A DNA stretch of 37,855 bases from an archaeon (GTDB lineage Archaea; Nanobdellota; Nanobdellia; Pacearchaeales; GW2011-AR1). The DNA lies in contig JABHLR010000007.1 of NCBI GenBank assembly GCA_018693315.1, positions 1 through 37,855 on the forward strand, given 5' to 3'. Position 1 is the first letter of the stretch. Each line of letters starts with the position of its first letter. This document shows, piece by piece, positions 1-37,855 of the stretch. The translations under genes were made by a program, and so were the position numbers. The notes beneath the pieces were generated by a model. It ran no database searches and had not been told where the DNA came from. It worked only from the letters and a program-made list of their open reading frames with translations.

Positions 1-123
1 TCCACCAAGCTCATTCGAAATCATAGGAATGATAGCAGCCCAAATAATTGTAACAGCAGCGACAGTAATCAAGATTATCAAAACCGTAGCAACAATCGCG
101 CTTATACCTTTTTTATTATTCAT
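1..123 (-). CDS. Archaeal type IV pilin/archaellin-like protein (N-terminal part; runs off the window edge)
   Basis: Minus-strand translation MNNKKGISAIVATVLIILITVAAVTIIWAAIIPMISNELGG: class III signal peptide (KKG|ISAIVA) plus hydrophobic helix; preceded by AAAGGAGGT RBS. Confidence 0.85.
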   Translation of the reverse strand, partial: MNNKKGISAIVATVLIILITVAAVTIIWAAIIPMISNELGG

Positions 124-256
124 ATATCATACCTCCTTTCAATCTGTTTATCGAGATTGAGCGATTGGTCTTTGACCAAACCCTCATAACCTTTTTTAAT
201 TAGGACTTATCCCAACAACAAATATAAGAAATTAAACATTATAAACGTTCCTAAAA

Positions 257-727
257 TCAAATCGCCTTTCCAGCGTCGACACATGTGAACGGCCTATTCG
301 CATTCTTGCCACGAACACTCCCAAGTAATGCAGGATAAATAATAATTCTATCTGGCTCCGTATTATCATCCATCAATAAAGTAACCTGCTTCTTAACCGC
401 CTGCCCTGGATCAATCTGTGGCCCACCAAAATCAAACTTAGCAACCTCAGAAGTCCCACCCTTAATCAACTTAATATCAAAACTACGAATCCCAACATTC
501 CCACGATTAATAATTTCCAATTCATTATCACCAACCAAAACAGCATCAAAATTAATCTCCGCACAAACATCGCCGATAGGCTTATCAAACTTCTCAATCT
601 GCTCACTAATAAAACCACGCGCCCATAAAAAAATCATAGCCGCCAAAACCAGAACTAACATAATCATCATAACACTCGCAATCACCGGCGACAAACCTTT
701 CTTTTTCATATTATTATATACTTCCAT
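257..727 (-). CDS. Archaeal type IV pilin-like protein
   Basis: MKKKGLSPVIASVMMIMLVLVLAAMIFLWARGF: archaeal pilin N-terminal domain; true start probably the internal MKKKG. Confidence 0.85.
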   Translation of the reverse strand: MEVYNNMKKKGLSPVIASVMMIMLVLVLAAMIFLWARGFISEQIEKFDKPIGDVCAEINFDAVLVGDNELEIINRGNVGIRSFDIKLIKGGTSEVAKFDFGGPQIDPGQAVKKQVTLLMDDNTEPDRIIIYPALLGSVRGKNANRPFTCVDAGKAI

Positions 728-738
728 ATTTTATAAAC

Positions 739-1242
739 CTAAGTAAGACAAGTAATCTCTTGAGACGCATAAGCCTTACATTTAATCTCCCCGTTATTCT
801 CTTTCATAAAAGGCTGAACCTCAACCAACGTCACCGTGCTCAATTTATAACCATCATCCTGAATACTGTTCGCATCATTAAACAGATAATTTTGAAAATG
901 TTCCTCACCTGGCTCAATCACGACACCAGCCTCATCAAAAGTATAAATCCCAAATGCCGCACCCTCACGATCATGAACCCTCAACACATACCCATCAACA
1001 GTAAACCGACCTTTATTTTTCAAAGTAATATTCAATCTCGAATCTTTAAAACACTCATAACTTCTTATGATAATATTAACACCATCAGAACAAGTCTCAA
1101 CCTCATCCTCACTAACATAAAATCTCAACCAACCATAAACCATAACAGACAAAGAAATTGTAATAGCAATCAACAAAACATACGCAACAATATTACTAAG
1201 TGCCCTCTTGTTCTTATTTGGCTGTAACAAAGCTCTCATCAT
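739..1242 (-). CDS. Type IV pilin-like protein
   Basis: NKRALSNIVAYVLLIAITISLSVMVYGW: class III signal peptide-like N terminus; tandem with other pilin genes. Confidence 0.75.
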   Translation of the reverse strand: MMRALLQPNKNKRALSNIVAYVLLIAITISLSVMVYGWLRFYVSEDEVETCSDGVNIIIRSYECFKDSRLNITLKNKGRFTVDGYVLRVHDREGAAFGIYTFDEAGVVIEPGEEHFQNYLFNDANSIQDDGYKLSTVTLVEVQPFMKENNGEIKCKAYASQEITCLT

Positions 1243-1843
1243 TCACATCCTTTTGCATTATAAAAATAACCCTACGATGCCTGGAAACCGGAAACTCATA
1301 TTCATACCCTGCAACCTCAACAACAACATCATCTCCAGCATCTTTCAAATGATCTCCGCTTATTTCACCAGTTCCAACATCTTCATTGAAAGTATCAATT
1401 AAATCACTAACTTCACTACAATGATTACGTGTACAAATCCTGCTTATAACTCTAGAGCCACCCCCAATAACACCAGTATCGGGCGCATCATTATCACCAC
1501 CAGAACCAACATTCGCAGTCTCAGTTCCATAATTAGTCACATTCATACCATCAACAGTATCCCCATAAACAAACAAAAAATTCGCATCAGGACTCTTGTC
1601 CCTAATATCCCTCGCTAATAAATCAACAAACAAACTCAAATTAGCCCCCTCATCAAAACCACTATAAATCTCATAATCAATCACAGCTCCAACCTCCCTA
1701 TTCACCTCATAACTATAATCATAAAAATTCCCAGGCTCACGATTCACAGTAGCCCGATTAGCAGTAATACCCAAACTAATAACAACAGCCGAAATTATCA
1801 CAGCCGCCAACAAAAAAAACTGAGCCCTCTTATGTATCACCAT
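1214..1843 (-). CDS. Pilin-like / membrane-anchored hypothetical protein
   Basis: HKRAQFFLLAAVIISAVVISLGI N-terminal helix; overlaps the next pilin-like gene by 29 nt. Confidence 0.65.
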   Translation of the reverse strand: MVIHKRAQFFLLAAVIISAVVISLGITANRATVNREPGNFYDYSYEVNREVGAVIDYEIYSGFDEGANLSLFVDLLARDIRDKSPDANFLFVYGDTVDGMNVTNYGTETANVGSGGDNDAPDTGVIGGGSRVISRICTRNHCSEVSDLIDTFNEDVGTGEISGDHLKDAGDDVVVEVAGYEYEFPVSRHRRVIFIMQKDVNDESFVTAK

Positions 1844-1876
1844 AACAATTAAACAACTTAATACTTTATAAAATTA

Positions 1877-2137
1877 GTGTAGGCCCAGCAATTTGCTCAA
1901 ATCCAAAGTCCAGAGGTTACTGATAATCCTCAGTTCTGCGACCCTTTAAGCATCCAAACTTTAACTTAGGGCTGCTACATTCCTGTCCTGACCCACTTCA
2001 CCAAAGCAAGATCAAAAAGGACAAAACCTCAACGTCAAATCAACAACATCGACAGCTTCATCTCACGCCTTGCCTCAAGTCCGCCATAAAGCCCATTTGC
2101 GAACAGCGAGGGGCTAACTCGCCAACCTGACCTACAT
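1877..2137 (-). ncRNA. Signal recognition particle RNA (7S/SRP RNA)
   Basis: Minus strand contains GGGTCAGGACAGGAATGTAGCAGCCC, matching SRP helix 8 (GGTCAGG..GGAA..AGCAGCC); termini GTAGGTC/GGCCTAC pair; TTTAAA-type promoter about 25 nt upstream. Ends approximate. Confidence 0.87.
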
Positions 2138-2187
2138 TAAATAGAGGCTGGAAACCTTTAAAAGACTTATTGTTCTACAAATCTCAT

Positions 2188-2269
2188 GCCCACATCGCAT
2201 AGTGGTTATTGCACCGGGTTGCTAACTCGGGCCCTTCGGGGCGCCTCGGTTCGACTCCGAGTGTGGGCG
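2188..2269 (+). tRNA. tRNA-Ser(GCT)
   Basis: Acceptor GCCCACA/TGTGGGC, anticodon loop TTGCTAA, long variable arm GGGCCCTTCGGGGCGCC, T loop TTCGACTC. Confidence 0.95.
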
Positions 2270-2317
2270 TTCAAAGATCACACAAATCTTTAAATAAAGA
2301 AATCTTCAAAAACAAAC

Positions 2318-2626
2318 ATGGAAAAAGAAATCGGGAAAATATCAAAAGGCGAATGGCAAGGAACAACGACAGATATCATAATAGGGCTCAGAGAATTCAA
2401 CGGAAAAACCGGAGTTGACATCAGAGAATTTACACAAAGCGAACAATACACAGGCCCAACAAAAAAAGGCCTAAGAATTCCTGCAGACAAATTCGAAGAT
2501 TTCAAATCAATGATTAATTCCATAGACACAAACGATCTAAAACCGCAATCCGCACCACAACCGCAGGCAGAACCAGCCGCAGCCGACGACGACAACTCAG
2601 GCATCGACGAATCCGGACTCATGTAA
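2318..2626 (+). CDS. PC4/p15-like transcriptional coactivator domain protein
   Basis: IIIGLREFNGKTGVDIREFTQSEQYTGPTKKGLRIPADKFEDFKSMI pattern. Confidence 0.75.
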   Translation: MEKEIGKISKGEWQGTTTDIIIGLREFNGKTGVDIREFTQSEQYTGPTKKGLRIPADKFEDFKSMINSIDTNDLKPQSAPQPQAEPAAADDDNSGIDESGLM

Positions 2627-2676
2627 TCTCGCAAACTTTTATAAACTTCTCAAACAAATTATAGATAGGTGATACT

Positions 2677-3279
2677 ATGGTATGGTTAGAGGTCGAAACA
2701 AAAGTCAAGCTAGAAAATTCTCAGGTCGCAGCTCTCAGAAAAAAAATTAAATCAATAGCTAAGCTAAAGAAAAAGGGGACAAAGACAGATGACTATTTTG
2801 CAAACCAAAAAAAAGGCTTCCCAAAAAAAGCATTTAGAATCAGAGCAACAAAAGACCAACTCGAAGTCACATTCAAAAAATGGATCAAGCATCTCTGGAC
2901 ACCAGAAGTCGTCGTAAAAGAAGAATTTGAGTTCAGCCTAAAAGGAAAAGAAGAGGCAAAAGATCTCATAGCACTCTTCAAAGATCTCGGCTTCACAGAA
3001 TGGGTAAAGAAAATAAAAAGGAATGAAACATATTCATACAATAAAAACAAAAGATTATCAATCGAAATAAACAACGTCAAACATCTCGGCTACTTCATGG
3101 AAATGGAATTCCTCTGCCAAGAATCCGAAGCAAAAAAAGGAATCAATTTAATCACAAAAGTTCTAAAAGAATTAGAAATCGATTTCAACCAAATCGACAA
3201 TACCGGCTATACAAAAATGCTCTGGTACAAAGGAGCAACAGGCAAACACAAATTCATCGACAAAGAAACAGCTCTATAA
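2677..3279 (+). CDS. CYTH-domain protein (class IV adenylate cyclase / thiamine triphosphatase-like)
   Basis: N-terminal EVETKVKL (ExExK) motif, DDYF, RIR and IEINNVKHLGYFMEMEF; CyaB-like organisation. Confidence 0.8.
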   Translation: MVWLEVETKVKLENSQVAALRKKIKSIAKLKKKGTKTDDYFANQKKGFPKKAFRIRATKDQLEVTFKKWIKHLWTPEVVVKEEFEFSLKGKEEAKDLIALFKDLGFTEWVKKIKRNETYSYNKNKRLSIEINNVKHLGYFMEMEFLCQESEAKKGINLITKVLKELEIDFNQIDNTGYTKMLWYKGATGKHKFIDKETAL

Positions 3280-3282
3280 AAC

Positions 3283-5220
3283 ATGGCAAAATACGTAATT
3301 AAAAAATCTAACAAGCTAGTTCCTAGCGACGCCATGAAAAAAATCGCTCACGTAAAAAATAAAAATATCTACAAACAAGCTGCAAAAAATCCAATCAAAT
3401 TCTGGGAGAAACTCGCAACAGAGGGTTTAGATTGGGAAAAGAAATGGACAAAAGCCTACGAACAAAAACTCCCATATTTCAAATGGTTCAAGGGCGGAAA
3501 AATAAACTTCTCAAAAAATTGCCTCGATAGACACCTTGAAAACAAATCAGACAAAGTCGCAATAACATGGGTGCCAGAACCAACAAAAGAAAAAACAATC
3601 AAACTAACCTACAAAGAGCTTCATGAAAAAGTCTGCAAATTCGCAAACGTACTAAAGAAACATAAAATCAAAAAAGGAGATGTCGTATCAATCTACCTTC
3701 CAATGATCCCCGAAGCAATAATCGCAATGCTAGCCTGCACAAGAATCGGGGCAATTCATTCTGTCGTTTTCTCAGCATTCTCAGCTGATGCACTAAAGGC
3801 AAGAATCCAAGATGGAAAAGCAAAAATTCTAATCACTGCTGACGGCTATTATCGACGAGGCGAAAAAGAAGATCTGTTAACAAAAGCAAGGCGAGCAGTC
3901 AAATCAACAACTGTCAACAAAGTTATAATAGTTCCAAGGTTAAGAAAGAAAATCCCCACAGGAAGGAAATTCCTAAACTTCAACAAAGAACTAGAATCAG
4001 CAGAACCAAATTGCGAGCCAACAATAGTCAATTCAGAAGATACCATGTTCATCCTATACACATCTGGAACAACAGGCAAACCAAAAGGAGTAGTCCACGA
4101 TACTGGAGGCTACGCAACTCAGGCATACTGGACAGCAAAATGGAATTTCAATTTACACGACGACGATGTAATGTGGTGCACTGCCGATGTCGGATGGGTA
4201 ACAGGACACACCTACGCATTCTACGGACCACTGCTAAACGGAGCAACAACCCTAATCTACGAAGGCTCCCCAGATTTCCCAAACCCAGGACGATGGTGGA
4301 AAATAATCCAAGACAACAAAGTCACAGTCTTCTACACCGCACCAACAGCAATTAGAATGTTTCAAAAATTCGATCCAAAATATATCAAAAAACACAATCT
4401 CAAATCTCTAAGAATTCTAGGATCTGTCGGTGAGCCAATCGATGAAGACGCATGGAAATGGTACTTCAAAACAATCGGCGGCTCACGATGCCCAATCATC
4501 GACACATGGTGGCAAACAGAAACCGGCGGAACCCTGATTAACGCCCTCCCTGGAATCGGACCATTCGTCCCAAAAGTTTCGGGCCAACCATTCCCCGGAA
4601 CAAATCTAATCATTGTTGATGAGAAAGGAAAACAAATCAAAAAGAAAAATGTAGTAGGAAATCTGGTCCAGGTACCACCATTAGCTCCCGGAATGCTTCA
4701 CGGAGTTTGGAAAAATCCCAAAAAATACAAAGACACCTACTGGTCGAGATTCAAAAAATATTACGACACCAGCGACGGAGCATTCCTAACAAACGGCGGA
4801 CTAATTAGAATAACAGGACGAACTGATGACGTTATGAAAGTTGCAGGTCACAGAATGACAACAGCCGAATTAGAAAATGCAATCACAGATCACCAAGCAA
4901 TAAACGAAACCGCAGTCGTCCCAATTCCACACGAAGTCAAAGGCGAAGTCCCAGTAGCTTTCGTAATACTAAAACATAAAATCAAAGATCAAGAAAAATT
5001 CGAAAAAGAAATCAAAAAACTAACGGACGATAAAATCGGCCCAACAGCAAGGCCAGCAAAGATCTACATCGTCGAAGCACTTCCAAAAACTCGTTCAGGA
5101 AAAATCATGCGAAGAATCTTAAAAGCCCTACTGATCGACGAAGAACCAAAGGGACTTTCAACATTACTTAATCCCAAATCCGTCGACGCAATAAAAAAAA
5201 TAATCAAAACTAAAAAATGA
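3283..5220 (+). CDS. acs: Acetyl-CoA synthetase (AMP-forming)
   Basis: YTSGTTGKPKGVVH, DTWWQTETGG, GRTDDVMKVAGHRM, LPKTRSGKIMRR motifs; full length 645 aa. Confidence 0.95.
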   Translation: MAKYVIKKSNKLVPSDAMKKIAHVKNKNIYKQAAKNPIKFWEKLATEGLDWEKKWTKAYEQKLPYFKWFKGGKINFSKNCLDRHLENKSDKVAITWVPEPTKEKTIKLTYKELHEKVCKFANVLKKHKIKKGDVVSIYLPMIPEAIIAMLACTRIGAIHSVVFSAFSADALKARIQDGKAKILITADGYYRRGEKEDLLTKARRAVKSTTVNKVIIVPRLRKKIPTGRKFLNFNKELESAEPNCEPTIVNSEDTMFILYTSGTTGKPKGVVHDTGGYATQAYWTAKWNFNLHDDDVMWCTADVGWVTGHTYAFYGPLLNGATTLIYEGSPDFPNPGRWWKIIQDNKVTVFYTAPTAIRMFQKFDPKYIKKHNLKSLRILGSVGEPIDEDAWKWYFKTIGGSRCPIIDTWWQTETGGTLINALPGIGPFVPKVSGQPFPGTNLIIVDEKGKQIKKKNVVGNLVQVPPLAPGMLHGVWKNPKKYKDTYWSRFKKYYDTSDGAFLTNGGLIRITGRTDDVMKVAGHRMTTAELENAITDHQAINETAVVPIPHEVKGEVPVAFVILKHKIKDQEKFEKEIKKLTDDKIGPTARPAKIYIVEALPKTRSGKIMRRILKALLIDEEPKGLSTLLNPKSVDAIKKIIKTKK

Positions 5221-6740
5221 GACTAAACATTATTATCGGCGGCAAGGCAGGACAAGGCATCAACAAAGTCTCACAAATCGTCGCAAACGTTCTCTCCGAA
5301 TTCGGCTACTTCACGTTCAACTACCGAGACTACCAATCGTTAATTCGAGGCGGCCACAACTTCAACGTCCTCTCAATATCAGATACACCAATCGAAAGCC
5401 ACGAATCGAAAGCCGACATTTTAGTGGCACTCGACGACAGAACAATACAAACTCACAAACAAGCCCTCAAAAAAAACGGCGTCACAATTCTCGGCGACCA
5501 ATTTAAAGACTTGGGACGAAACTTGAATATCGCACTATCCGGAGCTCTAATAAAAATCCTCGGAATTCCAATTCAAGAACTCGAAAAAGAAATCAAATCC
5601 CAATTCAAAGAACACACCGAGGCAATTGCAGCAGCAAAACAAGGATTCGAATCTCAGAAAAAAATCTCAGATCTAAAAAAACTAGATAACAAAATATCAA
5701 TCTCATCCGGAAGCAAAGCAGTCGCAGAAGGCGCAAGAAACTCAGGACTAGATTTATACATCGCCTACCCAATGACACCAGCGACAAACGCAATGCACGA
5801 ACTCGCAAAAAACCAAATCGAAAATAACCTAATGATGTTCCAAGCAGAAAGTGAAATCTCAGCAATAAGCATGTCCCTCGGAGCCTCATTTGCAGGAGCA
5901 AAAACAATGACTGGAACATCAGGCGGCGGGTTCGACCTCATGTCAGAATCACTATCCCTCCAAGGCCAATCCGAAATCCCACTAACAGTCTACCTCGCAT
6001 CAAGAGTCGGGCCAGCAACAGGAGTCCCAACTTACACCGCACAATCAGATCTCGATATTGCACTCCGAGCAGGGCACGGCGAATTCCCAAGGATAGTAGT
6101 CGCACCATCCAACCCAACAGAAACAATCGAAAAAACATCCGAAGCATTATACCTCGCTGAAAAATTCAAAACCCTTTCAATATTATTATCAGATAAACAC
6201 CTAGCAGAGTCGGAATTCTCAACAACAGAACAACCAGCAAAAACTCCAAAATTCAAAATAGATAGAAAGGTCCCCGGACAAACAATCATAAAAGCCTCCT
6301 CGTACGAAGTCGACAAATTCGGAAACTCCACAGAATCCTACACATTAACTGAAGACAACACAAACAAACGAATCGACAAATATAAACAAGCAAAAAAGTT
6401 CATAGAAAAAAATTACGACATGATAAAAATCCACGGCGATAAAAACTCAAAAAATCTAATCATAGGCTGGGGCTCAACAACAGGCGCTATCAAAGACGCA
6501 ATCAAAGACCTCGATACCAAATTCTTACAAGTCTTATATTGCAAACCACTCTCACCTCAAATTAAAAAAGAACTACAAAAAGCAGACAAAGTAATCCTAG
6601 TCGAATGTAATGTAACAGGGCAACTAGGCCGACTCATCCGAGAAAAAACCGGAATCAAAATAGAAAACAGACTCCTAAAATACAACGGCCGCCCATTCCA
6701 CTCCGACGAACTAAAAAAATATTTGGAGGAAATATTATGA
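5217..6740 (+). CDS. 2-oxoacid:ferredoxin oxidoreductase, fused gamma-alpha subunit
   Basis: GGKAGQGINK gamma domain followed by YPMTPATNAMHELAK and ISMSLGASFAGAKTMTGTSGGGFDLMSE alpha signature. Confidence 0.93.
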   Translation: MRLNIIIGGKAGQGINKVSQIVANVLSEFGYFTFNYRDYQSLIRGGHNFNVLSISDTPIESHESKADILVALDDRTIQTHKQALKKNGVTILGDQFKDLGRNLNIALSGALIKILGIPIQELEKEIKSQFKEHTEAIAAAKQGFESQKKISDLKKLDNKISISSGSKAVAEGARNSGLDLYIAYPMTPATNAMHELAKNQIENNLMMFQAESEISAISMSLGASFAGAKTMTGTSGGGFDLMSESLSLQGQSEIPLTVYLASRVGPATGVPTYTAQSDLDIALRAGHGEFPRIVVAPSNPTETIEKTSEALYLAEKFKTLSILLSDKHLAESEFSTTEQPAKTPKFKIDRKVPGQTIIKASSYEVDKFGNSTESYTLTEDNTNKRIDKYKQAKKFIEKNYDMIKIHGDKNSKNLIIGWGSTTGAIKDAIKDLDTKFLQVLYCKPLSPQIKKELQKADKVILVECNVTGQLGRLIREKTGIKIENRLLKYNGRPFHSDELKKYLEEIL

Positions 6741-7162
6741 AAATAATAAAAGCAACTAAAAGAGATTCAAATGAAATTTCCAAAATATTCCTCGAAGAAT
6801 CAAACAAGAAGCCATACTCTCAAAATTACAGCCCCAAAACAATAAAGTCAAGAGTCAAAGATATGCTTAATTTTGGAAGCATTTATTTAGCAATCACAGA
6901 CAAAGAAATAACTGGATTTATTGCAATTGCAGGAGAGGGTAAATCAAATATTTATATAGATGAATTTTGGATAAAGAAAAGGTATCAACGAAAAGGTACT
7001 GGCACAGAGATGCTAAAATTCGTACAAAATAAATACAAGAAAAAAGGAGCTAAATCAATTAGTGTAATGACGTCTAAAAAAGCAAAGGCTTTTAGATTTT
7101 ATAAAAAAATTGGCTTCCAGAAGAATAATGATGAAATAATCTTGAATAAAAAACTAAAATGA
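6737..7162 (+). CDS. GNAT family N-acetyltransferase
   Basis: IDEFWIKKRYQRKGTGTEMLKFVQ (acetyl-CoA binding RxxGxG/A) and AKAFRFYKKIGFQ C-terminal motif. Confidence 0.87.
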   Translation: MKIIKATKRDSNEISKIFLEESNKKPYSQNYSPKTIKSRVKDMLNFGSIYLAITDKEITGFIAIAGEGKSNIYIDEFWIKKRYQRKGTGTEMLKFVQNKYKKKGAKSISVMTSKKAKAFRFYKKIGFQKNNDEIILNKKLK

Positions 7163-7974
7163 CAAACCTAAAAACAAACTCAGAAATAACATGGTGCCCT
7201 GGCTGCCCAAACCACATGATACTAGAAGCAGTCAAGCAAACAATAACAAGATCAAAAATAGATCAAAAACAATTTGCAATCACAACGGACATCGGGTGCC
7301 ACGCAAAAATGTTCGACTACCTAAACCTCTCAGGAATCTACTGCCTCCACGGAAGAGCAATCCCAACAGCAATCGGAATGAAACTCGGAAACCCAAATCT
7401 AAAAGTCCTAGCATTCGCCGGCGACGGAGCAGCATATGCAGAAGGAATCGCACACTTCATTCACGCTTTCAAATACAACGCCGACATGACCCTAATTCTC
7501 CACGACAACCAATCATTCTCCTTAACAACAGGCCAACCAACACCAACATCCCAACAAGGCTACGAATCAAAAGCATCCCCACTAGGAACCCAAGACAAAC
7601 CATTCAACCCAATCAAATTAGCTTTGGCATCAAACGCAACTTTCATAGCAAGAACAAACGCGAAAGACATCCCACACATGATATCAACATTCTCAAAAGC
7701 AATCGCGCACAAAGGTTTCTCGTTCGTCGAAGTCATCCAAGACTGCCTAATCTTCAACCTTGACGCGAATAACAAAGACAAACTAATGTACAAAATAAAA
7801 GATAACTCCGACAAAAAAATCGCAGAAAAACTAGCAGACCAATTCAACTACAACTCGAAATCAGGAAAAATCCCATTAGGCATAATCTACAAATCAGATG
7901 AAAAATCTCTAGCAGAAAAATGGCCGCAACTCAAAAAACTTCTAAATAGCAAAACAAACTGGCAACAAAAATGA
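7159..7974 (+). CDS. 2-oxoacid:ferredoxin oxidoreductase, beta subunit
   Basis: TWCPGCPNHMILEAV, TDIGCHAKMFDY, GDGAAYAEGIAHFIHA, LHDNQSFSLTTGQPTPTS (TPP-binding). Confidence 0.94.
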   Translation: MTNLKTNSEITWCPGCPNHMILEAVKQTITRSKIDQKQFAITTDIGCHAKMFDYLNLSGIYCLHGRAIPTAIGMKLGNPNLKVLAFAGDGAAYAEGIAHFIHAFKYNADMTLILHDNQSFSLTTGQPTPTSQQGYESKASPLGTQDKPFNPIKLALASNATFIARTNAKDIPHMISTFSKAIAHKGFSFVEVIQDCLIFNLDANNKDKLMYKIKDNSDKKIAEKLADQFNYNSKSGKIPLGIIYKSDEKSLAEKWPQLKKLLNSKTNWQQK

Positions 7975-8819
7975 AAAACGACATCACTCAAATAGAAAAA
8001 CTTCTCCAAGACAAAAACCAACTGGCAATCGCACTAGTCGCACCATCATTCGTCACAGATTTCAAATATCCATCACTAATCTACCGCCTGAAAAAACTCG
8101 GCTTCGATAAAGTAACAGAAGTAACATTCGGCGCAAAAATGATCAACCGAGATTATCACAAAATTCTCAAAACATCAAAAGGCCTAATGATATCATCACC
8201 ATGTCCAGGAATCGTCACAACAATAACAAACAAATTCCCAAAACTAAAATCAAAACTAATCAAAGTCGACAGCCCAGTCGTAGCAATGGCAAAAATATGC
8301 AAAAAACATTTCCCAAATCACAAAACAATTTTCATCTCACCATGCGATTTCAAAAAAGTCGAAACCGAATCCTGCAAAACCTTAGACCACATAATCGACT
8401 ACGACCAACTAAAACTCCTCTTCCAAAAAAACAAAATAGGCAGACCAATCTTCAAAAGAAAATCCGACTGGCTCTTCGACAAATTTTACAACGACTACAC
8501 AAAGATATATCCACTATCAGGCGGCCTAGCACAAACCGCACACCTAAAAGGCACCCTCAAAGAAGATGAAGTCGCAGTAATAGACGGCATAAACAAAGTA
8601 ATAAAATTCTTAGAAAACCCAGATCCAAAAATCAAATTCCTCGATTGCCTCTTCTGCGACGGCGGATGCATCGGCGGCCCACACACATCAAAAAAATTAA
8701 CAATCCCACAAAAATACAACAAAGTAATACGCTACCTAAAAAAATCGAAAAAACAAGATATTCCCGAAGACCGGAAGGGATTAATCAACATAGCAAAAGG
8801 ACTAAAATTTACAAAGTAA
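7971..8819 (+). CDS. [FeFe]-hydrogenase large-subunit C-terminal-like (H-cluster fold) protein
   Basis: SSPCPGIV (L1-like), ISPCDFKKVE (L2-like), DCLFCDGGCIGGP (L3-like), all four cluster-ligand-type Cys positions present; no N-terminal ferredoxin domain. Confidence 0.8.
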   Translation: MKNDITQIEKLLQDKNQLAIALVAPSFVTDFKYPSLIYRLKKLGFDKVTEVTFGAKMINRDYHKILKTSKGLMISSPCPGIVTTITNKFPKLKSKLIKVDSPVVAMAKICKKHFPNHKTIFISPCDFKKVETESCKTLDHIIDYDQLKLLFQKNKIGRPIFKRKSDWLFDKFYNDYTKIYPLSGGLAQTAHLKGTLKEDEVAVIDGINKVIKFLENPDPKIKFLDCLFCDGGCIGGPHTSKKLTIPQKYNKVIRYLKKSKKQDIPEDRKGLINIAKGLKFTK

Positions 8820-10163
8820 TCATTTCTTAGCCCAACTATAAATTCCGCCGATCAACAAACCAACAATCGTCAAACCCAATCCAGCAATAACCAATACTGG
8901 CTGGACCTCTCCAACAACTAAAAGATAATAACTAAGCAAACCAATAATCCCAACCAACCCAACAAAGAATCCACTAACCAAGGTTGAACTCTTAATATTC
9001 TTCCTAGCCCACGTCGCGATGACACAAACAGCCAGAACAATAATAAATGACACAAAAATATACGTACTAACAACCAAGTCCTGCATCACAATAGCCAAGA
9101 TAGTAGCAAGAACAGCAAGACCAAAAATAACCTTCCGAATATTCCTAACAGTTTTTTTCTTATCCCAATCAAACCAATCCTGCACAACCGCCGAAGCCCC
9201 CGTAAAAATATAAGTGTCAATCGAACTCATCACCGCCGCAAATAACAAAACAACAGCCAAACCCAACAGCCCAACAGGCAACAAATTAGCAAACCCATAT
9301 ATCAACGCCAAATCCGGATCAATCCCAGGAAACTGACCCTTAACAGTCAAAGCAACAAGAGCAAGCAAGAACCCAAATATAGCATAAACAACAAGCGAAG
9401 ACAAAATACCGTTCCTCAAAGCTTTCTTATTTTTAGCAGAATAAACCCTCTGCCACATATCCGCCGCAGCAAAAGGATAAAACAAACCAATAATAAAAAA
9501 CCCAATTATCGTTCCAATATCAGCCCGAAACACATTCCATTCAGAAACAGGAACAAGAGATCCTTGAAACAATATCAAAGCCAAAACAGCCAGAATAAAA
9601 ATCATCGCAAGATATTGCAAAATATCAGTCTTCGCCACAGCCTTAAATCCACCCATCAAAAGATAAATCAAAACGACAAACATCATAATCACAGCACAAA
9701 TCCAAAACGGCCAGGCAGTAAAAAACACAAAAATCTTCGTTCCAGCAATCAAATTCATAACCAAATAACCAACCATCACAACAATAGTAATCAACGAAGC
9801 AAAACCCGCAGCCTTCTTTCCATAATTATATTTAAAATAATCAGCAAGAGTATAATATCTCCCAGCAGATTCATCTTTCAACTTCATCGCAAAAGGAAGA
9901 AAAATCAACATCCCAATAACCATCCCAATAAAATACCAAATCGCAGAAATCCCCCACAAAAAAACAAGCGCAGTAAAAATCATCATGACACTTCCAGTCT
10001 TACTGGCATTCGTAGTCATCATGGTCGACCAACCACCAAGCCCACGCTTAGCAATCAAAAATTCTTCATCATCCTTCTTCCGCGAAGTAAAATATCCAAT
10101 CAGAATCAATACCAAAAAATACAAACCTACCAGTACAAAGTCAAGGCCAGACAAACTCATCAT
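8820..10163 (-). CDS. Sodium:solute symporter family transporter (SSS)
   Basis: Many-TM protein with GYFTSRKK.DEEFLIAKRGLGGW, MTTNASKTGSVMM, AAVMSSIDTYIFTGA patterns. Confidence 0.88.
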   Translation of the reverse strand: MMSLSGLDFVLVGLYFLVLILIGYFTSRKKDDEEFLIAKRGLGGWSTMMTTNASKTGSVMMIFTALVFLWGISAIWYFIGMVIGMLIFLPFAMKLKDESAGRYYTLADYFKYNYGKKAAGFASLITIVVMVGYLVMNLIAGTKIFVFFTAWPFWICAVIMMFVVLIYLLMGGFKAVAKTDILQYLAMIFILAVLALILFQGSLVPVSEWNVFRADIGTIIGFFIIGLFYPFAAADMWQRVYSAKNKKALRNGILSSLVVYAIFGFLLALVALTVKGQFPGIDPDLALIYGFANLLPVGLLGLAVVLLFAAVMSSIDTYIFTGASAVVQDWFDWDKKKTVRNIRKVIFGLAVLATILAIVMQDLVVSTYIFVSFIIVLAVCVIATWARKNIKSSTLVSGFFVGLVGIIGLLSYYLLVVGEVQPVLVIAGLGLTIVGLLIGGIYSWAKK

Positions 10164-10214
10164 TTTACTTTCTCCATAATAAAAAACCCAAAAATCTCCT
10201 TATACAATTTATAG

Positions 10215-10226
10215 CGACAATTGTCG
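10215..10226. promoter_or_regulatory. Candidate operator palindrome CGACAATTGTCG directly upstream of the symporter TATA-like box (CTATAAATTG, minus strand)
   Basis: Perfect 12-bp palindrome; extended minus-strand sequence ACACGACAATTGTCG shares ACACGACAAT with 10911-10920. Confidence 0.55.
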
Positions 10227-10255
10227 TGTCTTACACGTAAAAACCCAGAATAAAA

Positions 10256-10906
10256 TCAAAGCTCTCTATACACTTCCGGCAAAATCTTTCCCTCTGCCTT
10301 CTTCAAATGAGCCTGATAAGTCGAATAAGAAATCCCCATAATCTCAGCAAGCTTCTCCATCTTCACCTTCTTAGGATAATCATAATACCCATTCTTAATC
10401 GCAATCCCCATCGCCTTCTTCTGCAAATCAGTCAAATCCGGAAGCAACTTCGTAAACGAAATATTCGAAACTTTCTCCTGCCTAAACTTTATCACCTTCG
10501 CACCCAAATACTTTTCAGCAACCTCCAAAACATCTTCCAAAAGTTTCCTCTCAAAACTAGCAAAACTCCAAACATGTTTTTTCTCCCCGGGATGAATAAT
10601 AATCGGACTAATCTGAATAACCTTCGGATGCCAAAAAACCTCAGTAAAAAGCGGCTCCCTCAAAACACCAATCACAAAATCCCCACTCTGCTCATAATTA
10701 ATTATCCAATCCTGCTTCTTCGCATCACGAATAAACGCCCTTTTATTTTTCTCATCCCCAAACAAAAACCCCGTCCCAGTAACATAAACATCACCTTTAT
10801 CCTTATAATGAGAAAGAACATAACTCGCAACCGAAATATTATGCTTCATAGCCAAACTCCCAAACGGCTGCTTCGCGGACTCAACATTCAATTTCAAAAC
10901 CCACAT
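10256..10906 (-). CDS. HTH-10 (bacterio-opsin activator type) transcriptional regulator
   Basis: C-terminal LTDLQKKAMGIAIKNGYYDYPKKVKMEKLAEIMGISYSTYQAHLKKAEGKIL. Confidence 0.88.
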   Translation of the reverse strand: MWVLKLNVESAKQPFGSLAMKHNISVASYVLSHYKDKGDVYVTGTGFLFGDEKNKRAFIRDAKKQDWIINYEQSGDFVIGVLREPLFTEVFWHPKVIQISPIIIHPGEKKHVWSFASFERKLLEDVLEVAEKYLGAKVIKFRQEKVSNISFTKLLPDLTDLQKKAMGIAIKNGYYDYPKKVKMEKLAEIMGISYSTYQAHLKKAEGKILPEVYREL

Positions 10907-10910
10907 GATA

Positions 10911-10928
10911 ACACGACAATAATCGTGT
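10911..10928. promoter_or_regulatory. Candidate operator ACACGACAATAATCGTGT between the TATA-like box and start codon of the HTH-10 gene
   Basis: Inverted repeat ACACGA..TCGTGT; minus-strand TATA-like TTATTTAAA immediately upstream. Confidence 0.55.
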
Positions 10929-10940
10929 TTAAATAATTAC

Positions 10941-11843
10941 CTAAACAAGCCCCAACTTCCCCGCGTTCTCCCAAATCTTATCAGCAACTTCCTTCTCACT
11001 AATTCCCTTAATCCGAGCAATCTCTCCAATAGTCACAGCAACATTAGCCGACTCATTTCTCTCGCCAACAACAGGCGACAAAAACGGCGAATCAGTCTCA
11101 GTCAACAACTGCTCAATCGGAACTATCTCAACCATCATCTGAAAATTCTGCCACCTCTTAATCGCAGGCGCCACACTAAAAAACCAACCATTCTCAACAC
11201 CCCTCTTAATCAAACTCTTCTTCCCGCAAAAACAATGTATCACTATGCCGACCTTGTCCGCATCAGCGGATGCCTTCTGGGCAGGAGGTACACCCTTGGG
11301 TGCTGCAAAACCCATCTCCTCCAAAATCTCAAAACACCTAAGCTCAGCCCCCCTCGAATGAATCACAACCGGCTTATCAATCTTCTTCGCCAACTTCAAA
11401 ACTTTCCTAAAAACTTCCTCCTGCGCAACCTTCATTTCATCAGTCGTATTCTCAACAACCTTAAAATCCAAACCAATCTCGCCAATCGCAACACAATCAT
11501 CCGCATGCTCCTCAATCCACTTAAGCTCATCATCAACATCATAAGCCTCAATTCCCCTTAGATACCCATCTTTGCCCTCCTCAGAGGGTACTTGCGGAGG
11601 CGCGCCAAAATCACTAAACCTATCAGCAATCGCATCAATCGGATACATCCCAAAACTCGCCCTAAAAATATCGTACTTCTCACTCAACTCCAAAACCTTC
11701 CGATTCGTCTCGGGATTCACACCAGAATTCACAACAACCTTAACCCCAGCCTTCTCAGCCCGATCAACAACCGCATCCAAACCCTCCTCAGACTTCTCCC
11801 CTTCCAAATGCGCATGAACATCAATCAATTTCATAAATAACAA
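10941..11843 (-). CDS. TatD family metal-dependent hydrolase
   Basis: MKLIDVHAHLE, AIGEIGLDF, KPVVIHSRGA, IVIHCFCG, LLTETDSPFLSP motifs. Confidence 0.93.
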   Translation of the reverse strand: MLFMKLIDVHAHLEGEKSEEGLDAVVDRAEKAGVKVVVNSGVNPETNRKVLELSEKYDIFRASFGMYPIDAIADRFSDFGAPPQVPSEEGKDGYLRGIEAYDVDDELKWIEEHADDCVAIGEIGLDFKVVENTTDEMKVAQEEVFRKVLKLAKKIDKPVVIHSRGAELRCFEILEEMGFAAPKGVPPAQKASADADKVGIVIHCFCGKKSLIKRGVENGWFFSVAPAIKRWQNFQMMVEIVPIEQLLTETDSPFLSPVVGERNESANVAVTIGEIARIKGISEKEVADKIWENAGKLGLV

Positions 11844-11876
11844 AACAATTCACCAATTAAAAACTTAACTTTCAAA

Positions 11877-12515
11877 CTACAAAGAATCAAAATATTCTCT
11901 CAAGGGCTCAAGCGCAATCTTCGACCACTCTTCAACAACAGAATCCGGAGAACCACAAACCTCTTCCAACTCTTCCATCGTCATAAACCTCCCATCATCG
12001 GCCTCCAAATCCTTCGGCCTCACAATCACAGAATCCGTCTCCACGATATACAAAACCCCAAAATGAACTTTCCCAACATCATTCGAATCATCATTGATAT
12101 ATCCTAGAACCCTCGGACTCACGCCCCCATCCATCTCAATTTCTTCCTCAATTTCCCTCAAAACACTTCCATGAATCGGATTCTCCACATCCACCTCCTC
12201 AATATGTCCACCAACTCCCCATGACCACTTACCCTGAAGCCGCTTCTCATGATAATTCTCACCCTTAACAGACCTCCGATAAACAAAAACTTTCCTCAAC
12301 GCCGGATTAACAATAATCGCATAACCTATCGGCTGCTTGTGCGTCGGATCACACTCCGCAATTCCCCTCTTCAAATACTTACAATTCTCCAAAATCCTTA
12401 ACTCAAAATCAATATGAGTCCAAACCTTAAACCCCTCAAAAAAATCTTCTCCAAAAAGCGCCTCACGATCAATCACCATTATTTTCTGTTCAGGATCCAT
12501 ACAAACAAAACTCAC
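11877..12515 (-). CDS. NUDIX hydrolase
   Basis: GGHIEEVDVENPIHGSVLREIEEEIEMDGG, a Nudix box variant. Confidence 0.9.
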   Translation of the reverse strand: MSFVCMDPEQKIMVIDREALFGEDFFEGFKVWTHIDFELRILENCKYLKRGIAECDPTHKQPIGYAIIVNPALRKVFVYRRSVKGENYHEKRLQGKWSWGVGGHIEEVDVENPIHGSVLREIEEEIEMDGGVSPRVLGYINDDSNDVGKVHFGVLYIVETDSVIVRPKDLEADDGRFMTMEELEEVCGSPDSVVEEWSKIALEPLREYFDSL

Positions 12516-12541
12516 TCACATTTTATAAAGATTTAGATAAT

Positions 12542-13057
12542 CTACCGTCGAATTTCCTTACCATCAACAACCAACGTCGAAGGCCGCCCATCCAACTCAC
12601 CAACACCAATCACGATATCAACCTTATCAATCAGGTCATGATCAATATCACTAATCTTCACCGCAAAGGGCTCTCCCGCAAAATTAACTGAAGTCGTAAT
12701 AAACGGAACCTCCGCCTTCTCAACCAACTCAGTAAACTCACAATCTGGAATCCTAACGCCCAAAGAATCATTCGAAGAAATATCCTTCAAAAACTCCGGG
12801 TCCTTCTTCTTCAAAATCAAAGTAAACGGCCCAGGCAAATATTTTTCCAACAACTCATCATCTACAACACAATGCTCCTTAATCCAATCAACCGACGGCG
12901 CAACCACACTCATCGGCTTATCCTTATCTCTATACTTAAGATTCTTAATCATCTCAACAGATTCCAAATTCGTCGCGTCACAACCCAAGCCATAAATAGT
13001 ATCGGTCGGGTAGATAAAAACCGCCCCATGCTTGATATCATCAACAAAATCCATCAA
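12542..13057 (-). CDS. Sua5/YciO/YrdC threonylcarbamoyl-AMP synthase family protein
   Basis: GAVFIYPTDTIYGLGCDATN, YRDKDKPMSVV, LPGPFTLIL, GVRIPD, PFITTSVNFAGEP, GRPSTLVV. Confidence 0.93.
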   Translation of the reverse strand: MMDFVDDIKHGAVFIYPTDTIYGLGCDATNLESVEMIKNLKYRDKDKPMSVVAPSVDWIKEHCVVDDELLEKYLPGPFTLILKKKDPEFLKDISSNDSLGVRIPDCEFTELVEKAEVPFITTSVNFAGEPFAVKISDIDHDLIDKVDIVIGVGELDGRPSTLVVDGKEIRR

Positions 13058-13087
13058 GTTTAATAATACTCCAACCTTAAAAAACTT

Positions 13088-13306
13088 ATGATAGAATATT
13101 TAACTCTAATCCTAGCAATCCCACTCGGCCTCGCGCTAGCAAACATAACCAAAGATGAAAAACAAATTTATTCCAAACCCCCCTACTTCCCAGTCATCCT
13201 CTGGGTCCTGGCAATCGCCGCAGCAATATTATTTTCCCTAAACAAAACCGTCGCCCTAACGCTAACATTCATTTTTATCACAACACTCGTCTGGCAAAAA
13301 GCATAA
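13088..13306 (+). CDS. Small membrane protein (2-3 TM)
   Basis: 72 aa hydrophobic ORF divergent from the Sua5-like gene. Confidence 0.65.
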   Translation: MIEYLTLILAIPLGLALANITKDEKQIYSKPPYFPVILWVLAIAAAILFSLNKTVALTLTFIFITTLVWQKA

Positions 13307-13336
13307 TCTTAAAACACTAAATCTACTCCTTAAATC

Positions 13337-13483
13337 ATGAAACAAAAATTTTGTCCAAAATGCAAATCAACAAACATAGAACTAGATCCGACAGCAATGC
13401 AAGCGGCAACGGCAGTCCCACAAACGCATAAATGTCAAAAATGCGGATTCGAATCAATCGCATTTCCGGAGAAAAAAGAATGA
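13337..13483 (+). CDS. Small zinc-ribbon protein (48 aa), absent from the ORF track
   Basis: MKQKFCPKCKSTNIELDPTAMQAATAVPQTHKCQKCGFESIAFPEKKE; two CPxCG-like knuckles; stop overlaps next ATG. Confidence 0.75.
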   Translation: MKQKFCPKCKSTNIELDPTAMQAATAVPQTHKCQKCGFESIAFPEKKE

Positions 13484-14193
13484 CACTAAACCTAATCGGA
13501 ACAGGACTAAACGCAAGCTCAATATCAGTCGCAGCCCTCGAAGCAATCAAATCCTCCGACAAAGTCTACCTGGAAAACTACACTGTAAATTTCCCCTACC
13601 AAATCAAAGACCTAGAAAAATCCTACGGCGTAAAAATCATAGAACTCGAAAGATCAAAAGTAGAAGACGAATCAATCCTTAAAGAAGCAAAAGAAAAAAA
13701 CATATCACTCCTAGTCTACGGAGACTCACTATCAGCAACAACCCACATCCAACTAATCCTCGAAGCAAAAAAGCAAAAAATCCCACACAAAGTTTTCCAC
13801 AACGCATCAATCATGACCGCCATCGCAGAAACAGGATTACAACTTTACAAATTCGGGAAAACAGCCTCGATGCCAAACTGGGCAGAACACACAAACAAGC
13901 CAACATCATTCGCAAACTATATCAAAGAAAACCAATCCATCAAAGCACACACCTTAATCTTAACAGACATCGGACTAGAAATAAAAGAGGCGATCGAACA
14001 ACTCCAAGAAGCAACAAAGGATCTTCCAGATAAAATTATAGCAATTTCAAATGCTGGAACACCAAATCAGAAAATATTCCATGACACACCAGACAATCTC
14101 AAAAACGAAAAAGTTAAAATGCCATTTGCATTAATAATTCCAACAGAACTCCACTTCATAGAAGAGGAAGCAATACAAGAGATGACAAAATGA
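13480..14193 (+). CDS. dphB: Diphthine synthase (Dph5/DphB family)
   Basis: MTLNLIGTGLNASSISVAALEAIKSSDKVYLENYT, YGDSLSATTH, HNASIMTAIAETGLQLYKFGKTASMP; start placed at the ATGA overlap rather than upstream ATG 13432. Confidence 0.92.
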   Translation: MTLNLIGTGLNASSISVAALEAIKSSDKVYLENYTVNFPYQIKDLEKSYGVKIIELERSKVEDESILKEAKEKNISLLVYGDSLSATTHIQLILEAKKQKIPHKVFHNASIMTAIAETGLQLYKFGKTASMPNWAEHTNKPTSFANYIKENQSIKAHTLILTDIGLEIKEAIEQLQEATKDLPDKIIAISNAGTPNQKIFHDTPDNLKNEKVKMPFALIIPTELHFIEEEAIQEMTK

Positions 14194-14678
14194 TAAACTC
14201 AATCATAACAATAATATTGGCAATAATCATATTCTGGCTTCTAAGCGCCATCATAGTCCCGTTATTAACAATCCCCAACTTCACAGAATTCAAAGGGAAA
14301 GTCCAAAGAACAAAAAAAATAAAGACACTAGCAAACAAACTAAAAGCTAAATCAAAAAAACAAACTCTAGAAAACGTATTTAAATTTGTAACAAAAAAAT
14401 ACACCAGCTACGAAGACCAGATGCAACTAGCGATAGTCCCAAAATGGTTCTATAACAATCCAGAAAAACTTCTCAAAAAATCCCAGTTCCTACCATGTTG
14501 CGTACAAAACCTAATTGTCAGAACCATACTTGTCAATACCGGACAATTCAAAAACTCCGACATAAAATCAATGGCTATGATAACAAAAAAAATCACCGCC
14601 CACCAATATCTAACCGTAAAGATTGACAACCAGAAATACAAAGTCGACGCATATTTCAGAATCCTAAAAAAGATTTGA
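14190..14678 (+). CDS. N-terminally TM-anchored protein, possible transglutaminase-like thiol enzyme
   Basis: N-terminal TM helix; FLPCCVQNLIVRTILVNTG ... AHQYLTVKIDNQKYKVDAYF gives a C...H...D order. Confidence 0.6.
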   Translation: MINSIITIILAIIIFWLLSAIIVPLLTIPNFTEFKGKVQRTKKIKTLANKLKAKSKKQTLENVFKFVTKKYTSYEDQMQLAIVPKWFYNNPEKLLKKSQFLPCCVQNLIVRTILVNTGQFKNSDIKSMAMITKKITAHQYLTVKIDNQKYKVDAYFRILKKI

Positions 14679-14721
14679 CTCCACTAGTCACATTTAAAAA
14701 TTAAACAACCATCATCATATC

Positions 14722-17556
14722 ATGGCAGACATTAAAGACATCGAGAAAGAAATCCTAACATTTTGGAAAAAGAATAAGACATTTGAAAAATCACTAAAAA
14801 AAACTAAAAAAGGAAAACCCTATATTTTCTACGACGGACCACCATTCGCAACAGGATTACCACACTACGGACACCTTCTGGTTTCAACAATAAAAGACGT
14901 GTTCCCAAGATTCTTCACAATGCAAGGTCGATACGTAAAACGAAACTGGGGCTGGGATTGCCACGGACTACCAATCGAAAACATCGCAGAAAAAGATCTG
15001 GGCATAAACTCAAAAGACGAAATCGAAAAAATGGGTATAAAAAAATTCAATGCTCATTGCAGAAGCAAAGTAATGACCTATGCAAACGAATGGGAATCAT
15101 ACATCGACAGAATCGGACGATGGGTCGACTTCAAACAAGGCTACAAAACAATGGACACAAACTACATCGAATCAGTCTGGTGGGCATTCAAACAGCTCTA
15201 CGAAAAAGGTTACTTATACGAAGGCGAAAAAATCCTAATGTACTGTCCCAGATGTTCAACCCCTCTAGCAAAATCCGAAATCTCCATGGACAACTCATAC
15301 AAAATCGTAAAAGACCTAACAGTAACAGTAAAATTCAAAATGCTCGACGAAGAAAACACATACGCAATCGCATGGACAACAACACCATGGACGCTTCCTA
15401 GCAACTTAGCACTAACAGTAAACCCAAAACTAACATACGCCTTCGCAAAAGACAAGTCCGACGGCAACACATACGTCCTAGCAAAAGAACTACTCCACAC
15501 ATTCTACAAATCCGAAAACGAATACACAATCACAAAAGAAGTAAAAGGAAAAGAACTCGAGGGCAGAAAATACGAACCACTCTACCCCTACTTCAAAGAC
15601 AATCCAAATTCATTTCAATTCATCTTAGGAGATTTCGTAACAGCCGAAGACGGAACAGGAATTGTTCACACCGCACCAGCATTCGGAGAAGAAGATAATG
15701 CCGTATGCAGAAAATACAAAATCCCAATGGTACAACCTGTAGACGAAAGCGGGAAATTCACAAAAGAAGTAACAGACTACGCCGGAAAATTCATACACGA
15801 CATAAACGACCAAATCGCAATCGACTTAAAAAAATCAGGCCAAGCAATCATGACAAGAAAAATGGACCACGAATATCCATTCTGCTACCGATGCGACACA
15901 AAATTAATGTACCGAGCACTCCCTGCCTGGTTCGTCGACATCCAAAAAGTAAAGGCCAAACTTCTAAAACTAAACCTCAAAATAAACTGGTTCCCAGACT
16001 ACCTCAAAGAAGGCCGAATGCAACATAACATCTCAACCGCACCAGACTGGAACATTACGCGAAACAGATACTGGGCAACAGCAATCCCAATCTGGAAATC
16101 CGCATCAGGTAAAATAAAAGTCGTCGGCTCAATCGAAGAACTAGAAAAATTAAGCAAACAAAAAATCACAGACCTCCACAAAGATTGCCTCGATCCAGTA
16201 AAATTCAAAATCGACGGGGAAGAATATACAAGAATCCCTGAAGTCTTAGATTGCTGGTTCGAATCAGGCTCGATGACATTCGCACAGTTCCATTACCCAT
16301 TCGAAAACAAAGATTACTTCGATAAGCATTTCCCAGCACAATTCGTCACAGAATACATCGGCCAAACACGAGCATGGTTCTATTACATGATGTCATTATC
16401 CGCAATCCTCTTCGACAAAATCCCATTCGAAAACGTCTTAACAACCGGAACTATAATGGCAGAAGATGGACAAAAAATGTCAAAATCACTAAAGAATTAC
16501 CCAGACCCATTAGAAGTCGTCGACAAATACGGAGCAGACACACTAAGATTCTACTTATTACAATCTCCAGTAATGAGCGCAGAGAACACAAATTTCTCAG
16601 AAAAGGGGTTAGTTGAAACCTACAAAAAAATCACAGTCCTCCTATACAACGTCTCAAACTTCTATCAAGACTACCAGCAAAAAGGCGACGAAGATTACAA
16701 AAAATCAAACAACATAATGGACAAATGGATAATCTCACGAACCGAAGATCTAAATCAAGTGATCCAAAAAAATCTAGAAGAATACAACACCGTAAAGGCA
16801 TGCGCCTTCGCAAAAAAATACATCGACGATTTGTCAACATGGTACGTCAGAAATTCACGAGACCGATTCAACGACAATGATACCACCGCAAGAAAAACAC
16901 TAAGATATGTCCTAGAAAAACTAACAAAAACCCTAGCCCCACTAATTCCATTCGTCACAGAAAAAATCTACCAAGACATGAACGGGAAAACAAAATCAGT
17001 TCACCTAGAAGACTATCCAAAAGCAAATACAAAAGCAATCGACGAAAAACTAACAGGACAAATGTTAGCAACAAGAAACATAGTTTCAAGCGCACTAAAA
17101 GAAAGAGACCGGGCACACATTGGAATTAAATGGCCACTCGCAAAAGCAACAGTTTTAGGGGATATGTTCAAAGTAAAAGAAGAGCTCCAAGATATTATAA
17201 AAGAAGAACTTAATATAAAGAAACTAGAATACAAACCACATTCAGAACAATCCATCCACCCAACGGTAATCTTAGACACAACCCAAACTCCAGAACTAGA
17301 AGCCGAGGGTTTCGCAAGAGAAATCTCAAGGAAAGTTCAAGCAACACGAAAGAAAGCAGGCCTAGTAAAATCAGACTCAATCGAATTAGAAATATCAGGA
17401 GACATAAAAGAGAAACTGGACTCTCAATTAGACTTCATCAAAGAAAGAGTCGGCGCAAAACAAATATCACTAGACAAATCTGGCAAAAACTTTAGTCACT
17501 CTGAAGAGGGAAAAATCAAAGACAAATCATTCTTTATACAATTCAATAAAATCTAA
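14722..17556 (+). CDS. ileS: Isoleucyl-tRNA synthetase
   Basis: PFATGLPHYGHLL (HIGH), NWGWDCHGLPIE, DGQKMSKSLKNYPDP (KMSKS), GADTLRFYLL. Confidence 0.96.
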   Translation: MADIKDIEKEILTFWKKNKTFEKSLKKTKKGKPYIFYDGPPFATGLPHYGHLLVSTIKDVFPRFFTMQGRYVKRNWGWDCHGLPIENIAEKDLGINSKDEIEKMGIKKFNAHCRSKVMTYANEWESYIDRIGRWVDFKQGYKTMDTNYIESVWWAFKQLYEKGYLYEGEKILMYCPRCSTPLAKSEISMDNSYKIVKDLTVTVKFKMLDEENTYAIAWTTTPWTLPSNLALTVNPKLTYAFAKDKSDGNTYVLAKELLHTFYKSENEYTITKEVKGKELEGRKYEPLYPYFKDNPNSFQFILGDFVTAEDGTGIVHTAPAFGEEDNAVCRKYKIPMVQPVDESGKFTKEVTDYAGKFIHDINDQIAIDLKKSGQAIMTRKMDHEYPFCYRCDTKLMYRALPAWFVDIQKVKAKLLKLNLKINWFPDYLKEGRMQHNISTAPDWNITRNRYWATAIPIWKSASGKIKVVGSIEELEKLSKQKITDLHKDCLDPVKFKIDGEEYTRIPEVLDCWFESGSMTFAQFHYPFENKDYFDKHFPAQFVTEYIGQTRAWFYYMMSLSAILFDKIPFENVLTTGTIMAEDGQKMSKSLKNYPDPLEVVDKYGADTLRFYLLQSPVMSAENTNFSEKGLVETYKKITVLLYNVSNFYQDYQQKGDEDYKKSNNIMDKWIISRTEDLNQVIQKNLEEYNTVKACAFAKKYIDDLSTWYVRNSRDRFNDNDTTARKTLRYVLEKLTKTLAPLIPFVTEKIYQDMNGKTKSVHLEDYPKANTKAIDEKLTGQMLATRNIVSSALKERDRAHIGIKWPLAKATVLGDMFKVKEELQDIIKEELNIKKLEYKPHSEQSIHPTVILDTTQTPELEAEGFAREISRKVQATRKKAGLVKSDSIELEISGDIKEKLDSQLDFIKERVGAKQISLDKSGKNFSHSEEGKIKDKSFFIQFNKI

Positions 17557-17641
17557 TCACCGTCGATAAAACCTGTTTTCACCCCTCAATACCCAGACAA
17601 CTCAAAGAAACATTTAAATACTAAATCTAACTAGAACAACT

Positions 17642-18448
17642 ATGATAGTCAAAGAGGAATTTTTAAGTCGGCTCCGAAAAATATTCGATTTAAATCTTTA
17701 TGAAGTAAAAGTATGGACAGCTTTACTCTCGAGGGGAACTTCAACAGCAGGTGAATTATCATCAATCTCCGACGTCCCAAGATCACGAACATACGACATC
17801 TTAGAATCCCTAGAAAAGAAAGGCTTCATCGTTATGAAATTAGGAAAACCAATCAAGTTCGTAGCACTAAAACCAGAAGAAGTAATCGAACGAGTAAAGA
17901 AAAATCTTCTAACTAACGCAAAAGAAAAATCCAAACGATTAGAAAAGCTAAAGGGGGACGACGTACTAGAAGAACTAAGCGGACTATTCTCAGACGGAAT
18001 CAAATACATCGAACCAACAGATCTATCTGGCGCACTAAAAGGTCGACAAAACATTTACAATCATCTTGACATGCTAGTCAGAGAAGCACAAAAAACAATC
18101 ACACTAGTAACAACAGCAGATGGACTAAGCAGAAAGCTAGAAGTTCTATTACCATCTCTAGAAAAAGCAAAGAAAAGAGGAGTAATAATTAGAATCGCAG
18201 CACCAATAACTCCAGAAAACAAACAGGTAGCATCCGACTTCGCAAAAGTAGCAGAAGTAAGAGATGTTAAAGATCTACGAGCAAGGTTTATGTTAATCGA
18301 TAGCGAACAACTAATGTTCATGCTTCTAAACGACGAAGAAGTCCACCCAACATACGACGTAGGTGTCTGGTTAAACACAGAATTCTTCGCACAAGCACTA
18401 GAAAGTCTTTTCGAAATCGCTTGGAAAAACTTCAAACCAGTTAAGTAA
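17642..18448 (+). CDS. TrmB family transcriptional regulator
   Basis: LNLYEVKVWTALLSRGTSTAGELSSISDVPRSRTYDILESLEKKGFI wHTH plus C-terminal sensor-like domain. Confidence 0.9.
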   Translation: MIVKEEFLSRLRKIFDLNLYEVKVWTALLSRGTSTAGELSSISDVPRSRTYDILESLEKKGFIVMKLGKPIKFVALKPEEVIERVKKNLLTNAKEKSKRLEKLKGDDVLEELSGLFSDGIKYIEPTDLSGALKGRQNIYNHLDMLVREAQKTITLVTTADGLSRKLEVLLPSLEKAKKRGVIIRIAAPITPENKQVASDFAKVAEVRDVKDLRARFMLIDSEQLMFMLLNDEEVHPTYDVGVWLNTEFFAQALESLFEIAWKNFKPVK

Positions 18449-18456
18449 AAATTATT

Positions 18457-18759
18457 CTAATTCTGAGAATGACCATTAAGACAACCCATAACAAGAGCTC
18501 CATTCTCAGCATCAATTAAGGCATCGGTATAATGTATCTGCGCAAAAAGAGTTTCGCGTTTAATCCCTATTTCTTTTGGGCTCAAACACCTATCCCAAAA
18601 ACCCTCTGAATACCTCCACCCTCGACAATCCTCATCTAAAGATACCAACCCCAATAACTCATGATTTGGATACTTCTTACGTAAAGCAACATATGCATCT
18701 ACCATCATTTCTCCTACCACCTGACGATCCTCAGTACAATCTGCCATAATATAATCCAC
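18457..18759 (-). CDS. Hypothetical protein (100 aa)
   Basis: ORF in an otherwise empty slot with TATA-like sequence upstream; no family recognised. Confidence 0.6.
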   Translation of the reverse strand: MDYIMADCTEDRQVVGEMMVDAYVALRKKYPNHELLGLVSLDEDCRGWRYSEGFWDRCLSPKEIGIKRETLFAQIHYTDALIDAENGALVMGCLNGHSQN

Positions 18760-18791
18760 AACTAATCCTTTTTAAAAATTTATATCCTCAA

Positions 18792-20456
18792 TTACATCTC
18801 TTCAACAACTTCAATTCCCAACAAATCTAATCCACTCTTTAAAACATCCCTAAACTTCTTCACAAGCGCCAACCTAAATCCTTCCTCAACAGAACCCAAA
18901 ACAGGACACGCATGATAAAACTCATTAAACATCTGCGCCAACTCATAACAATAATTAGCAATCAAATTCGGAGCAAGCGAATCATAAGCCTTCGCAACAA
19001 CATCCCCAAACGAATCAATCTTCTTCAATAACTTAATCTCCTCGCTCTTCAAATCCAAAATCTTAACCTTCTTCTTGCTCTTAACTTTCCGAACAATCGA
19101 CGAAGCTCGAGCGTACGAATACAACAAATAAGGACCAGTATCTCCCTCAAAAGCAACCGCAGCATTCGGATCAAAAATTATATTCTTCTTCGGGTCCTGT
19201 TTCAACATAGAATATTTTATAGAAGCAATCGCAATCTTAAGCGCCTTCTCATCCAATTTCTTCCCAGGATTTTCACCCCTGTCTTTCAAACGACCAGAAG
19301 CAACATCCTTAACATTTTTCAAAAAATCACTATACAAAACATTATTCCCAGTCCTAGAACTCATCTTACCCTCAGGAAATCGAACCATTCCAAACGGCAA
19401 AACCCCATAACTCGCCGCTTCCTTCTTCAACCCCATCAACTCCAAAGTTTTAACCAACTGCTCAAAATGCATCTTCTGCTCGTTCCCAACAGTAACCAAA
19501 TAATTATCACTCTTAAATTCCTTGAACTTCTTCAAAGCAAGAACAATATCCTTCGCCGAATACAAAACAGTCCCATCCCTTCTAAGCAAAACCCAAACCC
19601 CCAAGTTATATTTCTTCAAATCCATAAACACAGCATCATCCTTCTTCGCAATTTTTTTATCCAGCAAATCAAGCGCCTTATCTCTAGCATCAGCTTCAAA
19701 CTCGCCCTCAAACAAACCTACATCAAAATGCGCACCAAGCTCTGAATAAATCCTATCCCAAGACTTTATCGACGCCGCTCGAGTCTTCTTCCACAAATCA
19801 CTAATCTCCTTATCGCTCTTATCTTCAATCTTCTGATTAATCTCATCAACCTCCTCCTGCAACTTCTCATTCTTCGCCAACCTCTTCACCGCATCAACAT
19901 AAATCCCAGCAATCCAAGATTCATCATCACTCAACTTTTCCTTCGCATGATATTTCTTATAACACCAAATCCATTTAGCAATATGCATCCCAGTATCTCC
20001 ACTATAATTCATCTGAACAACTTTCTCTCCAGAAGCTCTAAAAATTCTAGCCAAACTCTCCCCAAGAGAAGTCCCACGAATATGCCCAACATGAAACGCT
20101 TTATGTGTGTTCGGCTGCGAATATTCAACCAACCGAGTTTTCCCCTTCCCTTTAACAATTTTCCCTCCATCCTTCAAAACCCTCTCAGCCAAAATCTTCT
20201 TATCAACAAAAAAATTCACATAAGCCCCCTTAAAATCCACATTAGAAATATCCGTCTTCTTCAAATCCTTCCGCAACTTCTCAGCCAACTCCTCAGCAAT
20301 CAACATCGGATTCTTCTTCAACTTCTTCGATAAAACAAAACACGGAAACGCAAAATCCCCCATCTCATCCTTCGGCGGAATCTCAACTAGTCTCTCGACT
20401 TCACCAACTTTCAAACCAGTCTCATTCGAAACCAACTTAACAATAATATCTTTCAT
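18792..20456 (-). CDS. argS: Arginyl-tRNA synthetase
   Basis: VEYSQPNTHKAFHVGHIRGTSLGESLARIF, KDIVLALKKF, GMVRFPEGKMSSRTGNNV; start placed at MKDIIVKLV. Confidence 0.95.
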   Translation of the reverse strand: MKDIIVKLVSNETGLKVGEVERLVEIPPKDEMGDFAFPCFVLSKKLKKNPMLIAEELAEKLRKDLKKTDISNVDFKGAYVNFFVDKKILAERVLKDGGKIVKGKGKTRLVEYSQPNTHKAFHVGHIRGTSLGESLARIFRASGEKVVQMNYSGDTGMHIAKWIWCYKKYHAKEKLSDDESWIAGIYVDAVKRLAKNEKLQEEVDEINQKIEDKSDKEISDLWKKTRAASIKSWDRIYSELGAHFDVGLFEGEFEADARDKALDLLDKKIAKKDDAVFMDLKKYNLGVWVLLRRDGTVLYSAKDIVLALKKFKEFKSDNYLVTVGNEQKMHFEQLVKTLELMGLKKEAASYGVLPFGMVRFPEGKMSSRTGNNVLYSDFLKNVKDVASGRLKDRGENPGKKLDEKALKIAIASIKYSMLKQDPKKNIIFDPNAAVAFEGDTGPYLLYSYARASSIVRKVKSKKKVKILDLKSEEIKLLKKIDSFGDVVAKAYDSLAPNLIANYCYELAQMFNEFYHACPVLGSVEEGFRLALVKKFRDVLKSGLDLLGIEVVEEM

Positions 20457-20504
20457 AAAACCAGAAACCAAAACCATTATAAAAACATTCGCCCTTAACA
20501 AATC

Positions 20505-20870
20505 ATGGCAACACCCTGGCTAATAATCACAATCGCCGCACTAATAGTAATTCTCGGCATCGTCGCAATCTTCAACAAAAAGAAAAGCAAAACCCCAACC
20601 GACTACAAAACACTTTTCACAATCGGACTCGTCTGGCTTCCTTTCGGTATAATCATGAGATTCTTTGGCGGCGCATCAAATTCAATCGGAACAATTTTCG
20701 CAATTCTCGGATTCTTCTATTTGGTCATCGGAATCGCGAACAAAAACAAATGGAAAAAACGAAAAGTAACAACTAAAGAACAAAAAAGAATGTTATGGTT
20801 CACAATCGCAGGACTAATCCTTTTCATCATCCTCGGTATCATATACATCATACTTAAAACAAAATGTTAA
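20505..20870 (+). CDS. Small membrane protein
   Basis: 121 aa, about four hydrophobic segments. Confidence 0.7.
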   Translation: MATPWLIITIAALIVILGIVAIFNKKKSKTPTDYKTLFTIGLVWLPFGIIMRFFGGASNSIGTIFAILGFFYLVIGIANKNKWKKRKVTTKEQKRMLWFTIAGLILFIILGIIYIILKTKC

Positions 20871-21076
20871 ACATCGAAGCAATAATCTGGTACATATTCT
20901 TACTAGACAGCGTTGGCGCAAACATCATGGCATGGATCTTCCCAAAATGGGCAAAGAAAAATCTAAAAAAATTCTGGAAACACATCCCTGTCACAAAAGC
21001 TTGGGCAGCACTCTACCTAGCGCTAATCCTATGGGTCGGCTGCACATTATACAGACTAGGAATCTTACCATATTAA
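20864..21076 (+). CDS. Small membrane protein
   Basis: 70 aa hydrophobic ORF overlapping the previous gene. Confidence 0.65.
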   Translation: MLNIEAIIWYIFLLDSVGANIMAWIFPKWAKKNLKKFWKHIPVTKAWAALYLALILWVGCTLYRLGILPY

Positions 21077-21077
21077 A

Positions 21078-21239
21078 ATGAGCGAAGAAATAAAAAGACG
21101 AGAAACGAAATCCGAACTTGCCGAATCATTAATCGGAATGGCCATACTTATAGGTGCTGCCGCAACAACTGTATATTTCGCAGCAACACAATACATCGCA
21201 CAATCAGATCCACTCGCATACCTTCCATTCGCTCAATAA
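21078..21239 (+). CDS. Small single-TM protein (53 aa), absent from the ORF track
   Basis: MSEEIKRRETKSELAESLIGMAILIGAAATTVYFAATQYIAQSDPLAYLPFAQ; adjacent to preceding ORF. Confidence 0.65.
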   Translation: MSEEIKRRETKSELAESLIGMAILIGAAATTVYFAATQYIAQSDPLAYLPFAQ

Positions 21240-21446
21240 CTACTTCTTAAAAATCAACAAACTTATCGCAAATCCAACAATAACCCTAGGCAACTCAACA
21301 AAAACAGTCCACCCAAAAACACCCAAGGGAACATTGTGCGGCACAACCCCAAACCTCTCAAACAAAGCCATCGTCAACGTAAGATAAATCGCCCAATAAA
21401 CAATCATTCCAATAATATTACCCCAACCAACTTTTTTCTTCACCAT
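21240..21446 (-). CDS. Small membrane protein
   Basis: 68 aa with two hydrophobic segments; convergent, stop codon abutting the previous gene. Confidence 0.6.
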   Translation of the reverse strand: MVKKKVGWGNIIGMIVYWAIYLTLTMALFERFGVVPHNVPLGVFGWTVFVELPRVIVGFAISLLIFKK

Positions 21447-21481
21447 CCTAGAATAACTAACAATTCAAACTATAAAAACTT

Positions 21482-23170
21482 TTAGAAAACAGCCCACTTT
21501 CCCTTAGCCTTCTGCTCCCTATCCTTAACCGACCCCAACTTATTAATCCGCGGCCGCCCACTATCCTTATCCTTCCTCAAAGTAATATCTAAACTCTCAA
21601 GCAACGAAGAAATCCCAGTCTCAAAATCAACAATAGAAGAAGCCTCCCCACGAACTCCACTCTCTCCCCAAAAATTAATAATAGAATCTGCCAAATACGA
21701 AACAAGAAGCAAATCATGGTCAACTACAAACGCAGTCTTTTCCCTCTCAATCATAATTTCCTTAATCGCCTTCGCCACAACAATCCTTTCCTCAACATCC
21801 AAATAAGCAGACGGCTCATCAATCAAATAAACATCAGCATCCTTCGCCAAACACCTAGCAACCGAAAACCTCTGCAACTCCCCACCACTCAAGGCCGACA
21901 ACTTCTTTCCAACCAAAACCCCGAGATTAAACGTCGACGCCAACTTCTTATTTATCTTCTCCCTAAACATAATATCTCGAACCGTCTCATCCGAATCCGT
22001 AAACAAATACTGCGGCTTATACGAAATCTCCAAATCCAAATCAAGCTTCCCATTAGTCGTCTCAATCTCTCCGGCCAAAGCCCGAACAAAAGTCGTCTTC
22101 CCGGTTCCATTCTTCCCCAAAACACCAACCACATGATTCTGATGAATCTCGCCAGCCTCAGTCTTAAATTCAAAACCACTTTCAAACTTCAAATCAAAAG
22201 CCGGCCACTCAGCAATCTTCGCCCCACTCATCGCTGGATTCTTCGTAAAATTAAAGCTCAAAGGCTTATCCCTAATCCTCAAATTCTCCTCTTTCAAAAA
22301 ACCATTCAAATAAGCATTAACCCCAACCTTCGAACTCTTAACCCCAGACACAGTCCCAAACGCACCCTGACCACCGAAAAACACATTCAAATAATCCGTC
22401 AAATAATCCAGAATCAAAAGATCATGCTCAACAACAATCAAAGTTTTTTCCTTAGCAATCTCCTTCAAAAAATCTGAAACTCTCAACCTCTCCCCAATAT
22501 CCAAAAACGCCAAAGGCTCATCAAAGAAATAAACATCAGCATCGCCAAGCGAAGCCGCCAAAATCGCAACCCTCTGTAACTCACCACCAGAAAGCTTATT
22601 CATCTTATTCCCCAAAACCTGAGTCACGCCCAACCTCTCAGCCAACTTCTCAATATCTTTCTTAGAACCACGCTTCTTCAACAACTCCATCACGCCAACA
22701 TCAATAGCAAGCGACGACAAATTTTGCGGCTTATAGGAAATCTTCTTATCCTTCAAATTATCAAAATAAGTCTGCAACTCAGTCCCCTTAAATCTCGAAA
22801 CATCAATCTCCTCAGTCCCAGCCAAAATCTTCACAGCAGTCGACTTCCCAATTCCATTCCGCCCAAGCAATCCCAAAATCGAACCCTCCTTCGGCGTCGG
22901 CAAACCATACAAAGCAAATCCATTATCACCATAACGATAAATCAAATCCTCCTCGCTCACCGACGGCAAATTAATAATATCAATCGCGCCAAACGGACAC
23001 CTCTTTACACAAATCGCACAACCAACACACGTATTCTCATCAATCGCACACTTCGGATCAACAGTCACACAGCTATCATATTCCTTCTTCTCAACCGGAC
23101 AATACTTCTTACACTCATGCCCACACACAGTCGGCTTACATTTTTCCTTATGAACTATAGCTAATTTCAT
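21482..23170 (-). CDS. ABCE1/Rli1 ribosome-recycling ATPase
   Basis: N-terminal Cys-rich Fe-S region (CVGCAICVKRCPFGAIDIINLP), two ABC cassettes (GRNGIGKST, GKNGTGKTT; two LSGGELQR); start placed at MKLAIVHKEKCKP. Confidence 0.96.
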   Translation of the reverse strand: MKLAIVHKEKCKPTVCGHECKKYCPVEKKEYDSCVTVDPKCAIDENTCVGCAICVKRCPFGAIDIINLPSVSEEDLIYRYGDNGFALYGLPTPKEGSILGLLGRNGIGKSTAVKILAGTEEIDVSRFKGTELQTYFDNLKDKKISYKPQNLSSLAIDVGVMELLKKRGSKKDIEKLAERLGVTQVLGNKMNKLSGGELQRVAILAASLGDADVYFFDEPLAFLDIGERLRVSDFLKEIAKEKTLIVVEHDLLILDYLTDYLNVFFGGQGAFGTVSGVKSSKVGVNAYLNGFLKEENLRIRDKPLSFNFTKNPAMSGAKIAEWPAFDLKFESGFEFKTEAGEIHQNHVVGVLGKNGTGKTTFVRALAGEIETTNGKLDLDLEISYKPQYLFTDSDETVRDIMFREKINKKLASTFNLGVLVGKKLSALSGGELQRFSVARCLAKDADVYLIDEPSAYLDVEERIVVAKAIKEIMIEREKTAFVVDHDLLLVSYLADSIINFWGESGVRGEASSIVDFETGISSLLESLDITLRKDKDSGRPRINKLGSVKDREQKAKGKWAVF

Positions 23171-23275
23171 ATTATACAAAATAAAAATCAAGTTTTAAAC
23201 CTTCTCAAAACCCAAATCTGTCTTAACCCCAAAGTAATCGCTTAAACTTAAATACATTAAATATCATATAATATA

Positions 23276-23330
23276 ACATTACTTCGGTAATGTAAGGATG
23301 ATAGGCTTCGGTTTTTCATCCTTTTTTTAT
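23276..23330 (+). ncRNA. Candidate small structured RNA: two cUUCGg hairpins plus T-tract
   Basis: ACATTAC-TTCG-GTAATGT then AAGGATGA-T-AGGC-TTCG-GTTT-T-TCATCCTT then TTTTT; TATA-like AACTTAAATACA about 25-30 nt upstream. Confidence 0.5.
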
Positions 23331-23356
23331 TTAATTTATAAACTTTATAATATTAT

Positions 23357-23560
23357 CTAACACTTAGTCCCGCACTCTTGACAAAACTTCTGCCCAGATT
23401 CAATCGGCCAACCACAATCACATCGCCTCTGCTTCTCAACTTTCTTCTCTTCAGCAACCTCATAATCACTCCGCCCAGAAAGCACCTTCCCCATAATCTT
23501 ACGAATCTTATCCTTATCTTCCCCTTCTTCCTGGTATTTTGTCAAATCAAATCCATCCAT
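23357..23560 (-). CDS. Small zinc-ribbon protein
   Basis: C-terminal CDCGWPIESGQKFCQECGTKC. Confidence 0.7.
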   Translation of the reverse strand: MDGFDLTKYQEEGEDKDKIRKIMGKVLSGRSDYEVAEEKKVEKQRRCDCGWPIESGQKFCQECGTKC

Positions 23561-23594
23561 ATTATCTTAAATAAAAATCCTCTTTTAAATTTTA

Positions 23595-23804
23595 TTATAC
23601 TCGCCTAATAACCTTAAATTTCTTCTTAAACATCTTCTGTTTCTGCAAAGAAATAACCCCCTCAACAGCAACCCCAAGTCCAGCCAAAAACCAAAACCAA
23701 TCAGAATCAATATTAAAACCAAAAACCAATTTCAAAAAAACAACCACCGCAATTAAAAGCCCGACGACAATCACCAAAATATAACTCGCATTATCCAATT
23801 TCAT
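23595..23804 (-). CDS. Small membrane protein (2 TM)
   Basis: 69 aa ORF with two hydrophobic helices. Confidence 0.6.
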   Translation of the reverse strand: MKLDNASYILVIVVGLLIAVVVFLKLVFGFNIDSDWFWFLAGLGVAVEGVISLQKQKMFKKKFKVIRRV

Positions 23805-23854
23805 AACAACAAAAAATCAGAAGCTTTTATAAATCTTCACAAACCTTTTACACA

Positions 23855-24019
23855 ATGGCAGAGAAATGCGAACTATGCAAAGAAGAAATCAAAACAACAT
23901 TCCTCGATAAGTTAGACGGAACACTGATAAAAACAGGCGAAGGCGAAACATCAAAAAAACATTTTATCTGCTCATCCTGCCAAAAAGAACACAAAGAAAC
24001 TCTAAAAGAAAAACTCTAA
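23855..24019 (+). CDS. Small zinc-binding protein (54 aa), absent from the ORF track
   Basis: MAEKCELCKEEIKTTFLDKLDGTLIKTGEGETSKKHFICSSCQKEHKETLKEKL; paired CxxC; TATA-like upstream. Confidence 0.75.
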   Translation: MAEKCELCKEEIKTTFLDKLDGTLIKTGEGETSKKHFICSSCQKEHKETLKEKL

Positions 24020-24020
24020 A

Positions 24021-25064
24021 CTACTTCTTCTTTAAGTGAACATCCATCTGGGGGAAAGGGATCTCAACGCCAGCCTTATTCAAAGCCTTGTAAATCTTAG
24101 TATTCGCCTCATCAACCGCATTCGCCTTATTATCAAAAGAATCAACATAAAAATAAGCCTTAAAATTCAAAGCAGAATCCGCCATCTCAAGAAACCTAAC
24201 AACAGTATCTTCACTATCATCCAAATCAGTCATAGTCTTCAGCTCCTTCAAAACAATTCTTTTTACCTTATCAACATCAGAACCATAAGCAACGCCAAAC
24301 ATAATAGTCACCCTGGTCTTCGGATCAGGCAAAGCAACATTCTGAATCATACTATCTGCCAATTTATTATTCGGAACAATGATCAACTCATTATCAAAAG
24401 TCCTAATCTTCGTGCTTCTAAGTCCAACCTTCAAAATCTTCCCCTTAACATCCGTCCCTAAATAAACCAAGTCATTAACCCTAACAGACTTATCAATAAT
24501 AACTGAAATACCTGAAAAAATATTACTCAAAATAGGCTGCAAAGCAAGAGCAAGAGCAAGTCCAGCGATACCAAGCCCAGCCAAAAACGGACCAATCTCA
24601 ACACCCCAAATATCTAAAATATAAATAAAAACCAAAACAAATAACGCAACCTTAACCGCCCCATGAATCAACGAAATAATATTATCATCCATCTCATTTT
24701 TCGTCCTTTTGGAAAGTTTCTTCAGCGCCCTAAAGAGAACCAGATCAACAACAAAATAAATCAGCATCCCAATAGCGACCGCCACCAATGTAAATCCGAG
24801 ACCATCCAGAATAGAAGCCAACCCTTCCCCAACAGCTAACTCCGGCAACATAACAAGAAAAGCAATCCCAAAAGAAAGCATAGACAACGGAAACGACGAC
24901 TTTCCAATAATCATATCATCCAAATCCGTCTTCGTTTTTGCAGTAAGCCTAGTAACGACATAGGTCAAAATTCCCAACGCCAATCTAAATACGATTAAAG
25001 AAACTACAAAAACTACAAAAGCTCTTAAATACTCATTCTCAATACCAATATAGGCTCCAAACAT
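24021..25064 (-). CDS. MscS-family mechanosensitive channel
   Basis: GLGIAGLALALALQPILSNIFSGISVIIDKSVRVNDLV and following beta domain. Confidence 0.93.
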   Translation of the reverse strand: MFGAYIGIENEYLRAFVVFVVSLIVFRLALGILTYVVTRLTAKTKTDLDDMIIGKSSFPLSMLSFGIAFLVMLPELAVGEGLASILDGLGFTLVAVAIGMLIYFVVDLVLFRALKKLSKRTKNEMDDNIISLIHGAVKVALFVLVFIYILDIWGVEIGPFLAGLGIAGLALALALQPILSNIFSGISVIIDKSVRVNDLVYLGTDVKGKILKVGLRSTKIRTFDNELIIVPNNKLADSMIQNVALPDPKTRVTIMFGVAYGSDVDKVKRIVLKELKTMTDLDDSEDTVVRFLEMADSALNFKAYFYVDSFDNKANAVDEANTKIYKALNKAGVEIPFPQMDVHLKKK

Positions 25065-25099
25065 AGAATAGCAAAAAGAAGTTATTTTATATAACTTAC

Positions 25100-25172
25100 G
25101 CCTCCGTAGCTCAGTTGATAGAGCGCTTCACTCGTAATGAAGAGGTCACGGGTTTGACTCCCGTCGGAGGCT
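25100..25172 (+). tRNA. tRNA-Thr(CGT)
   Basis: Acceptor GCCTCCG/CGGAGGC, anticodon stem-loop CTTCA-CTCGTAA-TGAAG, T loop TTTGACTC. Confidence 0.95.
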
Positions 25173-25543
25173 TACTCATCCTTAGTCAACTCACACCCAC
25201 TCAATTCAGCCAACTTCTCAAATGATTGAAACCCGGGATAACTCTCCCCACCAATAACCCACGTAGGATAGCCGCCGACTAAAGCAGCCAAACAGACATC
25301 CCTCTGTCTATCACAATCAACGTAATTAACAAAATCAAAACTATCTCCAAATAAATCCTTCTGCGACCTGCAAACATGACACCACTCAGTACCATACATA
25401 GTCGCCCCACTCTCACCTAAACAACTAGCAAACTCATCATACTCACCAGATCCACTCGGCCAAACCACATACAACAAAACAAGAGCAACTATCAACCCAA
25501 TATAAAACCCAGGGTTCTGCCACATCTTCATTTTATTCGCCAT
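25172..25543 (-). CDS. Membrane-anchored thioredoxin-fold protein
   Basis: N-terminal TM; ATMYGTEWCHVCRSQKDLFG (CHVC) and GGYPTWVIGGESYPGFQ (cis-Pro region). Confidence 0.85.
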   Translation of the reverse strand: MANKMKMWQNPGFYIGLIVALVLLYVVWPSGSGEYDEFASCLGESGATMYGTEWCHVCRSQKDLFGDSFDFVNYVDCDRQRDVCLAALVGGYPTWVIGGESYPGFQSFEKLAELSGCELTKDE

Positions 25544-25613
25544 CTTAAATTATACCAACTTCCATATTTAAACATTCACAAAAAATAAAAAATAAAATTA
25601 ATTTGCATCGGAT

Positions 25614-25826
25614 TTATCTTCCACCGCATCCACAACTCTTTCCGACTTTAGCGCCACAAGCAGCATTGGAACAAGTATTCCCAGCACTACATCCACCGCC
25701 GCAAGTCGCAGCAACAGAAGCTTCGCCTTCAGAATCAGCAACTACATTCCCCTGAATCGCACCAACAGCTGCAAACCCCACAACGACAAGCGCCACAACA
25801 ACCGCAATCATTAACCATGTTTTCAT
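25614..25826 (-). CDS. Secreted or membrane-anchored Cys-rich small protein
   Basis: TM/signal MKTWLMIAVVVALVVVGFAAVGAIQG then CGGGCSAGNTCSNAACGAKVGKSCGCGGR. Confidence 0.75.
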   Translation of the reverse strand: MKTWLMIAVVVALVVVGFAAVGAIQGNVVADSEGEASVAATCGGGCSAGNTCSNAACGAKVGKSCGCGGR

Positions 25827-25889
25827 TTTAACCTCCCTATATTTAATTCCATAAAAAACCTAAATTAACTTTCTATATAACCACTTCGC

Positions 25890-25903
25890 TGAAACTAGTT
25901 TCA
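25890..25903. promoter_or_regulatory. Perfect palindrome TGAAACTAGTTTCA upstream of the Cys-rich protein promoter
   Basis: 14-bp perfect palindrome just upstream of minus-strand TATA-like GGTTATATAGAAAG. Confidence 0.4.
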
Positions 25904-26395
25904 ACGCACCAAAACAATAATATTATTCATCCCTCGACGCTTCCTCTCAACAATTCCCTTCGCCTCCAACTTATCAACCAACCTCGTCATCTTAACCTTC
26001 CCAACCCCAAGCTCATCCATAACACTCTTCTGGAAAAACGCCCCATGCTCCCTCTTCAAAATCCCAACAACCTTCTTTTCATCAGCATCCAATTTACTCA
26101 TATCAATCCTCTTCGCCCGCGATTTCGCCTTAACCTTCTTCACAATAATCCTCTCATGCTCCTTACTAAAAATTAAAAACAACCCAATCACCAAAACCAA
26201 CCCAGCAATAATCAAACTCAAATTCGTCTGCATCGAAATCGTATCATACATCTGACAGGCCGTCCCATGATCACAAGTCTCATCAACAATATCCTTCATC
26301 CCAGAATTAAAAAGCAAAATAATCGCAACTATCATAACTGCAATTCCAACAATCAAAAACCCCACGTTCTTATTTCTCATATAACATAAAAACAA
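25901..26395 (-). CDS. Membrane-anchored winged-HTH regulator
   Basis: Two TM helices flanking loop DETCDHGTACQMYD; C-terminal LDADEKKVVGILKREHGAFFQKSVMDELGVGKVKMTRLVDKLEAKGIVERKRRGMNNIIVL. Confidence 0.85.
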   Translation of the reverse strand: MFLCYMRNKNVGFLIVGIAVMIVAIILLFNSGMKDIVDETCDHGTACQMYDTISMQTNLSLIIAGLVLVIGLFLIFSKEHERIIVKKVKAKSRAKRIDMSKLDADEKKVVGILKREHGAFFQKSVMDELGVGKVKMTRLVDKLEAKGIVERKRRGMNNIIVLVR

Positions 26396-26431
26396 ATTCT
26401 CTATAAAAAACTATCCTTAACACTGAAGACA

Positions 26432-26516
26432 TGTGGGAGACAGGATTTGAACCTGCGTAGGCATAAGCCACAGCCTCTTAAGGGCTGCCCGTTTGACCGG
26501 ACTCCGGCACTCCCAC
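26432..26516 (-). tRNA. tRNA-Leu(TAA)
   Basis: Minus strand GTGGGAG...CAGCC-CTTAAGA-GGCTG...GGTTCAAATCC...CTCCCACA; long variable arm. Confidence 0.95.
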
Positions 26517-26687
26517 ACATAAATACGCACTAAAAAGAGATTATAAAATTATCGGAGAGCCAAATAGTGCTATGGTGCGGGGGTGAGTAATTCGCTCCGA
26601 ATAAAATAATTTTGAAAAAATTATTATTTTATGAGGTGCAAATTGCGAAAAGGGTTTTGAGCTTGTTCAAATCACGCCCGAAAGCGA

Positions 26688-26763
26688 TAGCGGGGGCGGG
26701 ATTTGAACCACGCGACCTTGAGGTTATGGGCCTCACGAGCTGACCAGACTGCTCCACCCCGCT
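26688..26763 (-). tRNA. Initiator tRNA-Met(CAT)
   Basis: Minus strand AGCGGGGTGGAGCAGTCTGGTCAGCTCGTGAGGCCCATAACCTCAAGGTCGCGTGGTTCAAATCCCGCCCCCGCTA; A1/CCCCGCTA initiator hallmarks. Confidence 0.95.
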
Positions 26764-26815
26764 ATAAAAGAACCTAACCAAAAACCCTTATAAACATTAT
26801 TGTTCTACCAACTCC

Positions 26816-27478
26816 ATGACACTATTACTCGGAATCGACGATGCTGGACGCGGACCAGTCCTAGGCCCAATGGTACTAGCCGGAGTCATAATCGAACCAT
26901 CTGAAGAGCAAACAATCAAAAACTGGGGCGCAAAAGACTCAAAACTCCTAACCCCAAAAAAGCGAGGCGAAATAAAAGAAAACATAGAAAACAGATACAA
27001 ACACCACATCGAAACCTCATCACCAAAAGAAATCGACAACCACAAAAACCTCAACACACTCGAAGCAGAAAAAGCCGCAAAAATAATCAACGAACTAACA
27101 AAAGACATAAGAGAAAAAGTCCAAGTCATAATCGACTGCCCATCAGTAAACATCGAGTCCTGGACAAACGACGTCCAAAAATTAATCCGCAAACCAGAAA
27201 TAATTCAACTATCCTGCGAACACAAAGCCGACCTTAACCATCCAATCGTATCAGCCGCATCAATAATCGCAAAAGAAAAACGAGAAGATGAAATCTACAA
27301 ATTAAAACTCCAACTCAAAACCGACTTCGGTTCAGGCTACCCAGCCGACCCAAAAACAAAAGAATTCATAGCAGAAAATTTCGACAACCCAAAATACAAT
27401 ACTATAATTCGATTCTCATGGAACACGGTAAAAAAACTAATCAAAGCCAAAGAAGCAAACCAACAAAAACTATTCTAA
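26816..27478 (+). CDS. rnhB: Ribonuclease HII
   Basis: LLGIDDAGRGPVLGPMVLAGV, SKLLTPKKR, AASIIAKEKRE, GSGYPADPKT. Confidence 0.95.
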   Translation: MTLLLGIDDAGRGPVLGPMVLAGVIIEPSEEQTIKNWGAKDSKLLTPKKRGEIKENIENRYKHHIETSSPKEIDNHKNLNTLEAEKAAKIINELTKDIREKVQVIIDCPSVNIESWTNDVQKLIRKPEIIQLSCEHKADLNHPIVSAASIIAKEKREDEIYKLKLQLKTDFGSGYPADPKTKEFIAENFDNPKYNTIIRFSWNTVKKLIKAKEANQQKLF

Positions 27479-28024
27479 TTACAAACCCTGCCCATCAGAC
27501 TTCTTCGTAATCTTCTTCATTAAAAAATCTCTAATTTTCTCAGCCTTCTCCGGACTCACCGCGGGAATAGAACCCTCTGCCCCAGCACCACCACGACGAC
27601 TATAAGAAAGTCCAGCAGTCTGAATCGCAACCGAAGAAAATCCTAACATCCTCGCCAAAATCCCTCGATGAATATCAACATTCTGCACTCTCTCATAAGG
27701 CACATTCGAATATTTCTTCCAAATTATCCCTTTCTCTATTTTCAAATTCGTCGGAGTAAACTCATAAAACCACCGAGTATAAGACATCCTCGCATAAATC
27801 TCTGCAACAACAATTATCAAAACAATATAAACAACAAACCCAACAAGAACAATCCCACCAATATTCCCAATACCAAATACCAATGCCCCAACAATCCCAA
27901 CGATAGGCGCAACAAACCAAGACAAAAATATCATCAAAATAAACGCACCAAAATATCCCCTAACTCTAAACAGCCACGTTGCCCCAGGGTGTAACTTTTC
28001 CATACAACTACATACCAATCCCAT
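27479..28024 (-). CDS. PH-domain (bPH2/YdbS-like) membrane protein
   Basis: TM segments then IWKKYSNVPYERVQNVDIHRGILARMLGFSSVAIQTAG. Confidence 0.85.
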   Translation of the reverse strand: MGLVCSCMEKLHPGATWLFRVRGYFGAFILMIFLSWFVAPIVGIVGALVFGIGNIGGIVLVGFVVYIVLIIVVAEIYARMSYTRWFYEFTPTNLKIEKGIIWKKYSNVPYERVQNVDIHRGILARMLGFSSVAIQTAGLSYSRRGGAGAEGSIPAVSPEKAEKIRDFLMKKITKKSDGQGL

Positions 28025-28081
28025 TTAAAAATATATCTCATTCCAACAATCCTTAAAAACCACAATCTCCTATTCTAAAAC

Positions 28082-30946
28082 ATGACTTACATAAAAAAGA
28101 TGGTGATGCACGGGTTCAAGTCCTTCGCGAGAAAAACAGAAATCCCCCTAGAAAACGCAATGAACGTAATCGTCGGACCAAACGGCTCCGGAAAATCAAA
28201 CATCACCGACGCTCTCTGCTTCGTACTCGGACGATTATCAATCAAATCAATCCGAGCAGCAAAAGCAGCAAACCTACTTTTCTCAGGAAACAAAACATAC
28301 AAAGGCGCAGCCGAAGCATCAGTAGAACTAACATTCGACAACTCAGACAAAACATTCGGCGTCGACTCAAACGAAGTCACAATCAAAAGAACAGTAAGAA
28401 AAACCGGGCAATCAATCTATAGAATAAACGGGCACACAAAAACACGACAAGAAATCCTAGAACTAATGGCACAAGCCGGCGTCGACCCAAACGGATTCAA
28501 TATCGTACTACAAGGAGAAATACAATCCTTAGTAAAAGCAACATCAGAAGAACGACGAAAAATAATCGAAGAGGTCGCAGGTATCTCGATCTACGAAACA
28601 CGAAAACACAAATCTCTAAGGGAATTAGAAAAAACCGAAGAAAAACTGAAGGAAGTCTCAGCCGTTCTAAAAGAAAGAACATCGTATCTAAAAAATCTCG
28701 ACAAAGAAAGACAGGAAGCAATGTCCTACCAAAAACTTGAAACGACAATCAAGCGATGCAAAGCAACTCTAATCTCAAAAACGAAAAACACCAAAGAAAA
28801 AGAAACATCTGAAATCGAAAAAACAATTGAGAACTACAACTCAGAAATTGAAAAACTAAAAAGACAAATTCAAGAAAAAAATATCGGCGCGGAAGAATTC
28901 CAAAATAAAATCCTAGTAATCAATAAACAAATCCAATCTTCAACCAGCAACGAACAAGAAGTATTACACCGAGACATCTCAGACCTAAAAGCAGACCTCG
29001 CAGGATTAGACGTAAGACGAGAAAACTTCGACAACAGAACGGCTCAAGGAAAGGAAAAAATCGAATCACTAAAAAATAAAATCGAAAATCTAAACCTCGA
29101 AATATCACAAATCCAAACTTCATCTCCAAAAATAAAAGAACAACAAGAACAACATAAAATCCTCCAAGAAAAATTCGACATCCTAGAACAACAGCGAAGA
29201 AAATTCTACGTCCTAAAATCCGACCTCTCAACTCTCGAAAATCAAAAATCGCAAAAAGAAAAATTCCTAATCGAATCGCAAAAAGAAGTCCAGCTAATCG
29301 AACAAACAATCACGTCCCTATTCCACGAAATCAAATATTCCAAATCAACAGGCGAAAATGAAAAACTAAAATTAGAATCTAAATCAAAACTCGAAACAAC
29401 GATAACTCAAATATCAAATCTTGAAAAAGAAATTTTAGAAAAAGAAAAAAGAAACGCAATCCTAAATACAGACATCAAACGAGAAGAAAAACTAAAAGAC
29501 GACATCACCCAACTAAAATCCTGTCCAATATGCAAGCAAGATGTAAGCGACGGACACAAACACAAAATCTCAGATTCAGCAAACACAAAAATAGATTCAG
29601 CAAAAACAGAAGTCGAAAGAAATCTAAAAATAAAAACAGAAGAAGCTGGAAAAATAAATCATCTTCAAAATAGACTATCAGAACTAAGAGCAAAATTAAA
29701 TGAGTTAGACATCGATAGATTCAAGCTAAGAAACTCCGAAGAGAAAAAAGAACAAATAAAACGAATCACAGAAAACCAAATCGAAACGAAAAAAGAACTA
29801 ACATCAATCAACGAAAAATTCCATAAACTAAAAACCGATTATGAAAAGTTAAAAGACATCGAAGAAAAATACGACGAAACAAGACTAAATCTCCAAGAAC
29901 TATCTTTCGCAGATCTAGATGTCGACAGCGAAATAACAATGAAGCAAAAAGAGATTAACAGACTAACAGTCGAATTAAAATCCACAACAAGAGATATCGA
30001 AGAATCCGAAATCGAATTAAGAAAAATCGAAGTTCAAATAACAGAAAAAGATAAGCAAGCAGTAAAGAAAGAAATCGAAGAACAAAAACTATACGAAAAA
30101 GCACAAAAATTCTTCGACAAAAGAAACGAACTACAAGATCAGCAAAAAGTTCTAGAAACAGACATCATCGGATTACAACACACAGCAAAGAACCTCGAAG
30201 ACAAAATTAATCACAACAAAATCCAAAGAGCTCAAATCGAAGCGCAAATAGATTCCCTAAAATCAGAACTCCTAGAATTCGGCCAAGTCGAACTCTTGCA
30301 ATTACCAGTCGACCAACTTAAAGAACGACTACAAAAATCACAATTTAGAATCTCAAGATTAGGAAACGTAAACCTAAGAGCTCTAGAAGTCTTCGACAAA
30401 GTAGGAGAACAAGTAAAACTAATCCAAGACAAAGTCGAAGTAATTTCAGGCGAAAGAGAAAAAATCGAAAAGATCATTGGCGAAATTGACAAAAAGAAAA
30501 AGAAATCCTTCATGACAACACTAACAGCAGTCAATGAATACTTCACACGAAACTTCTCACAACTTTCAAGAAAAGGTGAGGTCTTCCTAGAGCTAGAAAA
30601 CAAAAAAGAACCATTCGAGGGCGGACTAAACATCCTAGTAAAAGTCTCACGTGGAAGATACTTCGACATCACATCTCTATCAGGCGGCGAAAAAACAATG
30701 GTAGCATTATCCTTAATTTTCGCAATCCAAGAATACCGACCTTACTGCTTCTACGTATTCGACGAAATCGACGCAGCCCTAGACAAACACAACTCCGAGC
30801 TACTAGCAGCCTTAATCAAAAAATACATGACAACCGGCCAGTACATAATCATAACACACAACGACACACTAATCTCAGAAGCCACAAATCTCTACGGAGT
30901 AAGCATGCAAGAAAACATGTCAAAGATTATATCTCTGAAAGTCTAA
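28082..30946 (+). CDS. SMC-family ATPase with a central Rad50-like zinc-hook motif
   Basis: Head N: HGFKSFARKTEIPLENAMNVIVGPNGSGKSNITDALCFVLG; head C: VSRGRYFDITSLSGGEKTMVALSLIFAIQEYRPYCFYVFDEIDAALD; central CPICK at codons 481-485 of 954. Confidence 0.93.
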   Translation: MTYIKKMVMHGFKSFARKTEIPLENAMNVIVGPNGSGKSNITDALCFVLGRLSIKSIRAAKAANLLFSGNKTYKGAAEASVELTFDNSDKTFGVDSNEVTIKRTVRKTGQSIYRINGHTKTRQEILELMAQAGVDPNGFNIVLQGEIQSLVKATSEERRKIIEEVAGISIYETRKHKSLRELEKTEEKLKEVSAVLKERTSYLKNLDKERQEAMSYQKLETTIKRCKATLISKTKNTKEKETSEIEKTIENYNSEIEKLKRQIQEKNIGAEEFQNKILVINKQIQSSTSNEQEVLHRDISDLKADLAGLDVRRENFDNRTAQGKEKIESLKNKIENLNLEISQIQTSSPKIKEQQEQHKILQEKFDILEQQRRKFYVLKSDLSTLENQKSQKEKFLIESQKEVQLIEQTITSLFHEIKYSKSTGENEKLKLESKSKLETTITQISNLEKEILEKEKRNAILNTDIKREEKLKDDITQLKSCPICKQDVSDGHKHKISDSANTKIDSAKTEVERNLKIKTEEAGKINHLQNRLSELRAKLNELDIDRFKLRNSEEKKEQIKRITENQIETKKELTSINEKFHKLKTDYEKLKDIEEKYDETRLNLQELSFADLDVDSEITMKQKEINRLTVELKSTTRDIEESEIELRKIEVQITEKDKQAVKKEIEEQKLYEKAQKFFDKRNELQDQQKVLETDIIGLQHTAKNLEDKINHNKIQRAQIEAQIDSLKSELLEFGQVELLQLPVDQLKERLQKSQFRISRLGNVNLRALEVFDKVGEQVKLIQDKVEVISGEREKIEKIIGEIDKKKKKSFMTTLTAVNEYFTRNFSQLSRKGEVFLELENKKEPFEGGLNILVKVSRGRYFDITSLSGGEKTMVALSLIFAIQEYRPYCFYVFDEIDAALDKHNSELLAALIKKYMTTGQYIIITHNDTLISEATNLYGVSMQENMSKIISLKV

Positions 30947-30958
30947 TCTCTAAGAAAA

Positions 30959-31288
30959 TTACTCTTCTTGACCAAAACAAAATCCCTCAATACATTCACA
31001 ACCCGAATAAGGACAAGCTATAACTTCTCCATTTCTTGTGATAATTGGCCCTTCCCCAGAATCATAAAAGTCCTGATCCCCCTTAATGCAATAACAAGAA
31101 CGCAATGCGCAATCGCTATCTACTTCACAACTTCGACTACACTGATCAGCACTCCCAGAACCACATTCTCTTATCCCGGGATAATCTTGAAAAAGAAAAT
31201 ACACCGACAAAGAGACAAACAATAAAAGAAAAATCCCAACAACTATTATCACCCACCACCACAATTTTCTCATAGAACAGACAAACAA
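30959..31288 (-). CDS. TM-anchored Cys-rich extracytoplasmic protein
   Basis: Single TM then many Cys (CGSGSADQCSRSCEVDSDCALRSCYCIKG...CPYSGCECIEGFCFG). Confidence 0.7.
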   Translation of the reverse strand: MFVCSMRKLWWWVIIVVGIFLLLFVSLSVYFLFQDYPGIRECGSGSADQCSRSCEVDSDCALRSCYCIKGDQDFYDSGEGPIITRNGEVIACPYSGCECIEGFCFGQEE

Positions 31289-31334
31289 GTATATTATTTA
31301 AAACTATTCCATAGTCTCTCGACACTTTCAAAAC

Positions 31335-31359
31335 AAAAAATCAACCCCCATAAAGGGGG
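31335..31359 (-). terminator. Hairpin CCCCC-ATAAA-GGGGG with T-tract, downstream of the surface protein gene
   Basis: Minus strand reads ..GCCCCCTTTATGGGGGTTGATTTTTT. Confidence 0.5.
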
Positions 31360-31393
31360 CAATTATAAAAATAAAAAATAAAAATTATTTTAA

Positions 31394-32602
31394 TTAATAG
31401 TAGCTAGTTTCTACTTCTTCAATTGGCGCTTCTTTTCTTGTAAGGAGAACAACTAAAACTGCAAGTAAAACAACGAAGATAATCACAAGGATTACTGTCA
31501 AAGCAACAATGGAAGTGGAAACCGAAGCTCCAACAACATTAGCACTAAAAACAGTTTGCTCGCCGTCTACATCTACAGAAAAAGTATAAGTTCCAACGTC
31601 AGCGTCAGAATCTGCAGTCACAGTAACGGAAACAGTCTCGCTAGCATCTGGGCCAACAGTAACAACTGAGGGCGCGGATACGCTCAAAACATCTCCAGAA
31701 ACAGTCTCGATGTTAAAAACTCTAACATCATCAGCAGAATTCACAATAACCATATCATAGGTTATAGTATCGCCAGCGTTCAAATCCTTGTTCTTTACGG
31801 AAGCCAGAACCAAAGTGGAGGCAGAATCGCCAACACTAATCAAGTTCTTAACAACTGTTTCAGAATCACTATTGTAAACTTCTACCTCAAGTTCGTAAAC
31901 ACCAGCAGCAGTGCCAGCAGGAACTTTCAGGTATACCGTTCGCAACATCGAGTCCTCTTCATCATCGTAATCTACATAATCCTCATTAGGAATCAAATCC
32001 CCAACGTAACCTCGAGTGGAAACACCCAAAGCAGGAATAGAAGCTACAACATAAGCGTCGTCCATCCTATTAAATCCGACATTTTTTACAACAACGGAAA
32101 CAGGAAAAACATCGCCGGCCGAAACCTTAGAAGTGTAGTCAACAGATAAAACCTCAAAAACATAAGATTCTCTCTGCATACTTACTCGATAGTCCTCATC
32201 ATAGTCATCAGTGTCATGGTCAGCGTCATAAATTTCAACGCTAAGTGTCATCTCGTCCAAGTCTTCGTCAATATCAGACGGAAGCCTCAAAGACAAAAGC
32301 TTAGTATATCTCTTTCCAGCAACAACATTAAATCTTCCAGTGGAAGCGTCAACATCATCACGGCCATCATACATACCAACCTCAACCTTAACATCTTCAG
32401 CATCTTCACCAGCAACAAAAGTAACCCTCACAGGCACAACATCACCAGCAAAACTCGCTAAATTATCATCAAGATCTATTGACTCTCCATTAAGCTCTAT
32501 CTGAACATTATTAGCCAAACCCGCAGAAGCGAATCCGACAACTAACAAAGCTAGAACTGCAACAAAAGGAACCAAAAGCATATTTCTTTTCATATTTTTC
32601 AT
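31394..32602 (-). CDS. Surface/S-layer-like protein with Ig-like (CARDB/COG1361-type) repeats and C-terminal TM anchor
   Basis: N-terminal signal, repeated beta domains (GDVFPVSVVVKNVG, GDTITYDMVIVNSADD, VSVTVTADSDADVGTYTFSV), C-terminal TM plus LLTRKEAPIEEVETSYY. TATA position suggests an internal Met rather than 32623; exact start uncertain. Confidence 0.75.
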   Translation of the reverse strand: MKNMKRNMLLVPFVAVLALLVVGFASAGLANNVQIELNGESIDLDDNLASFAGDVVPVRVTFVAGEDAEDVKVEVGMYDGRDDVDASTGRFNVVAGKRYTKLLSLRLPSDIDEDLDEMTLSVEIYDADHDTDDYDEDYRVSMQRESYVFEVLSVDYTSKVSAGDVFPVSVVVKNVGFNRMDDAYVVASIPALGVSTRGYVGDLIPNEDYVDYDDEEDSMLRTVYLKVPAGTAAGVYELEVEVYNSDSETVVKNLISVGDSASTLVLASVKNKDLNAGDTITYDMVIVNSADDVRVFNIETVSGDVLSVSAPSVVTVGPDASETVSVTVTADSDADVGTYTFSVDVDGEQTVFSANVVGASVSTSIVALTVILVIIFVVLLAVLVVLLTRKEAPIEEVETSYY

Positions 32603-32688
32603 ATTCAATTTAGTTAAATTCAAAACACCTGAAAACTATTTAAAGCTTGTTATTGTTGTAATTCCAGAGAGACGAAAAACCTTAAATA

Positions 32689-32704
32689 GTATACCTAGGT
32701 ATAC
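32689..32704. promoter_or_regulatory. Perfect 16-bp palindrome GTATACCTAGGTATAC in the RHH gene promoter
   Basis: Self-reverse-complementary; directly downstream of TATA-like CTTAAATAG and 29 nt before the start codon. Confidence 0.6.
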
Positions 32705-32733
32705 AATCTATTGTAAAAATCAGTAATAAAAAA

Positions 32734-33000
32734 ATGACACGGAAAAAATCTCCAGCAGAAAAAATCACGACGATAAAACTCCTAGAGGAAACAAAACTTC
32801 GTATTGAAAAACTCCGAGAACACAAAAGAGAATCCTATGATGACATTCTTCGAAAAATTCTATATGTATTAAACACAGCACGAGAGTCTCCAGAAAAAGC
32901 AAAAAGAGTTCTAGAAAGAATCGCAAACCTCAGACAAAGAATGATTGAAGAAGAAAAACAGCAAAAAGAAGATTTAGAAAACGAAAACAAAATAGAATAA
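32734..33000 (+). CDS. Ribbon-helix-helix (VapB/DUF-type antitoxin-like) DNA-binding protein
   Basis: KITTIKLLEETKLRIEKLREHKRESYDDILRKILYVLN. Confidence 0.75.
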   Translation: MTRKKSPAEKITTIKLLEETKLRIEKLREHKRESYDDILRKILYVLNTARESPEKAKRVLERIANLRQRMIEEEKQQKEDLENENKIE

Positions 33001-33041
33001 AACAAAAAGACATTTTATAAACTTCTCATCACCCAATATTA

Positions 33042-33191
33042 TGGTTAGCCTTAGCAGTAATCATAATCATAATCCTAGTAGTCTTAATATATTCCATATT
33101 CAAAAAACCAAAAACCTTTCCCAAAAAACAATCTGGCTCTCGTCCCACAATCAAACCACAAACACCAAGACCAACACAAACATTTCAATAA
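33042..33191 (+). pseudogene. Probable small single-TM protein whose frame is offset by one base from its ATG (frameshift or sequence error)
   Basis: Frame at 33042: WLALAVIIIIILVVLIYSIFKKPKTFPKKQSGSRPTIKPQTPRPTQTFQ*; ATG at 33041 is in another frame; removing one G would join them. Confidence 0.45.
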
Positions 33192-33192
33192 A

Positions 33193-33972
33193 TCACATCT
33201 CAGAAAAAATTCTCTTCCCAACAACCGAATCAGCAACTGGATCCGGCGACTCACAAATAATCACAACATCCTTATCCAACTTTTTCAAAAAATCCAACAC
33301 CTTTTTCCACTCATCAACCTCAGTCACCTTATGCTTCTTCTCACCCTTATCCCCATATATAATCCCCGAAAAATGACAGTGCCACTCATCCTGTGGAAAC
33401 GCATCCTTAATTTTCTCAAACTCATACTTCCCATACCTCGCCAAAACATGAGCAATATCAATACAAAAACCACAGCCAGTCACATTCACCAAATCGGCAA
33501 CCTCATCAATCGATCCAAAAACATTCTTCTTCCCCATCACCTCAGGACACAATTCAACATCCCAACCTTTATCCTCAATAACTTTCTTCATCTCAAAAAT
33601 CCCTTCCCTAATTTTAATAGCAGCCTCTTCACTTTCCATGCCAGAATAAAACCCAGGATGAAAAACAACTCGCTTAGCTCCAAGCCAATTTCCAACCTCA
33701 CAACATTTCAAAATCCTTTTCTTCGACGCCTCAATCTTCTCATCCTCCTTCGAATTCAAATTAACATAATACGGCGCATGTATCGACAAAAAAATCCCAA
33801 GCTTTTTAGCAGCCTTCCCAATCTTCAAACCATCTTCCTTATTTTTTATATAAGCCCCGTAAGTAAACGCAATCTCACAGGCCTCAAGCCCCATATCATG
33901 AAACATCTCCAAATTAGAAACCGCATCCTTCACAGACCCAAGCCCCGTCGGACCAAACTTTATTTTAGACAT
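33193..33972 (-). CDS. Endonuclease IV-like (AP endonuclease family 2) TIM-barrel protein
   Basis: LSIHAPYYVNLNS, VVFHPGFYSG, LCPEVMGKKNVFGSIDEVADLV, GFCIDIAHVLARYG, HCHFSGI; start placed at MSKIKFGPTG. Confidence 0.88.
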   Translation of the reverse strand: MSKIKFGPTGLGSVKDAVSNLEMFHDMGLEACEIAFTYGAYIKNKEDGLKIGKAAKKLGIFLSIHAPYYVNLNSKEDEKIEASKKRILKCCEVGNWLGAKRVVFHPGFYSGMESEEAAIKIREGIFEMKKVIEDKGWDVELCPEVMGKKNVFGSIDEVADLVNVTGCGFCIDIAHVLARYGKYEFEKIKDAFPQDEWHCHFSGIIYGDKGEKKHKVTEVDEWKKVLDFLKKLDKDVVIICESPDPVADSVVGKRIFSEM

Positions 33973-34012
33973 AGTCAAAAGACTACTGGCAACAATTTAA
34001 ACTTAACGAAAA

Positions 34013-34378
34013 CTAACACCCACAAAAATATCTTGTCAAAACCACAATAGCCAAAACAAAAAACAACAGCATGGCAAACTCCGCCAGCCATTCAGGAATC
34101 TTAATATGAAAATATTTCTTATAAAACCTCGGCATAAAATTTCTTTTTTTAACATCAACTCCAGACAACCTCAACAAAATATTCTCCAATCTAGTGAGGG
34201 GGCATAAACCATAAATCTGTTGAACCAAAAAAACAAAAATTATGAAAAGTGCCGGTATAACTTTAAACTTCTCAGAAACAAAAACCGCAATAACCGACGC
34301 AATAACCAATATACTTACAATAATATGAGCAATCTCAATTTGACGAGCCCAAAATTTTAATCTCTTATTTGTAACCAT
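34013..34378 (-). CDS. Multi-TM membrane protein (possibly DUF2784-like)
   Basis: IYGLCPLTRLENILLR motif and several TM helices. Confidence 0.65.
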   Translation of the reverse strand: MVTNKRLKFWARQIEIAHIIVSILVIASVIAVFVSEKFKVIPALFIIFVFLVQQIYGLCPLTRLENILLRLSGVDVKKRNFMPRFYKKYFHIKIPEWLAEFAMLLFFVLAIVVLTRYFCGC

Positions 34379-34851
34379 TAATTAGCCTCCGGCACATCCA
34401 AAACTTCCAAATTAATCCTACCCAAATTCTGCACCAAATAAGTATGCAACTTCTTAATCACCAAATCCTGCAACCCTTCCTTCAACAAACCACTACACCT
34501 ACCAATATCGCTCTCAGGAAGCATAACAACGTTCTCAGGAAGCATACAAGTCATCTTATGCCCCTCCAGCTTCAACGAGTCCTGATTATTCAATTCACCT
34601 CTCAGAAGCTCAACTCCAACCTCACACTCATCACCAGAATCTCCTTTTATCGTATATTCAAAAATCATCTCATCCCCTCCAATAAAAATAACCTTATCAC
34701 ACCTCTCCAAATGCGCATTAAAACAATCCCAAGTATCACACTCATCATAACTAAAAAAGAAAGCCCAAACTCCCCAAACCAAAAGCGCCAACACAATCAA
34801 AACCACAAACCACTTCCAGCTAAAGTACCTCTTTTTCTCAACACCTATCAT
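34378..34851 (-). CDS. TM-anchored hypothetical protein
   Basis: N-terminal TM, acidic ectodomain; stop/start overlap with the downstream gene. Confidence 0.65.
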   Translation of the reverse strand: MIGVEKKRYFSWKWFVVLIVLALLVWGVWAFFFSYDECDTWDCFNAHLERCDKVIFIGGDEMIFEYTIKGDSGDECEVGVELLRGELNNQDSLKLEGHKMTCMLPENVVMLPESDIGRCSGLLKEGLQDLVIKKLHTYLVQNLGRINLEVLDVPEAN

Positions 34852-34884
34852 AACAACAATACACCAAACCGGTATATAAATATT

Positions 34885-34914
34885 ATCAAAAAAATAAAAA
34901 GCCCTAATCGGGAC
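34885..34914 (-). terminator. Hairpin GCCC-TAATC-GGGAC with T-tract, downstream of dnaG
   Basis: Minus strand GTCCCGATTAGGGCTTTTTATTTTTTT; a second hairpin GGTC-GATAA-GACC precedes it. Confidence 0.55.
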
Positions 34915-34947
34915 AAATAAAGCATCGGTCTTATCGACCTTATAATT

Positions 34948-36108
34948 TTAAAGTGAAACTAGTCGTACATCTGTAGCTGGAACTTTTCCGAATGTCTTCG
35001 CCGCAACTGCCTTTGACTTCATTCTCTCAGCAGCCTGAACAACAGTCCCAGCAGCCGAAGAAACCATCAAAACAAAAGCGTCTTTCGCATCAACCGTGCC
35101 GAGTCTCATAACAGAAACGTTCTTAACAACTTCCAAATCTTCATTCAGAACCAGAACATTCTTGCCCTTAATCTCAGACGAAATTTCTCTCAACTTCGAA
35201 ATATCGTCATCAGTCAATTCTCTTCGAACAACATCTTCAACAGGCGCACTAGTTACAGCAGGTCGCGAACTTCGAGCAGTAGATTTGCCACCCAAAAAAA
35301 CCTTCGCAGGAACTTTTTTCCTCAAAGCCTGCAATGCTTCCTTCTGAGTCAATTCTTCAACTTCCTTGCCGTCAGGTGCTTGTGCAATGTAAACAACTTT
35401 CGCATTGTCAAAAACATTCTGCGCAATTAGATTACCTCCACGGTCACCGTCAACAAACAAAGTCAATTCCTTAGTCTCTCCAAGCGTAGCGATAGTCTTT
35501 GGAAATCTCGTTCCCTGCATTCCTATAACATTATTAATGCCATACTTCAACAGATTAACAACATCCGCTCGACCCTCACAAACGATAAGTTCTTTCTCAT
35601 CATCTATATTCGGACCAGCAGCCAAACTCTCAGGACCATAACTCACAACCTTAGCAGTTCGAGTAGATTCCCGGATTTCAGTTCCCATCTCAGTCGAATC
35701 CATCCCCTGATTCTTGATTCCAGCAAGCAATGCCTTAGCACGCTCCATGATATAATCACGCTTAGAACCACGAACATCAGAAACATCTCGAATAGTAATC
35801 TTCGCATCAGTCGGACCTATTTTATCAATAGTCTCCAAACTAGCCGCTATAATTGTAGTCTCAGTCTTATCTAAAGCAGACGGAATAACGATCTCTCCAG
35901 TTGTCTTACCACCTTCAGTGACAAGCTCAACCTCGATACGACCAATCTTTCCTTCTTTCTGAAGCTCCCTCAATTCCATATCGGAACCAAGTAAACCCTC
36001 AGTCTGTCCAAACAGAGCCCCAATTACATCAGGTTTCTGAAACGGACCATCCGCTGTAAAGTCTGCAATAATCGAATATTTTATCGACGCTGGACTTATT
36101 TTAGCCAT
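34948..36108 (-). CDS. dnaG: Archaeal DnaG (primase-like, exosome-associated)
   Basis: MAKISPASIKYSIIADFTADGPFQKPDVIGALFGQTEGLLGSDMELRELQKEGKIGRIEV and Toprim region LIVCEGRADVVNLLKYGINNVIGMQGTRFPKT. Confidence 0.95.
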   Translation of the reverse strand: MAKISPASIKYSIIADFTADGPFQKPDVIGALFGQTEGLLGSDMELRELQKEGKIGRIEVELVTEGGKTTGEIVIPSALDKTETTIIAASLETIDKIGPTDAKITIRDVSDVRGSKRDYIMERAKALLAGIKNQGMDSTEMGTEIRESTRTAKVVSYGPESLAAGPNIDDEKELIVCEGRADVVNLLKYGINNVIGMQGTRFPKTIATLGETKELTLFVDGDRGGNLIAQNVFDNAKVVYIAQAPDGKEVEELTQKEALQALRKKVPAKVFLGGKSTARSSRPAVTSAPVEDVVRRELTDDDISKLREISSEIKGKNVLVLNEDLEVVKNVSVMRLGTVDAKDAFVLMVSSAAGTVVQAAERMKSKAVAAKTFGKVPATDVRLVSL

Positions 36109-36407
36109 TTTTCTTTTCTTTCTCCATATTTAATTCATTAGAAATATACCTACTCTTAGCGCAAAGCGCCCCCGATTCCATAATCGTGAATGTGATACGT
36201 AATAATAATTTACTCGGCCATCTCTAACAAAAAACAAAACAAATTTCCCTTTATAAAGCTTGTTATAACCCGAAATAACCAGAAAAATCTCCACTCTTTT
36301 TTACCTCTTTCTCTTTAAATTCTTTTGTGTCCTCAACTAACCCAAAAATCTCACAGAAATATTTATAAAGATTTTAACTCAGTAAAAAGTAAATAAAAGA
36401 GGGTAAC

Positions 36408-36482
36408 ATGGAAATCAAAAAAGAAGACAACCTTGAAGAAGAAGAATTCGACGACGAGGAAGAGCTCGAGGATGATGACTAA
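36408..36482 (+). CDS. Acidic microprotein (24 aa)
   Basis: MEIKKEDNLEEEEFDDEEELEDDD; RBS-like GAGGG before ATG, TATA-like ATTTATAAAG upstream. Confidence 0.5.
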   Translation: MEIKKEDNLEEEEFDDEEELEDDD

Positions 36483-36496
36483 CCCTAAAAAACAAA

Positions 36497-36577
36497 ATGG
36501 CTGAAACCAAAGAAGATTTGAACGAATTGTTCGAAAACGAAGATAGCGACGTTGACTTAAACGAAGGCTGTGACTAA
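36497..36577 (+). CDS. Acidic microprotein (26 aa)
   Basis: MAETKEDLNELFENEDSDVDLNEGCD, immediately downstream of the first acidic ORF; followed by T-rich tract CTTTTTCTTATTTTTATTTTTT. Confidence 0.5.
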   Translation: MAETKEDLNELFENEDSDVDLNEGCD

Positions 36578-36607
36578 CTTTTTCTTATTTTTATTTTTTA
36601 ATTAGAA

Positions 36608-37171
36608 CTACAATCCCGCTAACAACTTAGCTTCCCTAAACATTCCCAGGGCCTTATATGTCGTCAACAACTTAACCTTAATCTCAGCCTTCTCAGCACT
36701 GTCCAAATTCATCTTAATCAACTTCTCATAAAACTTAACAGCTGATGCTTTCTTACCCTTTGATTCTAACTCCTTCGCAGAAACAGAAAAAATATTCTTC
36801 CTGGCCAACCTAACCTTCGACTTCTGCTCAGTGTTTGCATCTCTCGACGCCCGCACAAACATATCATCAGCATCATCAACCTTCCCAACCCTCGCAAACA
36901 ACTCAGCCGCCGTCACATAACTATCAATCTTATCCCTAAACGTAACCTCCATCCCAGCCTTATTCGCCATCGCTCTAGCAGCCCTCTCAAACATTTTCCG
37001 CTCCTCATAAAGCCTAGATAGCTCATTCCACAAAAATCTCTTAATCTCAAAATTAAACCCCGAAATATTCAAAGCCGACTCCAAATAACCAATCTTATTC
37101 AAAGCCGTACTCATCCCAGCCAACTTACCCTCAATCTCTTCAATAGTCCTCTCTCTAACCTGAATAGCCAT
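36608..37171 (-). CDS. TPR-like helical repeat protein, hypothetical
   Basis: Alpha-helical repeats (YLESALNISGFNFEIKRFLWNELSRLYEERKMFERAARAMANKAG...); start placed at MAIQVRERT. Confidence 0.7.
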   Translation of the reverse strand: MAIQVRERTIEEIEGKLAGMSTALNKIGYLESALNISGFNFEIKRFLWNELSRLYEERKMFERAARAMANKAGMEVTFRDKIDSYVTAAELFARVGKVDDADDMFVRASRDANTEQKSKVRLARKNIFSVSAKELESKGKKASAVKFYEKLIKMNLDSAEKAEIKVKLLTTYKALGMFREAKLLAGL

Positions 37172-37246
37172 AACAAAAAATCGCATCAAAGCTTTTTAAG
37201 AATTTATATAATCAAGTTAATCCCAATCAAACACTCAATCCACCAT

Positions 37247-37432
37247 CTAAACTCGACCATCATAATGCTGACGAACTTGAAAAGAAAGAGTTTCCGCATC
37301 AAGAAAATCCAAATTACACTCTGAATCATTTGCTAATCCATTTATCTCACCAATTAGATCATTTGCATTCGAAGGAGTTTCGGCCCTAAAAACATAATGC
37401 TGTCCTCCTTTGGAAAATCTAAATGTTTTCAT
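37247..37432 (-). CDS. Hypothetical small protein
   Basis: MKTFRFSKGGQHYVFRAETPSNANDLIGEINGLANDSECNLDFLDAETLSFQVRQHYDGRV; internal Met preferred because TATA-like ATATTTATAA lies between it and the longer start. Confidence 0.55.
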   Translation of the reverse strand: MKTFRFSKGGQHYVFRAETPSNANDLIGEINGLANDSECNLDFLDAETLSFQVRQHYDGRV

Positions 37433-37534
37433 CAAGAACACGAACCTCCATTCATTATAAATATTACGGTCTCCCGACACATCAATAAAAATAGTTAATC
37501 CTTTGAGGATTCAAAAGAATCCCCGAAGGAGGTA

Positions 37535-37566
37535 TTATAAAAATAAAAATAGGTCTTCTCAGACCT
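37535..37566 (-). terminator. Hairpin AGGTCT-TCTC-AGACCT with T-tract, downstream of EF-1alpha
   Basis: Minus strand AGGTCTGAGAAGACCTATTTTTATTTTTATAAT. Confidence 0.55.
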
Positions 37567-37576
37567 TAAAGTTTTT

Positions 37577-37686
37577 GAGAAATTTAATTTTAGTTAGGAA
37601 ATTTTTAGGCGGAGTCGAGTGTGGTGTACATGGGTACACGAGCTCGGCTCCAACGCCAAAATTTTCAAATAAAATTAAAGTTTCTT
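37577..37686. repeat. About 110-nt imperfect palindrome overlapping the EF-1alpha stop codon
   Basis: Arm AAATTTAATTTTAGTTAGGAAATTTTTAGGCG vs reverse complement of other arm AAACTTTAATTTTATTTGAAAATTTTGGCG; inner GTGTAC-CCAT-GTACAC hairpin. Confidence 0.65.
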
Positions 37687-37855
37687 AGCAGTAAGAGATT
37701 TACAAACCCCAGCCGCAACTGTAACACCAGCGTCTCGGATAGCGAACCTCGCCATGTTTGGATTCTTATCAGCAGATTCCAAAACTAAATTTCCGATCGG
37801 TTTGATCTTAACAATAGCAACGTCCCCATTCTTCAAAAAGTCTGGGTTCTCTTCA
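37675..37855 (-). CDS. Translation elongation factor EF-1alpha (C-terminal end; partial)
   Basis: [59 protein letters not shown]. Confidence 0.95.

Follow-up and report, generated by a model that had tools for sequence, protein, structure and literature searches.

Can the ATPase heads of SMC, a protein that organises chromosomes, be combined in nature with the zinc hook of Rad50, a protein of DNA repair, and what role would such a protein play? The question is raised by an open reading frame in a window of 37,855 nucleotides (the whole stretch of DNA analysed; contig JABHLR010000007.1 of assembly GCA_018693315.1), which comes from a metagenome-assembled genome (MAG) of the Pacearchaeales (Nanoarchaeota, DPANN). 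An earlier note, made from the letters alone, had suggested an SMC/Rad50 hybrid in a different lineage, and as a description of the architecture this was right. The gene, here called hook-SMC, is the Pacearchaeales orthologue of canonical SMC and not an additional SMC-like protein. Its parts are as follows.

26816..27478, + strand: rnhB (RNase HII; Pfam RNase_HII 3e-44; synteny)
28082..30946, + strand: hook-SMC gene, 954 aa, a single open frame (SMC_prok_A/B models 522/513 bits, Rad50 87)
28082..28576, + strand: N-terminal SMC head half, aa 1-165 (match to PDB SMC heads)
28175-28198, + strand: Walker A GPNGSGKS, aa 32-39 (motif scan)
28583..29389, + strand: outgoing coiled-coil arm (N-arm HMM 87 bits; Rad50s ≤18, reversed controls ≤22)
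29390..29668, + strand: Rad50-type hook apex, aa 437-529 (class Rad50-hook HMM, PDB profile match, AF2 and Foldseek)
29522..29533, + strand: CPIC zinc-hook motif, Cys481 and Cys484 (invariant in 96/96 hook-SMCs)
29669..30481, + strand: returning coiled-coil arm (C-arm HMM 67 bits; Rad50s ≤16)
30482..30943, + strand: C-terminal SMC head half (PDB SMC head matches, motif scan)
30677-30691, + strand: signature LSGGE, aa 866-870 (motif scan)
30749-30766, + strand: Walker B FYVFDE, aa 890-895 (motif scan; the D-loop ALD also lies in this head half)

The frame begins with ATG and is not interrupted. An assembly artefact or frameshift was ruled out, the gene being intact in about 100 genomes, including the single-contig genomes G004 and G040. 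Elsewhere in the window, positions 21482-23191 encode an ABCE1/RLI-like protein with two ABC domains and Fer4_RLI, for which the mechanical ORF call used a TTG start.

Heads, arms and apex of the protein

The heads had been described in the earlier note as SMC-like, and profile, structural and phylogenetic comparisons all agree. Pfam reports SMC_N at 197 bits, and the curated models TIGR02169 and TIGR02168 reach 522 and 513 bits, compared with 87 bits for the best archaeal Rad50 model. The thresholds of the two SMC models for full-length proteins (729 and 567 bits respectively) were missed, as would be expected without a hinge. The 87 bits against the Rad50 model fall far short of its 700 and put the heads outside the Rad50 family, in agreement with the tree. 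Among PDB structures, the closest are the heads of Pyrococcus furiosus SMC (5xei, E 1e-99), while Rad50 heads match at 1e-11 or worse. In the head tree all SMCs of the order were placed with hinge SMCs and formed one clade opposite them (support 100/99.9), with Rad50 on a very long branch (100/100). Placement within Rad50, which the earlier note had named as a result that would refute it, was therefore not obtained, and Rad50 identity was ruled out by model scores and head tree together. Walker A, signature, Walker B and D-loop are all intact. Homology extends into the arms: HMMs for the N- and C-terminal arms of hinge SMCs of the same class matched aa ~183-363 (87 bits) and ~511-773 (67 bits), with Rad50 sequences at ≤18 and reversed sequences at ≤22 bits. 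The same HMMs detected no recognisable similarity in the distal arm halves. By sequence comparison, then, the protein has demonstrably kept its SMC heads and, in each arm, the half nearest the heads.

Between the arms no hinge, the domain by which two SMC copies ordinarily pair, was found. SMC_hinge is absent from the 954-aa protein in Pfam searches, as the earlier note expected, and a class-specific hinge HMM gave -4 bits compared with 232-282 for real hinges. Across the order the same HMM gave no more than 0.9 bits on any SMC, and a hinge was found in none of 109 Pacearchaeales genomes, 18 of which are at least 90% complete. Outside the order, 260 of the 276 genomes in the same phylum draw had one, and control genomes gave the expected result. 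All genomes are MAGs and the one studied here is 87% complete, so the absence rests on replication across the order and not on this genome.

The apex instead resembles that of Rad50. Cys481 lies, as first noticed, at the midpoint of the 954 residues, and with Cys484 forms a CPIC motif. Pfam Rad50_zn_hook gave only a sub-threshold match (aa 474-509, E 0.024); at E 0.01 that model also misses the true Rad50 of the same genome. More sensitive comparisons supported the Rad50-like hook that had been proposed. A 181-residue apex profile, built from the window protein and ten relatives and compared with all PDB sequences, gave significant matches only to the Rad50 hooks 1l8d (2.7e-5) and 6zff (2.8e-5). 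An HMM trained on 46 Rad50 hooks from the phylum scored 55.3 bits on the window protein and 26-55 bits on all 62 hook-SMCs tested, always at aa ~437-529, whereas neither SMCs of the hinge and hookless types nor reversed sequences exceeded 7.2 bits. When all cysteines were masked the window protein still scored 49.6 bits, and reversed sequences and hinge SMCs ≤7.8. The hook apex is also supported by structure prediction: an AF2 monomer model of the region (pLDDT 88) folds into a helix-hook-helix hairpin whose three best PDB matches by Foldseek are Rad50 hooks. The Foldseek E-values are modest (7e-3) because coiled coils are promiscuous, and the full-length AF2 model was too poor for use (pLDDT 69, pTM 0.29). 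Taken together, the profile evidence establishes, as far as homology searches can, that a hinge of ~180 aa is gone and that a Rad50-type zinc hook of ~90 aa occupies the apex.

Another view of the CxxC would give it a redox or structural function at the tip of the coiled coil, without any part in zinc-mediated dimerisation. Metal and dimer measurements are lacking, and some families have lost the motif and kept the protein. We nevertheless consider this improbable. The motif is not a chance occurrence, since both cysteines are kept in 96/96 hook-bearing homologues amid widely varying arm columns, none of the 96 has a second CxxC and cysteine makes up 0.5% of the protein. Conservation is concentrated in the hook, with an entropy of 1.7 bits in its columns compared with 2.8 bits in arm columns. 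The proline of CPxC is present in 95/96 homologues and a histidine 11 residues after the first cysteine in 91/96; CPxC and this His at +11 are common to the Rad50s of the class. The homology to Rad50 hooks moreover spans ~93 residues and does not depend on the cysteines, and PDB Rad50 hooks top both the profile and the fold matches.

Partner genes and proposed mode of action

Which partners are available to the protein? Both ScpA and ScpB, for which the earlier note had recommended a search, are encoded in the same genome on other contigs. The ScpA match is modest (Pfam, 40.6 bits, cut-off 24.6), and the protein also matches the Thermococcus onnurineus ScpA structure (E 6e-12); ScpB scores 106 bits and was confirmed by Pfam and PDB. 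Across the order, ScpA was found in 99/109 and ScpB in 106/109 genomes. A genome search for a second, hinge-bearing SMC found none: the SMC_N proteins are hook-SMC, a Rad50 and ABC ATPases. With ScpA kept and no other SMC found, hook-SMC is the only candidate SMC for the kleisin. Mre11, also looked for on the earlier note's advice, is present beside a different, real Rad50, a compact protein of 685 aa with a CPTC hook (the pair lies at L125 4182-7447, - strand, contig C1 of this genome, G000). Many Rad50s of the phylum are similarly short (~680-700 aa). No mre11 gene adjoins hook-SMC, whose neighbours are rnhB and a PH-domain gene.

These gene relations bear on a second alternative, that the protein is another Rad50-like partner of Mre11 in break repair whose heads converged on SMC. 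Its apex is indeed a Rad50-type hook and the genome does have Mre11. However, every comparison assigns the heads to SMC, the Mre11 partner is already taken by the dedicated Rad50 that adjoins it, Rad50 is near-universal in the phylum, and kleisin and ScpB are kept although there is no other SMC. We regard this alternative as very unlikely. Slighter still is the case for a hook heterodimer, in which the SMC and the cell's Rad50 would share a common Zn and so tie condensin to Mre11. Two similar hooks do occur in one cell (CPICKQDV..HKHKI in the SMC and CPTCLQAV..HKHRI in Rad50, 41% over 32 aa), but direct evidence is lacking, the SMC-hook and Rad50-hook sets diverge at +5 and +8, which may insulate them, hookless relatives manage without a hook, and the arms are unequal in length (a 685-aa Rad50 and a 954-aa SMC). 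Least credible is membership of the archaea-specific SMC-related proteins (ASRP; coalescin/Sph) or of arcadin-4, ruled out by scores and tree: the comparison with coalescin raised in the earlier note holds for the zinc hook, which those archaeal families also bear (PMC9389158), but not for family, as hook-SMC scores 106.8 bits against the NF045487 cut-off of 300 and 48 against the arcadin-4 cut-off of 860, SMC models score about five times higher, and the gene occupies the canonical smc position.

The analysis thus leaves us with a protein whose chimeric architecture, conservation, sole-SMC status and partner genes are established. We are confident, short of certainty, that it is the canonical SMC of the order (the condensin, as Smc-ScpA and perhaps with ScpB), with its dimerisation module replaced in place by a Rad50 hook. 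Two copies would join at the hook, four cysteines sharing one Zn2+, although no zinc or dimer data are available. At the opposite end ScpA, possibly with ScpB, would bridge the two heads, which again lacks interaction data. ATP binding and hydrolysis would open and close the heads, and the ring might entrap or extrude chromosomal DNA like Smc-ScpAB; there is no biochemistry for any member. Tested archaeal ScpB often do not bind ScpA (PMC7055376), which makes a two-subunit Smc-ScpA as likely as Smc-ScpAB. The scheme is inferred from engineered precedents. When the hinge of Bacillus subtilis Smc is exchanged for a P. furiosus hook, cells grow normally on rich medium, with the protein still bound by arm-length constraints (PMC5344682), and the yeast Rad50 hook can be replaced by SMC hinges (PMC6969161).

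Distribution and history of the hook

The gene was found in 107/109 Pacearchaeales genomes, and its named relatives belong to Candidatus Pacearchaeota and Nanoarchaeota MAGs. The CxxC hook is retained in 96 of the 104 order SMCs that could be read through the apex. The remaining eight, from families f4, f6 and f7, have neither hook nor hinge and are 783-810 aa long, each arm being ~70 aa shorter (loci L035, L036, L040, L041, L042, L044, L045 and L046; genomes G005, G006, G011, G016, G019, G023, G025 and G029). A ninth hookless SMC, in G014, is fragmented. The hook is thus not indispensable to the Pacearchaeales SMC lineage. Both a single clade of hook-bearing SMCs (AU p 0.001) and a single clade of hookless ones (AU p 0.009) were rejected; neither group is monophyletic, which implies repeated change at the apex. 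This is best explained by an apex later lost, or gained and lost, on more than one occasion; the direction is not settled.

Several observations lie beside this main pattern. An apparent intein lies within Walker A of the hook-SMC at L039 (G010), reading GPNGSGKCLTGDSLVQLGDGTI..., and likewise in L038 (G009) and in ORFs of ~1490 aa in G035, G047 and G078; hinge SMCs of the class also include similar long ORFs of ~1660-1720 aa. Four genomes of family f59 (G207, G232, G334 and G373; 600-700 kb, 88-95% complete) gave no SMC match, and in G207 and G232 a Rad50 match is missing as well. An apparent hook-SMC outside the order, in G302, was rejected as a truncated hinge SMC: L126 6333-9143, from a different order, encodes a hinge SMC whose arms are greatly shortened and which ends at the contig edge.

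With regard to origin, we infer from hook homology that the module was acquired from Rad50; the donor is unresolved. A single clade of SMC hooks was not rejected (p 0.29), nor was it demonstrated, the tree of the 94-residue apex being poorly resolved. Among hook-SMC loci whose flanks are long enough, most have rnhB close to smc; the same arrangement occurs in hinge-SMC genomes (L200, L126), and this common synteny supports orthology at an unchanged locus. Probably the swap took place in situ, at the ancestral rnhB-smc locus.

A wider reading, which we put forward tentatively as a serious possibility that we do not yet favour, is that the condensin of the whole order runs on a foreign dimerisation module and that at least two or three lineages dropped even the hook, leaving SMCs of ~800 aa without a recognisable apical dimerisation domain. 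These would then have to rely on nothing but the coiled coil for pairing, or act solely via heads and kleisin. If this is true, a domain regarded as the hallmark of SMC proteins, the hinge, has proved replaceable and then dispensable in nature. The hookless subgroup is stranger and more radical than the hook-bearing SMCs.

Comparison with known systems

A 2023 review gives the rule that SMC proteins combine a hinge with a kleisin and Rad50 a hook with Mre11 (PMC10586767). Hook-SMC breaks this rule across an order, with SMC heads and a Rad50-type hook in kleisin-encoding genomes. In a search that did not reach subscription papers or preprints, we found no published natural SMC with a zinc hook, nor any paper linking such a hook with Pacearchaeota or DPANN, and the protein is apparently the natural counterpart of an exchange known until now only from laboratory engineering (Burmann et al., B. 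subtilis). It bears on whether loop extrusion requires the hinge for anything more than dimerisation, such as a DNA entry gate, DNA binding or hinge-head contact, and the hook-bearing, hookless and hinge-bearing orthologues within one class provide a natural test series for this question.

Among hook-bearing proteins, Lamassu LmuB has a CPxC hook in many cases; by published description alone, without sequence comparison, it differs in being related to Rad50, ~650 aa long and part of defence systems (PMC10586767). Coalescin/Sph (ASRP) and arcadin-4 are likewise archaeal SMC-superfamily proteins with zinc hooks, but differ in head family, hook-SMC lying far below their curated cut-offs. With Rad50/SbcC the protein shares the ~93-residue apex, CPxC, the His at +11 and the flanking helices; in contrast, it has SMC heads and proximal arms, lacks an adjacent Mre11 and coexists with a true Rad50. 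Canonical SMC (Smc-ScpA, Smc-ScpAB) is matched in head sequence and motifs and in the head-proximal arms. As with canonical SMC, the genome holds no second SMC, the gene shows the rnhB-smc synteny of the class, and ScpA and ScpB are encoded, whereas hook-SMC lacks the hinge, has somewhat shorter arms and carries a Rad50-type hook at its apex. A further parallel is the engineered B. subtilis Smc(Zh) (PMC5344682), functional in vivo, in which SMC heads and arms likewise end in a Rad50 hook where the hinge would be; Smc(Zh) is man-made, whereas the Pacearchaeales protein is natural, order-wide and apparently old.
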